From Kangiella sediminilitoris (lineage in GTDB: Bacteria; Pseudomonadota; Gammaproteobacteria; Enterobacterales; Kangiellaceae), in contig NZ_CP012418.1 in assembly GCF_001708405.1 (NCBI RefSeq), positions 1,240,001 to 1,304,000 of the forward strand: DNA of 64,000 nucleotides. The letters run 5' to 3'. Shown here one piece after another: positions 1 through 64,000 of the stretch; position 1 is the stretch's first letter, and each line of letters begins with the position of its first letter. Below the pieces are notes generated by a model. The model was not told where the DNA came from. It ran no database searches and saw only the letters and a program-made list of their open reading frames with translations. Position numbers and translations under genes: made by a program.

Positions 1-1
1 C

Positions 2-259
2 GAAGGTAGTGGGGCAGAGCGATCGCTTGAAGAGTATGCGAGCCATCACATGAAGTCAGATATGAAGTTTTTAGCGAGTATCGATAGCAAGCTTATAGAG
101 AGAAATATCATGATAAATGGCGATATAGCTATATCTAGTTCTCGTTCTAAGTTAACTGGCTCTTTCAAAGGGAAGGAACTGAATAAAGTCTCTATAGAAA
201 CCTTGGTTCTCAAAAAAGTGAGGAGTGCCTGGAAGGTTATCCGAGTTCATTGGTCTTAA
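2..259 (+). CDS. NTF2-like / DUF4440-type protein, C-terminal part (5' end outside window)
   Basis: The reading frame is open back to the first bases of the window, so only the last 86 or so residues of a longer protein are visible; the ATG at 50 is internal. The end of the protein, with a stretch of alternating hydrophobic residues, a GDIAI strand, the segment ETLVLKK and a final W-K-V-I-R-V-H-W-S, matches the last strands of the SnoaL/DUF4440 fold, where a Trp-x-Ile...His-Trp-Ser end is common. Family assignment rests on this tail alone. Catalytic or ligand residues cannot be judged. A hairpin with a T-run follows the stop codon, so this gene probably ends its own transcript. Confidence 0.6.
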   Translation, partial: EGSGAERSLEEYASHHMKSDMKFLASIDSKLIERNIMINGDIAISSSRSKLTGSFKGKELNKVSIETLVLKKVRSAWKVIRVHWS

Positions 260-267
260 GGATATTT

Positions 268-297
268 GGCCAGTTTGAGCTATCAGCTGGCTTTTTT
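268..297 (+). terminator. Rho-independent terminator
   Basis: GCCAG (269-273) can pair with CTGGC (287-291) around a 13-base loop, with a further G-C/G-U pair possible, followed directly by six T. It lies 9 bases after the stop codon of the truncated first gene. The stem is short, so strength is uncertain. Confidence 0.55.
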
Positions 298-356
298 ATC
301 TCCCTACTTACAAAGTAAAAGAAGGTACGCTTATAAGCAATTAAGATACAGTTTAC

Positions 357-370
357 CTGACCCTGATCAA
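357..370 (+). promoter_or_regulatory. Possible FNR/ANR-type box upstream of the SDR gene
   Basis: CTGACCCTGATCAA resembles the FNR/ANR palindrome TTGAT-N4-ATCAA with an imperfect left half. A TATCTT hexamer at 393-398 would give a start point near 405, placing the box centre at -41.5, the spacing of class II FNR promoters. The same geometry occurs at the stronger boxes near 2.2, 3.1 and 9.6 kb. The leader to the gene at 557 would be about 150 bases. The rest of 260-556 holds a second TATAAT hexamer at 439-444 and no gene that I can support. Confidence 0.3.
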
Positions 371-556
371 CGAAAAGTTGATTAGCTTATGTTATCTTTT
401 AACAACTTGATGGCTTACTAACCAGGAAGGTTAATACTTATAATTTTTAAAGTAGATGAAAGGATAAGTGAGGAAGCATCAGTCGCAACAAGCCTAAGAT
501 AGGCAGGGTAATCATTCCAGTTAATCAAGTACCCTGAAAACTAAAAGGAAACTACT

Positions 557-1318
557 ATGAGCTCGGATACGGATAAAAAAGTTGCTCTGGTCACGGGTGC
601 CAGTGCAGGAATAGGCAAGGCGACAGCTAAGGCATTCGCTAATCGAGGTGATATCGTGATCTTATCTGACGTTGATGAGAAGCGGGGCCAGGCAGTAGCA
701 GAAGAAATTAATGCCGATAACGGCGAAGCTGTTTTCATCAAAGCTGATGTTAGCAACCATAAGACGGTTAAGAAGCTCATAGAAAAGATCGAATCAAAAT
801 ACGGACGACTTAATTACGCTTTCAATAATGCCGGTATTGAAGGAGAGCAGGCTGATACTGCTGATTGTACTTTCGAAAACTGGGATAGAACCATAGCCAT
901 TAATCTGACCGGCGTCTTCAACTGTATGAAATATGAATTACCGATTATGCTTAAAAGCGTAGGAAGTTCAATCGTTAATACCGCCTCAATTGCGGGTAAA
1001 GTTGGCTTTAATTCACTACCGGCTTACTGTGCGTCAAAAGGGGGTGTAATACAGCTCACCAAAACCGCCGCACTGGAATACGCCACACGCTCAATTCGAA
1101 TTAATGCGTTATGTCCTGCCGTTATCGACACTGAAATGGTACAGCGTGTTACTGGCAACGATCCAGAAACCTTTAAAGAATTCGCCAAGCTACAACCGAT
1201 GGAACGTGTCGGACAGCCAGAAGAAGTCGCTGACTGTGTTCTATGGCTTTGCTCCGAACATTCAAGTTTTATAACTGGGCAGGCGCTTGATGTTGATGGT
1301 GGTTACTTGGCCAGGTAA
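557..1318 (+). CDS. SDR family oxidoreductase (classical short-chain dehydrogenase)
   Basis: This is a 253-residue classical short-chain dehydrogenase/reductase, the usual length for the family. The Rossmann glycine motif TGASAGIG is at residues 14-21, NNAG at about 90-93, and the catalytic Ser144, Tyr157 and Lys161 (YxxxK) are all in place. An aspartate at the end of the second strand (LSDVD, residues 37-40) favours NAD(H) over NADP(H). The C-terminal GGYLAR tail fits the glucose-1-dehydrogenase/3-oxoacyl-reductase-like group. The substrate cannot be told from sequence. The ATG at 557 has AAAGGAAA about 7 bases upstream. The gene stands alone, convergent with a LysE-type exporter gene, and may be reached by the FNR-like element at 357. 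Confidence 0.9.
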
Positions 1319-1367
1319 CTCTTGCTACTCACTTGGATCTATAGAGTGAATTTACACGCTATAACCT

Positions 1368-1991
1368 TCAGCCTAATGCCAACCAGATACCGACTGCCAT
1401 CATTAAGCTACCGGAAAGTCGGTTGATCAATCGCACATTGTCACTGCGCTGCAACATACTTCTTAGGGTCTTTCCACCGGTGGCATAGAGCATTAAAAAC
1501 GTAAACTCACTTAATAATATGATGACAACCAGAGCTGCGAGTTGTGGTGGCATCGGCATCTCTGGGTTGATAAAAGAAGGTAACAAAGAGACGGTAAAAG
1601 CCCAGCCTTTAGGGTTGGCGATCGCAGTGACGAAACCCTGGGTCGCGAGTTGTCGACCGGAGACACTTTTCGAATAGTCATCGCCCAGGTCAATGGCCAT
1701 TTTGCCCCGTGAGCGCCACATCTGTACCCCAAGGTAAATCAAATAAGCGCCGCCAGCGTATTTGAGAACCATAAATGCAGAAGGGTAGTTCAGCATGATG
1801 CTGGCCACGCCAACCACAGCCAACACTGAAACCAGCGCTACACCAATCAATTCTCCCCACATCATATACATGGTGCGGCGCACACCAATACTCATACCAA
1901 GCGTGAGCGCCAGGGTCATACACATTCCCGGCGTTGCAGAAATGACAAGAAACGTTGGTATAAAGAGTAAAAGTAATGTGGTATCTAGCAT
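1368..1991 (-). CDS. LysE/RhtB family amino-acid exporter
   Basis: This is a 207-residue, very hydrophobic inner-membrane protein of the LysE/RhtB superfamily, which exports amino acids or related small metabolites using the proton gradient. The N-terminal segment FLVISATPGMCM carries the family's conserved Thr/Ser-Pro-Gly at the end of helix 1, GVRRTMYMMWGELIG follows, and the central IANPKGWAF segment is the conserved N-P-K motif. About six membrane segments are visible. The substrate is not predictable. It is transcribed divergently from the hsp20 gene, sharing a 299-bp intergenic region in which I see only the FNR-type box and hsp20 promoter. Confidence 0.88.
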   Translation of the reverse strand: MLDTTLLLLFIPTFLVISATPGMCMTLALTLGMSIGVRRTMYMMWGELIGVALVSVLAVVGVASIMLNYPSAFMVLKYAGGAYLIYLGVQMWRSRGKMAIDLGDDYSKSVSGRQLATQGFVTAIANPKGWAFTVSLLPSFINPEMPMPPQLAALVVIILLSEFTFLMLYATGGKTLRSMLQRSDNVRLINRLSGSLMMAVGIWLALG

Positions 1992-2197
1992 GCTGACAAG
2001 TTGTTTTATATATGAAGTAACAGTACGGCTGCGAAGTTTAACATAGATTCGAAGAGGGAATATAACTTAGGGAGCTTAAGAGCGTTTACAACCAATCAGC
2101 AGTATTAGCTTAGTTTCAATAACTATCTTATTATCATAAATAATCAATTTAACATAATATAAGTTATGCGCATATATGATTGTTAGCTGTTCAAAAT

Positions 2198-2211
2198 TTG
2201 ACCTACGTCAA
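2198..2211 (+). promoter_or_regulatory. FNR/ANR-type operator of the hsp20 promoter
   Basis: TTGACCTACGTCAA is a perfect 5-4-5 palindrome of the FNR/CRP-family type seen at ANR/DNR/FixK-like sites. A CATACT hexamer at 2234-2239 predicts transcription from about 2246, so the box centre falls exactly at -41.5, the class II activating position. No good -35 hexamer is visible, as expected for an activator-dependent promoter. The gene starts at 2291 behind a strong GGAGGTG ribosome-binding site (2278-2284). Confidence 0.7.
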
Positions 2212-2290
2212 TACGGCTATGTTGGAAACGATCCATACTTCTTTTTGGACGGTATTTGTCTAATAGATGAATCATTTGGAGGTGTAACTT

Positions 2291-2710
2291 ATGGAACTAT
2301 CAAAACGGACACCCTTTAAGGACTTAGAAGCTATTTATGATCGTTTCTTCCCAACTAACAATGGCTTCCTAAGTTTTGATCAGAACGACTGGTCACCAAT
2401 GGTTGATATCGATGAAGATGAAAAGGAATTCACGGTCAAGGCTGAGTTACCTGAAGTGAAAAAGGAAGATATTAAGGTTTCGATCAACAATCATGTACTG
2501 ACGCTCACTGGCGTGCGTAAATTCGAGAAAAGCGATAAGAAGCATCATCGTACTGAGCGCTTCTATGGTCATTTTTCGAGAAGTTTCTCTTTACCTGATA
2601 ATGTCGATGAGCAGTCTATCAAGGCCGAGCATAAGGACGGGATGCTTTATCTTCATCTGCTGAAAAAGCCAGGAGAAGCCAGCAAGTCAATTAACGTTGA
2701 TATTTCTTAG
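2291..2710 (+). CDS. Small heat shock protein, Hsp20/alpha-crystallin family
   Basis: This is a 139-residue ATP-independent holdase chaperone that binds unfolding proteins in large oligomers. The alpha-crystallin domain spans roughly residues 35-127: it opens with WSPMVDIDEDEKEF, continues through AELPEVKKEDIKVSI and closes with the diagnostic A-x-x-x-D-G-M-L-Y-L motif at 112-121. A short C-terminal I-N-V element is a candidate for the I-x-I tail used in oligomer assembly. The N-terminal arm is short. Start and ribosome-binding site are unambiguous. The upstream FNR-type box suggests induction by oxygen limitation rather than, or as well as, heat; I saw no clear sigma-32 promoter. A terminator hairpin follows, so it is monocistronic. 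Confidence 0.95.
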   Translation: MELSKRTPFKDLEAIYDRFFPTNNGFLSFDQNDWSPMVDIDEDEKEFTVKAELPEVKKEDIKVSINNHVLTLTGVRKFEKSDKKHHRTERFYGHFSRSFSLPDNVDEQSIKAEHKDGMLYLHLLKKPGEASKSINVDIS

Positions 2711-2724
2711 CATAAGAGATCTGT

Positions 2725-2760
2725 AAGGGCGTGTGATTACTTCACCCGCCCTTCTTTTAT
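2725..2760 (+). terminator. Terminator after hsp20
   Basis: AAGGGCG (2725-2731) pairs with CGCCCTT (2747-2753), extended by an inner GTGA/TCAC pairing with one-base bulges, followed by a T-rich run. It lies between the hsp20 stop and the end of the convergent small membrane protein gene. Confidence 0.75.
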
Positions 2761-2770
2761 TGACGACTTA

Positions 2771-3043
2771 TCAAGCGTCGTTAGACGACATTTTGTTGTA
2801 TATGGTGCCTATTAACCAGGCTGTAATCCCACCACATACCGACCATGCGAACATTCCTACGAAAAATCCTGATAATGTTAAATGCCAGCCCATTACCATT
2901 TCAGAGGCTTTACCGTGCATCATATCTGCAAATACGGCCATGGTCATGCCTGGAAGTAACCAGACCAAAACAACACATAAAATCCAGATAACGGCTAAAC
3001 CTAATGCGGTAGCAATGCCTAGTCGTATAGCATTTACTTTCAT
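2771..3043 (-). CDS. Small two-helix membrane protein, DUF5676-like
   Basis: This protein of about 90 residues has two clear membrane segments (roughly residues 8-32 and 54-82) joined by a short loop with ADMMHGKASE. The opening MKVNAIRLGIATALGLAVIW and the final AWLIGTIYNK are like proteins annotated as DUF5676 family membrane proteins; this is recognition by eye and the function of that family is unknown to me. Two ATGs are adjacent; the second (3043) is preferred because AAGGAG then lies 6 bases upstream instead of 3. An overlapping plus-strand open frame lacks these features. An FNR-type box and TATAAT lie upstream, pointing to control shared with the hsp20 and phosphorylase genes. Confidence 0.75.
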   Translation of the reverse strand: MKVNAIRLGIATALGLAVIWILCVVLVWLLPGMTMAVFADMMHGKASEMVMGWHLTLSGFFVGMFAWSVCGGITAWLIGTIYNKMSSNDA

Positions 3044-3105
3044 CATAGTCTCCTTACTAACGTCGACTCATTCTTAGTATTATATTCCTATCCATATGAA
3101 TTGGT

Positions 3106-3119
3106 TTGACGTAGGTCAT
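3106..3119 (-). promoter_or_regulatory. FNR/ANR-type operator for the DUF5676-like gene
   Basis: Read on the minus strand this is ATGACCTACGTCAA, one base from a perfect palindrome and nearly identical to the box at 2198. A perfect TATAAT on the minus strand (3084-3079) predicts a start near 3072, putting the box centre at about -40.5. The leader is about 28 bases. Confidence 0.65.
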
Positions 3120-3136
3120 TTTATGAGCAACTATTT

Positions 3137-3150
3137 TTGATTTACATCAA
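3137..3150 (+). promoter_or_regulatory. Consensus FNR/ANR box for the phosphorylase operon
   Basis: TTGATTTACATCAA matches the FNR/ANR consensus TTGAT-N4-ATCAA perfectly. TATACC at 3172-3177 gives a start near 3184 and a centre at about -40.5 (class II). The box serves the plus-strand operon beginning at 3212 and lies back-to-back with the minus-strand box at 3106, centre to centre 31 bp. Confidence 0.75.
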
Positions 3151-3211
3151 CAATTTATAAGTATTCTGTGTTATACCTAGATATTCACTATGTGTATAAG
3201 GAGATGTCATT

Positions 3212-3502
3212 ATGAGTGAAGAAAAACGTAAAAAAGAGGCTCAGGAGCTTTATGAGCGAATCAAGGCCGAGCGTGACGATCTTAAACTTCAAGCTCACTT
3301 AGCTAAAGCCGAACTTAGAGACAAATGGGTCGAAGCCGAACACCAGTGGGAGTCTTTTTCAACCAAATTCAGAGCTATAAGCAAAGGTGCTGGTAAAGCC
3401 GCAGATGATGTCGGCGAGGGCTTCCATCAGTTAGGTAAGGAATTAAAACATGCCTATGAGGACTTAAAGCAAAGTATTAAGTCTAGCAAGCTATCTAATT
3501 GA
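3212..3502 (+). CDS. Small charged helical protein of unknown function
   Basis: I do not recognise this 96-residue protein. It is almost entirely charged and helix-forming, with a Lys/Glu-rich heptad-like N-terminal half (residues 1-50, likely coiled coil), a small Gly/Ala-rich stretch (GAGKAADDVGEG, about 59-70) and an amphipathic C-terminal helix. There is no signal peptide, membrane segment or Cys. It looks like a soluble structural or adaptor protein, possibly a stress-associated helix-bundle protein. A strong AAGGAGAT ribosome-binding site (3198-3205) precedes the ATG. It is first in the FNR-box operon, 13 bases ahead of the phosphorylase gene, which lacks its own good ribosome-binding site. 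Confidence 0.8.
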   Translation: MSEEKRKKEAQELYERIKAERDDLKLQAHLAKAELRDKWVEAEHQWESFSTKFRAISKGAGKAADDVGEGFHQLGKELKHAYEDLKQSIKSSKLSN

Positions 3503-3515
3503 TTATTAAAAAAAT

Positions 3516-5030
3516 ATGAAGCAACCTGAGACTACCCTTCCCCTTGCATATCGCTTAGGGATTGATACCGGTCATGAGCCAGTAATTTTCCTCAGAAGCG
3601 AGTCTCCAGTAGCTCGCTCCGAGGGATTTGAGTCAATGTCTCGGATTACGGTAGAGGTTAATGACAGGAAGTTACTTGCAACACTGATGATAGTATATAG
3701 CGAATTGCTTGAGCCCGGTCACGCTGGCCTCTCGGAAAAGGCATGGCGCGAATTGAAGGTTAAACCTGGAGAACGCCTTAAGCTCAGTCATGCACCCCAG
3801 ATAGAATCCCTCGCTTTTATCAGAGCAAAAGCCTTTGGACACAAACTCAATCGCAAACAATATAACTGCGTTATTAGAGATATAGTCGATGGACTCTATA
3901 TGAATGTACATCTGGCCTCCTTCATCACCGCTTGCGCTAACGGTGGTCTTGAGCCTGATGAAATCGTGTATTTAACCGAAGCCATGGTTAACACTGGCCA
4001 GCGTCTGGAGTGGGATGCTGACATTGTGGTTGATAAACACTGTATTGGTGGTCTGCCGGGGAACCGAACCTCCCCTATTGTTGTTTCTATTCTGGCTGCT
4101 AACGGTTTAACCATCCCTAAAACATCATCTCGAGCAATCACATCCCCGGCTGGTACTGCTGATGTGATGGAAACCATGACTAATGTCGACTTCACATTTG
4201 AAGACTTGAAAAGCATCGTTAAAGAAACCGGAGGTTGTCTCGCCTGGGGAGGTTCGGTCAGTCTAAGCCCGTCAGATGATATTTTAATCACGGTAGAAAA
4301 AGCCTTGGATATAGACTTTGAAGGACAACTAATCGCATCAATTTTATCAAAAAAAATTGCGGCTGGCTCCGATAGAGTTCTTATTGATATCCCGGTGGGC
4401 AAAACTGCAAAAATGAGAAGTAAAGCTGCTGCTGAAGCTCTATCTGAGCAGCTTGTGAATACCGGTAAAAAGCTTGGAATTATAGTAAAGGTGGTATTAA
4501 CCGATGGTTCTCAGCCTATAGGCAATGGTGTTGGGCCAGCTCTTGAAGCACAAGATGTTCTTTCTGTATTACGTAATGAGCCTCATGCACCGCAGGATTT
4601 AAAAGAAAGGGCCTTGAGTCTCGCTGGTAATCTTTTAGAGCTAGCGGAGCATGTGCCTGTAGGTAGAGGTTATAAACTGGCATTAGATACACTTAAATCA
4701 GGGCAGGCGTGCAAGAAATTCATGCAGATCTGCATGTCTCAGGGTGGTTTCTGTGAGCCACGAACTTCGAGCTGCACCTATGCTATAAATACCAAGACTA
4801 AAGCTGTTATTAGTGAAATCGACAACCGTCAGCTTGCTCGTCTGGCCAAATTGGCCGGTGCTCCGGCAGATAAAACGGCGGGGATTTACCTTCATGCAAA
4901 GGTCGGTGACACCGTGGATGTTGATCAGCCCCTCTTAACGATTCATGCAGACTCGCCCGGCGAACTTGAGTATGCATTAAACTATTATCTGGAACACTCC
5001 GATATGATTTTATTGAAGGATGTGCAATGA
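3516..5030 (+). CDS. Putative thymidine phosphorylase, type 2 / AMP phosphorylase-like
   Basis: This 504-residue protein belongs to the nucleoside/nucleotide phosphorylase superfamily, in the long group often named putative thymidine phosphorylase type 2, which is close to archaeal AMP phosphorylase. An N-terminal extension of about 85 residues (RLGIDTGHEPVIFLR, SRITVEV) precedes the phosphorylase core. The phosphate-binding segment reads KHCIGGLPGNRT (174-185), the form seen in AMP phosphorylases, and not the KHSTGGVGD form of ordinary thymidine or pyrimidine phosphorylases. I therefore favour cleavage of AMP or another NMP with phosphate to base plus ribose-1,5-bisphosphate, though this is inferred. 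Length and start fit homologues; no Shine-Dalgarno is visible, so coupling to the upstream gene is likely. Its stop overlaps the next start (ATGA). Confidence 0.88.
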   Translation: MKQPETTLPLAYRLGIDTGHEPVIFLRSESPVARSEGFESMSRITVEVNDRKLLATLMIVYSELLEPGHAGLSEKAWRELKVKPGERLKLSHAPQIESLAFIRAKAFGHKLNRKQYNCVIRDIVDGLYMNVHLASFITACANGGLEPDEIVYLTEAMVNTGQRLEWDADIVVDKHCIGGLPGNRTSPIVVSILAANGLTIPKTSSRAITSPAGTADVMETMTNVDFTFEDLKSIVKETGGCLAWGGSVSLSPSDDILITVEKALDIDFEGQLIASILSKKIAAGSDRVLIDIPVGKTAKMRSKAAAEALSEQLVNTGKKLGIIVKVVLTDGSQPIGNGVGPALEAQDVLSVLRNEPHAPQDLKERALSLAGNLLELAEHVPVGRGYKLALDTLKSGQACKKFMQICMSQGGFCEPRTSSCTYAINTKTKAVISEIDNRQLARLAKLAGAPADKTAGIYLHAKVGDTVDVDQPLLTIHADSPGELEYALNYYLEHSDMILLKDVQ

Positions 5031-5914
5031 ATCCATTATTTCTCGACCTGTCCGGAAATCTTAATTTGTCCGCAAAAATACGTCATAGAATCGGTGCTGA
5101 TCTGGGTGAGTTACATATAAGAAGTTTTCCTGACGGTGAGTCCAGCATGGCGTTAAAAAGTGAAGTACATGGCCGTTCCATCGTCATCATGACTGACCTG
5201 TCTCATCCCAATGAAAAAGTACTTCCTCTGTTCCTTTTGACTAGAATTTTAAGAGAGAGGAAAGCTCAAGAAATCATATTAATTGCTCCCTACCTGCCTT
5301 ATATGCGTCAGGATGCTGAATTTAAACTTGGCGAATCTAAGTTGGCCAAGCATTTTGCATCATTGATGAGTGACCATGTTGATAAATTGATTACCGTCGA
5401 ACCACATTTACACCGGATCCACGATCTGAATGACATATTCACCATCCCTACAGCGAATGCACATAGCAGACAGTCAGTTGTGGAGTGGATCATCAAACAT
5501 ATTGATAACCCAGTCATTATTGGACCTGATATGGAAAGCACTCAGTGGGTCGCCCCCGTTGCTGGAGAGTTGAGTCAGCCTTATTTAGTGGCTGAAAAAA
5601 TGAGAAAAGGCGATAAAGATGTTTCTATATTTATTGATGGACTCAATGATTACCGAGAGTACACGCCAGTAGTCATCGATGACATCATTTCCACCGGATT
5701 TACAATGGCAGGAATTGGGGAGCATTTAAAATTTGAGGGTTTTGATAATAGTGTATGTATTGCTACCCATGCCATTTTTGTTGAAGACGCATATTTAAGA
5801 CTGACTCAATCGCAATTTGCTCAAGTCGTTACTACTAACACAATTCCTCATATGTCCAACCAGGTTGATGTCTCAGAGGAAATCAGTCGAGCTTATGCCA
5901 GTCTGGTAACATAA
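5027..5914 (+). CDS. Ribose-phosphate pyrophosphokinase-like protein (PRPP synthetase)
   Basis: This 295-residue protein is related to PRPP synthetase, which makes phosphoribosyl pyrophosphate from ribose-5-phosphate and ATP. PYLPYMRQD (88-96) is the ATP-site signature, EPHLHRIHDL (125-134) carries the metal-binding histidine region, and VVIDDIISTGFT (215-226) is the PRPP-binding loop. The flexible-loop motif reads EKMRKGDKDV rather than the KRR form of housekeeping bacterial Prs, and the chain is shorter than the usual 310-320 residues, closer to archaeal-like enzymes. It is probably not the housekeeping prs. The start codon overlaps the phosphorylase stop by four bases, so the two are translationally coupled, supporting a joint role in nucleotide salvage. 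Confidence 0.85.
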   Translation: MNPLFLDLSGNLNLSAKIRHRIGADLGELHIRSFPDGESSMALKSEVHGRSIVIMTDLSHPNEKVLPLFLLTRILRERKAQEIILIAPYLPYMRQDAEFKLGESKLAKHFASLMSDHVDKLITVEPHLHRIHDLNDIFTIPTANAHSRQSVVEWIIKHIDNPVIIGPDMESTQWVAPVAGELSQPYLVAEKMRKGDKDVSIFIDGLNDYREYTPVVIDDIISTGFTMAGIGEHLKFEGFDNSVCIATHAIFVEDAYLRLTQSQFAQVVTTNTIPHMSNQVDVSEEISRAYASLVT

Positions 5915-5939
5915 ATTATCGTTACATTAGATAGAAGAA

Positions 5940-8594
5940 ATGAACTCAGGAAATGTATCCATAAAGCAGCTAGCCACTCTTGATAACTCAGAGTTACTGA
6001 CTGTTTTACAGAGTAAGGCCAGTGAAGGACTTACAGCCGTTGAGGTTGATGAACGGCAAAAGCAATATGGTCCGAATGACATCATTCAACAACAACGTAC
6101 CTCCCTACTCCAGATCATTCTCAATCAGTTCACTAATCCAATTGCCTGGCTATTGTTAATTGCCGTTTTCATTTCATTAGTTTTCCAAGATTATTTAGAA
6201 ATGTACGCCATCATAGCAGTCTTGTTCATCAATGCTTCTATTGGCGCAATAACTGAGTTTAAGGCACTTGATTCCATGGAGGCTCTAAGGAAGATGAGCG
6301 AAGCCCACGCCGTGGTCCTCCGCAATGGTAATAAAGTAACGATTAATGCTTCAGAGCTGGTTCCGGGCGATATCGTACTACTTAATGCTGGTGATCTAAT
6401 CACAGCTGATATGTGTCTGCTTGATTCAAATAAGCTACAGGCTGACGAGTCACCCTTAACAGGCGAGTCATTACCCATAGCCAAAAGTCATAGCCCCACT
6501 CTGCTCTCTGATGACATACAAAATAGTCGAATACTGTATAAAGGAACGGCTGTATTAAGGGGGACGGCTACTGCCGTGGTCGTGAATACCGGTACGCATA
6601 CAGAACTAGGGAAAATTAGCACTCTGATATCTGAAGCAGCACCGGAGCGTTCACCGTTAGAAGAGCGAATACAGCAGTTAAGCGGGCAGTTAATCAAGCT
6701 GACGTTAGGTCTTATTGTGGTGATTACCATACTCGGACTTATTAAAGCAGAGTCTTACCTCGAACTTGTTAAAACCAGTATTGCTCTGGCGGTCGCGGCT
6801 ATTCCAGAGGGCATGCTGATAGTGACGACTTTGGTTTTAGCACGCTCAATGCTCAAGCTGGCCCAAAAAAATGTCTTGATTGAACGTTTGTCAGCTGTTG
6901 AAACACTGGGATCTACGACTCTGATTATGACCGATAAAACTGGTACTTTAACCGAAAATAAAATGTTGGTTACTGAAGTCCTGATTGAAGTTAGTGAGTT
7001 TGTGGTGCTTGATAAAACCGCCCCAATAACTAGTCACTCTACTTTGGAAAAGCTGATGGAAATTGCGGTACTCTGCAACAATGCTGACAGAGACCAAGAC
7101 AGTGGTGACCCAATTGAGTTGGCTTTGTTAAAAATGGCGTCTGGGTCAATTCCAGATCGTATTAAAAATATAGAACAATTTAAAAAAGTGGCAGAACTAC
7201 CTTTCGACCCGGATATCCGGCTAATGATAGTAAGCCATGAGTTGCCAAAGAATGATCACTGCCAGGCCTCTATCAAGGGCGCTCCTGAGAGTATTCTCGA
7301 ACATTGTAGCCATTACCTTAAGGGTAATGAACAGATAGCGTTAACAGAATCATTGAAAACACAATGGCTGGCTAACGTAAATCAAATGGCAGAGTCAGGT
7401 TTGCGTGTGCTGGCTCTTGGCTATCGCCTGGATACTAAAGCAACAGCAGACATTACTAATAACTTCTGCCTGGTCGGAGTCGTTGGCATGGAAGACCCTC
7501 TAAGGGAGACCGTTCCTGAAGCGATTGAGCAATGCCACAATGCGGGTATTCGTATCATAATGGTAACAGGAGATAATGGTTTAACCGCCAATAAAATTGC
7601 ACAGAAAGCACAATTAGTTAAGTCTGGAAAGGACTGTCACACCATGACGGGCATCGAGTTAAAAGCGCTCACTGATGTCGGAAATACAGAGAAAAATGAT
7701 GAGCTTTATGATGTTGATGTTTTTTCTCGGGTCAGTCCTAGACAAAAATATGATTTAGCTGAGTTCTATCAGTCACGGGATCATGTGGTGGCGATGACTG
7801 GTGATGGTGTCAACGATGGTCCCGCATTGAAAAACGCTGATATCGGTATAGCGATGGGGATTCGAGGTACTGAAGTTGCTAAGCAAGCTGCCGATATGGT
7901 TTTACTGGACGACTCGTTCCCAGCTATTGCTGAAGCAATTGCTCAGGGGCGCTCAGTTTTTAATAATATTCGTAAGTTCGTACTTTACCTGCTCTCCTGT
8001 AATTTAAGCGAAATTTTAGTCGTATCGGTAGCCGTTCTATCTGGATTTCCAATTCCTCTTCTGCCGCTGCAAATTCTATTCTTAAACCTTGTAACTGATG
8101 TCTTCCCTGCACTTGCCCTTGGTGCCTGTAAAGGGGAAACTGAAGAAATGGAGAAGCCACCGCGAGAGCAATCAGAGCGTATCATTGAGTCTAAACACTG
8201 GCAAAAAATAGTCACTCATGCACTGATGCTTACGACCCTGGTTTTTTCTGCCTTTCTAATTGATCTCTACTATTTTGAATCTTCATCTGATCATGCGGTA
8301 ACGGTTGCCTTTTTAACCTTGGCAATTTCACAATTGTTACACGTCTTTAATATGCGCGAAGATAATAAGACTTTCTGGAACAATGAAGTTATTCGTAACG
8401 GTTACGTTTGGATCGCATTGGGGATTTGTGCTGTTCTGATATTAGTAGCGGTTTACGTCCCTTTATTATCCCGTGTTTTAAATATTGTGGATATCGATGG
8501 TGCTGCCTGGTTGCTGGTATTGGCTTTCAGTTCAGTCACAGTACTGGTATACACTTTTACCAACATGCTTCAGCGGTTTATTCAACCACATTAG
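5940..8594 (+). CDS. Cation-translocating P-type ATPase (P2 type, Ca/Mg-like)
   Basis: This is an 884-residue integral membrane ion pump. It has an N-terminal cation-ATPase domain (about 8-60), paired helices at about 65-105, the actuator domain with TGES (174-177), PEGM in transmembrane helix 4 (289-292), the phosphorylation site DKTGTLT (Asp332), a nucleotide-binding domain with KGAPES, and the hinge motif MTGDGVNDGPALK. Further membrane helices fill the C-terminal quarter. The PEG motif and lack of N-terminal metal-binding CxxC domains place it with P2-type Ca/Mg/Na-K-like pumps such as mycobacterial CtpF, not with heavy-metal pumps. The ion is unknown. It follows the PRPP synthetase by 25 bases and is likely the last gene of the FNR-controlled operon; its tail overlaps the convergent ldhA by 17 bases. 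Confidence 0.92.
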   Translation: MNSGNVSIKQLATLDNSELLTVLQSKASEGLTAVEVDERQKQYGPNDIIQQQRTSLLQIILNQFTNPIAWLLLIAVFISLVFQDYLEMYAIIAVLFINASIGAITEFKALDSMEALRKMSEAHAVVLRNGNKVTINASELVPGDIVLLNAGDLITADMCLLDSNKLQADESPLTGESLPIAKSHSPTLLSDDIQNSRILYKGTAVLRGTATAVVVNTGTHTELGKISTLISEAAPERSPLEERIQQLSGQLIKLTLGLIVVITILGLIKAESYLELVKTSIALAVAAIPEGMLIVTTLVLARSMLKLAQKNVLIERLSAVETLGSTTLIMTDKTGTLTENKMLVTEVLIEVSEFVVLDKTAPITSHSTLEKLMEIAVLCNNADRDQDSGDPIELALLKMASGSIPDRIKNIEQFKKVAELPFDPDIRLMIVSHELPKNDHCQASIKGAPESILEHCSHYLKGNEQIALTESLKTQWLANVNQMAESGLRVLALGYRLDTKATADITNNFCLVGVVGMEDPLRETVPEAIEQCHNAGIRIIMVTGDNGLTANKIAQKAQLVKSGKDCHTMTGIELKALTDVGNTEKNDELYDVDVFSRVSPRQKYDLAEFYQSRDHVVAMTGDGVNDGPALKNADIGIAMGIRGTEVAKQAADMVLLDDSFPAIAEAIAQGRSVFNNIRKFVLYLLSCNLSEILVVSVAVLSGFPIPLLPLQILFLNLVTDVFPALALGACKGETEEMEKPPREQSERIIESKHWQKIVTHALMLTTLVFSAFLIDLYYFESSSDHAVTVAFLTLAISQLLHVFNMREDNKTFWNNEVIRNGYVWIALGICAVLILVAVYVPLLSRVLNIVDIDGAAWLLVLAFSSVTVLVYTFTNMLQRFIQPH

Positions 8595-9567
8595 CTGCCT
8601 GAGCACCCAACGATAGGAAGTCTTTAGCGTTTAAAAGTGTCGTATGGGCAATATTGTTTATTGAGTCACTTGTATAAAAAGCAATATGAGGAGTGATAAT
8701 CACATTATCCATGGAAGTCAGACGATTAAAGTTATCGTCAGCTATTGGCTCATGATGCTGCTGAAAGAAGAGCCCTTTCTCTTTATCGTAAACATCAAGA
8801 CCGGCATAACGTACCTTTTGTGATTCTAAAGCATCCAGCAAGTCGTCAGTCTGAATAACTCTACCTCGAGACGTGTTTAAAATAGTAACGCCCTCTTTCA
8901 TCAATTGCAGAGTATCTTTATTAATCAGCTGTTGTGTGGATTCGTTTAAGGGGCAATGAAGACTGATTATGTCCGAACGTTCATATAATTCATCCAGCGG
9001 GACCCATTCCAGGTCAGGCGTTTCAAGCCGATTAATCACTGGATCATAACCAAGCACTTTGCATCCAAAACCTCTCATAATCCTAGCAAAGGCAGTGCCT
9101 ATATCACCGACCCCAATGACACCAACGGTTTTATCATAAACGCTCTCGCCCAGGTTGCCATTTAGTTTAAAGTTTTGTCGCTGTAATTGCTGTCGTAAGA
9201 CAAATATTTTTCTATAAAGACATAATAAAAGTGTTACGGCATGTTCAGCAACCGATTGCGGCGAGTAAGCTGGGACATTCATAACAGTAATGCCTAGTCG
9301 CTTTGCAGCCTTCAAATCAACGTGGTCATAGCCTGTAGAGCGTAGAAGAATAAGCTTAATTCCACAGGAGGCTGCAAGAGCAAGAAGAGAATCATCTAAT
9401 GGGTTATTGGCAAAAATGCTGATGGCGTCAGCTTGCGAGAGCAGTCTGGCATTATCCTCACTGAAATTATCATTAACCAGAGATAACTCAAAATTAAACA
9501 ACTCTTGGTTCTTACTTTTGTAAATCTGCTGTTCAAAATCTTGAACTCCAAAGAATATGATATGCAT
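8578..9567 (-). CDS. ldhA: D-lactate dehydrogenase, fermentative (2-hydroxyacid dehydrogenase family)
   Basis: This 329-residue NAD-dependent enzyme reduces pyruvate to D-lactate, regenerating NAD under oxygen limitation. The cofactor-binding motif is GVGDIG (152-157), and the catalytic Arg234, Glu263 and His294 are present. LRSTGYDHVDL, GLDVYDKEKGLFF and ITPHIAFYT are typical of the LdhA subgroup and separate it from phosphoglycerate and erythronate-phosphate dehydrogenases. An AGGGA ribosome-binding site sits 5 bases before the ATG. A TATAAT on the minus strand (9604-9599) and an FNR-like box at 9626-9639 lie upstream at class II spacing, which fits an anaerobically induced fermentation gene. 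Tail-to-tail with the P-type ATPase gene. Confidence 0.9.
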   Translation of the reverse strand: MHIIFFGVQDFEQQIYKSKNQELFNFELSLVNDNFSEDNARLLSQADAISIFANNPLDDSLLALAASCGIKLILLRSTGYDHVDLKAAKRLGITVMNVPAYSPQSVAEHAVTLLLCLYRKIFVLRQQLQRQNFKLNGNLGESVYDKTVGVIGVGDIGTAFARIMRGFGCKVLGYDPVINRLETPDLEWVPLDELYERSDIISLHCPLNESTQQLINKDTLQLMKEGVTILNTSRGRVIQTDDLLDALESQKVRYAGLDVYDKEKGLFFQQHHEPIADDNFNRLTSMDNVIITPHIAFYTSDSINNIAHTTLLNAKDFLSLGAQAANVVE

Positions 9568-9625
9568 AACAGTCCCTGATTAATCAAACTTCTTAGTCAT
9601 TATAGATGACTTTAACCCATATTTG

Positions 9626-9639
9626 TTGACTCTTATCAA
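9626..9639. promoter_or_regulatory. FNR/ANR-like box between ldhA and the Na/Pi symporter gene
   Basis: TTGACTCTTATCAA fits TTGAY-N4-RTCAA. Leftward, TATAAT at 9604-9599 gives a start near 9592 (box centre about -40.5). Rightward, GATAGT at 9662-9667 gives a start near 9674 (centre -41.5). One box could therefore activate both divergent genes; the leftward promoter has the better -10. Confidence 0.6.
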
Positions 9640-9708
9640 TAAACTAGAGGGCTAAAACAGTGATAGTGTTATATTATAAAATAACCCAATAAAGAGTATT
9701 CTGACGTC

Positions 9709-11304
9709 ATGCTTGATTTGGACTGGTTAGCTTTAGTTTCAGGGATAGGTATATTTCTCTGGGGAATGTCTATGGTTGAAGCTAACCTGACAAAACTGGC
9801 TTCCGGTAAACTTCATTACTTTATAGGGCGCTGGACCAATAATACCTTATCAGCAGTTATAACAGGTGCAGTTTGTACGGCTCTAATCCAGAGCAGCTCT
9901 TTGTTAACTTTAATCGTCCTGGCACTGGCGAGCTCAAAATTACTCAACTTAAAGCAAGCAATCGGCGTTATATTTGGCGCGAACCTGGGAACTACAGCTA
10001 CCGGCTGGTTGGTTACATTACTCGGATTTAAAGTTAGTTTAGGCGACGCTGCCATATATCTGATTGGAGTAACAGCGTTAGCACGTCTATTTTTTAGAGA
10101 GAGAGCTCGTTATACCCTAATTCTCTCCCTGATTATTAGTATTGGTTTAATCTTATTCAGCCTTGATCTGATAAAAAATTCCACCCTTGGTATCAGTGAA
10201 ACAATAACCATCAGTACCTCCGGTGGCGCTGCACCAATTGGCTTCTTTATTACTGGTCTGATCCTGGCGGTTTTATTCCAATCAAGTTCAGCTGTCATGA
10301 TAATGACTTTGAGTGCAGCTAATGCCGGTATCATTAATTTGGAAAGTGCCATAGCTGTGGTTATCGGAGCTGACTTAGGTACCACCAGCACTGCTGCGCT
10401 GGGAAGTATCAACGGCGCTAAAATTAAAAAGCAACTTGCCCTGTCCCACTTTAGTTTTAATGTTGTGATATCAATGACTGGGTTATTTTTGATACTGCCT
10501 CAAGTTCCTACCATTCTGGCCTGGCTTAACTGGGATGATCCTCTTCTGCCAATAGTTACCTTCCATAGCATGATGAATGGCTTCGGTATTCTTTTATTTA
10601 CACCTTTTATCAACCCATTTGTAAGATTTATTTCGCAGAGGTTTAGTGAGCAGCCAAACACGGTAGAGGCTCGCTTCTCACTCATTGCATTAAATGCACC
10701 TGCGGTGGCTTTGCATCAATTAAGAGATGAGACTCTGCATTTTTTAAAGTCAGTCGCTAAATTTAATCAACACTGCCTTAAAGGCTATGACAGTTATATA
10801 AATGAATACCTGGTTCTAAAAAAAGCAGAAGGTATTTTCATTGATACCTCCCATAAATTTTCAAAACAGGTGATTAATGATCAGCAAAGTAAAGATATTT
10901 TCTGTCTGTTATCGACGGTCAGAGATGGCATCTATTCTGCAAAATCGTTAAAGGATATTGTACCTGACCTGGAAGTGCTGGATATACAGAAGCTTTTAGA
11001 CCAAAAGGATGTGGTGCCTTTATATCAAGAAGTGAACAGCTTTTTCCATGATGAAGCGGAACAGTTGGATCCAAATGATAATTATCAGTGGCAGGATGTA
11101 ACGGAATATCAGGAAAATTTTTATCATAAATTCAAATCGACTCAAGAGAGCCTCTTCAGTAATGAAGTGGCGCAAGATATGCCCATTGAGCAAATCTCTA
11201 CCCTGCTCAATATTAACAAACAGCTGTATACATCCAGCAAATACTTTATCAGTGCAATAAATAGTATTAGTCTAATAGGAAAGGAGGAACCACATGAGGA
11301 TTAG
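9709..11304 (+). CDS. Na/phosphate cotransporter family protein with PhoU-like C-terminal domain
   Basis: This 531-residue protein belongs to the PNaS (NptA/YjbB-type) family, which moves phosphate across the inner membrane together with sodium. Two inverted repeats each carry the family's QSSS motif (61-64 and 191-194) and a G-A-N/D-L-G-T-T segment (90-96 and 220-226). The membrane part ends near residue 320. The remaining 210 residues are helical and cytoplasmic, like a PhoU domain that may gate or sense phosphate. Direction of transport in vivo is not certain; some relatives export phosphate. The ribosome-binding site is weak. The stop overlaps the beta-CASP RNase start by 11 bases. Confidence 0.9.
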   Translation: MLDLDWLALVSGIGIFLWGMSMVEANLTKLASGKLHYFIGRWTNNTLSAVITGAVCTALIQSSSLLTLIVLALASSKLLNLKQAIGVIFGANLGTTATGWLVTLLGFKVSLGDAAIYLIGVTALARLFFRERARYTLILSLIISIGLILFSLDLIKNSTLGISETITISTSGGAAPIGFFITGLILAVLFQSSSAVMIMTLSAANAGIINLESAIAVVIGADLGTTSTAALGSINGAKIKKQLALSHFSFNVVISMTGLFLILPQVPTILAWLNWDDPLLPIVTFHSMMNGFGILLFTPFINPFVRFISQRFSEQPNTVEARFSLIALNAPAVALHQLRDETLHFLKSVAKFNQHCLKGYDSYINEYLVLKKAEGIFIDTSHKFSKQVINDQQSKDIFCLLSTVRDGIYSAKSLKDIVPDLEVLDIQKLLDQKDVVPLYQEVNSFFHDEAEQLDPNDNYQWQDVTEYQENFYHKFKSTQESLFSNEVAQDMPIEQISTLLNINKQLYTSSKYFISAINSISLIGKEEPHED

Positions 11305-12682
11305 TATTCATGGAGCTGCAGAAGAAGTTACTGGCTCATGCTCAGAAATTGAGACAAACAATCGTCGTTTTGTGATCGACTGCGGTCTAATACAGGGCTC
11401 TTGGAGAAATGAAAAAAGAAACTCTGATCCATTCCCTTTTGAACCAGCTGAGATAGATGCAGTCATCCTGACTCACGGCCATATTGATCACAGTGGACGA
11501 CTTCCCCTTCTGGTTAAGTCTGGTTATAAAGGTCCCATATATTGTCATGAAGCGAACAGAGAGTTACTCGAAATATTACTAATCGATAGTGCTTATTTGC
11601 AGGAGAAAGAAGCTGAATGGAATAACAAAAAGCGACTGAGGAAGGGATTAGAGGAAATTGAACCACTCTATACTCGTCAGGATGTCCCCTCCGTTCTGAG
11701 TCAACTAGAGCCCATACAGTACCGTGAAATGATTCAGCTTGATAAGGATATCAGCTTTCAATTAAGAAACGCTGGACATATTTTAGGGTCATCCCATGTT
11801 GAATTTACTACTCACGAGCAGGGTCAGAAAAAAACGGTAGTCTTCAGCGGAGATATAGGTAATCCCGGAGCACCTATTCAGCAGGATCCGGATATAGATG
11901 GACAGCCTGATCTGGTTATCATGGAATCCACTTATGGCAATAGGGATCATACCAGTTGGGATTCTTCAATTAATGAGTTAAGAGACGCTATTAAACATGC
12001 TGCCGAGGACGGAGGTAATGTATTAATACCTGCCTTTGCCGTAGGCCGTACGCAAACCATACTTCACTACTTCGCGAAATACTATCATGACTGGGGACTT
12101 GAGAAGTGGGATATTTTTCTTGATAGTCCAATGGCGATCAGAGTGACAGAAGCTTATGAACGATACGCACATCTATATAAAAAAGAAACGCAACCATTCT
12201 GGTCAAAAGGCGCTTTGAAAAGTTATATCCCCAAACTGCATTTCACGGCCGATACTCAGGAATCAATGGCTCTTAATTCAATAAAAAGTGGCGCTATAAT
12301 TATCGCTGGTAGCGGCATGATGACTGGCGGTCGCATTAAACATCATATGAAACACAATTTATGGCGAAGTCAATGCGATCTCATTATCACAGGGTTTCAG
12401 CCTGAAGGCACAGTTGGCAGACGTATTATTGATAAGGCACCTTTTATTAAACTGTGGGGAGAGTCAGTAAGAGTTGCAGCTTCTGTCCATACCATAGGAG
12501 GTTTTTCTGCTCACGCAGGACAAACCGAGTTACTAAAATGGTATCAGTGCTTCAGCAATCAACCTCCAGTAATATTAAATCATGGCTCAAAGTCGACCAT
12601 AAAGGAGTTCAAAGAGTACTTACAAAAACATACCCCTGCCGATATCACAATTGCCAGTAGAGGTCAAAGCTTTACTTTGTAA
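11294..12682 (+). CDS. MBL-fold beta-CASP RNA-processing nuclease
   Basis: This 462-residue protein belongs to the CPSF73/Ysh1-like beta-CASP branch of the metallo-beta-lactamase fold, whose members cut or chew RNA. The zinc motif is THGHIDHSG (His61, His63, Asp65, His66), followed by NAGHILGSSH and SGDIGNP. The beta-CASP insert carries PAFAVGRTQ, SGMMTGGRIKHH, and the C-terminal motifs GFSAHAG and NHGSKST. A KH domain, as in RNase J, is absent. The start has a strong GGAGG 6 bases upstream and overlaps the symporter gene. Relatives are often called RNA-specific exonucleases of this fold; endo- versus exonuclease activity is not decidable here. Confidence 0.88.
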   Translation: MRISIHGAAEEVTGSCSEIETNNRRFVIDCGLIQGSWRNEKRNSDPFPFEPAEIDAVILTHGHIDHSGRLPLLVKSGYKGPIYCHEANRELLEILLIDSAYLQEKEAEWNNKKRLRKGLEEIEPLYTRQDVPSVLSQLEPIQYREMIQLDKDISFQLRNAGHILGSSHVEFTTHEQGQKKTVVFSGDIGNPGAPIQQDPDIDGQPDLVIMESTYGNRDHTSWDSSINELRDAIKHAAEDGGNVLIPAFAVGRTQTILHYFAKYYHDWGLEKWDIFLDSPMAIRVTEAYERYAHLYKKETQPFWSKGALKSYIPKLHFTADTQESMALNSIKSGAIIIAGSGMMTGGRIKHHMKHNLWRSQCDLIITGFQPEGTVGRRIIDKAPFIKLWGESVRVAASVHTIGGFSAHAGQTELLKWYQCFSNQPPVILNHGSKSTIKEFKEYLQKHTPADITIASRGQSFTL

Positions 12683-12809
12683 CTCTCTGATTTAATTGTG
12701 TAATTATGTATGTTACCTTGCCCACCCTTATGCTGGTGTGGATTTAGACTAGCCATACCTTTCTTGTAACTTGATATTCAGGTGCTTTTTTTACCAGCAC
12801 CCTCCTCTA

Positions 12810-12842
12810 ATACCGATTTGATTTACTTTGTATGCTCGGTAT
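12810..12842. repeat. Inverted repeat upstream of the outer-membrane barrel gene
   Basis: ATACCGA (12810-12816) is repeated inverted as TCGGTAT (12836-12842) with 19 bases between, just ahead of the barrel gene. A second small inverted repeat, GGTGCT/AGCACC, lies at 12781-12801. These could be an operator or mRNA structure in the 195-bp intergenic region; no terminator with a T-run after the RNase gene is obvious. Confidence 0.35.
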
Positions 12843-12877
12843 AGTGGTAAATGAATATAGGATATGAGGGACTTGTT

Positions 12878-13984
12878 ATGATTAACAACTTAACTAAGCT
12901 ATCTCTAGTAGCTTTATGTGCAGTTGCTGTAGCTCCATCCGTATCTCACGCCGAAGAAGAGGAAGCCGACGTTAACATTGGAGGCGCCGTTCGCCTCAAT
13001 TACAGCTGGAAGGATTATACTGACGATAGTGACGGTCAGTTTGATTTTGAGCTTTTCGCTGTAGACGTCGATATCACCAAAGGTAAATGGTTTGTCGATT
13101 CTCAATTCCGCTTTTACCAAACCTTCAACGCCGTTCACCATGCCGAAGTTGGTTATAACTTTGATGATGATAACCGGCTAGCCGTTGGTGTATCTCAAGT
13201 ACCTTTTGGTATAAGCCCATACGCCTCACATGGCTGGTGGTTTGGCGGTACTTATTATCTTGGATTTGAAGATGATTATGATACCGGCGCAAAGTGGACT
13301 CACACTTCTGGTAACTGGACCTACGATACAGCCTACTTTTTTAATAGTGAGTACGACGACTCCGCTCGTTACGGTCGTTATTCTTTTGATGTTGCCAGCA
13401 TCGAAGGAAGAGACAACAAAGAGGATGGGCATGGTAACTTTCGTGCTCAATACCAGTGGGGAGATCATGTCATAGGCGGATCTTTACAGGCTGGTAAATT
13501 CCGAAACCGTACAACCGGTAAAAAAGGCGAGCATGCTGCTGCAGCGGTTCATTTTGATGGTAACTATGATAGCTGGAATGTACAGTTGCAACATATTTAC
13601 TACTATTACGAAGACGCTCCAGAGCTTCAGACAGCTGATAATCGAATCGCAATGTCAGCCTTCGACTTTCCTTTCGAAATGGCTTCAGAAGCTAATGTAA
13701 CCAGCTTCAACATCGCAAAAACATTTGAAGTGGGTAATGAGTTCGTCGATAACGTTGTCTGCTACAACGATTTCACCTACACCGCAACAAGTGATAAACC
13801 AGGTTTAACAGACTCAATACAGAATGTTACGGGGTGCACTTTAATTAAAAATGGACTTTATACTTATATCGACTGGATTGCCGGTAAAAACATGTGGTTT
13901 GCCGGAGGCCCGGGTATCGGTGTTTATGACGGTCCTGAAAAATGGCATTCACGTTTAAATATTAATATTGGTTATTATTTCTAA
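12878..13984 (+). CDS. Outer-membrane beta-barrel protein, porin-like
   Basis: A 368-residue secreted protein: residues 1-25 form a signal peptide ending in VSHA, then an acidic stretch and many alternating strands rich in Tyr, Trp and Asp, ending in Tyr-Tyr-Phe, the C-terminal signature recognised by the Bam machine. Size and strand pattern suggest a barrel of about 16 strands, porin-like; I cannot name the family. Two cysteines occur late in the chain (VVCYN and TGCTL), possibly disulfide-linked. I prefer the ATG at 12878 over 12851 because a GAGGGA lies 7 bases upstream and the signal peptide starts there. Nine bases separate it from the BCCT transporter gene, so it may pass the same osmolyte across the outer membrane. 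Confidence 0.8.
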   Translation: MINNLTKLSLVALCAVAVAPSVSHAEEEEADVNIGGAVRLNYSWKDYTDDSDGQFDFELFAVDVDITKGKWFVDSQFRFYQTFNAVHHAEVGYNFDDDNRLAVGVSQVPFGISPYASHGWWFGGTYYLGFEDDYDTGAKWTHTSGNWTYDTAYFFNSEYDDSARYGRYSFDVASIEGRDNKEDGHGNFRAQYQWGDHVIGGSLQAGKFRNRTTGKKGEHAAAAVHFDGNYDSWNVQLQHIYYYYEDAPELQTADNRIAMSAFDFPFEMASEANVTSFNIAKTFEVGNEFVDNVVCYNDFTYTATSDKPGLTDSIQNVTGCTLIKNGLYTYIDWIAGKNMWFAGGPGIGVYDGPEKWHSRLNINIGYYF

Positions 13985-13993
13985 GGGGGATTC

Positions 13994-15619
13994 ATGAGCG
14001 AGACTGAAAAGTCAGAACAGACGCCACAAAACCCACTGCATGAGAAATACGATGCTGATCACGAGGTCGGTGAACATAACGTTGAAGTACTGGGTATGGA
14101 TCTCCATAACCCAGTATTTTTCGTCTCAGCATTCTTTGTGGTTTTCTTCGTTGTATTAACGTTATTATTTCCTGATAAGTCTGGTGAGTATTACCAGGCA
14201 GCCCGAAACTGGTCGACTGATAATTTCGACTGGTTATTTATGATTAGCGGTAATATTTTTGTATTATTCTGTATTGGCCTGCTTTTATCACCGTATGGTC
14301 GAATAAGGATCGGCGGTAAAGCGGCTAAACCAGAGTTCTCCATTTTATCCTGGTTTGCTATGTTATTTGCGGCCGGTATGGGGATTGGACTCATGTTTTT
14401 CGGTGTTGCAGAACCAGTCGGCTACTTCACAAGTGACAGCGCCTCAACTCCGTTTAACGTACCACCCGGCACTCCAGACTCTCAAAGTACTGCCATGGGT
14501 GCGACCATGTTCCACTGGGGACTACACCCCTGGGGCATTTATGCAGTTGTTGGTCTTTCATTAGCGTTCTTCGCCTATAACTGTAACTTGCCGCTAACCA
14601 TTCGTTCTACTTTCTACCCTCTTTTGGGAGACAGAGTATGGGGGACAACCGGTAATATCATTGATACGGTAGCTGTGCTGGCTACAATCTTTGGTTTGGC
14701 AACTTCTCTAGGCCTTGGTGCCAGTCAGGCTGCCGCAGGTCTACACTTTCTATATGAAGATATTCCAAATACCATCACCACTCAGCTGGCGATAATATTT
14801 GGGGTTACTGTGATAGCTATTTTCTCAGTTGTTCGTGGTATTGAAGGTGGCGTAAGAGTACTTAGTAACCTTAATATGTCATTAGCTGCCATATTGATGA
14901 TCTTTGTATTCATCGCAAGCTCAACCACACTTCTACTGGGTGGTTTTGGCTCAACCTTTATGAGCTACGTTGAAAACATCATTCCTTTGAGTAACTGGAT
15001 TGGTCGTGAAGATCAGGGCTTTTATAAAGGCTGGACGATCTTCTACTGGGCTTGGTGGATATCGTGGTCACCATTTGTTGGTATGTTTATTGCACGTGTT
15101 TCAAAAGGCCGTACCGTAAGACAGTTCATTTCAGCTGTGCTCGTGATACCGACTCTGCTTACCGTTGTCTGGATGACTGTTTTTGGACGATCAGGTATTG
15201 AGCAGGTTAAAGGTGAAGTAGGTAAACTGGCAGACGGTATCAGTGATAGCTCACTGGCTTTATTCCAGATGCTGGAAAATCTGCCTTTAACAACGATCAC
15301 ATCAGCAATTGCAATCATTTTAGTATTGGTGTTCTTCATCACTTCATCAGACTCAGGTTCTCTGGTGATTGATAGCATTACAGCTGGCGGTAAACTTGAC
15401 GCACCTGTGACTCAACGAGTTTTCTGGGCTACGATGGAAGGTGTCATTGCGGCGGTACTTCTCTTTGGAGGCGGCGCAAAAGCTTTAAGTGCCCTTCAGG
15501 CGGCAGCTATTACTGTCGGTCTCCCCTTCTCAGTTGTGTTGCTATTGATGTGTGTGAGTTTATTTATGGGCCTCAGAGCCGCTTATAACCTTAACTATAA
15601 AAGAAAGACCAAAGTTTAG
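13994..15619 (+). CDS. BCCT family transporter (betaine/choline/carnitine)
   Basis: This 541-residue inner-membrane carrier has about 12 membrane segments and a 50-residue acidic cytoplasmic N-terminus. The family's aromatic-rich segments are present: AAGMGIGLMFFGVAEP, MFHWGLHPWGIYAVVG and WTIFYWAWWISWSPFVG. GMGIG (Gly-rich unwound helix 3) followed by the W-rich box favours a quaternary ammonium substrate such as glycine betaine or choline, taken up with sodium or protons for osmoprotection. The C-terminus is short, without the long regulatory tail of BetP. An AGGGGG lies just before the ATG. It forms an operon with the upstream barrel gene and is followed by a strong terminator. Confidence 0.92.
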   Translation: MSETEKSEQTPQNPLHEKYDADHEVGEHNVEVLGMDLHNPVFFVSAFFVVFFVVLTLLFPDKSGEYYQAARNWSTDNFDWLFMISGNIFVLFCIGLLLSPYGRIRIGGKAAKPEFSILSWFAMLFAAGMGIGLMFFGVAEPVGYFTSDSASTPFNVPPGTPDSQSTAMGATMFHWGLHPWGIYAVVGLSLAFFAYNCNLPLTIRSTFYPLLGDRVWGTTGNIIDTVAVLATIFGLATSLGLGASQAAAGLHFLYEDIPNTITTQLAIIFGVTVIAIFSVVRGIEGGVRVLSNLNMSLAAILMIFVFIASSTTLLLGGFGSTFMSYVENIIPLSNWIGREDQGFYKGWTIFYWAWWISWSPFVGMFIARVSKGRTVRQFISAVLVIPTLLTVVWMTVFGRSGIEQVKGEVGKLADGISDSSLALFQMLENLPLTTITSAIAIILVLVFFITSSDSGSLVIDSITAGGKLDAPVTQRVFWATMEGVIAAVLLFGGGAKALSALQAAAITVGLPFSVVLLLMCVSLFMGLRAAYNLNYKRKTKV

Positions 15620-15633
15620 AGTGAGCTAAAAAT

Positions 15634-15662
15634 AAAAAAGCCCCTGTTTGGGGCTTTTTTTT
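15634..15662. terminator. Bidirectional terminator between the BCCT and dehydrogenase genes
   Basis: AGCCCC (15639-15644) pairs with GGGGCT (15650-15655) around a five-base loop, with a run of A before and T after, so it can stop transcription from both converging genes. Confidence 0.9.
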
Positions 15663-15683
15663 AATATTAGGTAAAGATTGTAA

Positions 15684-17117
15684 CTACACGATACAAGCGT
15701 ACTTAATATCCAAATAGTCACTAATACCGTACTTGGAACCCTCACGGCCCATTCCAGACTCTTTAACGCCGCCGAATGGCGCCATTTCATTCGAGAGCAT
15801 TCCTGTATTTATTCCTATCATACCCGTTTCAATGTCTTTAATAAGACGCTTTATCCGGTGTCTATCTTCGGTATAGGCGTAAGCGGCAAGCCCAACAGGA
15901 ACACTGTTAGCAGCAGAAATCACCTCATCGTCGTCACTAAATGAGATCAAAGTGATGACCGGGCCAAAGATTTCTTCCTTAGCAATATCCATGTCCGTGG
16001 TTACCTTGCTTAAAATGGTTGGTTGCACGATATTTTCAAATTCTTTACTCACACCTCCACCGACCAAAACTTCAGCACCTTCTTCGGCAGCACTTTTTAT
16101 CAACCCTAACGCCTTATCAATCCCTTTCTGGTTAATAAGAGGAGTGATTTCAACGCCTTTCGTTAACCCGTTTCCTAGGGTTAGTGCTGAGACTTTATTT
16201 CCTAGTTCTTTGACAAACTCTTCATACAAATCTTCATGAACAAAGACTCTATTTGCACAAACGCAAGTCTGTCCCGAGTTTCTAAACTTACTAGCCATTA
16301 GCCCATCAACAGCATCCTCAAGGTTTGCATCATCAAATACGATAAATGGTGCATTACCTCCCAGCTCCATAGTAACTTTCTGTACATTATCAGCTGATTG
16401 AGCAATTAATGTTTTACCAACGGCAGTAGATCCAGTGAACGAAATTTTTCTAACTAAAGGACTGGATGTGAGCACTTTTCCAATGTCACTCGAACTGGTT
16501 GTTGGCAGGATATTGATTACGCCATCAGGAATTCCTGCTTTTTGCGCCAGGTCAGCCATTGCCAATGCGGATAAAGGTGTTTCAGAAGCTGGCTTTATGA
16601 CTACTGTACAACCTGCTGCTAGAGCTGGTGCAACCTTTCTGGCAATCATCGCCTGTGGGAAATTCCAGGGAGTAATGATACCTACTACGCCAACTGGTAA
16701 CTTATGCACCTGAATATCTTTATTACCATCAGGAGAAGGTATTAGGTCACCGTTAATCCTTAATGCTTCTTCAGAAAACCATTTAATGTAAGAAGCACCA
16801 TATAGAATTTCTCCTTTTGCTTCCTCTAAGGGTTTGCCCTGTTCAATGGTTAAAAGTTCTGCTAACTCATCAGCATGATCAATGGTCAGTTTATACCAGG
16901 ATAAAAGTAGCTCTGATCGTTCCTTTGCAGTTGTGGTTTTCCAGCTTTCAAAAGCTGTTGCAGCGGCATCAATAGCTTGTTCGGCATGATTCTCAGTACA
17001 GTCTGCAACCGATGCTATTACACCGTTATCAAAAGGATTATCTACATTGAAAGTATTATCCGTAGATATCCATTCACCATTGATAAATGCCTGTTCTTTC
17101 AATAATTCTTTATTCAT
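15684..17117 (-). CDS. NAD(P)-dependent succinate-semialdehyde dehydrogenase-type aldehyde dehydrogenase
   Basis: This 477-residue aldehyde dehydrogenase has the cofactor and active-site motifs ITPWNFP (148-154), FTGSTAVGK (227-235), MELGGNAPFIVFDDA with the general base Glu251, and NSGQTCVCANR with the nucleophile Cys285. The paired cysteines in QTCVCANR and the GVKESGMGREGSKYG ending are typical of GabD-like succinate-semialdehyde dehydrogenases. The product would be succinate from succinate semialdehyde, linking GABA breakdown to the TCA cycle. The open frame extends 41 codons upstream, but the ATG at 17117 matches family N-termini (KEQAFINGEW), so I chose it. No aminotransferase partner is adjacent. 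Confidence 0.88.
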   Translation of the reverse strand: MNKELLKEQAFINGEWISTDNTFNVDNPFDNGVIASVADCTENHAEQAIDAAATAFESWKTTTAKERSELLLSWYKLTIDHADELAELLTIEQGKPLEEAKGEILYGASYIKWFSEEALRINGDLIPSPDGNKDIQVHKLPVGVVGIITPWNFPQAMIARKVAPALAAGCTVVIKPASETPLSALAMADLAQKAGIPDGVINILPTTSSSDIGKVLTSSPLVRKISFTGSTAVGKTLIAQSADNVQKVTMELGGNAPFIVFDDANLEDAVDGLMASKFRNSGQTCVCANRVFVHEDLYEEFVKELGNKVSALTLGNGLTKGVEITPLINQKGIDKALGLIKSAAEEGAEVLVGGGVSKEFENIVQPTILSKVTTDMDIAKEEIFGPVITLISFSDDDEVISAANSVPVGLAAYAYTEDRHRIKRLIKDIETGMIGINTGMLSNEMAPFGGVKESGMGREGSKYGISDYLDIKYACIV

Positions 17118-17211
17118 ATCCAAAAAAAAATGGCTCCGTGATAGAAGCCATCTTAACGAACATTGGAATTTTTTCAAAAGAACCAATCGTGATATTTGTA
17201 TTTCAAATGAC

Positions 17212-18978
17212 TTACATCCTTTCAAGCGTTTCAATTCCAAGTAACTCTAAACCCATTTCAAGTTGCTTCAGGCAAATTGAGGATAATTGAAGCAGACTGG
17301 CACGCTTGGCGTCATCTGGCTCTTTGAGGATGTGCTGTTTCTGATAAAAAGAACTAAACTCCTGAGCCAAGTTATATAAATGCTCACATAAGAAATGTGG
17401 TGCTCTTTTTTCGATAGTCTTATCCAAAGCAGAATTAAACTCCAGAAGTTTAAAGGTTAATCCCTTTTCATTATCAGAAGTAGATAACAGGTCGCCTGGA
17501 ACCGCATCAATATCAGCTGCTTTACGCAAAATTGATTTTATACGGGCCACTTGCATCAACAAATATGGGCCTGTTTTTCCTTCAAATTCACTAAACTTTT
17601 CTAAATCAAAGATGTAATCCTTGATACGGAAGTTTCTTAGATCGGCAAATTTTAACGTTGAAATTGCAACCTTATGAGCAATTTCATCCTTTTCCTCATC
17701 TTCAAAGTCCTTACCAAAGTTCGACTCAGCAAGTTTTTTATGAGCTTCATCTTTAGCCATTTGAATTAAGTCATGTAATTTCATGACTCCACCACTACGG
17801 GTTTTAAATGGCTTTCCATCTTTGCCATTAACAGTACCGAAATAGGTGTGTTCATACTGGGTCTTTTCGTTCATACCCATTAGGTCAGCTGCGGCAAACA
17901 CTTGCTTAAAGTGCTGTTGCTGACGACCATCAACCACATATAGAACAATCTGTGCATGGTCATCATAAACACGCTCATAAAGTGTAGCCAAGTCAGTTGT
18001 ACCGTACATTACAGCACCATCTGATTTACGCAAAATAAGCGGAGGCATGACTTTCTCACCCTGGTCGTCGACAAAAGGAACGATTAAGGCCCCCTGGTCT
18101 TTTATGGAAATTCCTTTTTCATCCAGTTCTTCTAGAATTTTAGGGATAAACGGGTCTGCATCACTTTCCCCTTTCCATAGATCAAAAGAAACACCTAGCT
18201 CGCCATAGTCTCGTTTCAAGGTAGCGATGGAAACGTTTACAAAATGCTGCCATAAGGCTCGATACCCCTCTCTGCCATTCTGCAACTCAAGTGTGGCCTG
18301 TCTCGCTTTCTCGGCGGCTTCTTCATCTGTCTTACATAAACCCGACTCTTCAGGATAGATTGTCTCAAGATCCTGAATAGTGACCGGAGACTCCTCGGGG
18401 TAAGGTCCAGTAAAATCTTTATCAAAATAAGGCAAATCAGGTTGGCGCTTTTTTAAGCCTTCAATCAGCATGCCCATCTGAGTACCCCAGTCGCCCAGAT
18501 GTGCATCAGAGACAACATTGTATCCTTTGAAGCGGAAAATCCTTTGTAGCGAGTCACCGATAATAGCTGTACGTAAATGCCCTACATGCATAGACTTCGC
18601 AACGTTTGGCCCACCAAAATCTATCATAACCTTGGTATCTGCCAAATTTTCGTGGCAACCGAAGGTATTATCCTGACTGGAAGTTGTTAGTTTTTCCGCT
18701 AAATAGTCTTCATGTAGGAAAACGTTTATAAAGCCTGGGCGAACAACATCAATGTTTTTCACGATATCGTTATCCGGCAGTGACGCTACCACTTTTTCAG
18801 CGGTGACAAATGGATTTCCGGCACCCTGCTTCGCTGCTGCCATGGCACCATTACATTGAAAATCACCCAGCTCTGGTCTAGAGCAGCGCACAGTTCCCCC
18901 GAAATCGAATGATAAATCGTTTGCTTCAAATGCCTGACCAAAAAGTTGGCTTAAATCTTGTTCAATGGTGGTTAACAT
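17212..18978 (-). CDS. argS: Arginyl-tRNA synthetase
   Basis: This 588-residue class I synthetase attaches arginine to tRNA-Arg. It has the Arg-specific N-terminal tRNA-binding domain (1-110), then GGPNVAKSMHVGHLRTAIIGD with the HIGH-type motif HVGH at 131-134, a catalytic domain, and the C-terminal anticodon-binding all-helical domain ending in LELLGIETLERM. As in many ArgRS enzymes, a canonical KMSKS is not evident; KTRSGGVMKL occupies the equivalent region. Essential gene, and no oddities seen. It stands between the dehydrogenase gene and a hairpin at 19042. Confidence 0.97.
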   Translation of the reverse strand: MLTTIEQDLSQLFGQAFEANDLSFDFGGTVRCSRPELGDFQCNGAMAAAKQGAGNPFVTAEKVVASLPDNDIVKNIDVVRPGFINVFLHEDYLAEKLTTSSQDNTFGCHENLADTKVMIDFGGPNVAKSMHVGHLRTAIIGDSLQRIFRFKGYNVVSDAHLGDWGTQMGMLIEGLKKRQPDLPYFDKDFTGPYPEESPVTIQDLETIYPEESGLCKTDEEAAEKARQATLELQNGREGYRALWQHFVNVSIATLKRDYGELGVSFDLWKGESDADPFIPKILEELDEKGISIKDQGALIVPFVDDQGEKVMPPLILRKSDGAVMYGTTDLATLYERVYDDHAQIVLYVVDGRQQQHFKQVFAAADLMGMNEKTQYEHTYFGTVNGKDGKPFKTRSGGVMKLHDLIQMAKDEAHKKLAESNFGKDFEDEEKDEIAHKVAISTLKFADLRNFRIKDYIFDLEKFSEFEGKTGPYLLMQVARIKSILRKAADIDAVPGDLLSTSDNEKGLTFKLLEFNSALDKTIEKRAPHFLCEHLYNLAQEFSSFYQKQHILKEPDDAKRASLLQLSSICLKQLEMGLELLGIETLERM

Positions 18979-19041
18979 GGCTTAACTTCTTAATGTGTAA
19001 AGAGAATGAGGTTCAAAAAACTGCCGGCATTATACTAAAAT

Positions 19042-19061
19042 CCATAGCAGAATTGCTATGG
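19042..19061. other. Short perfect hairpin between argS and the DUF924 gene
   Basis: CCATAGCA (19042-19049) and TGCTATGG (19054-19061) form an eight-base stem with a four-base loop. No T-run follows on either strand, so a classical terminator is doubtful. It could end the upstream envelope operon or lie in the argS leader. Confidence 0.4.
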
Positions 19062-19096
19062 TAGCGGGCATTAATCATCGATTTGACAGGTTATTA

Positions 19097-19636
19097 CTAA
19101 AAAGAGGAGCCTGGCTGCTGTAAAAACTCCAGCTCTTCCGCTGTTGACTGTCTGTTTAAAGCATCATTACGGTGAGGATAGCGGCCAAATCTATCAATAA
19201 TGGCCTTATGCTTGAGCTCGAAGTCATATCCATAATCATCACCAAGCTGAGAGAACAAGCGGACAGCATGTTGGTGTATCAGCTTAGACTCACTATGCAT
19301 GAACGGTAAATATAAAAATTGCCTCTCGACCTGGCTTAGCCGTGCATCATAGCCTTTATCAATTGCAACCTGAGATAGTGTCAGTGCCTGGCCATCGTAC
19401 CTGAAGGCTTCCGCCGAGCCTCTGTAAATATTTCTGGAAAACTGATCAAGCACGATAATTTCCGCTAAGCTGCCCTCGGGAGTATCACGCCATTCGTAAT
19501 ATTCTCCCTGACTGACCTTTTTATGAAGCTCACCAAAGCGTTCACTGATAGTTAGATCCAGTTCTTTATCTTTCTGCCACCACTGTTTAGGTTCTAAAGT
19601 CTCAAACCAAAAACCAAGTACATCTCCGGCGTTCAT
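19097..19636 (-). CDS. DUF924 family protein
   Basis: A 179-residue soluble protein of the widespread DUF924 family, whose biochemical role is not known to me. It opens with DVLGFWFETLEPKQWWQKDKELD, contains the conserved EIIVLDQFSRNIYRG block (about 58-72), RQFLYLPFMHSES and a central HRNDALNR near the C-terminus, all hallmarks of the family. The chain is helical, in keeping with a TPR-like fold. Its ATG overlaps the stop of the phosphatase gene upstream (ATGA), so it is the last gene of the LPS operon and translationally coupled. Confidence 0.88.
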   Translation of the reverse strand: MNAGDVLGFWFETLEPKQWWQKDKELDLTISERFGELHKKVSQGEYYEWRDTPEGSLAEIIVLDQFSRNIYRGSAEAFRYDGQALTLSQVAIDKGYDARLSQVERQFLYLPFMHSESKLIHQHAVRLFSQLGDDYGYDFELKHKAIIDRFGRYPHRNDALNRQSTAEELEFLQQPGSSF

Positions 19637-20115
19637 ACCAGCCGCTCTTTTATTTCACTCAACAGATTGTCACTGGCAGTTTCAATCATATTGAGTACTT
19701 TGGTAAACCCTTCGGCACCGCCATAATAAGGATCAGGGACTTCTTCTATTTCTAGTTCAGGTGCATAGTCACGTATAAACAGCTTTAATTTATCATCATA
19801 ACCATTTGTTTTTAATAGAGATAAATTGTGATAATTCTCTAAATCCATGGCGATGACCAAGTCAAAGTCAACGAAATCTGTAGCTTGAGCCTTCCGGGAG
19901 CGAATATAGGATAAATCGTATCCAGCCTTACGCGCTTCTTGCTGTGAGCGCTGGTCGGGGGCTTCACCCACATGGAAGGCGCTGGTTCCAGCTGAATCAA
20001 CTTTGACCAGGTGATCCAGGCCAGCCTCATTGACTTTATGCTGGAATACACCTTCGGCTGTAGGTGAACGGCAAATATTGCCTAGACAAACAAAAAGTAC
20101 AGAAAATTGAGACAT
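19633..20115 (-). CDS. Low-molecular-weight protein-tyrosine phosphatase
   Basis: A 160-residue cytoplasmic phosphatase. The P-loop VCLGNICRSP contains the nucleophile Cys10, Cys15 and Arg16, and the general-acid segment VPDPYYGG is near residue 127. The ATG at 20115 is preferred to the GTG one codon earlier. Relatives reverse tyrosine phosphorylation; in envelope gene clusters some control polysaccharide-synthesis kinases, but no BY-kinase is seen here, so the target is unknown. It lies 8 bases after kdsB's stop and before the DUF924 gene, as part of the same transcript. Confidence 0.92.
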   Translation of the reverse strand: MSQFSVLFVCLGNICRSPTAEGVFQHKVNEAGLDHLVKVDSAGTSAFHVGEAPDQRSQQEARKAGYDLSYIRSRKAQATDFVDFDLVIAMDLENYHNLSLLKTNGYDDKLKLFIRDYAPELEIEEVPDPYYGGAEGFTKVLNMIETASDNLLSEIKERLV

Positions 20116-20125
20116 CACTTATTCC

Positions 20126-20896
20126 TCATAGCTGATGTTTTCGATAATAACTATTCGCTGCGCTCAAGTCTTCCTCTGTATCAACACCAAGTCCTGGCAC
20201 CTCTTGTGCTGTCTCAACATGAATATGGTAGCCATTAGCAAGCACCCGAAGTTGCTCTAACGACTCTAGACGCTCTATATCCGCTGGTTGCATCTCTACG
20301 TATTGCTTTAGAAAACCAGCTCTGTAGGCGTAGATGCCAATATGTCTTTCGCAGCTCTGCAAAGACGCCACCTTATGGTTTTCAAAACTCCCTCTCTGCC
20401 ATGGTATTGCCGCCCTTGAAAAGTATAGAGCCTTGCCACTATTTGCTGCTACAACCTTAACTATATTAGAGTTAAATATATCGCCTTCATCGGTAACGGG
20501 TGTACTAAGTGTCGACATTACACAATCAGTGTGATGACTTAAGTTTTCGGCTACCTGGCTGATGTTTTCTGGGGAAATGAAAGGCTCGTCACCTTGCACA
20601 TTGACCACAATTTCATCGTCACCCAGCCCTTCGATTTTACAGACCTCAGCAAGTCGATCACTACCAGATAAATGATCATCACGCGTCATACAGACATAAC
20701 CACCAAAGGAAATAACAGCATCCTCAATTCTCTTATCATCAGTAGCTACAATGACTTTATCGGCACCCGATAATAAAGCTCTTTCATACACATGCTGAAC
20801 CATCGGCTTATCGCCAATAATGGAGAGCGGCTTTCCAGGAAGCCTGGTGGAAGCGTAACGTGCCGGTATAACGACAATAAACCCTGTCTTAGGCAT
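20126..20896 (-). CDS. kdsB: 3-deoxy-manno-octulosonate cytidylyltransferase (CMP-KDO synthetase)
   Basis: A 256-residue enzyme that activates KDO with CTP for transfer to lipid A. The nucleotide-binding motif PARYASTRLPGKPL occupies about residues 11-24, with ATDDKRIEDAV, TRDDHLSGSDRLAEV and NVQGDEPFI as further conserved blocks. The open frame begins 22 codons upstream, but the ATG at 20896 gives the standard N-terminus and overlaps the end of the upstream Trm112-like gene by 8 bases. Position in the msbA-lpxK-ycaR-kdsB order is conserved in gammaproteobacteria. Confidence 0.96.
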   Translation of the reverse strand: MPKTGFIVVIPARYASTRLPGKPLSIIGDKPMVQHVYERALLSGADKVIVATDDKRIEDAVISFGGYVCMTRDDHLSGSDRLAEVCKIEGLGDDEIVVNVQGDEPFISPENISQVAENLSHHTDCVMSTLSTPVTDEGDIFNSNIVKVVAANSGKALYFSRAAIPWQRGSFENHKVASLQSCERHIGIYAYRAGFLKQYVEMQPADIERLESLEQLRVLANGYHIHVETAQEVPGLGVDTEEDLSAANSYYRKHQL

Positions 20897-21077
20897 ACTT
20901 ATCCAGCTCCTCAGCGGATACCTTTCGAGCCTCTCCCTCAAGCATGACAGGTATATCGTCACGAACTGGGTAAGCCAGCTTGTCGAAGCGACAAATTAAT
21001 TCCTGCTCGTCTTTGTTAAACAAAAGTTCGCCTTTGCATAGCGGACAAACTAAAACATCTATCAATTTATGATTCAT
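20889..21077 (-). CDS. ycaR: Trm112 family protein (YcaR-like)
   Basis: A 62-residue zinc-binding protein. C-P-L-C at residues 11-14 and Cys29 in ELICRFDKLAYPVRDDIPVML match the bacterial YcaR/Trm112 family; a fourth cysteine is not visible, as in E. coli YcaR. Trm112 proteins partner methyltransferases in eukaryotes and archaea; in bacteria the role is not settled. Sits between lpxK and kdsB, overlapping kdsB by 8 bases. Confidence 0.93.
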   Translation of the reverse strand: MNHKLIDVLVCPLCKGELLFNKDEQELICRFDKLAYPVRDDIPVMLEGEARKVSAEELDKYA

Positions 21078-21089
21078 AAATAGTCTCGT

Positions 21090-22049
21090 TTATTGCAACA
21101 ACTGTAATATCTTACTCTTAACAAGCTTCTCGCAATCTTCAGTTAAAACAGTATTTACAGGTAAATAATACATTCTCTCATCAGCAAATGTATAGCACTT
21201 GACCGCATCCTTCTCTGTCATGATGATAGGACCTTTCAGTCCGTCAAAGTCTGATGCTTCAAATTTGTGATGATCAGGGAAAGCATGGGCGTTTACCTTG
21301 TAACCTTCGCTGATAAGCGTATCAAAAAATCTTCCAGGGTTTCCAATCGCTGCCACTGCATCTATGTGCTGGCCGATATCAGTACTTGAATTTGCAAGTG
21401 ACTTTATAGGCTGCGGCTTTAAGCCCATATCTTTGCCATTAACGATGGTGATATCTACGTTTCGTAGACGAGACGGTGGTTCGCGCAACGGCCCCATCGG
21501 CATTAACCAGCCATTACCCAGCCTTCTACTGCTATCAATGACTGCAATTTCTAGATCTCGCTGTAAGGAATAGTGCTGTAAACCGTCGTCGCAAAGAATG
21601 ATATCGCATCCTAACTCGACCAGTTTAGCTGCACCTCTGCTACGGATGGGGTCAACCACGACTGTTGCTTTGGTTCGATGGTAGATAAGGTAAGGTTCAT
21701 CACCGCATTGTCGGGGTTGAAGCTCATTCGATACAAGCAGAGGATAATCAGAGCTGGAGCCACCATAGCCGCGAGTAACCAGACCAGGCTTATACCCTTC
21801 ACCTGCTAACCATTCGATTAAATATATAGACAGCGGGGTTTTCCCCGTCCCGCCAACATTTATGTTGCCCACTACCACAACAGGACGCGAAATCCGAGTC
21901 GATTTGAACCAACCGACTTTGTAAAAAGTTTGTCTCAGCCAAACGATAACCCTAAGGAAGAGTTGTAACGGTAGAAACAACCATAGCCACCAAGCAGTAG
22001 GCTTATACCAAAGACGCTCAAAGAATTGTTGACTCGCGGAAACCGCCAT
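21090..22049 (-). CDS. lpxK: Tetraacyldisaccharide 4'-kinase
   Basis: A 319-residue membrane-associated kinase that phosphorylates the 4' position of the lipid A precursor disaccharide using ATP. An N-terminal amphipathic/membrane helix (about 18-40) precedes the P-loop GNINVGGTGKTP (61-72). Later motifs ILCDDGLQHYSLQRDLEIAVID and GPLREPPSRL are typical. The stop of msbA is 3 bases upstream of its start, so the two are coupled: LpxK makes lipid A, MsbA exports it. Confidence 0.96.
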   Translation of the reverse strand: MAVSASQQFFERLWYKPTAWWLWLFLPLQLFLRVIVWLRQTFYKVGWFKSTRISRPVVVVGNINVGGTGKTPLSIYLIEWLAGEGYKPGLVTRGYGGSSSDYPLLVSNELQPRQCGDEPYLIYHRTKATVVVDPIRSRGAAKLVELGCDIILCDDGLQHYSLQRDLEIAVIDSSRRLGNGWLMPMGPLREPPSRLRNVDITIVNGKDMGLKPQPIKSLANSSTDIGQHIDAVAAIGNPGRFFDTLISEGYKVNAHAFPDHHKFEASDFDGLKGPIIMTEKDAVKCYTFADERMYYLPVNTVLTEDCEKLVKSKILQLLQ

Positions 22050-22052
22050 TGG

Positions 22053-23801
22053 TCACTCACTGAACTGCATTTGTTGTAATCGAGTGTACTCACCGTTTTG
22101 GGCCATTAGTTCATCATGCGAACCCGACTCAACGATACGTCCTTCTTTAACGACTAGAATTTTATCAGCATTTTCAATAGTGGATAATCGGTGAGCCACA
22201 ACGATGGTTGTTCGGCCAACCATTAAAGCTTCTAAGGCTTTTTGAATATGCCGTTCGGATTCAGTATCTAAGGCAGATGTAGCCTCATCGAGGATCAAAA
22301 TCGGCGCATCTTTTAGCATCGCTCTGGCGATGGCCACACGCTGTCTTTGTCCTCCGGACAACATAAAGCCGTTATCACCCACCTGCGTATCAAGTTGCTG
22401 AGGAAGTTGTTCAATAAACTCCCAGGCATAAGCATTTTTAGCTGCCTTTATGATTTCTTCATCGGTTGCGTCGTCCAGTCGACCATAAGCTATATTGTGG
22501 CGAATGGTGTTATTAAACAATACGACATTCTGCGAGACCGTTGCAATTTGCTGTCTGAGAGATGAAAGCGTTAATTCTTCTATTGGAATATCATCAACTT
22601 TAATTTGACCCGACTCAGGATTGTATAAGCGTTGGATCAAACTGGCTATGGTACTCTTGCCGCTTCCGGAGCGGCCAACCAGCGCTATACTTTGACCTGG
22701 TTCGGCAATGAAGCTAACCTCCCTGAGAATAGCTTTATCGGACTCGTAAGCGAAGCTAACGTTCTCAAACGATAGCTTTCCTTTTGCTCGTTCTAATGTT
22801 TTAGTGCCCTCATCGGGCTCGTCAGGCAAATCGAGTATTTCAAAGACACTCTGGGCTCCAGCAATACCCCTTTGCAGATGAGTGTTGACGCTACTAATAT
22901 CACGCATTGGCTTCAGCATTATACCCATCATGGTGATAAATGTGACCAGCTCACCTCCTGACATACGGCCTTCCAGGAGCTCCAGGCTTCCGAAATACAT
23001 AATTGCAGCGAAGCCGACACCAGCAACAATCTGAATCACTGGAGAGGCGATACCTTTCGTTGCAATTAGCTTCATATCCTGTTGGCGATTACGATTAGCT
23101 TTTTTATTAAAATTTTCTATCTCTCGCTTGGCGCCACCAAATATTTTTATAACTTGATTACCCTTGATGGTTTCTTCTGCCGTTTTTGTTACATCACCAA
23201 CAACATTCTGAATATTGCCGCTGACTTTTTTCAGACGCTTTGCACTTACGTTAATTATCCATGCAATAACTGGAACAACGACAAATAAAAATAAAGTCAG
23301 TCGCCAACTGATTAAGGTCAGATAGATCAAGACAAACACAATGGTGCCACCGGTTCTTAATGCAAGGGTAATTGCATCAGAGCTGGCAATGGCTACCTGT
23401 TCAGTGTTGAATGTCATGGTAGAGAGGAGATTACCCGGAGCCCGTTCTGAAAAGAACTTTGCTGGCTGCCTGATATACTTTTCGTACAAACTCTGCCTGA
23501 AGTCCTGTACTACTTTTCGCCCAACCCAGCCCATGCAGTAGGTTGAAACAAAATTACAAATTCCACGAAGAAATATCGCTCCTAAAATAAATATCGGAGT
23601 CTGGACTAATAGAAAGTATCGATCACCTTCTTTGATACCATCATCAATAAGGTACTGGATGGCATTAACAAACGTTGTTTCGATTAAAGCGAAACCAATA
23701 TTGGCCAATACCCCCATTAGGAATACCCACTTATAACGCTTGGTATACCCTAATAGCCGTTTGTAAATGGCTGTGTTACTTTCTTCTTTTTGATCTGACA
23801 T
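22053..23801 (-). CDS. msbA: Lipid A export ABC transporter MsbA
   Basis: A 582-residue half-transporter that flips lipid A-core across the inner membrane as a homodimer. The membrane domain with six helices (about 1-320) is fused to an ATPase domain with Walker A GRSGSGKS (376-383), the signature LSGGQRQR and Walker B ILILDEATSALD. Length equals that of E. coli MsbA. It lies between exbD (20-base gap) and lpxK (3-base gap). Confidence 0.96.
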   Translation of the reverse strand: MSDQKEESNTAIYKRLLGYTKRYKWVFLMGVLANIGFALIETTFVNAIQYLIDDGIKEGDRYFLLVQTPIFILGAIFLRGICNFVSTYCMGWVGRKVVQDFRQSLYEKYIRQPAKFFSERAPGNLLSTMTFNTEQVAIASSDAITLALRTGGTIVFVLIYLTLISWRLTLFLFVVVPVIAWIINVSAKRLKKVSGNIQNVVGDVTKTAEETIKGNQVIKIFGGAKREIENFNKKANRNRQQDMKLIATKGIASPVIQIVAGVGFAAIMYFGSLELLEGRMSGGELVTFITMMGIMLKPMRDISSVNTHLQRGIAGAQSVFEILDLPDEPDEGTKTLERAKGKLSFENVSFAYESDKAILREVSFIAEPGQSIALVGRSGSGKSTIASLIQRLYNPESGQIKVDDIPIEELTLSSLRQQIATVSQNVVLFNNTIRHNIAYGRLDDATDEEIIKAAKNAYAWEFIEQLPQQLDTQVGDNGFMLSGGQRQRVAIARAMLKDAPILILDEATSALDTESERHIQKALEALMVGRTTIVVAHRLSTIENADKILVVKEGRIVESGSHDELMAQNGEYTRLQQMQFSE

Positions 23802-23820
23802 TAATGATTTAAAACACTAG

Positions 23821-24237
23821 TTATTTTTCAGGTTGAGGCTTCTGCGTGGGTAAAGTCAGGTTATTAAAACCTGCTTGCCCTGCCGCATCCATAACCGTGA
23901 TTACGGATTGGTATGGAGCTTGTGCATCTGCGCTGATTATAACAGGTGTTTTAGTATCTGTGGACGATTCTTTTATGGCTGCTTTAATCGTTTCAACCTT
24001 GCGATTTACTAGCCCCTTTCCATCTATATAAATCTCACCTGCCTTGGTAATTCGAACTTCAATGGTGTTGGGCTTTGAGTCCATCATTTCACCGCTCGCC
24101 TCAGGGAGCTCTAAGCTAACCTTTGTTTCTTTTTTGAAGCTGGTGGACACCATAAAAAAGATCAATAATAGGAACACCACATCAATTAATGGTGTTAGAT
24201 TGATCTGAATATCTTCTTTTTTCTTTTTTAACCACAT
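23821..24237 (-). CDS. exbD: ExbD/TolR family biopolymer transport protein
   Basis: A 138-residue inner-membrane protein with one N-terminal helix (INLTPLIDVVFLLLIFFMVSTSF) and a periplasmic domain. The proton-pathway aspartate lies in PLIDVVF. It works with the ExbB-type protein encoded upstream to turn proton-motive force into movement of a TonB- or Tol-like partner. The open frame can start from a TTG at 24255, but the ATG at 24237 gives the normal N-terminus (WLKKKKEDIQINLTP). The exbB-exbD-msbA-lpxK order is a common gammaproteobacterial arrangement. Confidence 0.93.
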   Translation of the reverse strand: MWLKKKKEDIQINLTPLIDVVFLLLIFFMVSTSFKKETKVSLELPEASGEMMDSKPNTIEVRITKAGEIYIDGKGLVNRKVETIKAAIKESSTDTKTPVIISADAQAPYQSVITVMDAAGQAGFNNLTLPTQKPQPEK

Positions 24238-24255
24238 AACTACTTTACGTCGCAA

Positions 24256-24936
24256 TTAGTTAGAGGTGAAAATTTCGCGCTCACCATGAAGCACTTCGAC
24301 CATCTTTAAAGCTTCTTGCTCCATATCCGCCACCAGCTCTTCTACACGGCGAATGAATAGACGGTGCATAACAAGAGTTGGAATTGCAACGGCCATACCG
24401 GCAGCCGTAGTAACCAGAGCTTCTGAGATGCCTCCGGCCAATGCATTAGCGTTACCTACTCCTTCTATTCGCATCACAGTAAAAACCTTAATCATACCGA
24501 TTACGGTTCCAAGTAATCCAAGGAGGGGAGCAACAAGTGCAATTGAGCCCAGCATATTCAAATAGCGCTCTAACCTTACGACAACAGCCCTGCCCGCTTC
24601 ATCGATACTGGCTTTCATCGCCTCTCGTCCATACTGGTGATTAAGCAGACCAGCGGTTAGCACTTCGCCCAGCTCGGAGCTGGCTTTCAGCTCTCGCATT
24701 TTTTCTTTATCAAACTGCCCCTGTTTAATCCAGGTCCATACCTGTGCTACCAAGTGCTTAGGCAGAATGCGCTCTCTTTTTAGCGCCCAAAAACGCTCTA
24801 CAATAATACCGACAGCAACAAGTGAGCATATGGCGATGGGAAGCATTGTCCAGCCACCGGCCTTCAATAAATCAAATAGTGTGCCAGTCGATGTTGCTAC
24901 CAGTGCAGAAGAAATCGATGTTACAGAAATTACCAT
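24256..24936 (-). CDS. exbB: MotA/TolQ/ExbB proton channel family protein
   Basis: A protein of about 226 residues with three membrane helices: one near the N-terminus (LKAGGWTMLPIAICSLVAVGIIVERF) and two in the conserved C-terminal half (MLGSIALVAPLLGLLGTVIGMIKVF and ALVTTAAGMAVAIPTLV). LLGTVxGMI is the family signature. Forms the proton-driven motor with ExbD. The ATG at 24945 is directly against the GAGGT ribosome-binding site, so the ATG at 24936 is more likely. Which TonB protein it serves is not shown here. Confidence 0.92.
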   Translation of the reverse strand: MVISVTSISSALVATSTGTLFDLLKAGGWTMLPIAICSLVAVGIIVERFWALKRERILPKHLVAQVWTWIKQGQFDKEKMRELKASSELGEVLTAGLLNHQYGREAMKASIDEAGRAVVVRLERYLNMLGSIALVAPLLGLLGTVIGMIKVFTVMRIEGVGNANALAGGISEALVTTAAGMAVAIPTLVMHRLFIRRVEELVADMEQEALKMVEVLHGEREIFTSN

Positions 24937-25114
24937 TATCCCCATTACCTCAATGCGTTTAAATTTTTTACTTATGCGCCAAAACGCTTAAAAACTGTTT
25001 AAATATTAGTCATTTATTGTTTGTTTTAACAATTTATTGTGCAGCAGCCGGTGGATAAGAGCAAGAACTTATTGGCATCAACTGTGAACGAGTCCACCGC
25101 TTTATTGTTTTTTA

Positions 25115-27442
25115 TTAATTCTCGGTTAAAGAGCATGGGGCCTCCCTCCACAGCTTACTCTCCTGTCGTAGAAAGCGGTAATCCAGTGTGTTCAGATTTA
25201 TGAGAAGCTGGCCCAGACAGCCAGTGTCTAGAAGTTCAGGCTCAAATAATTGATAACGCTTAAGAACAGTGGCATTGGGTAGGCGGTAGCGACTGTACCT
25301 CTCAGTAGGAAATATGACCATTTTGGGGTTAACCATTTTTATCAAAGGGTAACTTGAGGAACTCTTGCTTCCGTGATGAGGGGCAATCAGAATATCTGCA
25401 TTCAACTCTTGTCCGAATAGCTCTGCCAACCGATATTCAGTGCTTTTTTCAATGTCACCGGTCAAAAGTATAGAGACTCTGTCATTGTTAACTGTAGTGC
25501 TGGAAACTTTCAAAACGCAAGAGTCATTATTTCTGCCGGGGGTACTTCCCTGTGGATGGATGAATTCAAGATTGAAACGACCAACTTTTGTCTTAATTCC
25601 GGAACGACAAGGCTCATAGCCGGGGATACTCCCTTTTTCCTGAAACCATGAACCGGCGTAGACCTTATCCACGGGTAAAGTAGTTAAAATTTCACCTGCA
25701 CCGCCAGAATGGTCATTATCCCTATGACTTAAAATTAAAACATCCAGCTGCTCCACCCCTCTCTTTTGCAAACTTGGATAAACATAGCTTTCAAAAGCCG
25801 AAAAGTTTTCATTGCCATACCCAGTATCATAAAGTATGTGACGCTCACCATCTGTAAGTAACACCGCTAGACCATGACCGACATCATAAACGATAAGTTC
25901 TGCCTTGGAACTGTCGAAGTTACTGGCGAAAACACTTGGTAACAGCAATACAGCCATCATTGATACCAAAGGAGCTCTTAGCTTGCCCATAGGAAAACAA
26001 CTTGCTAAAGCTAATATTAATAGAGTAATCAGTAACCATGGCTGTATGGATATACTTATTTGAGACCATTGCAAATAAGGACTTAAGTCAGCGAGAGAAG
26101 AGAAAAAATAATCTATGGATTGACTCAGGTAAAACATTAACCACTGGCCATTAAACAGGACCATGACCAAAACCGCTAAAAGGATTAGGGGTAAAATAAC
26201 AAGGCTAAACACTGGGATCATGATTAAATTGGCCAATAAACCGAGACCGCTTGCTTCCTGAAATAATAATAAGCTTGGTATCATCAGTATCAGGGTTATT
26301 GCAATTTGCAAATGAACTAATGTCTTTAACTTACCCACAGCGCTACTGTCATGCCCTATCCTTCCAAACAGTAACAAGCTAATTACAGTAACTGCTAGAA
26401 AACTCATCCAGAAACCAGCAGATAAAACAGAGAGTGGGTCCCCTACTATAATGATCAGTAGTGCCATCTTTAGCCCCAGCAGAAATGCAGCTTCTCTCAT
26501 AAGTAAACGGGATATAACTACTGAGCACCACATTATTAAAGCCCTTAATGTGGGTATTGAGAAATCAGCTAACGCACTGTATAGAAGCGCAACGACACAA
26601 CTTCCAACCAGGGCAAATGTTAATGGGGATAATAGCGGTCTTGAGCATAACAAGTTCAGTAAACCAGTTAATTTAAACAGGAGCCAAAAGCTGACTCCCG
26701 CGATAATGGATATATGAAGTCCGGATATGGCCACCAGATGACTTAAGCCAAATTCACGAAGCAACTCCCGTTGGGAAGAAGACATCTTTCCTTTCTCCCC
26801 TAAAATTAAAGCCTGTAATACACCAGCTTGTTCAAACTGGTTCAGCTGGTTGTACAGTTCCTGCCTGACTGTAGAAATACTGAAAGGCGCCGCATGGTCT
26901 ATTAATTGACGAGACTTTATATATCCCTTCCCATCAATACCTGACTGAAACATATAAAACTCATAATCAAAGCCAGCCTCATTAACTGGTCCATAGATGG
27001 GTTTAAGTTTAACCTTCAGCTCCCATTTTTCGCCCAGTTGATAAGGGCAGGTCTGGGCATAATCTTTTAATAAAAAGGCCTTCCCACTGATTGACTTTTT
27101 GGCGGCCTCCAACACCCTTACTTTGAACCTGCAATATTCTGGATAAATCACTGGCAATGTATCTATCTCAGCTTCTATAATGTGCGCGCTTTGGTTATGT
27201 GGTGGTTTAACTTGATTATCTTTTTGTATTACAGCACTCAGAGATACCCAGCAAAAGCCTAAAGCTAAGCCACTAATAAAGACTGCCAGTTCTTTTACAA
27301 CAACCTTTTGTGATAGGTTGCCAAATAAGAGAAGACTAAGCGCAAGCAGAAAACATATGACCAAAATAATGGTCGATGGAAAAGTTGGTAAAACAAATAT
27401 ACTGCAGCATCCCAGCAGTAAGCCGAAAATCCATTTGAACAT
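25115..27442 (-). CDS. comEC: DNA internalization competence protein ComEC/Rec2
   Basis: A 775-residue inner-membrane protein forming the channel through which single-stranded DNA enters during natural transformation. The N-terminal soluble/OB-like part (about 50-190) is followed by the Competence domain of many helices (LGEKGKMSSSQRELLREFGLSHLVAISGLHISI opening it) and a C-terminal metallo-beta-lactamase domain with SHRDNDHSGG and PHHGSKSSSS, proposed to degrade the non-transforming strand. Complete, with no frameshift. Placement upstream of exbB-exbD-msbA is as in Pseudomonas-type genomes; 170 bases without a recognisable gene separate it from exbB. Confidence 0.93.
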   Translation of the reverse strand: MFKWIFGLLLGCCSIFVLPTFPSTIILVICFLLALSLLLFGNLSQKVVVKELAVFISGLALGFCWVSLSAVIQKDNQVKPPHNQSAHIIEAEIDTLPVIYPEYCRFKVRVLEAAKKSISGKAFLLKDYAQTCPYQLGEKWELKVKLKPIYGPVNEAGFDYEFYMFQSGIDGKGYIKSRQLIDHAAPFSISTVRQELYNQLNQFEQAGVLQALILGEKGKMSSSQRELLREFGLSHLVAISGLHISIIAGVSFWLLFKLTGLLNLLCSRPLLSPLTFALVGSCVVALLYSALADFSIPTLRALIMWCSVVISRLLMREAAFLLGLKMALLIIIVGDPLSVLSAGFWMSFLAVTVISLLLFGRIGHDSSAVGKLKTLVHLQIAITLILMIPSLLLFQEASGLGLLANLIMIPVFSLVILPLILLAVLVMVLFNGQWLMFYLSQSIDYFFSSLADLSPYLQWSQISISIQPWLLITLLILALASCFPMGKLRAPLVSMMAVLLLPSVFASNFDSSKAELIVYDVGHGLAVLLTDGERHILYDTGYGNENFSAFESYVYPSLQKRGVEQLDVLILSHRDNDHSGGAGEILTTLPVDKVYAGSWFQEKGSIPGYEPCRSGIKTKVGRFNLEFIHPQGSTPGRNNDSCVLKVSSTTVNNDRVSILLTGDIEKSTEYRLAELFGQELNADILIAPHHGSKSSSSYPLIKMVNPKMVIFPTERYSRYRLPNATVLKRYQLFEPELLDTGCLGQLLINLNTLDYRFLRQESKLWREAPCSLTEN

Positions 27443-27516
27443 TTAGGGATAATCCTTATCCAAGCATTAACAAAGTGTTGTACGATAGATAGTGAAAAGT
27501 TTAATTGTGGAGCATT

Positions 27517-28122
27517 ATGCCACGTAAGATACTGAAAAAAATTACGCCAGATCACAAAAAGATTACTGAAAATCGCTTTCTAAAAATTTTCGGTAAGTTG
27601 ATTCATGATCCTGGCCTGTGGCATTTAAACCGTTATAGTGCCTCAGGGGCTTTTGCGGTTGGGCTCTTTATGTGTTTTATGCCAATTCCTTTTCAAATGG
27701 TTCTGGCTGCGGGATTAGCAATACTTTTTAGAGTAAATCTTCCACTTTCAATACTTTTGTGCTGGATTACCAACCCTTTGACAATTCCGCCAATGTTCTA
27801 CTTTGCTTATCTGGTGGGAGCCTGGGTCCTGTCATGGCCACCCAGTGAGTTCGAATTTGAATTAAGCTTTGAATGGTTAAGCAATGAATTAGTACATATC
27901 TGGCAACCATTCCTTCTTGGATGCTTCATCTGTGCATCTATTCTTTCTTTATTAGGTTATTACACTATTAGCCTATCCTGGCGCTATCATGTGGTCATGG
28001 CCTGGAAAGCTCGTCAAAAGCGATGGGCTGAAAAGATCAAGCACACACTGCATCTGGATGACAGCAAAGATGACGACAATACCAATGAAAAAGATTCAGA
28101 TCGTCGTCATCAAGACAAATAA
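27517..28122 (+). CDS. DUF2062 domain-containing membrane protein
   Basis: A 201-residue protein with two to three membrane segments: SASGAFAVGLFMCFMPIPFQMVLAAG (about 42-68), ILLCWITNPLTIPPMFYFAYLVGAWVL and a third near LLGCFICASILSLLGYY. The P-I-P-F-Q and N-P-x-T-x-P-P motifs are diagnostic of DUF2062. The charged, Asp-rich tail is cytoplasmic. Function unknown to me. The ATG at 27517 has GGAG 4-5 bases upstream and is preferred to the TTG at 27505. It is divergent from comEC and nearly touches lolD's end. Confidence 0.9.
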   Translation: MPRKILKKITPDHKKITENRFLKIFGKLIHDPGLWHLNRYSASGAFAVGLFMCFMPIPFQMVLAAGLAILFRVNLPLSILLCWITNPLTIPPMFYFAYLVGAWVLSWPPSEFEFELSFEWLSNELVHIWQPFLLGCFICASILSLLGYYTISLSWRYHVVMAWKARQKRWAEKIKHTLHLDDSKDDDNTNEKDSDRRHQDK

Positions 28123-28123
28123 C

Positions 28124-28816
28124 CTATAACTCCAGAGCTGACAGAACACCATCTTCCAGATGGAGCTGACGCTGCATTTTACCTGCGAGTTCTAAATCAT
28201 GAGTAACCGTGATGAAGGTTGTGCCCATTTCACGATTAAGCTCACACATAAGCTCGTATACGTGAGTTGCTGTTGCATGGTCAAGGTTACCGGTAGGTTC
28301 ATCGGCAAGAACGCAATCCGGTTCAGTTACAAGTGCACGTGCAAAAGCTATTCGTTGTCTTTCACCGCCTGAAAGCTCAGATGGCTTGTGAGTTTTTCGA
28401 TGGCTCAATCCGACTTTATCAATCAGTGCATTTGCCCTTTTCTGAGCATCAGACCTCTTCATACCCCTTATTATTAAAGGCATGGCAACGTTATCCTGAG
28501 CTTCGAACTCTGGTAGAAGATGGTGGAACTGATAAACAAACCCAATATGTTTGTTTCTAAAATCACCTTGGGCTTTTGCTGATAATTTATGAATATCGGT
28601 ACCTTGAACGATGACGTTACCCGCAGTTGGTTTATCCAGGCCACCTATCAAGTGCAATAACGTACTTTTGCCTGAACCGGACGAGCCCACTATAGCTAGT
28701 TGCTCACCCCTGTCGACGTTAAGGTTAAGCTCCGTTAACACCTGAACCTTATTTGCCCCATCAGTATAAGTACGGCTAAGGTTTTCAATTTTAATCATGC
28801 TTTCACCATTACTCAT
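28124..28816 (-). CDS. lolD: Lipoprotein-releasing ABC transporter ATP-binding protein LolD
   Basis: A 230-residue ATPase that powers release of outer-membrane lipoproteins from the inner membrane to LolA. Walker A is GSSGSGKS (44-51), the signature LSGGERQR and Walker [13 protein letters not shown] are intact, and the LolD-type sequence [17 protein letters not shown] precedes the signature. The ATG at 28816 has a GGAGG 9 bases upstream inside the permease gene, which it overlaps by 8 bases; an internal ATG at 28798 is an alternative. Confidence 0.95.
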
Positions 28817-30056
28817 AACGAAGCGCCTCCGCAGGTTGAGTTCTGGACGCTTTCCATGATGGGTATAGCGTTGCTAACACACTGATGCCGAAAGCGGCAG
28901 ATGCAATTTTAATGACATCATCCGGTAAAAGCTCTGTTGGTAAGAAATTGATGAAATAAACATCTTTAGGGAAAACACTCATATTGAATGTTACTTCCAG
29001 CCAATTGACAATTCCCGGCAAGTTTAAGGCCAGAAGAACACCAAGGATAACCCCTGCACCAGTACCAATAATACCGTTGATAATACCGCTGGTCATGAAG
29101 ATACGTAAGATAGAACCCGGACTGGCACCCAGAGTTCTTAGAATAGCAATATCAGCCTGCTTCTCATTCACTAACATTACGAGTGAAGTAACAATATTGA
29201 AAGCTGCTACAGCGATAATGAAGGTCAGTAGAATAAACATTATCCTTTTCTCCATTTCTATCGCATTAAACAGGGTTTGATGTTGACGGGTCCAGTTAGT
29301 AACAAAGTAATTATAATCAAGCGCCTGATTGAGAGATTCGGTTACTTCATGAACTTTCATGACATCTTGGGTTTTCAGCTGGAGTGCAGACACCCCGTCG
29401 CGAATACGAAGAATTTTTGCAGCGTCATTCAAATGAACGAAAGCCAGTCCCTTGTCCGCCTCAGACTTTGTCTCGAAGATACCTGAGACTGTAAAGCGCT
29501 TTGCCCGCGGGTTTATGCCAGCGATTGTAATGCGACTTTCCTTCAGAAACATCAATGTGACCTTATCACCCACATTTGCTGATAAGCGTCTTGCCAAAGA
29601 AGCACCGAGAATGACGTTATAACTACCTTCCTTCAAAGAGTCGAAGGAACCATTACGCATATTATCCTTCACTACAGTTACTTCGCCTACTTTCTCAGGC
29701 AAAACGCCCTGCATTAGACCGAAATGATCTTGCCCAAGGTGTTGAAACATAGTTTCTGACTGAATGTACGGTGATGCACCAACAACGCCAGGGTTTTGTA
29801 ACACCCTCTGCTCAAGGTTTTGCCAGTCTTGAATGGGTCCACCGATATTGCTGACAAGAACATGCGGAGCCATACCTAGTATGCGATCTCTGAGCTCTCG
29901 CTCGAAACCATTCATGACAGACATTACTGTGATGAGTACCATCACACCTAGCGCGATCCCGATCATGGAAATCAACGAGATAAAAGATATAAAATGATCT
30001 CGACGTTTCGCACGAGTATAGCGAAGGCCGACAAATAGAGAAAAAGGGAGCCTCAT
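28809..30056 (-). CDS. Lipoprotein-releasing ABC transporter permease (LolC/LolE, possibly LolF)
   Basis: A 415-residue permease with one N-terminal helix (FISFISLISMIGIALGVMVLITVMSVMNGFE), a large periplasmic domain (about 50-265) and three C-terminal helices, the MacB/FtsX-like topology of Lol permeases. It pairs with LolD. E. coli has separate lolC and lolE; here only one permease gene flanks lolD, so it may be the LolF type that forms a homodimer. A second permease gene elsewhere in the genome cannot be excluded. It is the first gene of the pair. Confidence 0.9.
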   Translation of the reverse strand: MRLPFSLFVGLRYTRAKRRDHFISFISLISMIGIALGVMVLITVMSVMNGFERELRDRILGMAPHVLVSNIGGPIQDWQNLEQRVLQNPGVVGASPYIQSETMFQHLGQDHFGLMQGVLPEKVGEVTVVKDNMRNGSFDSLKEGSYNVILGASLARRLSANVGDKVTLMFLKESRITIAGINPRAKRFTVSGIFETKSEADKGLAFVHLNDAAKILRIRDGVSALQLKTQDVMKVHEVTESLNQALDYNYFVTNWTRQHQTLFNAIEMEKRIMFILLTFIIAVAAFNIVTSLVMLVNEKQADIAILRTLGASPGSILRIFMTSGIINGIIGTGAGVILGVLLALNLPGIVNWLEVTFNMSVFPKDVYFINFLPTELLPDDVIKIASAAFGISVLATLYPSWKASRTQPAEALRYE

Positions 30057-30190
30057 GGCAGCTTTCTATTCAATTAAGTTGGCGTCATATTGAATGGTTC
30101 ACAATTTGTAGTCAAGTTATCGGTTAGAATTATTAGGAAATATCGCTAATTTTTTGATATTCTAGAGAAAATTATGTCCGAGGAGTCATC

Positions 30191-30490
30191 ATGATGAAAA
30201 CAATAACAGGAGCAGTTTGCGCTATGTCGCTGATTGTCGGTGCGGGGGTTGGCCTTAATACGGCTAAAGCCGACGAAGTGAAAGTACCAGTTGCGCAACA
30301 GGGTCAGGAAAAGAATATCCAGGTACCTAAGGCTGGTGTGACTAAGTCTTACGTAGAGCAAAATTTTGGTAGTCCCAACCGCGTTGAGGGACCGGTCGGA
30401 GAGCCACCTATCACAAAATGGATTTATAACGATTATACCGTTTACTTTGAGTATGATCGTGTTATTCACTCAGTGATACACAAAGGCTAA
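30191..30490 (+). CDS. Small secreted protein, BamE/SmpA-like fold possible
   Basis: A 99-residue exported protein: a signal peptide of about 27 residues ends in TAKA, then a mature part of about 70 residues. The segment VTKSYVEQNFGSPNRVEGPVGEPPITKWIYNDYTVYFEYDRVIHSVIH has the look of the SmpA/BamE-like repeat (a helix with an F/Y-G-x-P turn followed by W-x-Y and short strands), but I cannot confirm that. GAGGAG sits 6 bases before the ATG. Single gene with a strong terminator; function unknown. Confidence 0.8.
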   Translation: MMKTITGAVCAMSLIVGAGVGLNTAKADEVKVPVAQQGQEKNIQVPKAGVTKSYVEQNFGSPNRVEGPVGEPPITKWIYNDYTVYFEYDRVIHSVIHKG

Positions 30491-30503
30491 TAACTTTGAA
30501 ATC

Positions 30504-30533
30504 AAGCTCATAGGACTAACTATGAGCTTTTCT
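30504..30533 (+). terminator. Terminator after the small secreted protein gene
   Basis: A perfect ten-base stem, AAGCTCATAG (30504-30513) with CTATGAGCTT (30520-30529), a six-base loop and a following T-rich run. Confidence 0.9.
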
Positions 30534-30552
30534 TCTTTACTGTTACTGCAAT

Positions 30553-30897
30553 TTACTTCTTTAATTGTGAGAGTATATAAGGCGCTACCACAACCGTCCA
30601 AAACTCAGTTTCCGGTTTACAGTTTTCTTTTACAAACTCCATCGGCATCCGCTGGATTTTTTCTGAATCAATTAAAGGCTTTATTTCCTCTGCATTATCC
30701 AGAGACAAATCTGCCGCTACGTTGATTAGATCAAGCTCCTGATCGATAAGCAACATATTCCCTTTGGCAAAGAACCGCTCAATCTCTTTCCAGGCTACAA
30801 CCGCCGTTTCACCATTAAGCTTCGCAACCATTTCTTCGCGCGGTGTTAATTGGGTAAAAGTATCAGTTGTTTGTTTAGAATCTTTCTCTTTAGACAT
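30553..30897 (-). CDS. DUF2288 domain-containing protein
   Basis: A 114-residue soluble protein. KLNGETAVVAWKEIERFFAKGNMLLIDQELDLINVAADLSLDN and the ending EFWTVVVAPYILSQLKK match the DUF2288 family, found mainly in gamma- and betaproteobacteria, with no known role. The ATG at 30897 is preferred to an upstream TTG at 30906. It is 27 bases downstream of... the nagZ stop lies on its 5' side at 30924, so both may share a transcript. Confidence 0.85.
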   Translation of the reverse strand: MSKEKDSKQTTDTFTQLTPREEMVAKLNGETAVVAWKEIERFFAKGNMLLIDQELDLINVAADLSLDNAEEIKPLIDSEKIQRMPMEFVKENCKPETEFWTVVVAPYILSQLKK

Positions 30898-30923
30898 ATT
30901 AATCAATAACTTATAGTTTGCAT

Positions 30924-31946
30924 TTAAACAAGATTATCAAGCTCGAGATCATGTTCAAGCTGTAACCAGTCGGGTGATTGACGAACCTTAGTCAGCGAAT
31001 AGTTCAATGACTGACCTTTCATTTTCTTGAGACGGTTAGATGCTTTGGGATCCAGCTCAAAATCGAATGAGTCGAGCAATGCTCTACCCTCAACTGGATG
31101 GTTACACACTAAGACCATATCACAGCCAGCTACAACCGCCGCTTTGGCCCTATCGTAATAGCCTCCAACTACTTCAGCACCTTTCATACTGAGATCATCG
31201 CTAAAAATTACACCGTCAAAGTTCAGCTGGCCACGTAATATATCCTGCAGCCATAACTCAGAAAAACCTGCAGGTTTAGAATCAACACTGGGATAAATAA
31301 CATGAGCGGGCATGACAGCTTGATAACTCTGTGCAAGTTCGGCGAATACTCGCATATCCTGACTGATTATAAGCTCCCGGGGACGTTCATCTACTGGGAT
31401 ATCTACATGAGAGTCAGCTTCAACTGAACCATGTCCAGGGAAGTGTTTTGCAGTAGCAGCCATACCGAAGTCATTCATACCTTTAATAAATTCTCTACCT
31501 AAAGCAATCACTTCATCAACCTGAGTAGAAAAGGCTCGGTCACCGATAACACGGCTGATCTCATTTCCTAAATCCAATACCGGTGCAAAACTAAAGTCAA
31601 TACCCACGGCCTGGACCTCAATCGCAATGAGGCTCCCCCAGCGGTAAGCATCCCGTTTAGCTGTATCAAGGCTTTTTGCATTTTTAAGAATACTTGCCAT
31701 AGCCGGTACATGGGTGAAACCCTCACGAAAGCGTTGAACCCGTCCACCCTCATGATCCACAGCTATTAAAATATCTCGATTGGCAATTTCACGAACTGAC
31801 TGGGATAGCTCAGCTATCTGATTTGGACTGGCATAGTTTCTACTAAAAAATATGATGCCTCCCAGCAATGGGTTTTGTAGCATGTCTTGTTCTGCTGAGT
31901 TTACTTCTAAACCCTCTATATCAAGCATTAAGGGGCCAATCGCCAT
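30924..31946 (-). CDS. nagZ: Beta-N-acetylhexosaminidase NagZ
   Basis: A 340-residue cytoplasmic glycoside hydrolase family 3 enzyme that removes GlcNAc from anhydro-muropeptides during cell-wall recycling. Diagnostic blocks are AVDHEGGRVQRFREGFTHVPAM, the flexible catalytic loop KHFPGHGSVEADSHVDIP with its Asp-His pair, and the nucleophile region FSDDLSMKGAEVVGGY. Slightly short N-terminus is normal for NagZ. The gene precedes the DUF2288 gene on the same strand and is divergent from the M2 peptidase gene. Confidence 0.95.
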   Translation of the reverse strand: MAIGPLMLDIEGLEVNSAEQDMLQNPLLGGIIFFSRNYASPNQIAELSQSVREIANRDILIAVDHEGGRVQRFREGFTHVPAMASILKNAKSLDTAKRDAYRWGSLIAIEVQAVGIDFSFAPVLDLGNEISRVIGDRAFSTQVDEVIALGREFIKGMNDFGMAATAKHFPGHGSVEADSHVDIPVDERPRELIISQDMRVFAELAQSYQAVMPAHVIYPSVDSKPAGFSELWLQDILRGQLNFDGVIFSDDLSMKGAEVVGGYYDRAKAAVVAGCDMVLVCNHPVEGRALLDSFDFELDPKASNRLKKMKGQSLNYSLTKVRQSPDWLQLEHDLELDNLV

Positions 31947-32124
31947 AGGATTTTCCTGTAATTTCTACAAAGCCGATATGATACCTGACTCGGTACAAAA
32001 TCACCAAGGAGGAAACATTTTTTAACAGACTGGACTGATCATTCGATTTCTCATGCCCCTTAAACTCGCTATAATGACTCGCGAAAATGAAACATGTGAC
32101 CATAAATTAACAAAGGGTACTTTT

Positions 32125-33969
32125 ATGATAACTCTAAAAAGAGCCGTCAGCGCTGCCATACTGACCAGCGCCCTGCTGGGCCATCCCGTTATCTCTACTG
32201 CTGCTGGCAGCAAAGACGTAACTGTTGAAGACGCAGCTGCTTTTGTTGCTGATGCTGAAAAGCGATTAACCGATATTGCCGAATATGCAGCTCGTATCGC
32301 CTGGGTCAACGCTAATTTTGTAACCCACGATACAACGATGCTGAACGCACAGGTTGGTGAAGAGTATACAAAGCTTGGCGTAGAGCTTGCTAATGAAGCC
32401 AAGAAGTTTAACGGCCTCGATCTTCCTTACGACCTTAACCGTAAAATCGAAATGATCAAGCTTGGCCTGACATTACCAGCTCCATCAGACCCGAAAAAAA
32501 CAAAACAACTAGCAGAAATCAGCTCTAAGTTAGACAGTATTTATGCGAAAGGCAAAAGCCCTGATGGCCGTAGCCTGGGCGAACTAAGTCAGGTATTACG
32601 GGAATCTCGAGATGCTGACGAGCAGCTGAAGGCCTGGACTGGCTGGCGTGAAATATCTAAGGAAATGCGTCCTCTTTACCAGCAGATGGTAGAAATCGCC
32701 AACGAAGGCTCTAAAGAGCTTGGCTATGCCGACACAGGTACTATGTGGCGTTCAAAGTACGATATGCCTGCTGATGGCTTTGCTAATGAAATGGACCGTT
32801 TATGGGGACAGGTAAAGCCTCTCTATACTGCCCTGCACTGTCATGTAAGAGCCGAGCTGAATGAAGAGTATGGTGATGAGGTGGTCTCAACAGACAAACC
32901 TATCCCAGCTCATCTTCTCGGTAATATGTGGGCACAACAGTGGGGTAATATCTACGATATCGCTGGTCCTGACAGTGCCGGTGAAGGTATTGATATCGAT
33001 CCAATTCTGCGTGAACACTATGGCGTTGATAAAGATGAAGTCAGTCATGAAGAGAAAGAAGTCGCGGTTAAGAAAATGGTTAAAACAGCCGAAAACTTCT
33101 TCTCATCTCTTGGCTTCGCTCCATTACCACAAACCTTCTGGGAGCGTTCGCTTTTCGTAAAACCGCGTGATCGCGATGTCCAATGCCATGCCAGCGCCTG
33201 GGATATTGATAATGAAGAAGATATTCGTATTAAGATGTGTACTGAAATCAATGGCGAAGACTTCCAGACTGTACACCACGAACTTGGTCACAACTACTAC
33301 CAGCGTGCATACAAAGATCAGCCAATCTTGTATAAAGGCAGTGCCAACGACGGCTTCCATGAAGCTATTGGCGATACAGTAGCCCTCTCAATCACACCAA
33401 AGTACCTGAAGCAAATCGGGCTTATCGACGAAGAACCAGATGCCAGCGCTGATATTGCTTTGTTAATGCGTTCAGCATTAGACAAAGTTGCATTCTTACC
33501 TTTTGGTTTAATGGTCGATCAATGGCGTTGGAAAGTATTCAATGGTGAGATATCACCTGAAGAATACAACCAGGGCTGGTGGGAACTGCGTCAAAAATAC
33601 CAGGGCATCGATGCTCCGGTTGCTCGAACCGAAGATCATTTTGACCCAGGTGCAAAATACCATATTCCCGGTAATACACCTTACTCACGTTACTTCCTGG
33701 CTCACATTCTACAGTTCCAGTTCTATCGTGAAATGTGTGAGATGGCTGGCAACGAAGGCCCACTTCACCGTTGCTCTTTCTATGGCAATAAAGAAGTCGG
33801 CGAGAAGCTAATCAAGATGCTAGAAATGGGCTCTTCACGTCCTTGGCCTGACGCTCTTGAAGCTATGACCGGTAGCCGTGAAATGGATGCAACAGCGGTA
33901 CTTGAGTACTACGCCCCGCTGAAAACATGGTTGGATGAACAAAACAAAGGTCGTAACTGTGGCTGGTAA
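32125..33969 (+). CDS. Secreted M2 family metallopeptidase (ACE-like peptidyl-dipeptidase)
   Basis: A 614-residue exported zinc peptidase related to angiotensin-converting enzyme, which removes C-terminal dipeptides. A signal peptide (about 1-26, ending TAAG) starts at the ATG at 32125; the open frame begins 24 codons earlier but without a signal peptide. The zinc motif HHELGH gives His385, Glu386 and His389, and the third ligand is Glu413 in FHEAIGD. The C-terminal half carries TPYSRYFLAHILQFQFY, the ACE chloride/substrate pocket region. Length and motifs match the single-domain bacterial enzymes such as those of Xanthomonas. Likely periplasmic, in keeping with a peptide-feeding lifestyle. 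A strong terminator follows. Confidence 0.93.
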   Translation: MITLKRAVSAAILTSALLGHPVISTAAGSKDVTVEDAAAFVADAEKRLTDIAEYAARIAWVNANFVTHDTTMLNAQVGEEYTKLGVELANEAKKFNGLDLPYDLNRKIEMIKLGLTLPAPSDPKKTKQLAEISSKLDSIYAKGKSPDGRSLGELSQVLRESRDADEQLKAWTGWREISKEMRPLYQQMVEIANEGSKELGYADTGTMWRSKYDMPADGFANEMDRLWGQVKPLYTALHCHVRAELNEEYGDEVVSTDKPIPAHLLGNMWAQQWGNIYDIAGPDSAGEGIDIDPILREHYGVDKDEVSHEEKEVAVKKMVKTAENFFSSLGFAPLPQTFWERSLFVKPRDRDVQCHASAWDIDNEEDIRIKMCTEINGEDFQTVHHELGHNYYQRAYKDQPILYKGSANDGFHEAIGDTVALSITPKYLKQIGLIDEEPDASADIALLMRSALDKVAFLPFGLMVDQWRWKVFNGEISPEEYNQGWWELRQKYQGIDAPVARTEDHFDPGAKYHIPGNTPYSRYFLAHILQFQFYREMCEMAGNEGPLHRCSFYGNKEVGEKLIKMLEMGSSRPWPDALEAMTGSREMDATAVLEYYAPLKTWLDEQNKGRNCGW

Positions 33970-33995
33970 TTGATTTCAACAGCTAGAAAACAATT

Positions 33996-34022
33996 AAGGC
34001 GCCAATATGGCGCCTTTTTTCT
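33996..34022 (+). terminator. Terminator after the M2 peptidase gene
   Basis: AAGGCGCCA (33996-34004) pairs perfectly with TGGCGCCTT (34008-34016) around a three-base loop and is followed by T residues. Confidence 0.92.
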
Positions 34023-34054
34023 ATAAAAATATGATACTAAGCTTACGATAGAGA

Positions 34055-34726
34055 CTAAAATACAAAAAGGTATATACTCAGGAAGTGGCAGATAGCCCCA
34101 CCTAGAACAAACATATGCCAAATTGCGTGATTGAAAGGAATTCTACGGTCTGCAGCATAGAAAATTGTTCCCAGTGTGTAGGATAAGCCCCCTGCAAGTA
34201 GTAGCCACAAAGCTCCAGGAGCGACATTATCTAACATTTCAGGGGCAGCAATAACTATAACCCACCCCATCAAAATGTATGTGATTAGAGATACTTTAGG
34301 GAATCGCAACTGATACTTGGTTTTAAATATTATTCCAAACAGAGCCAAGCCCCATATTACACCGAACAATACCCACCCCATAAAACCGTTAAGGCTGATA
34401 AGAGTAAATGGTGTATAGGTTCCGGCTATCAGAAAGTAAATTGCACAATGATCCAGGGTTTGGAATACCTTTTTTACAGATTCAGGCTGGAAGCTATGGT
34501 AAAGGGTCGAAGTCGTGAATAGAACGATCAGGCTAATACCATAAACAATTGCGCTTGCTAGTTTCCAACCATCCAGAGGGTCTATTGCAGTCATGATCAT
34601 CATAGTCATCGCTGCAACGCTTAATAAAGCACCAATAGCGTGACTGGACGCATTGGCAATCTCTTCACCAATGCTATAGGTATGTTCTGTTAACTCAACA
34701 TCAAGATGCGCTCTTGGTTGTGTCAT
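34055..34726 (-). CDS. Hemolysin III / PAQR family membrane protein (TrhA-like)
   Basis: A 223-residue protein with seven membrane segments. EEIANASSHAIGALLSVAAM, TLYHSFQPESVKKVFQTLDHCAIYFLIAGTYTPF and the C-terminal HAIWHMFVLGGAICHFLSIY carry the Ser, His and Asp residues conserved as a putative metal site in the PAQR/hemolysin III/alkaline ceramidase superfamily. Relatives in Bacillus and E. coli are linked to membrane fluidity control. The ATG at 34726, with GGAGAG just upstream, is preferred to the ATG at 34738. It follows fadH on the same strand by 23 bases, so a link to fatty-acid metabolism is plausible. Confidence 0.9.
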   Translation of the reverse strand: MTQPRAHLDVELTEHTYSIGEEIANASSHAIGALLSVAAMTMMIMTAIDPLDGWKLASAIVYGISLIVLFTTSTLYHSFQPESVKKVFQTLDHCAIYFLIAGTYTPFTLISLNGFMGWVLFGVIWGLALFGIIFKTKYQLRFPKVSLITYILMGWVIVIAAPEMLDNVAPGALWLLLAGGLSYTLGTIFYAADRRIPFNHAIWHMFVLGGAICHFLSIYLFVF

Positions 34727-34749
34727 TGTTCTCTCCATTACTGTAATTA

Positions 34750-36795
<2,046 letters not shown>

Positions 36796-36818
36796 TTATT
36801 GGTCTTAGCCATAAGTCT

Positions 36819-36833
36819 ACTGGTATAACCAGT
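36819..36833 (-). promoter_or_regulatory. FadR-like palindrome upstream of fadH
   Basis: ACTGGTATAACCAGT is a perfect 6-3-6 inverted repeat similar to the enterobacterial FadR site (core TGGTC-N-GACCA, with two central mismatches). A TTGACT hexamer on the minus strand (36854-36849) precedes it, so the palindrome overlaps the likely -10 region, where repressor binding would block fadH transcription. Confidence 0.5.
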
Positions 36834-37001
36834 CTTGTGCAATGCTTGAGTCAATATTAGCTAACAAATTAAGCGAAAGAAAAGCAATATAAAACAATAG
36901 GTTATCATTTCGTTACATTTAATAACTAGTCACAAAATAAGCAATTTGGTTAAAATTGGCGCATATTTGAAATTAGATTGAAGAAAGAAGGAAAATAAGA
37001 C

Positions 37002-38873
37002 GTGTCAAAACCAAACTCGATAATCGGTAGATTCTTTTACCGGATCTGGAAAACCGTGGATGTATCAGGACGACTTTTTATCGGCCTGATAGCTATTACC
37101 TTATTTGTATTATTTGTTAGAAGCTGCGTCAGCGGTCCTGACTTGCCAAAAGTGAACGATGGCTCTGCACTAATACTGAACCCAACCGGTATACTTGTTG
37201 AGCAGGAAAAATATGTAGATCCGATTGAGAAAGTTATTGCTGGAGCACAAGGTGCAAATGATTTAGAAGCATCTATGTATGATTTACTGGATGCCATTGA
37301 GTATGCCAAAAAGGATGACAGCATCAGTGTTATGGTTATTCAGACCAACAAGCTGATGGGAGCTTACGGCGGTATCAGCAAATATCAGGATTTACGTGAG
37401 GCAATCCAAGATTTCAAAACTACCGGTAAGAAGGTTATCGCAGTAGCAGACTGGTATTCTCAGGGTCAGTACTATCTAGCTTCTGTAGCTGATGAGGTAT
37501 ACATGAATCCTCAGGGCAGCATGATGTTCGATGGTATGGCTAGAACAGGAACCTACTTTAAGTCCGCTCTTGATAAACTGGGTGTTAATGTTCACGTTTT
37601 CCGCGTTGGAACCTTTAAGTCGGCAGTTGAGCCATTTATCCGAGACAACATGTCTGATGCCGCCAAAGAGGCCAACATAGAATGGTTGGGTGATTTGTGG
37701 AAAGCAATGAAAACAGACATTGCGGGTTCTCGTGACATGAGCGTCGAAGAGTTCGATAGCTTTATCGAAAACTACCTGCCAATTATACAGCAACACAATG
37801 GTGATGGTGCTCAGGCAGCTCTAAGTAGTGGTTTTGTCGATAAGCTAATGACTCGTGGTGACTTCCGCGAATATATGATCAATAAAGTTGGTCTCAATGA
37901 CAAAAAAGACTCTTATCAGGCTATTGGCTACAAAAAATACCTGAAGGCTCGTCGCCCTCTTATTGATATGCCAAGTGGTAAAGATAAGGTTGCGGTCATC
38001 GTAGCAAAAGGTGAAATTGTGGATGGTAACCGTAAGGAAGGTATCATTGGAGGTGACAGCACAGCTCGCTTAATTCGTAAGGCTCGACTGGATGATTCCG
38101 TTAAAGCCATCGTTATGCGTGTTGACAGCCCGGGAGGCAGTGCCTTTGCTTCAGAAGTTATTCGAAGCGAACTGGCACGAGCTCAAAAAGAAGGAAAAAT
38201 TGTTGTGACTTCCATGGCCGGCATGGCTGCTTCGGGCGGATACTGGATATCAGCTACGTCAGATGAAATCTGGGCTCACCCAACTACAATTACCGGCTCA
38301 ATCGGTATCTTTGGTATGGTTCCAACGTTTGAAGAGCCTTTAAATAAAATCGGCATCAACAGAGATGGCGTTGGTACAACAAAATGGTCTCGCTCTTTTG
38401 ACATCATGTCTGGCATCTCCGAAGACTTCAAAGCCGTTATTCAGGCTAATATTGAGAAAGGATACGATGACTTCTTAAGTTTAGTCGCGGAAGGTCGTGA
38501 TATGACCAAGGAAGAAGTAGACAGCATAGCCCAAGGTCGAGTCTGGTCTGGTGAAGATGCTCATCGCCTTGGACTGGTAGATAAACTGGGTGACCTGGAT
38601 GACGCAGTTAAGTCTGCAGCAAAGTTAGCCAATATTGATGATTATGATGTTCGCTTTATAAAACGTGAATTGGATCCAACTGAAAAAATGATTCGCGATA
38701 TTTTAAGCAACGCTAAGGCCACCGGTGATTACTCAGCCCTGGAATCTGTATCAGCGAAAACCAACCCTCTTCTTCATGCAGTAAATAGTCAGGTAAAAGA
38801 GATTTATAGACTCATTCAAAACTATAATGATCCGAACCATGCTTACCTGCACTGTATGTGTGAAGTGAAATAA
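37002..38873 (+). CDS. sppA: Signal peptide peptidase SppA, 67K type
   Basis: A 623-residue inner-membrane serine protease that degrades cleaved signal peptides and other membrane fragments. An N-terminal helix (about 25-41) is followed by two tandem S49 domains. The catalytic lysine is Lys206 in GTFKSAVEPF and the serine is Ser411 in MAASGGYWIS, close to E. coli Lys209/Ser409. The start is GTG with AAGGA 9 bases upstream. The C-terminus ends in HCMCEVK, two cysteines that I do not recall from other SppA proteins. A clear terminator follows. The 230 bp upstream contain no recognised gene. Confidence 0.95.
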   Translation: MSKPNSIIGRFFYRIWKTVDVSGRLFIGLIAITLFVLFVRSCVSGPDLPKVNDGSALILNPTGILVEQEKYVDPIEKVIAGAQGANDLEASMYDLLDAIEYAKKDDSISVMVIQTNKLMGAYGGISKYQDLREAIQDFKTTGKKVIAVADWYSQGQYYLASVADEVYMNPQGSMMFDGMARTGTYFKSALDKLGVNVHVFRVGTFKSAVEPFIRDNMSDAAKEANIEWLGDLWKAMKTDIAGSRDMSVEEFDSFIENYLPIIQQHNGDGAQAALSSGFVDKLMTRGDFREYMINKVGLNDKKDSYQAIGYKKYLKARRPLIDMPSGKDKVAVIVAKGEIVDGNRKEGIIGGDSTARLIRKARLDDSVKAIVMRVDSPGGSAFASEVIRSELARAQKEGKIVVTSMAGMAASGGYWISATSDEIWAHPTTITGSIGIFGMVPTFEEPLNKIGINRDGVGTTKWSRSFDIMSGISEDFKAVIQANIEKGYDDFLSLVAEGRDMTKEEVDSIAQGRVWSGEDAHRLGLVDKLGDLDDAVKSAAKLANIDDYDVRFIKRELDPTEKMIRDILSNAKATGDYSALESVSAKTNPLLHAVNSQVKEIYRLIQNYNDPNHAYLHCMCEVK

Positions 38874-38892
38874 TAAGAAGTAGTTACATGTG

Positions 38893-38922
38893 AAAAGGCA
38901 GCATAGGCTGCCTTTTCTTTTT
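38893..38922 (+). terminator. Terminator after sppA
   Basis: AAAAGGCAGC (38893-38902) pairs with GCTGCCTTTT (38907-38916), four-base loop, T-rich tail. The A-rich left arm may let it act on the converging ATPase gene too. Confidence 0.9.
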
Positions 38923-38930
38923 CATAGATC

Positions 38931-40916
38931 TTATTCGTCATCTTCACTTTTTAACTGGCTGGCATTGGCTCTGATTTTATAGACCTCAAAAGCCGAGATT
39001 TCTTTATTCCTTGCTAAATCAAGTGCCATATCCGCCAATCTGACCATGCCCTGCTTTTCCGCTTTCTGTGCAAGTTTCTCAATATCCAACGATTCATTAA
39101 TCTCTCGACTGATATCAGGGGTAATAGTCAATAGTTCATAGACTGAACGGCGCCCAGCGATTCCTGTATTAAAGCATTCAGAGCAACCAGCTCCTCTATA
39201 AAAGGTATCATTCTTCTTGGCCTGGATTTCATGTCGTATAGAGTCAGGCACCTCTTCTTTTTCGAGGCAGAGCGGGCAGTTTTTCTTAACAAGTCTTTGC
39301 GCCAATATACCCACAAGAGCATCCTTTAAAAGATAAGGCTCCACACCCATTTCAATAAGGCGTGTAATAGTACTGACAGCGCTATTGGTATGGAGTGTAC
39401 TAAGAACTAAATGGCCTGTAAGAGCACTTTCAACAGCTATTTTTGCTGTTTCATCATCACGAATTTCGCCAACCATAATGACATCTGGGTCATGCCTTAA
39501 AATGTTGCGTAAAGCTCTGGCAAATGTATAGCCAATTTTATGGTTAACGGGAATCTGCGTGACACCATCTATTTTATACTCGACAGGTTCTTCTACTGTT
39601 ACTATATGCGGTCCTTCTTTAACCTTTTCCTGTAAAGCGGCGTAAAGTGTTGTAGTTTTACCTGAACCTGTTGGGCCCGTAACAAGGAATATGCCGTAAC
39701 TGGAACGTAATAAGTTGGTAAGCTTTTCCGTATCCTTGGTGTTAAGTCCAATTTCTTTAATGTCTCTTAACCCCTGGGAGCTGTCTAATATCCTGATCAC
39801 GACGCTTTCCCCATAAACGGTTGGCATAATTGATATACGCATATCAACACTTTTGTTGTTACCTGAATATTCTATGCGGCCATCCTGTGGCAAACGTCGT
39901 TCCGAAATATCCATACCGCCAATAATTTTTACGCGACTGACAAGTGCTGGATGCAGAGATAAATTGAGCTTTCTTACTGGCGTCAAAGTACCATCTATAC
40001 GGAATAGCAACTCCAGGTGATCAGCACGGGGGTGCAGGTGTATATCAGAAGCTCCTTTCTCAATAGCATCAGTAATAATCGTTGCCATGAGGCTGATAAC
40101 ACCTTTCTTTTTACCCAGACTTTCTATTTCATTGGTAGCGAGGCTTGTTTTGTTAGTAATCCCAGATTTTTCAAGTTCGCTCAGGGCCTCTTTTTCATTC
40201 TGAAATTGAACCACACCACTGAGGTACTCCAGAAGTTCTTTTTTATCAGCTTTTTTTGGCTCTATATTGCAACCTGCTATAAAGCTGAGAGTTTGAATAG
40301 CATCAATCTGCTTTGGATTTGAAAATGCAACTTCAAGGAAGTGACCGTGTTTTCTTAAAGGGAGAGCCTGGTATTTGAATAGAAGATCTGAGGGAAACTT
40401 TCTTACCCAGTGTTCATCAATATTAATATCTTGGAGTCTGACCTCCTCAACGCCATTATGAAGCTCTTGATCTGCAGTATCTATGCCAAAGGTAGATGGG
40501 CCATTACTCTCAATGAGCTTAATGTCTGATACGTTTTGCTCAGAAACCAGTACAATAAAAACATGTCCTTTGTGGAGCCTCAGTATCTTCCATACACCAT
40601 TTTCATTATCGCAAGTTAAACACTGCCCCTTTATCGAAAAGTTCCCTTTCATTTCGATTTTATAGTTGGAATATTTGCTACTTCCAGTTGCGTCTGCAAA
40701 CTCATCTAAACTTTCAAAAACAGGCTTCTGGATAAAGACATATAACAGTTCTTCGAAAGGAAAGGGACCATTATCAGTTATAAATAAATGTTCTTTGAAA
40801 TTAACCTCTAGCAGTTTTTGTTCAGATAGCTGATTCTCAGTATCAGAGAAAATACTATTGGTAACGGTGTTTTGAGAGTTTTTAATAGCCTCTGAAAGTA
40901 ATTCTTCGTACTGCAC
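38931..40916 (-). CDS. GspE/PilB-type secretion ATPase, orphan
   Basis: A 661-residue AAA-type motor of the type II secretion/type IV pilus assembly family. Residues 165-232 resemble the GspE/MshE N-terminal domain; residues 270-640 are the ATPase with Walker A GPTGSGKT (414-421), Asp box, Walker B DPDVIMVGEIRD (476-487), His box TGHLVLSTLHTN and a tetracysteine zinc site (Cys547, 550, 578, 581). The first 160 residues do not look like standard family N-termini and include a C-x2-C pair (99-102). No pilin, platform or secretin genes are nearby, so its machine must be encoded elsewhere or be unusual. Confidence 0.9.
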   Translation of the reverse strand: MQYEELLSEAIKNSQNTVTNSIFSDTENQLSEQKLLEVNFKEHLFITDNGPFPFEELLYVFIQKPVFESLDEFADATGSSKYSNYKIEMKGNFSIKGQCLTCDNENGVWKILRLHKGHVFIVLVSEQNVSDIKLIESNGPSTFGIDTADQELHNGVEEVRLQDINIDEHWVRKFPSDLLFKYQALPLRKHGHFLEVAFSNPKQIDAIQTLSFIAGCNIEPKKADKKELLEYLSGVVQFQNEKEALSELEKSGITNKTSLATNEIESLGKKKGVISLMATIITDAIEKGASDIHLHPRADHLELLFRIDGTLTPVRKLNLSLHPALVSRVKIIGGMDISERRLPQDGRIEYSGNNKSVDMRISIMPTVYGESVVIRILDSSQGLRDIKEIGLNTKDTEKLTNLLRSSYGIFLVTGPTGSGKTTTLYAALQEKVKEGPHIVTVEEPVEYKIDGVTQIPVNHKIGYTFARALRNILRHDPDVIMVGEIRDDETAKIAVESALTGHLVLSTLHTNSAVSTITRLIEMGVEPYLLKDALVGILAQRLVKKNCPLCLEKEEVPDSIRHEIQAKKNDTFYRGAGCSECFNTGIAGRRSVYELLTITPDISREINESLDIEKLAQKAEKQGMVRLADMALDLARNKEISAFEVYKIRANASQLKSEDDE

Positions 40917-41093
40917 AATGACTCCCTATGAATACTTCAGTTAAGGTAAGACCAAATAAAGCATTAATACCACTATAATATTTTTTCAAAGGGATAGCAC
41001 TTCTTTAAAATAGAGAACTTAAATAAGACACTCCTACTAGAACTGACTAAACGAGTTTAAGTTAGCTTTACTTTATGGGAAATAAGACAGGCA

Positions 41094-41120
41094 TAAAAAA
41101 ACCTGCAACAAGTGCAGGTT
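41094..41120 (-). terminator. Terminator after tRNA-Asp
   Basis: On the minus strand, AACCTGCA and TGCAGGTT (41120-41113 and 41107-41100) form an eight-base stem with a five-base loop, followed by six T, 11 bases downstream of the tRNA CCA end. Confidence 0.9.
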
Positions 41121-41130
41121 TCTTAAATAG

Positions 41131-41207
41131 TGGCGGAGCGGACGGGACTCGAACCCGCGACCCCCGGCGTGACAGGCCGGTATTCTAACCAGCTGAACTA
41201 CCGCTCC
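41131..41207 (-). tRNA. tRNA-Asp (anticodon GTC)
   Basis: The 77-base minus-strand sequence folds as a standard tRNA: acceptor stem GGAGCGG/CCGCTCC, D-arm with TAGTTCAGCTGGTTAGA, anticodon loop CTGTCAC (anticodon at 41173-41171), T-arm GCGGGTTCGAGTCCCGT, G discriminator and an encoded CCA. It is very similar to E. coli tRNA-Asp. A strong promoter lies about 70 bases upstream and a terminator directly downstream. Confidence 0.97.
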
Positions 41208-41281
41208 GCGATGTCTAACCTAGTACTGTAATGTGCTTTGTTAGAGTGTTTTGCTGGCGACCTCATCGGTCAACGACGCGC

Positions 41282-41310
41282 ATATTACTGGCGTTCCCCT
41301 ATTCCGTCAA
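41282..41310 (-). promoter_or_regulatory. Promoter of tRNA-Asp with GC-rich discriminator
   Basis: On the minus strand TTGACG (41310-41305) and TAATAT (41287-41282) are 17 bases apart, followed directly by GCGCG. A GC-rich discriminator is typical of stringently controlled stable-RNA promoters. The start would be near 41275, leaving a leader of about 67 bases. Confidence 0.7.
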
Positions 41311-41376
41311 CTCTTTTTTTCATTTTTATTTAATTTTTTTAAAAAACGTACAAAACACGAACAAAAAGGCTAAAAA

Positions 41377-41823
41377 TCAATCAGTTATAGCAACCCAGGC
41401 GATAATACGCTCTTCGATTTCTTCAGGGTTTAAATCCCTCTCACTGACTAACTTTCGATGTAGGCTTTCACCTTTTTTATGGATTAACTGCGGATCACCT
41501 GAAACAAGATGATGCCACTCCGGAAGGTCTTCCCCTCGGGCGACCAGTTTGTAAGCACAGCTATCAGGTAGCCAATAATAATCATCAAGTGTCTTTGGGG
41601 TAATCTGAACGCAGTCAGGTACCTTACTTAAACGATTGTCGTAATCTGTACATCTAAGTGTCTTTGTGTCCAATAAATGACAACCAACGTCAGTCTGCAT
41701 CAACATCGTGTCGCTATCATCTAGAAACTGTATACGACAACATTTTCCACAGCCATCACATAATGACTCCCATTGCTGATGAGTCATTTTATCCATAGGT
41801 GTGTTTAGCCAGAACTTTTCCAT
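41377..41823 (-). CDS. ycgN: YcgN family cysteine cluster protein
   Basis: A 148-residue soluble protein. CDGCGKCCRIQF near residue 22, then a Cys in DVGCHLLD, one in LRCTDYDNR and one in VPDCVQI make up the conserved cysteine cluster, probably a metal or Fe-S site. The ending HHLVSGDP is typical of the UPF0260/YcgN family, whose function is not known. Its ATG shares one base with the ycgL stop, so the rnd-ycgL-ycgN block is co-transcribed, as in other gammaproteobacteria. Confidence 0.93.
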   Translation of the reverse strand: MEKFWLNTPMDKMTHQQWESLCDGCGKCCRIQFLDDSDTMLMQTDVGCHLLDTKTLRCTDYDNRLSKVPDCVQITPKTLDDYYWLPDSCAYKLVARGEDLPEWHHLVSGDPQLIHKKGESLHRKLVSERDLNPEEIEERIIAWVAITD

Positions 41824-42095
41824 TACGAGCTGTTTTTTTCAATCAAGCCAGCCAGTTCCTCTTGTGTTGGGGGCATTTGCAAATAATACCCGTCTTCCTC
41901 AAGTTTTGACTTAAGTTCATGTATCTCAACTAGAGCCAACTTGTCACGTTTACTTAAGTCGATATGCATTACCAACTCAGGCTCACCCCAGACGGACATC
42001 AAGCCCTCAGGTAGTTCATCTAAATCCGCTTCAAACGGTACATATAAGTAAGTGTCAGGCTTCTTTGCGCTTTTATAAACACTGCACATCATCAT
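41823..42095 (-). CDS. ycgL: YcgL domain-containing protein
   Basis: A protein of 88-90 residues of the small YcgL family (CSVYKSAKKPDTYLYV opening, LPEGLMSVWGEPELVMHIDLSKRDKLA, and GYYLQMPP near the end). The fold is alpha/beta and the function unknown. Three ATG codons in a row make the exact start ambiguous by up to two residues. Lies 23 bases downstream of rnd. Confidence 0.93.
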   Translation of the reverse strand: MMMCSVYKSAKKPDTYLYVPFEADLDELPEGLMSVWGEPELVMHIDLSKRDKLALVEIHELKSKLEEDGYYLQMPPTQEELAGLIEKNSS

Positions 42096-42118
42096 AGGAC
42101 TACTCGTTAAATTTTATA

Positions 42119-43279
42119 TCAGGAAAGTTCTTCTAGCTTGGCTTTAAATGCTGGCTCTAATAGTTCTCGGCGCCAGCTGTTCCAAAAATGGTTTGGACGG
42201 GTTATAAAGCCCTGCTTTGTCTTAATGTAGTATTCTAACAGACGTTTACTGCTAATGGCTTCTTCTGGAATATCATTTTCTTTAGCGATAGTTGAAGCAA
42301 CAACTTTTAACGCTTTCAGTTTTTGCTTTGCTCCGGGAAGTTTATGAAAGGCAGGAATTGCCTCAGGCCATAAAGTCTTACTTTCTGCGTCAGCCTCAGC
42401 AATTAAATTTAATAGCTCCGCTCCATACTTACGAATGCTTCCTCTGTTACAACCAATTTTAAGAAGGAAACTGGTAGTTGGTTTTGATTCCATGCATATA
42501 TCTAGGAGATGGTGATCCCTAAATATAAATGTTTTTGGAATATCTTCTCGTCTGGCTAACTGTTCTCTCCAGGCTGCTACCTTACGTAACCTGTTTAACT
42601 GTGATGGCTTTAACTTAAAAGCACCTTTAACTTTAAGGTATGCATGTTCGAAATCCTCTAAATGAGTTATTGCCTGATAAATTGACTCAGTATCCTCAAG
42701 CACAAAGCCATAATGACCCTTTTCAAGCAAGCTCTCCCTAAGCTTATAAAAGCATGGAAGCAGGAACTGGACGTCTTGAGCAGCATAAACCTTCTGCTCT
42801 TCACTCAAGGGCCGCTTCAACCAGTCAGTTTTTGTATGCTCTTTATCAAGCGTCAACCCAAGCATCTGTTCAACCATATTTCCATAGCCCAGCATAGGGC
42901 CCAGCCCAACAAGTGCCGCTGCTATTTGTGTATCAAAAATTGAGTTTATCGGGAAGTTATAGGTATTGTGTAGAGCTTCAAGATCTTCACTGCAACTATG
43001 AAGAACTTTCAAAACTGAAGCATCTGATAAGACCTTCCCTAAAGCCGATAAATCTTTCAGTTGAAGAGGATCAAGGAGGTAAATTTCTTCACCGTCATAG
43101 ACCTGTATCAATGCCAGTTTGTGGAAAAAAGTGTTTGTCCTGTCAAACTCGGTGTCCAAGGCCAAAACCTCCTGCTCTAGCCAGGACTGACACAACTCTT
43201 CTAGACGAGCTTCACTAGTTACCTTCTCAACGGCAACTAACTCTGAATGATGGTCTAACTCGAATCTATGCAAATTCAC
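42119..43279 (-). CDS. rnd: Ribonuclease D
   Basis: A 386-residue 3'-to-5' exoribonuclease that trims tRNA and other RNA 3' ends. The DEDD exonuclease core starts with LDTEFDRTNTF (Asp42, Glu44), continues with VLHSCSEDLEAL and ends with the AAQDVQFLLPCF motif near residue 168. Two HRDC domains fill the C-terminal half (about 210-290 and 300-380). fadD ends immediately before its start on the same strand. Confidence 0.95.
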   Translation of the reverse strand: MNLHRFELDHHSELVAVEKVTSEARLEELCQSWLEQEVLALDTEFDRTNTFFHKLALIQVYDGEEIYLLDPLQLKDLSALGKVLSDASVLKVLHSCSEDLEALHNTYNFPINSIFDTQIAAALVGLGPMLGYGNMVEQMLGLTLDKEHTKTDWLKRPLSEEQKVYAAQDVQFLLPCFYKLRESLLEKGHYGFVLEDTESIYQAITHLEDFEHAYLKVKGAFKLKPSQLNRLRKVAAWREQLARREDIPKTFIFRDHHLLDICMESKPTTSFLLKIGCNRGSIRKYGAELLNLIAEADAESKTLWPEAIPAFHKLPGAKQKLKALKVVASTIAKENDIPEEAISSKRLLEYYIKTKQGFITRPNHFWNSWRRELLEPAFKAKLEELS

Positions 43280-44935
43280 CTACTTACGTAATTCCTTACG
43301 CAAAATTTTACCAACGTTGGATTTTGGGAGTTCGTCTCTAAACTCAACTTCTTTAGGTATTTTGTACCCAGTTAGATGTTCGCGACAATGTTTAATTAAT
43401 TCTTCTTCAGTTAACGAGGAATCTTTTTTTACAACTACGATCTTAACCACTTCTCCCTTTACATCATCAGGCTCGCCAACGGCCGCGACTTCAAGAACTC
43501 CTGGGTGTAGCGCTACGATGTCCTCAATTTCATTAGGGTATACATTAAATCCAGACACCAGAATCATGTCTTTTTTACGATCAACGATCTTTAAAAAACC
43601 TTCCTCGTTGATAACCGCCATATCTCCTGTAGCTAACCAACCATCCTGGAGTACCTCATCCGTTTCCTTCGGACGGCCCAGGTAACGCTCCATAACTTGT
43701 GGGCCTTTTACCCAAAGTTCTCCAGGCTCATCAAAACCAAGCTCTTTGCCATCGTCATCTCTAATCTGTACATCCGTAGATGGCACAGGCAATCCAATGG
43801 TGCCGTTATAGGCATCTAAGTCCAGAGGGTTCATGCTTACCACTGGTGAAGTTTCTGTCAGCCCATACCCCTCCAGTAAAGGAGTTCCTGTTAGTTTTTG
43901 CCACTCTTCAGCGACTGACTTTTGAACAGCCATACCGCCACCAACAGCCAGTTTTAGTTGTGAAAAGTCTAGTTGACGGAAGCTTTCCTGATTCAATAGC
44001 CCATTAAATAAAGTATTAACACCTGTAATGGTGGTAAACGGGTACGCACGAAGGTTTTTACAGAAGTCCTTCATATCACGAGGGTTGGTAATGTAGATGT
44101 TATGGCCTGCCGCTTTAGTGAACAGTAGACAGTTCACACACAATGAGAAAATATGGTACAGAGGTAATGCCGTAATAATGGTCTCTTGCCCCTCTTCCAA
44201 AAACGGCCCCATCCAGGCATGAGTCTGTAAAACATTAGCCACCATATTTTTATGGCTTAGGACGGCACCTTTTGCCACACCAGTAGTTCCTCCAGTATAT
44301 TGAAGGAAAGCAATATCACTCTGTGTTATTTCAACGGGTGAAAAGTTTTCAGCGGAGCCTTTTTTCATCGCGTCTACAAATGAGATAGCTCCCGGCAGAC
44401 TGACGCTTGGCACCATTTTCTTTATGTATTTAACTACAAAATTAACGATAAAGCGTTTCGGTTGTGAGCATATATCACCAACCTGAGTAACTATAATGTT
44501 ATCAAGCTCAACATCATCAATTGCTTCAGCTAAAGTGTCAGCGAAATTAGCTAAAATAACAATACTTTTGGCTCCGCTATCATTAAGCTGATGAGCCAGC
44601 TCTCTGGGAGTATAAAGAGGGTTCACATTAACTACGGCCAGCCCCGCTTTAAGGGCACCAAACAGAGCCACGGGATACTGCAAGAGATTTGGCATCATAA
44701 GAGCTATTTTATCACCCTTACTAAGGCCTAGAGTGTTTTGCAGGTAAGCGGCAAAATCTTTGGCCTTCTCTTCAAGTTCTCTGTAGCTTAAAGTGACTCC
44801 AAGATTAGTAACAGCAGGCCTATCACCATGGTTTTGAGCAGCTTCATCTAGAATTTCACTCAGGTTCGCATACTGATTAAAGTCAATGGTGTGCTGAACT
44901 TTTTTGGGATAATTTTTTAGCCAAACTTTTTCCAT
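43280..44935 (-). CDS. fadD: Long-chain fatty acid-CoA ligase FadD
   Basis: A 551-residue acyl-CoA synthetase that activates long-chain fatty acids with ATP and CoA. Motifs: [12 protein letters not shown] (AMP-binding P-loop), [37 protein letters not shown] and the C-terminal catalytic lysine in [15 protein letters not shown]. The ATG at 44935 gives [10 protein letters not shown], like E. coli FadD, and is preferred to an upstream in-frame start at 44980. Upstream lies a pair of 10-base direct repeats. Just before rnd, so rnd-ycgL-ycgN could receive read-through. Confidence 0.95.
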
Positions 44936-44992
44936 GAAAAAACCTATTAGATATGCGAATGAATGATAAATGTTGGACAAGAAAATTACATG

Positions 44993-45036
44993 ATTCCGAC
45001 CTTTATCGCAACTATTCCGACCTCTTACGACTAGTT
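44993..45036 (-). promoter_or_regulatory. Direct repeats and FadR-like sequence upstream of fadD
   Basis: ATTCCGACCT occurs at 44993-45002 and 45014-45023, start to start 21 bp, i.e. two helical turns on one face of DNA. The second copy abuts 45020-45036, which on the minus strand reads AACTAGTCGTAAGAGGT, about 13 of 17 matches to an E. coli FadR operator form. Binding by a fatty-acid regulator is possible but unproven. Confidence 0.35.
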
Positions 45037-45912
45037 TGATTTATTTTGCTCATTTTTCGACCAAAAACCAATGATTTTTTCTGCTACAGCATCCGCAAAC
45101 TGCATATGCAAATGATGTCCACCCTCCATATCGACACGTTCAACTCTCTCCAGATATCCAAAGCGCTGCTCTATACCGGGATACTCATTAGATAAGCCAC
45201 CGCTAGCAAGAATAACCTGTACCGGGCATACAATATTACGCATTATCGCTTCCAGCTGTGGCTCGGTCAGTCTTAACCACGAGAGGTGCTTCAGGCGAGA
45301 GTCACTTGACCACTGATAGCCTTCCTCACATAAAGTGACACCACGCTCTATCAAGGGAAGTAGTATATCCACGGGTAGCTCTGATACCTGGGCTCTGGCT
45401 GTAGCCGCTGTTTTCAGATCTTTGAAGTAGCGCTTATTGCCACTTCTTTGTTTACGTTGTAACAGCGCCTTTTGTAGCTGAATTACCGTACCTTCGGGTG
45501 ACGAGACCAACGCTCCTAACGCATCAATCGAAACAATGCTTCCAACTTTATCGGGGAACACGCCGGCATATATTACCGAGAGTGCAGCACCCATTGAATG
45601 TGCTAAAAACTTTGGCTTTTCCAGCTTGAGTATATCTATGACAGAATCGATTACAGATATTCCAGACAGAAATTGATAGTCAGCTGCTGGGTGAAGGTGA
45701 TCAGACTGACCATGACCAGGGAACTCAATAGCTATCAGCCGGTAATTTGTGTCTTTTGTAAGCAAGGGAGCGAGGTAGTGGAAAGTTGCCGCATTGTCGA
45801 GCCAGCCATGCAAACAGAGCACAGGCTCCCCTTCAGGGTTACCCCATTCTATTACACTAACTTTACAGTGGTGGACTTCTAAGTGGTATTCTCTTTCAAA
45901 TTTAAAGTACAT
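45031..45912 (-). CDS. Alpha/beta hydrolase
   Basis: A 293-residue soluble hydrolase. [20 protein letters not shown] supplies the oxyanion-hole HG motif, [15 protein letters not shown] contains the nucleophilic Ser in the elbow (G/H-x-S-x-G variant HSMGA), and a late [13 protein letters not shown] supplies the catalytic His. A likely acid residue is the Asp/Glu before it (RVDMEGGHH). The cap region holds basic residues. Substrate unknown; similar proteins are annotated as serine hydrolases or esterases. Lies upstream of fadD on the same strand with 95 bases between. Confidence 0.88.
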
Positions 45913-45951
45913 TGATATCTACAACCTGTTTTTGGTTTTATGATAGCACAT

Positions 45952-45977
45952 AAAAAACGGGCCATTTACATGGCCCG
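45952..45977 (-). terminator. Terminator downstream of the MBL-fold gene
   Basis: On the minus strand CGGGCCAT (45977-45970) pairs with ATGGCCCG (45965-45958), four-base loop, followed by six T. The nearest upstream gene on this strand ends at 46172; the 195 bases between hold no supported gene. Confidence 0.9.
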
Positions 45978-46171
45978 GTATGAGAAAATTATACTCATCA
46001 AAGAGAAGTGACAATGACAACCAAGTAAACATATAAGCATCATATGCTGTATTTGCTACTTGTATAAAGTTTGAACAACATTCTCTCGATAAGTTCCGTA
46101 AAGTAAGGGATTTTTTCAGCCAAGGACTAAAAACAAATGTTAACAATATCCTGGGATTTAAAATCAATAAG

Positions 46172-47053
46172 TTACAAAGACAACTTATCAACGCTTTTTA
46201 AGGGTGACCCGGCAAAAAACTTGCCTTTTTCATTAATTGCAACGGTTCCCAAAGCGACTTCAGGGTCGTGTGTAAAAAAGACTCTACCATTATCTTCTTT
46301 AAGCGACTCAAGTAAGACTCTCTTTTCGTCAATCAAGCTTTCTGGATACCGGTCATAGCCCATTGTTATAGGCAAATGCATCCAAGGTGCACCAGGAATA
46401 AGGTCTGCCGCAAAAGCAACTGGACCTTCAGCAGTTTCGATTGTTGTAATAAGCATGCCTGGTGTATGGCCATTGGAAACATAAAAATGGTAATCAGGGC
46501 CTAGTAAGTCAGAACTATCAGTATCCACTAAATGTAGACGCCCGGTAGCTTCAAGTTTGTCCGTTAAACCTGGAATAAATGATGCACGATCTCTTGGGTG
46601 TGGATTACAAGCCCTCTCCCAAGCCTCCTTACCGATAATAAACTCGGCATTAGGGAATAGTAATTCTGACTCTTTCCCCTCTTGCCACTGTGTCAGAAGG
46701 CCGCCTGCATGATCAAAATGCATATGAGATAGGACCAGAATATCAATGTCCTCGTGGCTAAACCCTGCCTCCTTTAAAGAATACAACAATATATGCTCTG
46801 ACTCCTGCACACCATAACGATCGCGATACTTTGGCTCAAAGAAAGCGCCAATACCCGTCTCAAACAATATGGTTTTATCCCCATCGACAACCAGCATTGC
46901 TCGACAAACCAGATCAATACGGTTTAAATCATCGACATCAACCCATCGCTGCCACAATGCTTTAGGGGCATTTCCAAACATGGCTCCGCCATCCAGCTTT
47001 TGAGTATTGCCGTTGATGGAGTAAAAGGTTTTAGGTGTTGGTTGTTTTGACAT
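46172..47053 (-). CDS. MBL fold metallo-hydrolase
   Basis: A 293-residue metallo-beta-lactamase-fold enzyme. LSHMHFDHAGG gives His110, His112, Asp114 and His115; a further His sits in VSNGHTPGM and the bridging Asp in AFAADLIPG, and a last His in VFFTHDPEVA, a full dinuclear zinc set. The N-terminus resembles lactonase-type (AHL/phosphotriesterase-like) members, with FETGIG and KYRDRYGV, but the substrate cannot be fixed. Lies 10 bases after the transglutaminase-like gene stop. Confidence 0.9.
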   Translation of the reverse strand: MSKQPTPKTFYSINGNTQKLDGGAMFGNAPKALWQRWVDVDDLNRIDLVCRAMLVVDGDKTILFETGIGAFFEPKYRDRYGVQESEHILLYSLKEAGFSHEDIDILVLSHMHFDHAGGLLTQWQEGKESELLFPNAEFIIGKEAWERACNPHPRDRASFIPGLTDKLEATGRLHLVDTDSSDLLGPDYHFYVSNGHTPGMLITTIETAEGPVAFAADLIPGAPWMHLPITMGYDRYPESLIDEKRVLLESLKEDNGRVFFTHDPEVALGTVAINEKGKFFAGSPLKSVDKLSL

Positions 47054-47063
47054 AGAGATCCTG

Positions 47064-48473
47064 TCAGTTGGGTGATTGCTTATAGTCTAGCTTATCAATA
47101 CCAAAAACCAAGTCAGAAGCAGACTTTTCTTTTGAAATAGTCAATGGTAGGTGTGCCGGTGTAGTTTCATAGAGATTCCATGTGGGATCAACACCAACCC
47201 ACTCATCACCAATTAGAACCTCTACCCAGGAATGACCACCGAACCGTTGCTCATCGTCACCAAGATAAACATAGCCGTTAACCTGGCGTGCTGGAATTTT
47301 CTGTTGATTGAGTAAAGCCAGTAGCAGCTGTGTATACTCTGTACAGTCGCCATATCCATTAGATATCACCTCCTCCACTGTGAAATTAGTAGGAGTGGGC
47401 TGATAATAAAGATAATCATTAACAAAATTAACAAGCGCCTTGACCCTTCCCTCATAGGAAAATTTACCTAATGAAGCTTTGGTGGCCAAGCGTATAACAG
47501 GTGCACTGCTCTGATAAAATTGCCAGTCTTTGATTAACCCCTTATCTGCGAGGTATCTCTTCGCTTTAGATGCTACCAGAGTCTGGTTTTGTAACTGTAA
47601 GGTAGGATGCAGCTTTAACCAGTCTACGTTTCCTACAACTAGTGAATACGCAATGGAATCTAGTGCATTGATATCACCCAATGGCTGCTGCAGTCGTATA
47701 CCACTGGAAGCATATAAATCATCCTGCATTTCAGGGTTAAAACTCGGCTTTTCTGTTACACGAACTAACTCTATGCCTCTTAACCGATATTGCCTTTGAG
47801 TAATGCCCGAAACTGTGTAAGTTAGCCGGGTAGTATCTTTTGCTCCTGGGCCCTTGGCTCTCACAACATAGTGTGCATTCCGCTCCGAGGGACTCTTATG
47901 CAACTCATATTCCGCTGAATGTAGCTCTAAGCTGTATGGGTCAAGAACACTGACAGAAAGACTCTGTTCTGCTTCGGCTGGCTGTCTTTCAAGCCACTGT
48001 CGCAAAGCTAAATAGTCACTTAAGGTATAGTTTATTGATGGCTCTTTGAATGTTGATATTTGATTGTTACGAACTTGCTCTACTATTAAATCTCTACCAT
48101 TTTCAAAGGATGTGACACGTTTCAATCCAGGCTCGTGGACGATGGCTTTTCCTCTTTCAAGCCTGTACGGAGGTTCAGAGCTGAAGACTAAACTACTATT
48201 ATAAACGAACTTAAATCGCTTACCCCTGACTCTCCCTTCAAACAATTCTTTCTGATCAATCTCTACTTTGTCTTTATCTGTTTTAAGAACAGTTTTTGCC
48301 CAGCCAACCATCTGACCCTGCCAATTAATTTGCGACCACTCCGTAAATGGTTTAACGGTAGCAGGATCCCACAAACGAACATAGGTATTATAAGAGCTTA
48401 GCGCAAAGAAACATGCTGCTAAAAAACTCATTTTCAGCAGCATATTGAAACGATATTTAGCTGGTTGCTTCAT
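47064..48473 (-). CDS. Transglutaminase-like domain-containing protein
   Basis: A 469-residue protein with an N-terminal membrane/signal helix (about 10-30) and a large exported part. The first 300 residues have repeated strand-rich segments I do not recognise; residues 340-435 are a transglutaminase-like cysteine hydrolase core with Cys377 (GYGDCTEY), His414 (GGHSWVEV) and Asp429 (GVDPTWN), the full triad. The likely activity is a periplasmic protease or amidase rather than cross-linking. Overlaps the NhaC gene by 17 bases. Confidence 0.88.
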   Translation of the reverse strand: MKQPAKYRFNMLLKMSFLAACFFALSSYNTYVRLWDPATVKPFTEWSQINWQGQMVGWAKTVLKTDKDKVEIDQKELFEGRVRGKRFKFVYNSSLVFSSEPPYRLERGKAIVHEPGLKRVTSFENGRDLIVEQVRNNQISTFKEPSINYTLSDYLALRQWLERQPAEAEQSLSVSVLDPYSLELHSAEYELHKSPSERNAHYVVRAKGPGAKDTTRLTYTVSGITQRQYRLRGIELVRVTEKPSFNPEMQDDLYASSGIRLQQPLGDINALDSIAYSLVVGNVDWLKLHPTLQLQNQTLVASKAKRYLADKGLIKDWQFYQSSAPVIRLATKASLGKFSYEGRVKALVNFVNDYLYYQPTPTNFTVEEVISNGYGDCTEYTQLLLALLNQQKIPARQVNGYVYLGDDEQRFGGHSWVEVLIGDEWVGVDPTWNLYETTPAHLPLTISKEKSASDLVFGIDKLDYKQSPN

Positions 48474-50109
48474 CGCCTTCTATAGGAGAAATTTTGAAAT
48501 TAAACAAAGCATATATAAAAGATACCAGAGGTGTTAACAGGTTAAAATAACAATAAATCCAGTAAGCACCCGTAGCAACCCCTAACGTGCCGGCCATGTA
48601 AGCACCGCAAGTGTTCCAAGGGATTAAAGGCGAGGTAATTGTAGCCGAATCTTCAAGTGTCCTTGATAGATTCTTGGCATCCAGCCCTCTTCTTTTAAAT
48701 TCGGCTTTATACATCCTTCCCGGCAATACTATGGATATATACTGGTCCGCAGTTATGACATTCATACCAATACAGGTCGCTAGAACAGAACCAATTAAAG
48801 ACCCAGTTGATTTGGCCATGCCAATAACGGTTTTAATCAACTTATGCAGTAACCCTGTAACTTCCATCGCGGCCCCAAAACTCATGGCCGTAAAAATAAG
48901 GAATAAAGTGTTAAGCATACTCGCCATACCACCACGACTCAGAAGATTATCAAAACTGTCGTTACCCGTTGAGGCAGAAAAGCCACTAAACAAAGAAGTC
49001 CATGTGGCCGACAATGTTGTCATAAAATCACCTCGACTATAAACTCCAACAGAGTGATCTCCAAGCGTTAGCGTTTTGTCCTCTCCCTCTTGCAGCGTGA
49101 CCGTTTCAGTGTAGCTTTCATCTGTATACTTAAAAGCGATATCAAAGGTAACAGTCGTATTACCACTTTCTTCGACTACATAATCTGAGACAGAGCATTC
49201 ATACTGTGAAGAACGCTCACAGTCATAACGTCCATCGCCAACGAAGGTTTCGATAACTTTACTCTGGAACACAACGGCACAGATGCAACCCAATATCGCG
49301 CCAATAAGAATAGTCGCTACAGCAGGCACTTTCTTAAATGCCAGCACAAAAACAACTACCATCGGTACCAGAGTCCATAACGAAATATTGAAGTTATTAT
49401 CCAATAACTCAAGCGTACCCTGCAGGACTAATACTTGTTGCTCAGTATCGCTATTTAATCCCATTACCGTAAATATAATAAACGAAAGTAGTAGCGCCGG
49501 AGTCGTCGTCCAGACCATATGACGGATATGAGTGAATAGATCCGTACCAGTAACTGCTGGAGCTAAGTTAGTTGTATCAGATAGAGGTGACATCTTATCG
49601 CCAAAATAGGCACCGGAAATAATAGCACCAGCGGTTATTTCCATAGATAAGCCAAGCCCCTGCGATACACCAATAAGACCAATACCAACGGTACCAGCCG
49701 TGGTCCAGGAGCTACCAATACTTAAGGCAACCACGGCACAGATGGCACAGGTTGCCACATAGAAATACTCAGGCGATAGAAGCTGTAAACCATAATAAAT
49801 CATGGTCGGCACCGTACCCGATAAAATCCAGGCACCGATCAGTGCGCCTACCATTAATAAAATCAGCATGGCAGCCAGTGCGATACTGATTCCATCAACA
49901 ATACCCTTCTCTAGCTCTTTCCAGGTTTGTCCATTTTTCAGACCCACCAATAATGCTACAGCAGCAGCTAAAACTAGCGCTATCTGGTTAGCACCATAAG
50001 AGGAATCACTACCGTATAAGTAGACTGAAAAACCTAAAAGAATAACCAAAAAGACTACTGGCAATAAAGCCTGTAGCATACTGGGCTGTCGCACTGACGT
50101 ATCTGCCAT
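48457..50109 (-). CDS. NhaC family Na+/H+ antiporter (amino-acid antiporter-like)
   Basis: A 550-residue inner-membrane carrier of the NhaC group. About 11-12 membrane helices; GAYFGDKMSPLSDTTNLAPA (166-185) is the family's hallmark, and SLIGSVLATCIGMNVITADQYISIVLPG is a second conserved block. Residues 291-360 form an extra hydrophilic, strand-forming segment with Cys297 and Cys305, absent from ordinary NhaC proteins I know. Antiport of Na+ for protons or for an organic acid is inferred. The stop overlaps the transglutaminase-like gene. Confidence 0.9.
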   Translation of the reverse strand: MADTSVRQPSMLQALLPVVFLVILLGFSVYLYGSDSSYGANQIALVLAAAVALLVGLKNGQTWKELEKGIVDGISIALAAMLILLMVGALIGAWILSGTVPTMIYYGLQLLSPEYFYVATCAICAVVALSIGSSWTTAGTVGIGLIGVSQGLGLSMEITAGAIISGAYFGDKMSPLSDTTNLAPAVTGTDLFTHIRHMVWTTTPALLLSFIIFTVMGLNSDTEQQVLVLQGTLELLDNNFNISLWTLVPMVVVFVLAFKKVPAVATILIGAILGCICAVVFQSKVIETFVGDGRYDCERSSQYECSVSDYVVEESGNTTVTFDIAFKYTDESYTETVTLQEGEDKTLTLGDHSVGVYSRGDFMTTLSATWTSLFSGFSASTGNDSFDNLLSRGGMASMLNTLFLIFTAMSFGAAMEVTGLLHKLIKTVIGMAKSTGSLIGSVLATCIGMNVITADQYISIVLPGRMYKAEFKRRGLDAKNLSRTLEDSATITSPLIPWNTCGAYMAGTLGVATGAYWIYCYFNLLTPLVSFIYALFNFKISPIEGDEATS

Positions 50110-50118
50110 GAAAACCTC

Positions 50119-51396
50119 TTATTTCCTGTAAAATGTATTTTTATCGGTTGAAATATCTTTATAACGCTGCTCTAAGCGTTTGGCCCGTGTCATTAAGCTT
50201 TGAACTTTACCATCAATGATAACCACTTCTGGATAAGTCGTAACTTCAAATGGATCACCGCTCCACACTACTAATTCAGCTTTGAAGCCAGGCATCAATT
50301 TGCCGTAATTACTTGCTCCACCAAAAACTTTAGCTGGAGTACTTGTAAATGCAGCCAGAGCCTTATCATACGGCATGCCATATGCAACGGCATTGCCAGC
50401 AGCTTGACGAACATTATCAGCGTTATGAGTTGAGCCGTAGAACATTACATCAACTCCAGCTTTGTCCAACAAAGCCGCGTTATCATAACGTTGCCCAAGT
50501 GACTCAAAACTGCCAGGAATATTGTTCATTGGGTCGACCATGACCGGGACATTGGCTTCGGCAATTTTACCTGCCACTTTCCAGCCTTCAGCAACTCCCG
50601 ACAATACAAGGTTTAATTGATGGTCTTTAGCGAACGTTATAATCGTTAAGATATCGCTTGCACGATCAACGTTAACGACGAAAGGAATATCTCCCTTCAA
50701 CAAACTCGCAATTGCTTCCAAATCATCAATGCTGTAATCCAGCTCTCGATATTCGCCACGTTTAATTGCTTCAGCATTTTGCTGGTATTCTTTTGCCTGC
50801 GAAAAAGCGTTCTTTATTTCGTGCAGAGCGCTCGCTCGTGAACCTCCTGTTAAAGAGGATGCAAGCTCACCGTAAGTAGCAAAAACAGCAACATCACTTA
50901 GAATCAGCGAATCATACTCACCTGTTAGGTCCATGATAGCTCCATAACCTGCGAACAAGGATAAGCCATTGTATGGCTTGATTAATGTTCGCGTTACACC
51001 GCCAGCACGATTCATGGGTATAAGGGTTGATTTTGGATTAAACACATCGTCCACGCGAAAAGATGCGTTTAATTCAGTAAGCTGGTTTGCGGTATCGTTA
51101 GTTCCTTCAATGGCACTAATTTCTACAAGACCAATCTGGTTTGCCAGTGCAAAGATACCAGAAGTAACCTGCTTTCCTTCAGCATCGATAATTTTAGCAT
51201 TATCCGCTGAAAGGCCTTCCCCAATATTTTGGATCAAGCCATCCTTAATTAATATGTCTGCATCATCCAAAGTTGCAGCTGAAGTCATGGTATGAACTTT
51301 GGCATTCTTGATTAAAATTGTTTCAGCCTGAGCGCTGGTATCCAAAAAGATCGTAACCAGCGAAAGAACAGCCAAGCTTTTTAATAGTTTGCTCAT
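50119..51396 (-). CDS. Exported amidohydrolase-fold protein lacking metal ligands (probable pseudoenzyme)
   Basis: A 425-residue protein with a signal peptide (cleaved after AQA, residue 24) and the composite fold of amidohydrolases: an N-terminal strand region ILIKNAKVHTMTSAATLDDADILIKDG and a C-terminal GKLMPGFKAELVVWSGDPFE. But where active members have the HxH motif after TPGLIDVHSH, this one has TSGIFALANQIG (78-89); the later His and Asp ligands seen in its neighbour at 51419 are also replaced. It is therefore probably not a zinc hydrolase by itself. The ATG at 51396 (GAGGAG upstream) is preferred to a TTG at 51402. Next to the active paralog, with 22 bases between. Confidence 0.9.
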   Translation of the reverse strand: MSKLLKSLAVLSLVTIFLDTSAQAETILIKNAKVHTMTSAATLDDADILIKDGLIQNIGEGLSADNAKIIDAEGKQVTSGIFALANQIGLVEISAIEGTNDTANQLTELNASFRVDDVFNPKSTLIPMNRAGGVTRTLIKPYNGLSLFAGYGAIMDLTGEYDSLILSDVAVFATYGELASSLTGGSRASALHEIKNAFSQAKEYQQNAEAIKRGEYRELDYSIDDLEAIASLLKGDIPFVVNVDRASDILTIITFAKDHQLNLVLSGVAEGWKVAGKIAEANVPVMVDPMNNIPGSFESLGQRYDNAALLDKAGVDVMFYGSTHNADNVRQAAGNAVAYGMPYDKALAAFTSTPAKVFGGASNYGKLMPGFKAELVVWSGDPFEVTTYPEVVIIDGKVQSLMTRAKRLEQRYKDISTDKNTFYRK

Positions 51397-51418
51397 GATC
51401 AAATTCTCCTCTGGTTAA

Positions 51419-52816
51419 TTATTTTAAGTCTATTATTCCAAGCTCAAAGTCACTGGCTGGCTGAAACTGTTGATCTTTACGATCGAACATCAACGCACCA
51501 TCTACATAAACTTTTTCAGCCTTAGTGTAAACACTGAAAGGGTTCCCATCCCACAGCACAACATCAGCCATTTTTCCTTCTTCCAGGGAGCCTGTTTGAT
51601 CATCGACACCAATTGCTTTTGCAGCATTAATAGTTATCCACTTGATGGCATGTGCAGGAGTGATATTCATTCCAATACGATTACCAGAGGTCATTGCTTT
51701 TGCAGCTTCTTTATTGAGGTGTTGGATTACAGTTGCTGAGTCGGAGTGGACGACCGCACAGGCCCCAGCTTTGTCGACTAAAGCAACATTGGATTCAACC
51801 ATATCATAAGCTTCCTGTTTAAAGCCCCACCAATCAGACCACATAGCAGAACAAACATCGTTTTCGGCTAGCTTATCGGCGATTTTATAAGACTCAACAG
51901 CGTGATGGAAAGTAGTCACTTTAAAGTCAAACTCTTTAGCGATATCCATCATGACCATCATCTCATCGGCTCGATAGCAGTGGTTCTGGATAAGTATTTC
52001 GCCGCGTAGAACTCCGGCAAGACTTTCTAGTCTCAAATCACGCTTAGGTGGCTTTCCATTACCCTTGCCCGCTTCATACTCATCCCATTTTTCCATATAT
52101 TCTTTTGCATCGATCCAGGATTTTCTATAACCAGCAACGTTGCCCATTCGAGTCATTGGTGCTTGCCCTTTGCTACCATAGACACGCTTTGGATTTTCAC
52201 CGCAGGCCATTTTCAGACCATAGGGAGCATTAGGAAACTTCATTTCCATCACTGAGCGACCCGCAACGTTTTTCAGGGTTACACCACGACCGCCAACCAA
52301 GTTTGCAGAACCAGGCAATATTTGAAGTGAAGTAACTCCTCCAGCCAGTGCTAATTGAAACTGGGGATCCTGTGGCCAAACCGAGTGTTCCGCCCAGACA
52401 TCAGCAGTAACAGGAGAGGTCATTTCATTACCATCAGCACTAGACTGAACACCTGGTGCAGGATAAACACCTAAGTGGGAGTGAACATCAATAAGTCCTG
52501 GCGTTACCCATTTACCCTCAGCATCAATAATCTGAAGATTATCATCGGCGGGCGGATCAATATCAGTGCCAACAGCGACAATTTTTCCATCAGCGAAGAG
52601 AACACTACCCTTTTCAATTTTTTTACCTGTGGCAGTCAATACTGTTGCATTCTTAATAAGTACTGGGTGGTATTCAGCAACCTTATATTGAGAAGCAAAG
52701 GGCTCGCCCTTTTCACTCTTCTCTGGTTTAGAGACTGAATCGTCACCGCATGCAACCAAAAAGGCAGCTCCCGTTAGAGCTGCCAAGATTGACTTTGAGA
52801 ATCGTTCAATGTTCAT
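51419..52816 (-). CDS. Amidohydrolase family lipoprotein, metal-binding
   Basis: A 465-residue exported protein with a lipobox ending at Cys23 (LVAC), followed by an acidic linker. The metal motif DVHSH gives His112 and His114; further candidate ligands are in TFHHAVESYKIAD and VVHSDSA (Asp), and NHCYRADE. This full set supports activity as a zinc amidohydrolase of the imidazolonepropionase/dihydroorotase-like branch, perhaps a peptidase- or amidase-type enzyme. Gly at +2 argues for outer-membrane sorting. The ATG at 52816 gives the lipobox signal; the in-frame start at 52912 would hide it. Followed directly by its ligand-less paralog. Confidence 0.92.
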   Translation of the reverse strand: MNIERFSKSILAALTGAAFLVACGDDSVSKPEKSEKGEPFASQYKVAEYHPVLIKNATVLTATGKKIEKGSVLFADGKIVAVGTDIDPPADDNLQIIDAEGKWVTPGLIDVHSHLGVYPAPGVQSSADGNEMTSPVTADVWAEHSVWPQDPQFQLALAGGVTSLQILPGSANLVGGRGVTLKNVAGRSVMEMKFPNAPYGLKMACGENPKRVYGSKGQAPMTRMGNVAGYRKSWIDAKEYMEKWDEYEAGKGNGKPPKRDLRLESLAGVLRGEILIQNHCYRADEMMVMMDIAKEFDFKVTTFHHAVESYKIADKLAENDVCSAMWSDWWGFKQEAYDMVESNVALVDKAGACAVVHSDSATVIQHLNKEAAKAMTSGNRIGMNITPAHAIKWITINAAKAIGVDDQTGSLEEGKMADVVLWDGNPFSVYTKAEKVYVDGALMFDRKDQQFQPASDFELGIIDLK

Positions 52817-52839
52817 AAATGAATCCCCAAATTTAGTTA

Positions 52840-54261
52840 TTAAAAGACTTGAATACCGAAGAAGCGTTCTAGAATCGTAATGATCGTAATAGCACCTAGA
52901 ATAATCGGACAAATAAACATAATTGCAAAATCAATATACTTGGACAGCCACTGGCTTGAAGTCGCTCTACCTTCCATTAATTCTGCATTTAAATTGTTTT
53001 TCTTCCAAACGTAAGCCGTAAATATGGCAATGAAAGTGCCACCCAGTGGTAAAAATGTATCACTGGCAATTAGCTCAACAAAGTCAAGGAATGGCAACGC
53101 TGTTTCTTTTAAGACACCGTTTGCATCGGCCTTAAACAAATTAACAAATGCACTTAAAGTCTCTGAAGCACCATAACTGAGTAACGATGGAATCCCGATT
53201 GCGAAAATGATAATCGCCATGCTCCATACAGCCACTGGTCGCTTAATTTTCTTTTCATCTACCAGGTACGCAACAGGTACTTCCAATAGTGAAACCGTTG
53301 AGGTTAAAGCTGCAAACGATAATAACAGGAAGAAAACTGCACCAATGATTTTACCAAGCAGTGGTCCCAAGCTTTCGAATACACCTGGCAGTGTCATGAA
53401 TATAAGGCCAGGTCCGCCTGAAACACTACTCATGTCACCGGCATTTAAGAAAGCCACAAATGGGAAGATCATTAGACCAGCCAAGAACGCAACAGACACA
53501 TCTGTAAGCGTAATTAAAGCAGCTGATCTAACAATATCCTGCTTACGGGATACATAAGAGCCATAAGTAATTAAGGCGCCCATACCAAGTGATAAAGAGA
53601 AGAAAGCTTGTCCAAGTGCTGAGTAAATAACTTCACCTGTTATTTCGGAGAAGTCAGGTACCAGGTAATATTCGATACCCGCCATAGCATCGCTCAAGGT
53701 AAAGGCATAAATCATTAAGCCAATAATCATGGCAAATAAAGTTGGCATCAGTATTTTTGCTGCCTTCTCAATACCGCCCTGTATGCCTTTGGACACGATT
53801 AGGGCTGTTATGCCCATAAACACAATACCGTATATAAAGATGTGTTCCCAATCGGCGGTAAAACCTACAAATTTCTCAACGGAGCCAAAATCAAAATTAC
53901 CCTGCGCCATCTCCAAGAAGTAGCCGAACGCCCAGCCTGCTACAACATTATAGAAAGACAGGATTAATACCCCTGCTACGACTCCCATGAAACCAACCCA
54001 GGCCCAGTTATGGTGCCCAAGTTTCTTAAATGCTCCAACCGCATTAAGCTGTGTTTTACGACCGATAGCTATTTCCGAAATCATTACCGGAAAGCATAAT
54101 AAAAAACAGAATGCTAAGTAGATAAGAACAAAGGCAGCACCGCCTCCGGCACCTACTTCAAATGGGAACTTCCAAATATTTCCTAAACCCACCGCAGAAC
54201 CAGCTGCAGCAAGAACAAACCCCAGACGAGAGTTAAACTGACCTCTACTATTTGTTGCCAT
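52840..54261 (-). CDS. Sodium-dependent transporter (NSS family)
   Basis: A 473-residue neurotransmitter:sodium symporter-type carrier with 11-12 helices. The first helix GFVLAAAGSAVGLGNIWKFPFEVGAGGGAAFV contains the unwound GSAVGLGN(I/L)W-R/K-FP sodium and substrate site. YSALGQAFFSLSLGMGALITYGSY matches helix 6. Bacterial members take up amino acids such as tryptophan or leucine with sodium. It lies upstream of the lipoprotein amidohydrolase gene on the same strand (23 bases), so it may import the hydrolysis product. Confidence 0.93.
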   Translation of the reverse strand: MATNSRGQFNSRLGFVLAAAGSAVGLGNIWKFPFEVGAGGGAAFVLIYLAFCFLLCFPVMISEIAIGRKTQLNAVGAFKKLGHHNWAWVGFMGVVAGVLILSFYNVVAGWAFGYFLEMAQGNFDFGSVEKFVGFTADWEHIFIYGIVFMGITALIVSKGIQGGIEKAAKILMPTLFAMIIGLMIYAFTLSDAMAGIEYYLVPDFSEITGEVIYSALGQAFFSLSLGMGALITYGSYVSRKQDIVRSAALITLTDVSVAFLAGLMIFPFVAFLNAGDMSSVSGGPGLIFMTLPGVFESLGPLLGKIIGAVFFLLLSFAALTSTVSLLEVPVAYLVDEKKIKRPVAVWSMAIIIFAIGIPSLLSYGASETLSAFVNLFKADANGVLKETALPFLDFVELIASDTFLPLGGTFIAIFTAYVWKKNNLNAELMEGRATSSQWLSKYIDFAIMFICPIILGAITIITILERFFGIQVF

Positions 54262-54492
54262 TTTATATACCGTTTACGTGTGTAATTGTTTTTTATGTGA
54301 TGGGACTTACAGACCCAAGGATCTGATCCTAGCCGCTAATAACACCATATTTAGACTAATCACTCAAGTAGACGAAGATAAATCCTACTAATTTTTTAGT
54401 TAAGACAGAGGTTTAGGACGGAAGTTGTATATAAAATACTCAAAAAGTTACTTTAAGGTCTTTGGGTAGAGCATTTAGGGAGGGGTGTGTTA

Positions 54493-54529
54493 CATGAAAA
54501 CCAGACCTCAGGGAGCCCGAAGTCTGGTT
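54493..54529 (-). terminator. Probable terminator after the acyl-CoA dehydrogenase gene
   Basis: On the minus strand AACCAGAC (54529-54522) pairs with GTCTGGTT (54506-54499) around a 15-base loop, followed by a short T-run. Of the 286 bases between the two genes, only this hairpin stands out. Confidence 0.55.
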
Positions 54530-54547
54530 ACGGAGTCTTTATAGGTT

Positions 54548-56242
54548 TTAAGACAGCTCGCTTTCAATGCTTGCCTTAAGGCCAAGAACACGGGCCAACA
54601 CTCTTTTAAAGAAGAAGGACGACTTCTCATCCAGGGTTCCGTTTGCTGCACTCTCCATTTTTAACCATAGATAAGCATAAGTTATCAAAGCGGTGTAATG
54701 CAGATAATCGCAGGCAACAAGCTGTCCGATTTCTGGATTGTTAGAGCTTTCATTAATGATCTTCTGCGACAGCTCCTCTAGGTCGGTTAACAACTCTTCA
54801 ACTTGATGCTTATGGTCTGAAGAATCGATACGGTTGAGGTCTGCCTTTATTTCAGATAAGAAAACATTGAGAAACTCACCTTTATTAGCAATGAGCTTCC
54901 GTCCAATTAAGTCCAGCGCCTGAATGCCATTAGTGCCCTCGTAAATTTGTGCAATTCTGCAATCCCGGACGTGCTGTTCCATGCCCCACTCTCTTACATA
55001 GCCATGACCACCGAAAACTTGCTGTCCAATGGTACAAGTTTCATAACCGGCATCAGTGAAGTAGGCTTTTGCAATAGGCGTTAACCATGCAGACATGATA
55101 TCTGCTTTTTTAACAGCATCCCCGTCTTCACTATGGAAAGCAATATCAAGGTAGCTTCCTAGCCATACAGCTAAGGCGCGACCAGCTTTATTGAATGATT
55201 CCATGGTATTCAGCATACGTTGAACGTCACCATGCTTTTTCAATGGGGCCGGAGCTTCACCATCGGTGGCTCGACCCTGAAGTCGTTCATTTGCGTAGTT
55301 GGTAGCTTGCTGAAACGACATTTCACCCAGCCCAATACCTTGGATACCAATCGATAGACGCTCCAGGTTCATCATAGTAAACATACAACGTAATCCCTGA
55401 TGTGGAGGACCTACGAGCCAACCTTTTGCGCCATCCATATTCATGACACAGGTTGATGATGCCTTAATACCCATTTTATGCTCGATAGCACCACAGCGGA
55501 TAGCATTTCTTTCGCCTATGGATCCATCATCATTGACCATAAATTTAGGGACAATGAAGCAACTGATACCTTTCGGACCCTCTGGAGCATCAGGCAACCG
55601 TGCCAAGACTAGGTGAATGATATTTTCAGCCATATCATGCTCGCCACCGGTAATAAATATTTTAGAACCTTCTAGTGAATAACTTCCATCATCGTTCTCG
55701 GTCGCCTTAGTCTTCAATAGTCCAAGATCAGAGCCCGCATGTGCTTCAGTAAGGCACATTGAGCCAGACCATTGACCACTGATTAAGTTCGGCAGGTACT
55801 TCTCTTTCATCTGCTCATCACCGTGAGCCTGTAATAATTGCGTTGCACCGGCTGTTAAACTGCCATACAGGCAGAAAGAGGTGTTCGTGGAATAGAACAT
55901 CTCTTCTATTAAGACGTGAAGAGCCTTTGGCAAACCCTGTCCACCGTAGTTTGGATCAGCCGTAATAGACTGCCATCCACCTTCAACATAAGACTGGTAG
56001 GCTTCTTTAAAGCCTTCTGGAGTCGTCACAACACCATCTTGCAAACGGCATCCCTCTTCGTCGCCACTGCGGTTGATAGGCTGTAGTACACCGGTAGCAA
56101 ACTTTCCTGCCTCTTCAAGAATCGCACCGTAGAGATCATTGTCAAATTCAGCAAAATCCGCGATACCTGCAAATCGATCAGTTAGTTTGAAAACATCTTT
56201 GACAAGAAACATCATGTCATCGACAGGCGCTTGATACTGCAT
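54548..56242 (-). CDS. Acyl-CoA dehydrogenase (long, DmdC/FadE-like)
   Basis: A 564-residue FAD enzyme that makes 2-enoyl-CoA, larger than the usual 380-residue acyl-CoA dehydrogenase because of an extra C-terminal helical domain. MCLTEAHAGSDLGLL, FITGGEHD and QIYEGTNGIQALDLIGRK carry the family's FAD-binding and substrate motifs; the start MQYQAPVDDMMFLVKDVF fits the acyl-CoA dehydrogenase/DmdC-type group, some of which act on 3-methylmercaptopropionyl-CoA. The ATG at 56242 is preferred. A well-formed FadR-type operator overlaps its predicted start of transcription. Confidence 0.92.
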   Translation of the reverse strand: MQYQAPVDDMMFLVKDVFKLTDRFAGIADFAEFDNDLYGAILEEAGKFATGVLQPINRSGDEEGCRLQDGVVTTPEGFKEAYQSYVEGGWQSITADPNYGGQGLPKALHVLIEEMFYSTNTSFCLYGSLTAGATQLLQAHGDEQMKEKYLPNLISGQWSGSMCLTEAHAGSDLGLLKTKATENDDGSYSLEGSKIFITGGEHDMAENIIHLVLARLPDAPEGPKGISCFIVPKFMVNDDGSIGERNAIRCGAIEHKMGIKASSTCVMNMDGAKGWLVGPPHQGLRCMFTMMNLERLSIGIQGIGLGEMSFQQATNYANERLQGRATDGEAPAPLKKHGDVQRMLNTMESFNKAGRALAVWLGSYLDIAFHSEDGDAVKKADIMSAWLTPIAKAYFTDAGYETCTIGQQVFGGHGYVREWGMEQHVRDCRIAQIYEGTNGIQALDLIGRKLIANKGEFLNVFLSEIKADLNRIDSSDHKHQVEELLTDLEELSQKIINESSNNPEIGQLVACDYLHYTALITYAYLWLKMESAANGTLDEKSSFFFKRVLARVLGLKASIESELS

Positions 56243-56283
56243 AAAGACTCCTATAACTACTATGAATGAATATAACACCCTTT

Positions 56284-56309
56284 CTGGTCAGACGTCTTGG
56301 TCTGACCAG
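56284..56309 (-). promoter_or_regulatory. FadR-type operator at the acyl-CoA dehydrogenase promoter
   Basis: TGGTCTGACCA (56298-56308) is a perfect match to the FadR core TGGTC-N-GACCA. It sits within a longer inverted repeat, CTGGTCAGAC (56284-56293) and GTCTGACCAG (56300-56309). On the minus strand a TGGACA (56343-56338) and TATACT (56319-56314), spaced 18 bp, predict a start near 56307, so the operator covers the first transcribed bases, as expected for a repressor site. Confidence 0.7.
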
Positions 56310-56405
56310 CTCTAGTATAGGAAAAAGAATTTAACCTTGTCCAGACATATGGCCATTTATTTTGGGATGATTGTCAGGGGAAAGCTGCTCAAAGAGGAAT
56401 GGAAA

Positions 56406-56433
56406 ACAAAAAAGCCGCCTCAAGGGCGGCTTT
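56406..56433 (-). terminator. Terminator after the alanine/glycine symporter gene
   Basis: On the minus strand AGCCGCC (56431-56425) pairs with GGCGGCT (56419-56413), five-base loop, followed by six T. It lies about 20 bases after the symporter stop. Confidence 0.9.
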
Positions 56434-56451
56434 GTATTTATAGGTTAATCC

Positions 56452-58152
56452 TTAGTGGGCTTTGCCCTTCCTAAAGTCTTCCCAGTATTGTTTTACAGTC
56501 TGTTTCATATCCTTATGGAGCAAAGTAATACCGACCAGGTTGGGTATGGTCATCATTACAATGGCGACATTTGCCAAAGCCCAGACTACAGTGGTATCTA
56601 CAACCGCCGCAACAGCAAACATTACAACATACACCACTCGGTAAACAAGGACACCACGCTGACCGAAGAGATATATAACGGCTCGGTCACCATAGTATGA
56701 CCATGCAATAGCCGTGGTAAAGGCAAACAGTAATAGACCTAGTGATACGATGTACTTACCATTTTCACCCAGGAAGCCTCGGGTAAAAGCTTCGGCTGTT
56801 AAGCTGGCGGAATGAATAAGCGAGCGACCTTCAACAACAATGGCTGAGTTTTCCAACTTACCATCGCTGACAGTAATGACACCGGTGATAGGAACCAGTT
56901 TATTGGTTGTCTCATCCTGTTGTTTATAGACCACATCTTCTGCAACTGAGTTAGCGTTTAGTAATGTAAAGCCATCAGATATCGCCTCACCATCTTGTAG
57001 TGAGATACTGCCACTGTAACGCTTAATACCAGAGTCTGATTTCGTCTGAGGGTTTAAGAAATCTCTCAACTTCTCAACATGCTCAGTATTTTGATCAGTC
57101 CACTCACCAACGATGAAGTCCATGTCAATGCGATCGAATGTATTCTGGTGCTTATCTTTCCAAACTCCTGAAGACAGAATAACCAAGGCAGTTAGCGTAC
57201 AGATAATCAAAGTATCAATAAATGGTTCCAGCAATGACACCATACCTTCTGAAGCAGGCTCTTTACCTTTTGCTGCCGAGTGAGCAATAGCTGCTGAACC
57301 CTGACCTGCTTCGTTTGAGAATAAGCCTCGGTTTACACCACGCTGCATCGCATAGGCAAAACTTGCACCCAGGAAACCACCTACTGCCGCAGAACCAGAG
57401 AATACGCTGCCGATAATTGCCCCGAAAGACGGAATAATGTTTTCATAGTTATAGACAATAACCAGGAGTGCACCAACAACATAAAGGAGCGCCATAAACG
57501 GTACGACACGTTCAGCAACTTTGGCGATACGCTTAATGCCACCAATAATAACCATCGCCAACAAGATAGCCAGACCAACCCCGGTAATCCAGTTTGGTAA
57601 GGCAAAGGTATCATTCATTACCTGAGCGATATTATTGATTTGTGGCATGTTGCCCGTACCAAAGGAACTGATAATGGTAGCAATAGCAAATATAACTGCT
57701 AACCACTTCATATTCAGTTTCTTTTCCATATAGTACATAGGGCCGCCAGCCATGGTGCCATCTTCTGTTACTTCACGATATTTGTGAGAAAGCGTTACCT
57801 CAACAAACTTAGTAGTCATACCAAGGAAAGCAGTCACCCACATCCAGAAAATGGCCGCTGGACCACCCACAAAAATAGCCAGCGCTACACCCCCGATATT
57901 ACCGGTACCAACGGTACCTGATAGCGCGGTTGATAAAGCACCAAAGTGGGAAGTATCCCCTGGATCGGATTTTTTACTATATTTACCACGGACGGTACGA
58001 ACAGCCTGTCCGAAGTAGCGAATTTGTGGAAAACCTAAATATAGTGTGAAAAAGACACCAACACCGATTAACAAATATGGAAAGTAATCCGCACCGCCTA
58101 AATAGCCGTTCAGAAAGTCCAGTCCATTTTTAATTTGCTCGATAATATCCAA
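56452..58152 (-). CDS. Alanine/glycine:cation symporter (AGCS family)
   Basis: A 566-residue sodium-coupled amino-acid carrier. [18 protein letters not shown] and [20 protein letters not shown] are family signatures near the N-terminus, and [22 protein letters not shown] a third. Residues 332-447 are a hydrophilic insert with strand-like composition, absent from the usual ~450-residue members. The substrate is probably alanine or glycine. Unlinked to an operon; a terminator follows directly. Confidence 0.92.
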
Positions 58153-58231
58153 AGAGAAGTCCCCATTAAACTTATTAGTTGAAATTATCGGCTAACCTTA
58201 CCATTATGAGAAAAGCTTGGCTAGGTTTTCT

Positions 58232-59341
58232 CTACTCCTGATCAAAGGCCTCATCAATGTATTCGAGAGGAAGCTGAACAAAATTTGCCGACTCTGTATT
58301 CTGAAACCGAACCCCGATACCTAATAATCTGACCGACTTTTCACGACGATGGAAACCTTCATCCATCAACTCATAGAACAAATCATCGTTAACTCCAAAA
58401 CTGGTTTTCTCAACCGTGGTAGCCGAAAAGTCACTAAATTTTACCTTAACAAACAGTTTATTGACCGGAGAGTCTATATTTGAACGAGCAAGACGGTGCT
58501 TGAGAGTTTCCATCAATCTTGGCAGTTGATCCTGACAATCTTCCAATGTGTAAAGGTCACGGTCATAGGTATTTTCAACACTTAATGACTTTCTTGGATA
58601 ATGAGTAATAACCGGCCTGTTATCAATGCCACGCGCAAGATAGTATAAATTTTGCCCAAATGAACCAAACTTGCGTGTCAAATCCAGAAGCTCTAACTTT
58701 TGTAGATCTGCACAATTATAAACACCCATATTATGAAGCTTTTCTGACGTTTTCTTACCGACCCCGGGTATTTTTTTTACTGGAAGCTCTAACATGAAGG
58801 CATCAACCTCGTCGGGGGTAATCACAAACTGACCATTTGGTTTTTCCCAATCTGACGCTACCTTGGCTAAGAACTTATTAGGCGCTATCCCTGCTGATGC
58901 TGTTAAGTTCAGTTCCTTGTGGATCTCATGTCGAATTGCCTGCGCAATATACGTAGCGCTCCCCTTGTAATGCTCGCTGTCAGAAACATCCAGATAAGCT
59001 TCATCCAATGATAAGGGTTCTATTAATGGGGTGTACTTCGAGAAAATGGAGCGGATAACTTTTGAGTCATGACGATACTTATCAAAATTAGGAGGAACAA
59101 TGATCAGATTCGGACATAACCTTTTTGCATGAGCCGATGCCATTGCCGAATGAACGCCATAACTGCGAGCTTCATAGTTACAGGTCGCAATGACACCTCT
59201 CTTATCCGGAGAGCCCCCCACGGCAACCGCTGCTTTACGCAATAAGGGATCATCCCTCATTTCAATGGCGGCATAAAAGCAGTCCATATCCACGTGGATA
59301 ATCTTTCTACTGGTTTGGGTTTCTATTGAAGCTTTGGGCAT
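58232..59341 (-). CDS. dinB: DNA polymerase IV
   Basis: A 369-residue Y-family translesion polymerase. IIHVDMDCFYAAIE carries Asp18, the steric-gate region and Phe22, and SLDEAYLDVSD gives Asp113 and Glu114, all the catalytic metal ligands. PGVGKKTSEKL is the helix-hairpin-helix of the thumb. No clear terminal beta-clamp box could be assigned with confidence by eye; the final residues include VQLPLEY, a candidate clamp-binding element. A LexA site was not evident upstream. Confidence 0.95.
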   Translation of the reverse strand: MPKASIETQTSRKIIHVDMDCFYAAIEMRDDPLLRKAAVAVGGSPDKRGVIATCNYEARSYGVHSAMASAHAKRLCPNLIIVPPNFDKYRHDSKVIRSIFSKYTPLIEPLSLDEAYLDVSDSEHYKGSATYIAQAIRHEIHKELNLTASAGIAPNKFLAKVASDWEKPNGQFVITPDEVDAFMLELPVKKIPGVGKKTSEKLHNMGVYNCADLQKLELLDLTRKFGSFGQNLYYLARGIDNRPVITHYPRKSLSVENTYDRDLYTLEDCQDQLPRLMETLKHRLARSNIDSPVNKLFVKVKFSDFSATTVEKTSFGVNDDLFYELMDEGFHRREKSVRLLGIGVRFQNTESANFVQLPLEYIDEAFDQE

Positions 59342-59465
59342 GCCCTATTTTATTCTGGAATGAATGGGTTGTCATTGACTTAGGACTTTTGATACTACAC
59401 TTGCCATGTGAGCAATTTGAAAACAAGCATATTATTCATCATTCACATGCTTAAAGTTAATATAA

Positions 59466-60857
59466 TTAAAAGCTCACTCTCATTAAAGTCCCGCCCAAAT
59501 CACTAGTATCGATATGAATCTTACCGTTATAAGCGGCAACAATTTCTTTTACAACCGACATACCAATTCCCTGCCCTTCGACCGTTTCATCAAGTCTCTT
59601 ACCGCGAGATAGGATTGCCAGACGAACGTTTTCGGGTATACCTGGGCCATTATCCTCAACAGTTATAGAAACTTTACCAGCTGAACGTTCAGCTTGAACA
59701 GATACTTTTGACTCGGTCCATTTACAGGCATTATCCAGAATATTTCCAAACACCTCATAAAAGTCACCTTCATTTAAAGCAATGGTTAAACCTGGTTTTA
59801 CACTAACGGAAAAATCAATATTCTTATCCTGGTACACCTTCCCTAAACTGGTAACCAACTTATTAATAGCAGGATCAACATCCATCGAGCGCATCATAAC
59901 CTGAGGACCACTAGTCGCCCTCTGTAGCTGGTAGGCAACGATTTGATCCATGCGATCAATCTGCTCGGAGCAAATCCTCTCTAACTGACCTGATTCAGAC
60001 TCATTTTGTAGTGCTGCTTTCATCACTGCCAATGGAGTTTTAAGACTATGAGCAAGGTTTCCCAAGGTTTCTTTATACCGTTTACTCTGATGGCGCTCAT
60101 TTTTTATAAATCGATTGATATTCTCCGTTAAGCGTTGCAGCTCTTGAGGGTATTTATCAGATAGCGTACTTAATACACCTTTTTCGACCTCACGCAATTC
60201 TTTAACCGCTCTTCGTATCGGTCTTAACGTCCATCGCATCACAACAAATAATAGAAATAATAGCGACAAGGCCAGAATAGAAAGCCAGGTCCATAGCTGA
60301 TTCCTGTAAGCAGAGATCACTTGATCGAACGGCCGCTTATTCTCCAATATAACAAAGTGATATAGTGAAACCTTTCCCTCCTGAGATTCCCATTCAGCTA
60401 TGTAGTGAAACCGAAAATATTCTGTATCATCCATAGTGATTTCAGCCAGTGTTGCCTCACCCGGTAAACTTAAAGGTAACGGAACTTTATGTTGCTCCTG
60501 ATCATATCGAGCTGATAATGATTTCCAGATTAAACTTTCAGTCTCATCATAAACTAATGCAGACAAGCCACTGTTATATTGGTTGAAACGTTTATCAGAG
60601 GGAATTTCTTCGGGTAGAAAAAGGTCGCCGGGCTCAATTTCATCGGCATAAGACAACAAACTATAAAACTGTGCGTAGAGCCTTTCATATGTAGCCTGCT
60701 TAATGCCTGCTTTGTATGAGTCAAGCAGAATGAAACTCATAGCAGCAATAAAAAATACCAGTACGATACTGGTATTTAGTAATAAGCGCCTTTGTAAAGA
60801 ATATGTAGGCTTGCCGTTACTGTTATTAGCCAAAGCTAGTCCTTTTCTAAAGGTCAC
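59466..60857 (-). CDS. Sensor histidine kinase (PhoQ/QseC-like)
   Basis: A 463-residue membrane kinase. Helices at about 27-46 and 190-207 flank a 140-residue periplasmic sensor; HAMP, dimerisation helices with phospho-accepting His270 (LAHSLKTPL), then an ATPase domain with DNACKW, DNGPGIPE and GQGIGMSVV. The PhoQ-like hallmarks are the NLAHSLKTPLAV H-box and the short GxGIG. Its GTG start overlaps the regulator stop by 11 bases; a TTG at 60833 with AAAAGGA just upstream is an alternative. The periplasmic domain is rich in acidic residues, which suits cation sensing. Confidence 0.93.
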   Translation of the reverse strand: MTFRKGLALANNSNGKPTYSLQRRLLLNTSIVLVFFIAAMSFILLDSYKAGIKQATYERLYAQFYSLLSYADEIEPGDLFLPEEIPSDKRFNQYNSGLSALVYDETESLIWKSLSARYDQEQHKVPLPLSLPGEATLAEITMDDTEYFRFHYIAEWESQEGKVSLYHFVILENKRPFDQVISAYRNQLWTWLSILALSLLFLLFVVMRWTLRPIRRAVKELREVEKGVLSTLSDKYPQELQRLTENINRFIKNERHQSKRYKETLGNLAHSLKTPLAVMKAALQNESESGQLERICSEQIDRMDQIVAYQLQRATSGPQVMMRSMDVDPAINKLVTSLGKVYQDKNIDFSVSVKPGLTIALNEGDFYEVFGNILDNACKWTESKVSVQAERSAGKVSITVEDNGPGIPENVRLAILSRGKRLDETVEGQGIGMSVVKEIVAAYNGKIHIDTSDLGGTLMRVSF

Positions 60858-61521
60858 TATTCAAACGATAGCCACGGCCTCGAAGCGTCTCTATCGGTTT
60901 TAAGCTACCATCAGGATCAATCTTTTTACGTAAGCGTCCTACAAAGACTTCAAGGACGTTTGAGTCCCGATCATAATCCTGAGCATATAAATGTTCTGTT
61001 AACTCTGTCTTTGAAACTACTTTATCGGGATTGAGCATCAAGTATTCTAGTACTTTGTATTCATATGCGGTCAAATCCATAACCTTATCATTAACTTTTA
61101 CTTCCTGTTTAAGACTGTTCAAGCTGATTGGGCCTTTAATAATTTCCGGCTTTGAATAACCTGAAGCCCTGCGCAATAGAGCATTAACTCTCGCCAGCAA
61201 CTCTTCTGTCTGGAAAGGTTTTACCAGATAGTCGTCTGCACCAGCAGCTAAGCCATCGACTTTGTCCTGCCAATGGCCACGGGCTGTCAAAATCAAAATT
61301 GGAAAACCTACGTCTTCATTACGAAGGGTTTCTATGACTTCGATACCAGAGATGTCAGGCAATCCCAAATCAAATATCCCCAAATCAAAAGAGAACTCTT
61401 TACCTAGGTAGAGACCTTCTTCTCCGTTTGGAGCTTCTTCTACAACGTAACTCTGTTTTTGCAATGCTGCAACCAGCTGTTGGCGCAAGGCACTGTCATC
61501 TTCCATCAATAATATTTTCAT
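60847..61521 (-). CDS. Response regulator, OmpR/PhoB family (PhoP-like)
   Basis: A 224-residue DNA-binding regulator: receiver with phospho-acceptor Asp51, switch Thr79 and Lys101, and a winged-helix domain (about 125-222) with DLTAYEYKVLEYLMLNPDKVVSKTELTEHLY and the RGRGYRL tail. The cognate kinase is the overlapping gene downstream. The whole pair resembles PhoPQ and the many related systems for magnesium, peptide or pH stress. Confidence 0.95.
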   Translation of the reverse strand: MKILLMEDDSALRQQLVAALQKQSYVVEEAPNGEEGLYLGKEFSFDLGIFDLGLPDISGIEVIETLRNEDVGFPILILTARGHWQDKVDGLAAGADDYLVKPFQTEELLARVNALLRRASGYSKPEIIKGPISLNSLKQEVKVNDKVMDLTAYEYKVLEYLMLNPDKVVSKTELTEHLYAQDYDRDSNVLEVFVGRLRKKIDPDGSLKPIETLRGRGYRLNSDL

Positions 61522-61559
61522 GCTTCTCTACCCTCAAATGACAAGCAAGTTAACAACAT

Positions 61560-61850
61560 TTACAGTAGGCGACCGTTACAGGCATTAACGTAATAATGTC
61601 GAACCCTTCCTGAATTAGTTAGGACTCTAACTCTATAAACCGGTGGCTTAGAGCGCATATTCAAACTTGCGGAAAGAACTTTCCCGTCAGCTCGTCTGGC
61701 AACAGCGCTCATTGCAGCACTCTTACCGATTGGCCTACAAGTTTCAACTCGTGGTTTATCAAGTGTAGGCAGCTGCTTCGTAGAAGCAGCCTGCAAACTA
61801 CCAATTAAGGTAACAAGACCAAAGAGTATAAATGCGATTTTCTTAATCAT
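61560..61850 (-). CDS. Small secreted protein, PepSY-like
   Basis: A 96-residue exported protein: signal peptide 1-21 (ending LQA), and a mature part of about 75 residues with KSAAMSAVARRADGKVLSASLNMRSKPPVYRVRVLTNSGRVRHYYVNACNGRLL. The pattern, a helix with A-x-x-x-A-R, then G-K-V-L-S-A and a Y-R-V-R-V strand, is that of a PepSY domain, often a small periplasmic inhibitor or sensor domain. Two Cys (38 and 91) may be disulfide-linked. It lies immediately upstream of the response regulator (38 bases), so it may modulate the kinase. Confidence 0.8.
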   Translation of the reverse strand: MIKKIAFILFGLVTLIGSLQAASTKQLPTLDKPRVETCRPIGKSAAMSAVARRADGKVLSASLNMRSKPPVYRVRVLTNSGRVRHYYVNACNGRLL

Positions 61851-61897
61851 TAAATTCTCTTAAAACCTTTTAAAAAATTTCGACTTAGATCATCATC

Positions 61898-62467
61898 TTA
61901 ATGACGATGATATTTTTTTACCGTATCAAGTTCAATCCATCGACCTGGTTTATATTCCGTAAAGGTAGTGTAGTGACGTCCACGATACTTATACACCACA
62001 TCATAACCTACTAATTCTTTGTTGCGATAGTGGCGAGGTTCATAACGTGTTTCACAATAGCTGTCTCGTGACCTGGCACTACCCTTTCCAACAGCAGCAC
62101 CGATCAAAGCACCAGCTACTGCTCCAGCTTTTTCGTTACCCCGTCTGTCGCCCAATTTATAACCAATCAGGCCTCCTACAACGCCGCCAACGAGAGCTTT
62201 ACGTCGTGCATCATCTGCATCATAGCGTGATCTTTCCGAATAACAAGTTCTAACCCGTTCTGGTCTATGGCGATACTCAATATAATCAAAAACTGGGGAT
62301 ACACTGATGACTTTGCCCTTGGCTGAGTGCCCGTATGAGTAGTCATCATAATAACTCGCATTGCGATACTCCCGGTCATCATAACGATGATCTGCGCTAG
62401 CAATAGCAGGTGCTAGAGCAATTGAAATAGCTAACGATGTCAATAAGAAAGGATATTTGATTTTCAT
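61898..62467 (-). CDS. Glycine-zipper 2TM domain-containing exported protein
   Basis: A 189-residue exported protein: signal peptide 1-25 (ending IASA), an Arg/Tyr/Asp-rich middle with many RYD and YRH repeats, a glycine zipper GGVVGGLIGYKLGDRRGNEKAGAVAGALIGAAVG (about 92-126), and a basic C-terminal part with KYRGRHYTTFTEYKPGRW. The zipper is a membrane hairpin as in SlyB/Rick-17kDa-type proteins. Single Cys residues occur in RTCYSERS and DSYCETRY. Together with the PepSY-like protein it may belong to an envelope-stress group next to the two-component genes. Confidence 0.88.
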   Translation of the reverse strand: MKIKYPFLLTSLAISIALAPAIASADHRYDDREYRNASYYDDYSYGHSAKGKVISVSPVFDYIEYRHRPERVRTCYSERSRYDADDARRKALVGGVVGGLIGYKLGDRRGNEKAGAVAGALIGAAVGKGSARSRDSYCETRYEPRHYRNKELVGYDVVYKYRGRHYTTFTEYKPGRWIELDTVKKYHRH

Positions 62468-62554
62468 AACTTGTCTCCTGAAGCCTTTAATAATTGGCTT
62501 ATTTCAGGAGACAGTTTATAGGGTTACAACTGAATTAAAGATGAACCAGAATGG

Positions 62555-62809
62555 TTATTTACTAAAAGTACGGAAAAGAAATAAAACAATAATGGCGCCG
62601 CCAACAGCAGTTAAAATCGTTTCAACATTAAAGCCAGTCGCCTGCGCTGAACCTATGCCTAGCAAATTACCAACGAACCCACCAACAAAGGCTCCCACGA
62701 TGCCTAGGACAATGGTCATTATCCAGCCTCCTTTATCAGGGCCTGGCATGATTACTTTGGCTAAAGCACCCGCAACCAGCCCCACCAGAAGCCACATTAA
62801 AATACTCAT
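62555..62809 (-). CDS. GlsB/YeaQ/YmgE family stress-response membrane protein
   Basis: An 84-residue membrane protein with three glycine-rich helices. MSILMWLLVGLVAGALAKVIMPGPDKGGWIMTIVLGIVGAFVGGFVG is typical of the transglycosylase-associated/YeaQ family, seen in general-stress and acid-stress genes. GGAGACA lies just upstream of the ATG. Function not known in detail. Confidence 0.93.
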   Translation of the reverse strand: MSILMWLLVGLVAGALAKVIMPGPDKGGWIMTIVLGIVGAFVGGFVGNLLGIGSAQATGFNVETILTAVGGAIIVLFLFRTFSK

Positions 62810-62922
62810 ACTATTGTCTCCTTTTCTGTTGATTTATCATTGTGTTCAGTATGCCAAAGAAATGTTTACCATCAGCTTAACAATATGAAAAATACAGTTA
62901 ACATTCTCTAAAAGTTGAGGCA

Positions 62923-64000
62923 TCAATCCCAAATAACCAAATCATCCGATTTCAGATGCTTTTCTACCCTGCCTTTATAACGGTCTTCTATCTGTTGACG
63001 ACGTATTTTTAAAGTTGGTGTGATTAAGCCATTTTCGGTATTCCACTCTTCATCAACCAGTATCAATTTTGCCAGCTTTTCATGACTTTCCAATTTATTG
63101 TTGAGCATCTTTAATAACTCAACAGCTTCATCATGGTAGCCCTTCTTATCCGAAAACTGTTTGTTATAAATAGATGCAACGGCTACAGGAGAAGGCAAGC
63201 CATCACCGATAACACAAAGGTGCTCTACTCCCAACTCTGGCTCTAATGTGGCTTCAATCGGTGCTGGCGTGACATATTTACCCTTGGAAGTTTTAAAAAT
63301 GTCTTTCAGACGCCCCGTTATGAACAAGAAACCATCATCATCAATTCGCCCGAGATCACCGGTATGGAAAAAGCCATCATCATCCAGAACCTCAGCTGTT
63401 TTCAAAGGCTCTTTGTAGTAACCCTTCATTATGCAGGGGCTACGTAACAGGATCTCTCCAGACTCAGCAATTTTTGCCTCTGCAGTTGGTAAAGTGACAC
63501 CGACAGAACCAGCTTTCCATTTATCTGGAATAGACGCATGTGAAAAAGCCATGGTTTCTGTCAAACCATAGGCCTCACAGATTTTGATACCGATGGAACG
63601 GAAGAAGTTTGAAGTGCCTCGTGGCAGTCCTGCAGCTCCTGACAAACATATTTTTGCTTCTTCCAGGCCTAGTCCTTTAAGTATTTTCTTTCTAATCAGT
63701 GAGTTAAGGAATGGAATTTTAAGCAAAATCTTAAGTTTTGCTTTACCAACCTGCTCTTCAATACCATGTTGGAATTTCAACCAGATCCGCGGGACCCCAA
63801 AAAATATCGTCGGTTTTACAGAGCGTATGTTTTCCTGGAACATTTCCAGAGACTCAGTAAATGAAATAGTACTACCAGTATGAATGCTGATAATCTCTGT
63901 CAGTTCTCTCTCTGCGCAGTGCGCAAGAGGTAAGTATGAGAAACAACGCTCGTCCTTCAAATCAATAAAAGCAGAGGCAGCGGCTGCACCATTGGATAGT
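62923..64000 (-). CDS. Long-chain fatty acid-CoA ligase, C-terminal part (5' end outside window)
   Basis: The frame remains open to the right edge, so about 358 residues of an AMP-binding acyl-CoA synthetase are visible; the apparent start at 63960 is an internal TTG. The edge reads LSNGAAAASAFIDLKDERCFSYLPLAHCAERE, which is the family's region after the AMP-binding P-loop. Then CEAYGLTETMAFSHA, GYYKEPLKTAEVLDDDGFFHTGDLGRIDDDGFLFITGRLKDIFKTSKGKYVTPAPIE match the long FAA1-type (eukaryote-like) acyl-CoA synthetases rather than FadD. It would be a second acyl-CoA synthetase beside fadD. Confidence 0.92.
   Translation of the reverse strand, partial: LSNGAAAASAFIDLKDERCFSYLPLAHCAERELTEIISIHTGSTISFTESLEMFQENIRSVKPTIFFGVPRIWLKFQHGIEEQVGKAKLKILLKIPFLNSLIRKKILKGLGLEEAKICLSGAAGLPRGTSNFFRSIGIKICEAYGLTETMAFSHASIPDKWKAGSVGVTLPTAEAKIAESGEILLRSPCIMKGYYKEPLKTAEVLDDDGFFHTGDLGRIDDDGFLFITGRLKDIFKTSKGKYVTPAPIEATLEPELGVEHLCVIGDGLPSPVAVASIYNKQFSDKKGYHDEAVELLKMLNNKLESHEKLAKLILVDEEWNTENGLITPTLKIRRQQIEDRYKGRVEKHLKSDDLVIWD

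Follow-up and report, generated by a model that had tools for sequence, protein, structure and literature searches.

A probable FNR regulon segment in Kangiella sediminilitoris and the nucleotide-scavenging module it may control

Why should a small heat shock protein, a phosphorylase, a relative of PRPP synthase, a cation pump, a dehydrogenase, a phosphate transporter and an RNase-like protein sit side by side behind FNR-type boxes? The question is posed by positions 2198 to 12,682 of the window, by which we mean the whole 64,000-nucleotide stretch of the Kangiella sediminilitoris genome that was analyzed (contig NZ_CP012418.1, positions 1,240,001 to 1,304,000). An earlier note had proposed a single low-oxygen program to which every one of these genes belongs. 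Our answer is plainer. The island is probably the local section of an FNR regulon of the usual kind, the core product of which would be a nucleotide-scavenging module, the enzyme activities being predicted from family and the oxygen response likewise predicted.

A pattern search of the window finds TTGAY-N4-RTCAA exactly at three sites, 2198–2211, 3137–3150 and 9626–9639. Four such palindromes had been counted, but the remaining one, at 3106–3119 (TTGACGTAGGTCAT), carries a mismatch and faces a leftward gene encoding a DUF5676 protein. The claim that the boxes lie about 40–41 bp upstream of plausible start points fits what is seen: −10-like hexamers stand at the class II FNR distance from all four, which between them face at least five promoters. 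Box 2198 faces the Hsp20 gene, with a rightward CATACT at 2234–2239; box 3106 has a minus-strand TATAAT at 3084–3079; and box 3137, facing the phosphorylase operon, has a rightward TATACC. Box 9626 lies between the divergent dehydrogenase and Na/Pi–β-CASP genes, with TATAAT leftward on the dehydrogenase side and GATAGT rightward on the other. Box 2198 may also control LysE, on the strength of a leftward TATATG (a 4/6 match, 213 bases from the LysE start). The combination of box and hexamer spacing points to membership of a class II FNR/ANR regulon, with the promoters themselves predicted. When one mismatch is tolerated, the window holds 19 sites against 11.4 ± 3.3 in shuffled sequence (19 or more in 3 of 100 shuffles), which means that isolated sites with a mismatch are, away from the island, for the most part accidental.

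Genome-wide, the exact pattern occurs 41 times, its reversed control 9 times. Seventeen of the 41 lie outside reading frames of at least 100 aa, where 3.7 are expected, such sequence making up 9% of the 102 kb of the genome used for the estimate (p = 3e-8); the 24 inside reading frames, a point against the regulon reading, still exceed the reversed control. Three exact boxes in 7.4 kb are not unusual alone, since 41 sites placed at random do as well 23% of the time, whereas the seven in 1217405–1249626 are, being reached in only 11 of 20,000 placements. Hexamers at the class II distance score 3.6 of 6 against TATAAT on the 23 gene-facing sides of intergenic exact boxes and 2.4 on the 59 other box sides (p = 4e-5). 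The excess over the reversed pattern, the intergenic excess, the clustering and the hexamer spacing rule out chance as the whole account, and that the boxes belong to a regulon is, as a prediction, supported.

What might the boxes control? Box 2198 precedes an Hsp20/α-crystallin small heat shock protein (2291–2710, plus strand, 139 aa; PF00011, 91 bits). Box 3106 precedes the DUF5676 protein (2771–3046, minus strand, 91 aa, two transmembrane segments; PF18926, 77 bits), which the earlier note did not name. Behind box 3137 is a run of four plus-strand genes. The first encodes a charged protein of 96 aa (3212–3502) with no Pfam or NCBIfam match, also absent from that note. It is followed by an AMP-phosphorylase-like enzyme (3516–5030, 504 aa), a PRPP-synthase (PRS) paralogue that overlaps it by 4 bases (5027–5914) and a P2-type cation ATPase (5940–8594, 884 aa). 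The phosphorylase passes NF003338 (666 over 434 bits) and TIGR02645 (601 over 435) and falls short of the AMP-phosphorylase equivalog TIGR03327 (507 of 535); splitting of NMP with Pi is predicted from its family. Box 9626 faces, leftward, a D-isomer-specific 2-hydroxyacid dehydrogenase, D-lactate/VanH-like (8578–9567, minus strand), all of whose NCBIfam scores lie under cut-off, including the curated D-lactate dehydrogenase model (NF006374, 224 of 356 bits). Rightward, it faces a Na/Pi cotransporter family protein (9709–11304, plus strand, 531 aa; PF02690, 158 bits; NF037997, 125 over 50 bits), a family whose members can export phosphate too. Overlapping the transporter gene by 11 bases is the gene for a metallo-β-lactamase/β-CASP protein (11294–12682, plus strand), with PF00753 (MBL), PF10996 (β-CASP) and PF07521 (RMMBL) over cut-off and the HxHxDH motif present as THGHIDH; by domains and motif, its product is predicted to be RNase-like. 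The families had been named correctly, though neither the dehydrogenase nor the pump clears the cut-off of a specific NCBIfam equivalog.

Within the genus, a core of these genes travels together. The phosphorylase is found in seven of 20 genomes at 63% identity or more (one is a fragment), and the same seven carry a β-CASP orthologue at 60% or more; the shared absence from the other 13 leaves aside matches of 18–21 bits and one non-carrier genome that is 55% complete. In all seven carriers (K. sediminilitoris and six others) the small-protein gene has an exact box in front of it, and the 96-aa protein is 55–64% identical in those six other members. Five members of the genus go further, with small protein, EEP nuclease (PF03372), phosphorylase, PRS, Na/Pi and β-CASP in one operon behind one exact box, although in one of the five this order is read over two contigs. 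The cohesion of phosphorylase, PRS, Na/Pi and β-CASP in those members that have them is supported by these predicted gene orders. Against the regulon reading, the Hsp20 match in K. shandongensis, the start of which is uncertain, has no box with up to one mismatch upstream.

Two doubts bear on this reading, namely which regulator serves the boxes and whether the genes behind them are coupled at all. The FNR/ANR homologue that a low-oxygen program presupposes is encoded at 2047272–2047979, with CxxCx5C and a further cysteine, the four-cysteine signature of Fe-S FNR. A Dnr/CRP-like regulator without this motif is encoded at 1221622–1222335, ~18 kb before the window and inside the box-rich stretch. 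Dnr-type regulators read the same box, and one boxed gene resembles nnrS, so this protein might be the main reader, responding to nitric oxide or some cue other than oxygen. We consider that improbable: besides the four-cysteine FNR, intergenic boxes stand before genes we take to be hemN, ccoN, cydA-like, ompW and nrdD, and hemN, ccoN and cydA are classic oxygen-FNR targets. The doubt about coupling holds that independent FNR-controlled stress genes have merely gathered here and that the phosphorylase pair performs routine NMP turnover unrelated to any nuclease. The view from outside the genus bears on it. (A peptide-pattern scan of genome contigs confirmed only six loci, and neighborhoods were taken from a genome search instead.) In favor of the module, 72 of 369 gammaproteobacteria have both phosphorylase and PRS (Fisher p = 5e-62, counting 76 genomes with NF003338 over cut-off and 80 with NF005537 at E ≤ 1e-50); against it, 4 of the 76 lack NF005537 at that threshold. 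Around the phosphorylase in 60 other gammaproteobacterial loci, PRS has no match in two and lies 4.7 kb upstream in one. The same 60 loci show Hsp20 in 2, the dehydrogenase in 3, the pump in 7 and Na/Pi in none; the phosphorylase has an exact box in the 300 bases before it in just 3, and β-CASP is not seen in 46, some of these stretches stopping at contig ends. Broad conservation of FNR control finds no support in these loci; an exact box precedes the operon in all seven carriers in the genus but is not general elsewhere. On the other side stand the single operon of nucleases, phosphorylase, PRS and Na/Pi in five genus members, the joint presence and absence of phosphorylase and β-CASP across 20 genomes, and the placing of β-CASP directly next to the phosphorylase in 25 of 95 loci from beyond the genus. 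Against the favored reading, a box with up to one mismatch precedes the operon in only 9 of those 25 (four of the nine being from one genus), in 6 of 66 loci without β-CASP and in 0 of 4 where it is distant; the reversed pattern gives 0, 2 and 0. In one locus of another genus, β-CASP, phosphorylase, USP and dehydrogenase genes lie beside FNR-family and nrdD-like genes with three exact boxes, PRS being absent from the stretch examined. We therefore judge mere co-location rather unlikely. The single program is supported in part: regulon boxes, FNR, the core kept within the genus and a like-named microoxic operon in print are on its side, but box control is not general, and Hsp20, the dehydrogenase and Na/Pi are rare neighbors elsewhere.

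A further doubt concerns the PRS paralogue, to which the earlier note assigned PRPP synthesis; on such a view, the ribose of RNA would return by way of PRPP to base salvage when oxygen is low. Much fits. The protein passes NF005537 and TIGR01251 and contains YMRQD, EKMR and DDIISTGFT, hence the RQD of the ATP site, the K-x-R loop of PRPP synthases and the R5P loop. Among 100 paired PRS paralogues, all have RQD and 95 the R5P-loop pattern, both of which belong to the active site of the E. coli enzyme. The pyrophosphate loop of PRPP synthases, PDxGG or PDxGA, is however PDMES in the window, against PDAGG in human PRPS, PDKGA in 1u9y (the best-scoring solved chain) and PDVGG in the genome's own canonical housekeeping Prs, encoded elsewhere. 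PDxE[SA] occurs in all 100 paired relatives and PDxG[GA] in none, which makes the PRPP step doubtful. Ribose-1,5-bisphosphate (R15P), already phosphorylated at C1, is not a canonical PRPP synthase substrate, and PhnN is not over cut-off in this genome (one weak TIGR02322 match, 58 of 156 bits). PRPP synthesis is thus possible, though we lean against it. Nor do other exits offer themselves, since profile searches of the genome gave no match to Rubisco (PF00016) or R15P isomerase (TIGR00511) and no phosphoketolase over cut-off. The altered loop, our unexpected lead, raises the question of what becomes of R15P in bacteria that have neither R15P isomerase nor Rubisco. One quite speculative answer, which we would not bet on, is a new R15P-using enzyme: with Glu-Ser or Glu-Ala in place of the pyrophosphate-binding glycines, it might pass the C1 phosphate to AMP or ADP and release R5P, and NMP phosphorolysis would then use inorganic phosphate to recover energy from RNA once respiration stops. 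Four genus members have another version of the locus that also includes acetate kinase and phosphoketolase, and these, were that so, could take the pentose to acetyl phosphate and ATP.

The regulon reading that we favor would run as follows. A drop in oxygen would lead FNR, or else the Dnr-like protein, to bind the four boxes and activate at least five class II promoters. The β-CASP enzyme, joined in relatives by the EEP nuclease, would supply 5′-nucleotides from RNA; the phosphorylase would convert NMP and Pi into base and R15P, with phosphate provided by the Na/Pi transporter; and this sugar phosphate would pass to the PRS paralogue, which might make either PRPP or ribose-5-phosphate from it. 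The genes for Hsp20, the P2 pump, the dehydrogenase and DUF5676 would be co-regulated stress and redox genes alongside, not parts of one conserved machine. In the genus variant, two nucleases share the operon with a phosphate transporter, which yields a proposal open to test, namely that RNA is broken down to base and sugar bisphosphate.

How much of this is new? FNR control of stress genes is textbook-ordinary. Enzyme-name searches of the open-licence literature found no paper treating the gene set as a system, nor did they bring up a reason for low-oxygen regulators to turn on a phosphorylase–PRS–RNase operon. The remark that the system is undescribed is thus half true, for tables already in print do contain its core operon. 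Archaeal NMP degradation (AMP phosphorylase, R15P isomerase and Rubisco; structures 4ga4–4ga6) uses the same phosphorylase family, and an active-site stretch of 20 aligned residues is common to our enzyme and the Thermococcus one (4ga5); in K. sediminilitoris, a PRS paralogue is paired with the phosphorylase instead. The best solved relative of the β-CASP protein, RNase TTHA0252, aligns over residues 1–437 (317 bits), RNase activity of the Kangiella protein being putative. In Pseudomonas aeruginosa, a table that opens with an Anr-regulon subset lists a P-type cation ATPase, PA1429, possibly an orthologue of the window ATPase, with hemN, nrdD, ackA and ccoN2 (PMC8087004, PMC8575079); IbpA is there counted outside the Anr regulon (PMC8575079), in contrast to the boxed Hsp20 here. 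Closest of all is Bradyrhizobium diazoefficiens, where bll3117–bll3116–bll3115 are tabulated as microoxia-induced, lower in a fixK2 mutant and predicted to share an operon that has an FNR-type box, their products named thymidine phosphorylase family protein, ribose-phosphate pyrophosphokinase and MBL fold metallo-hydrolase (PMC9104804, PMC6515984). The likeness to our core is by these product names, and the three-gene operon as tabulated is without Na/Pi transporter, EEP nuclease, 96-aa protein or P2 pump and answers to FixK2. The published box, ATGATCTGGGTCAA, precedes the same gene order in two genomes of the present comparison. The core operon therefore has a precedent, since Bradyrhizobium genes whose products bear the same names are already on record as microoxic and FixK2-dependent.

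The earlier note had described FNR-type palindromes (TTGAY-N4-RTCAA) between 2.2 and 12.7 kb of the window, and that observation stands: those starting at 2198, 3137 and 9626 are exact and that at 3106 carries one mismatch. Scanning the whole genome (2,496,140 bases in a single contig, with the window at 1240001-1304000) gave 41 exact boxes, whereas the pattern read in reverse gave 9. We inspected the surroundings of all 41. Seventeen lie outside reading frames of at least 100 amino acids, where 3.7 are expected, and the 24 inside reading frames already outnumber the entire reversed control. The genes that follow intergenic boxes, recognised from their sequence, include hemN, ccoN, a cydA-like gene, ompW, nrdD and nnrS. 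At class II distance, the hexamer agrees with TATAAT at 3.6 of 6 positions on the 23 gene-facing sides versus 2.4 on the 59 other sides. Seven exact boxes fall within 1217405-1249626, a density equalled by 11 of 20,000 random placements; the three in the window are by themselves no surprising cluster under random placement of 41 sites. Just upstream of the window, genome positions 1217405-1229000 (loci L026 and L027) hold four exact boxes, around genes that by appearance encode nrdD/nrdG-like proteins, a Dnr-like regulator, an outer-membrane protein, phenylalanine hydroxylase and HPPD.

What might bind these boxes? HTH_Crp_2 has four matches in the genome, the weakest resembling a GntR-type protein. 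The FNR homologue that was sought is there, at 2047272-2047979, with a CxxCx5C motif and a further cysteine as in FNR. The second CRP-family candidate (1221622-1222335) lacks that motif and adjoins nrdD- and nrdG-like genes. Either protein may be the regulator; the boxes do not discriminate between them.

Within the island, box 2198 faces hsp20; on its left a weaker hexamer points to LysE, which lies 213 bases off. Box 3106 is directed at a leftward DUF5676 gene and has a perfect TATAAT on that side. Box 3137 serves as the candidate promoter site for four genes in a row: a 96-residue protein, an AMP-phosphorylase-like enzyme (3516..5030, +; 13 bases after the first gene), a PRPP-synthase-like (PRS) paralogue (5027..5914, +; overlapping by 4 bases) and, 25 bases on, a P2-type pump. 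The first of these (3212-3502) is a conserved, charged protein with no Pfam or NCBIfam match. Box 9626 lies between divergent genes and has -10-like hexamers on both sides, and can therefore serve the dehydrogenase one way and, the other way, the Na/Pi cotransporter (9709..11304, +) and beta-CASP ribonuclease-like (11294..12682, +) genes, which overlap by 11 bases.

Profile and structure-relative comparisons support the proposed protein names at family level. The phosphorylase scores over the NF003338 and TIGR02645 cut-offs and under that of TIGR03327, and has its active-site stretch in common with the Thermococcus enzyme. RNase TTHA0252 is a near full-length relative of the beta-CASP protein. 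Neither the dehydrogenase nor the pump passed a specific equivalog cut-off in the NCBIfam comparison.

In the claimed route from RNA to PRPP, the step assigned to the PRS paralogue is doubtful. The PDxGG loop binds pyrophosphate; it reads PDAGG in human PRPS, PDKGA in the best-scoring solved chain (1u9y) and PDVGG in the genome's own housekeeping Prs. Among 100 PRS relatives from phosphorylase loci (near relatives among them, and 4 under 250 residues), none carries PDxG[GA]: PDxESxQW is found in 85, and PDxE[SA] in each of the remaining 15. RQD is kept in all 100 and the ribose-5-phosphate loop pattern in 95, both being active-site elements in a published account of E. coli PRPP synthase. Searches of the genome for Rubisco, phosphoketolase and ribose-1,5-bisphosphate isomerase (TIGR00511) gave no match, and nothing reached the PhnN cut-off, which makes the paired PRS paralogue the natural candidate for handling ribose-1,5-bisphosphate.

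In the genus, the phosphorylase is found at E<=0.001 in 10 of 20 genomes, three of them at just 20-21 bits, and at 63-100% identity in seven (the G380 copy is a fragment at a contig end). The beta-CASP protein is matched in eight, one at 19 bits in a 55% complete genome, and at 61-100% identity in the identical seven. In all seven carriers (the window, L152, L137, L139, L141, L143 and L145) the small-protein gene is preceded by an exact box. The closest named relative found, Kangiella shandongensis (L020 and L152; phosphorylase 79% identical), is arranged like the window: exact boxes stand at the two equivalent positions, and one with a single mismatch is next to DUF5676; its Hsp20 match, aligning over just residues 65-139, has no box upstream at up to one mismatch. 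The other five (L145 and L146 being two contigs of one genome) share the order box, small protein, EEP-family nuclease (by PF03372), phosphorylase, PRS, Na/Pi, beta-CASP. Four genomes have a second locus (L138, L140, L142, L144), a paralogous phosphorylase-PRS-beta-CASP operon continuing into a 152-residue protein, DUF5676, acetate kinase and phosphoketolase; upstream of a nearby metal-ATPase operon there are two exact boxes in both L142 and L144, a single one in L138 and none in L140.

In the wider family, beta-CASP is matched in six genomes outside the genus, one weakly; in the five others, which we examined (L147-L151), the phosphorylase shares the stretch in L147 and L151 and is absent from it in three. 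L147:1-12123, from a 73% complete genome, holds beta-CASP, phosphorylase, USP and 2-hydroxyacid dehydrogenase genes. Their neighbours are an FNR-family gene, another gene of the CRP family, and nrdD-like and ompW-like genes, with three exact boxes; no PRS was found in the stretch. In L148:439-7733, beta-CASP and a P2-type pump adjoin genes resembling an NAD-linked hydrogenase.

The NF003338 cut-off is exceeded in 76 of 369 gammaproteobacteria, and phosphorylase and PRS occur together in 72 (76 over cut-off for the former, 80 at E<=1e-50 for the latter; p 5e-62). Eight genomes have PRS and no scored phosphorylase; its expected place is off the contig in L197 and L199, and in L199 beta-CASP adjoins PRS. 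Another of the eight has a weak phosphorylase fragment (32% over 99 residues) upstream of PRS, at L196:5474-5767. We examined 60 loci from the 79 rows over cut-off (own genome's row counted). Neighbours were PRS in at least 58 (one 4.7 kb away), beta-CASP in at least 14, the pump in at least 7, the dehydrogenase in at least 3, Hsp20 in at least 2 and Na/Pi in 0, these being lower bounds because some stretches are short contigs. An exact box stands no more than 300 bases upstream of the phosphorylase in 3 of these 60 loci (shuffled expectation 0.08; reversed pattern 0), and a box with up to one mismatch in 8 (1.9; 2). The gene-set conservation that the earlier note had put forward for checking holds for the core in those genus members that have it (7 of 20).

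Across the phylum the phosphorylase reaches E<=1e-120 in 37 of 398 genomes; from 39 rows outside our own genome, 35 loci were added, three were already included and G054 was left out. Over 95 loci in all, a box with at most one mismatch stands no further than 400 bases ahead of the operon in 9 of the 25 where beta-CASP is adjacent (2 exact; reversed pattern 0), 6 of the 66 that lack it (2 exact; reversed 2) and none of the 4 where it is distant (reversed 0). Box control is therefore associated with the RNase-linked form and far from general, an association drawn from few lineages: four of the nine (L187, L188, L190, L191) belong to one genus.

The boxes hold up. The earlier note read them as controlling nearly every promoter in one low-oxygen programme; the regulation is of a known kind, and published tables already contain the core operon. 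Worth following are the genus-specific gene combination and the altered PRS paralogue. The literature searched, which covered few subscription papers, held no treatment of the gene set as a system. For the parts, tables in published papers offer parallels. PA1429, a P-type ATPase, is in a table whose first entries are a selection of Anr-regulon genes (PMC8087004) and in one of anoxia-responsive genes (PMC8575079); the latter paper counts IbpA outside the Anr regulon. Of the papers searched, two name bll3117. A parallel to the core is the Bradyrhizobium diazoefficiens operon bll3117-3116-3115, listed among microoxia-induced genes (PMC6515984) and likened to ours by its product names: thymidine phosphorylase family protein, ribose-phosphate pyrophosphokinase and MBL fold metallo-hydrolase. 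In a fixK2 mutant bll3117 and bll3115 are lower, with a box ATGATCTGGGTCAA at -74 (PMC9104804, where both mentions of bll3117 stand in one table), and the identical box precedes the same gene order in L188 and L191.
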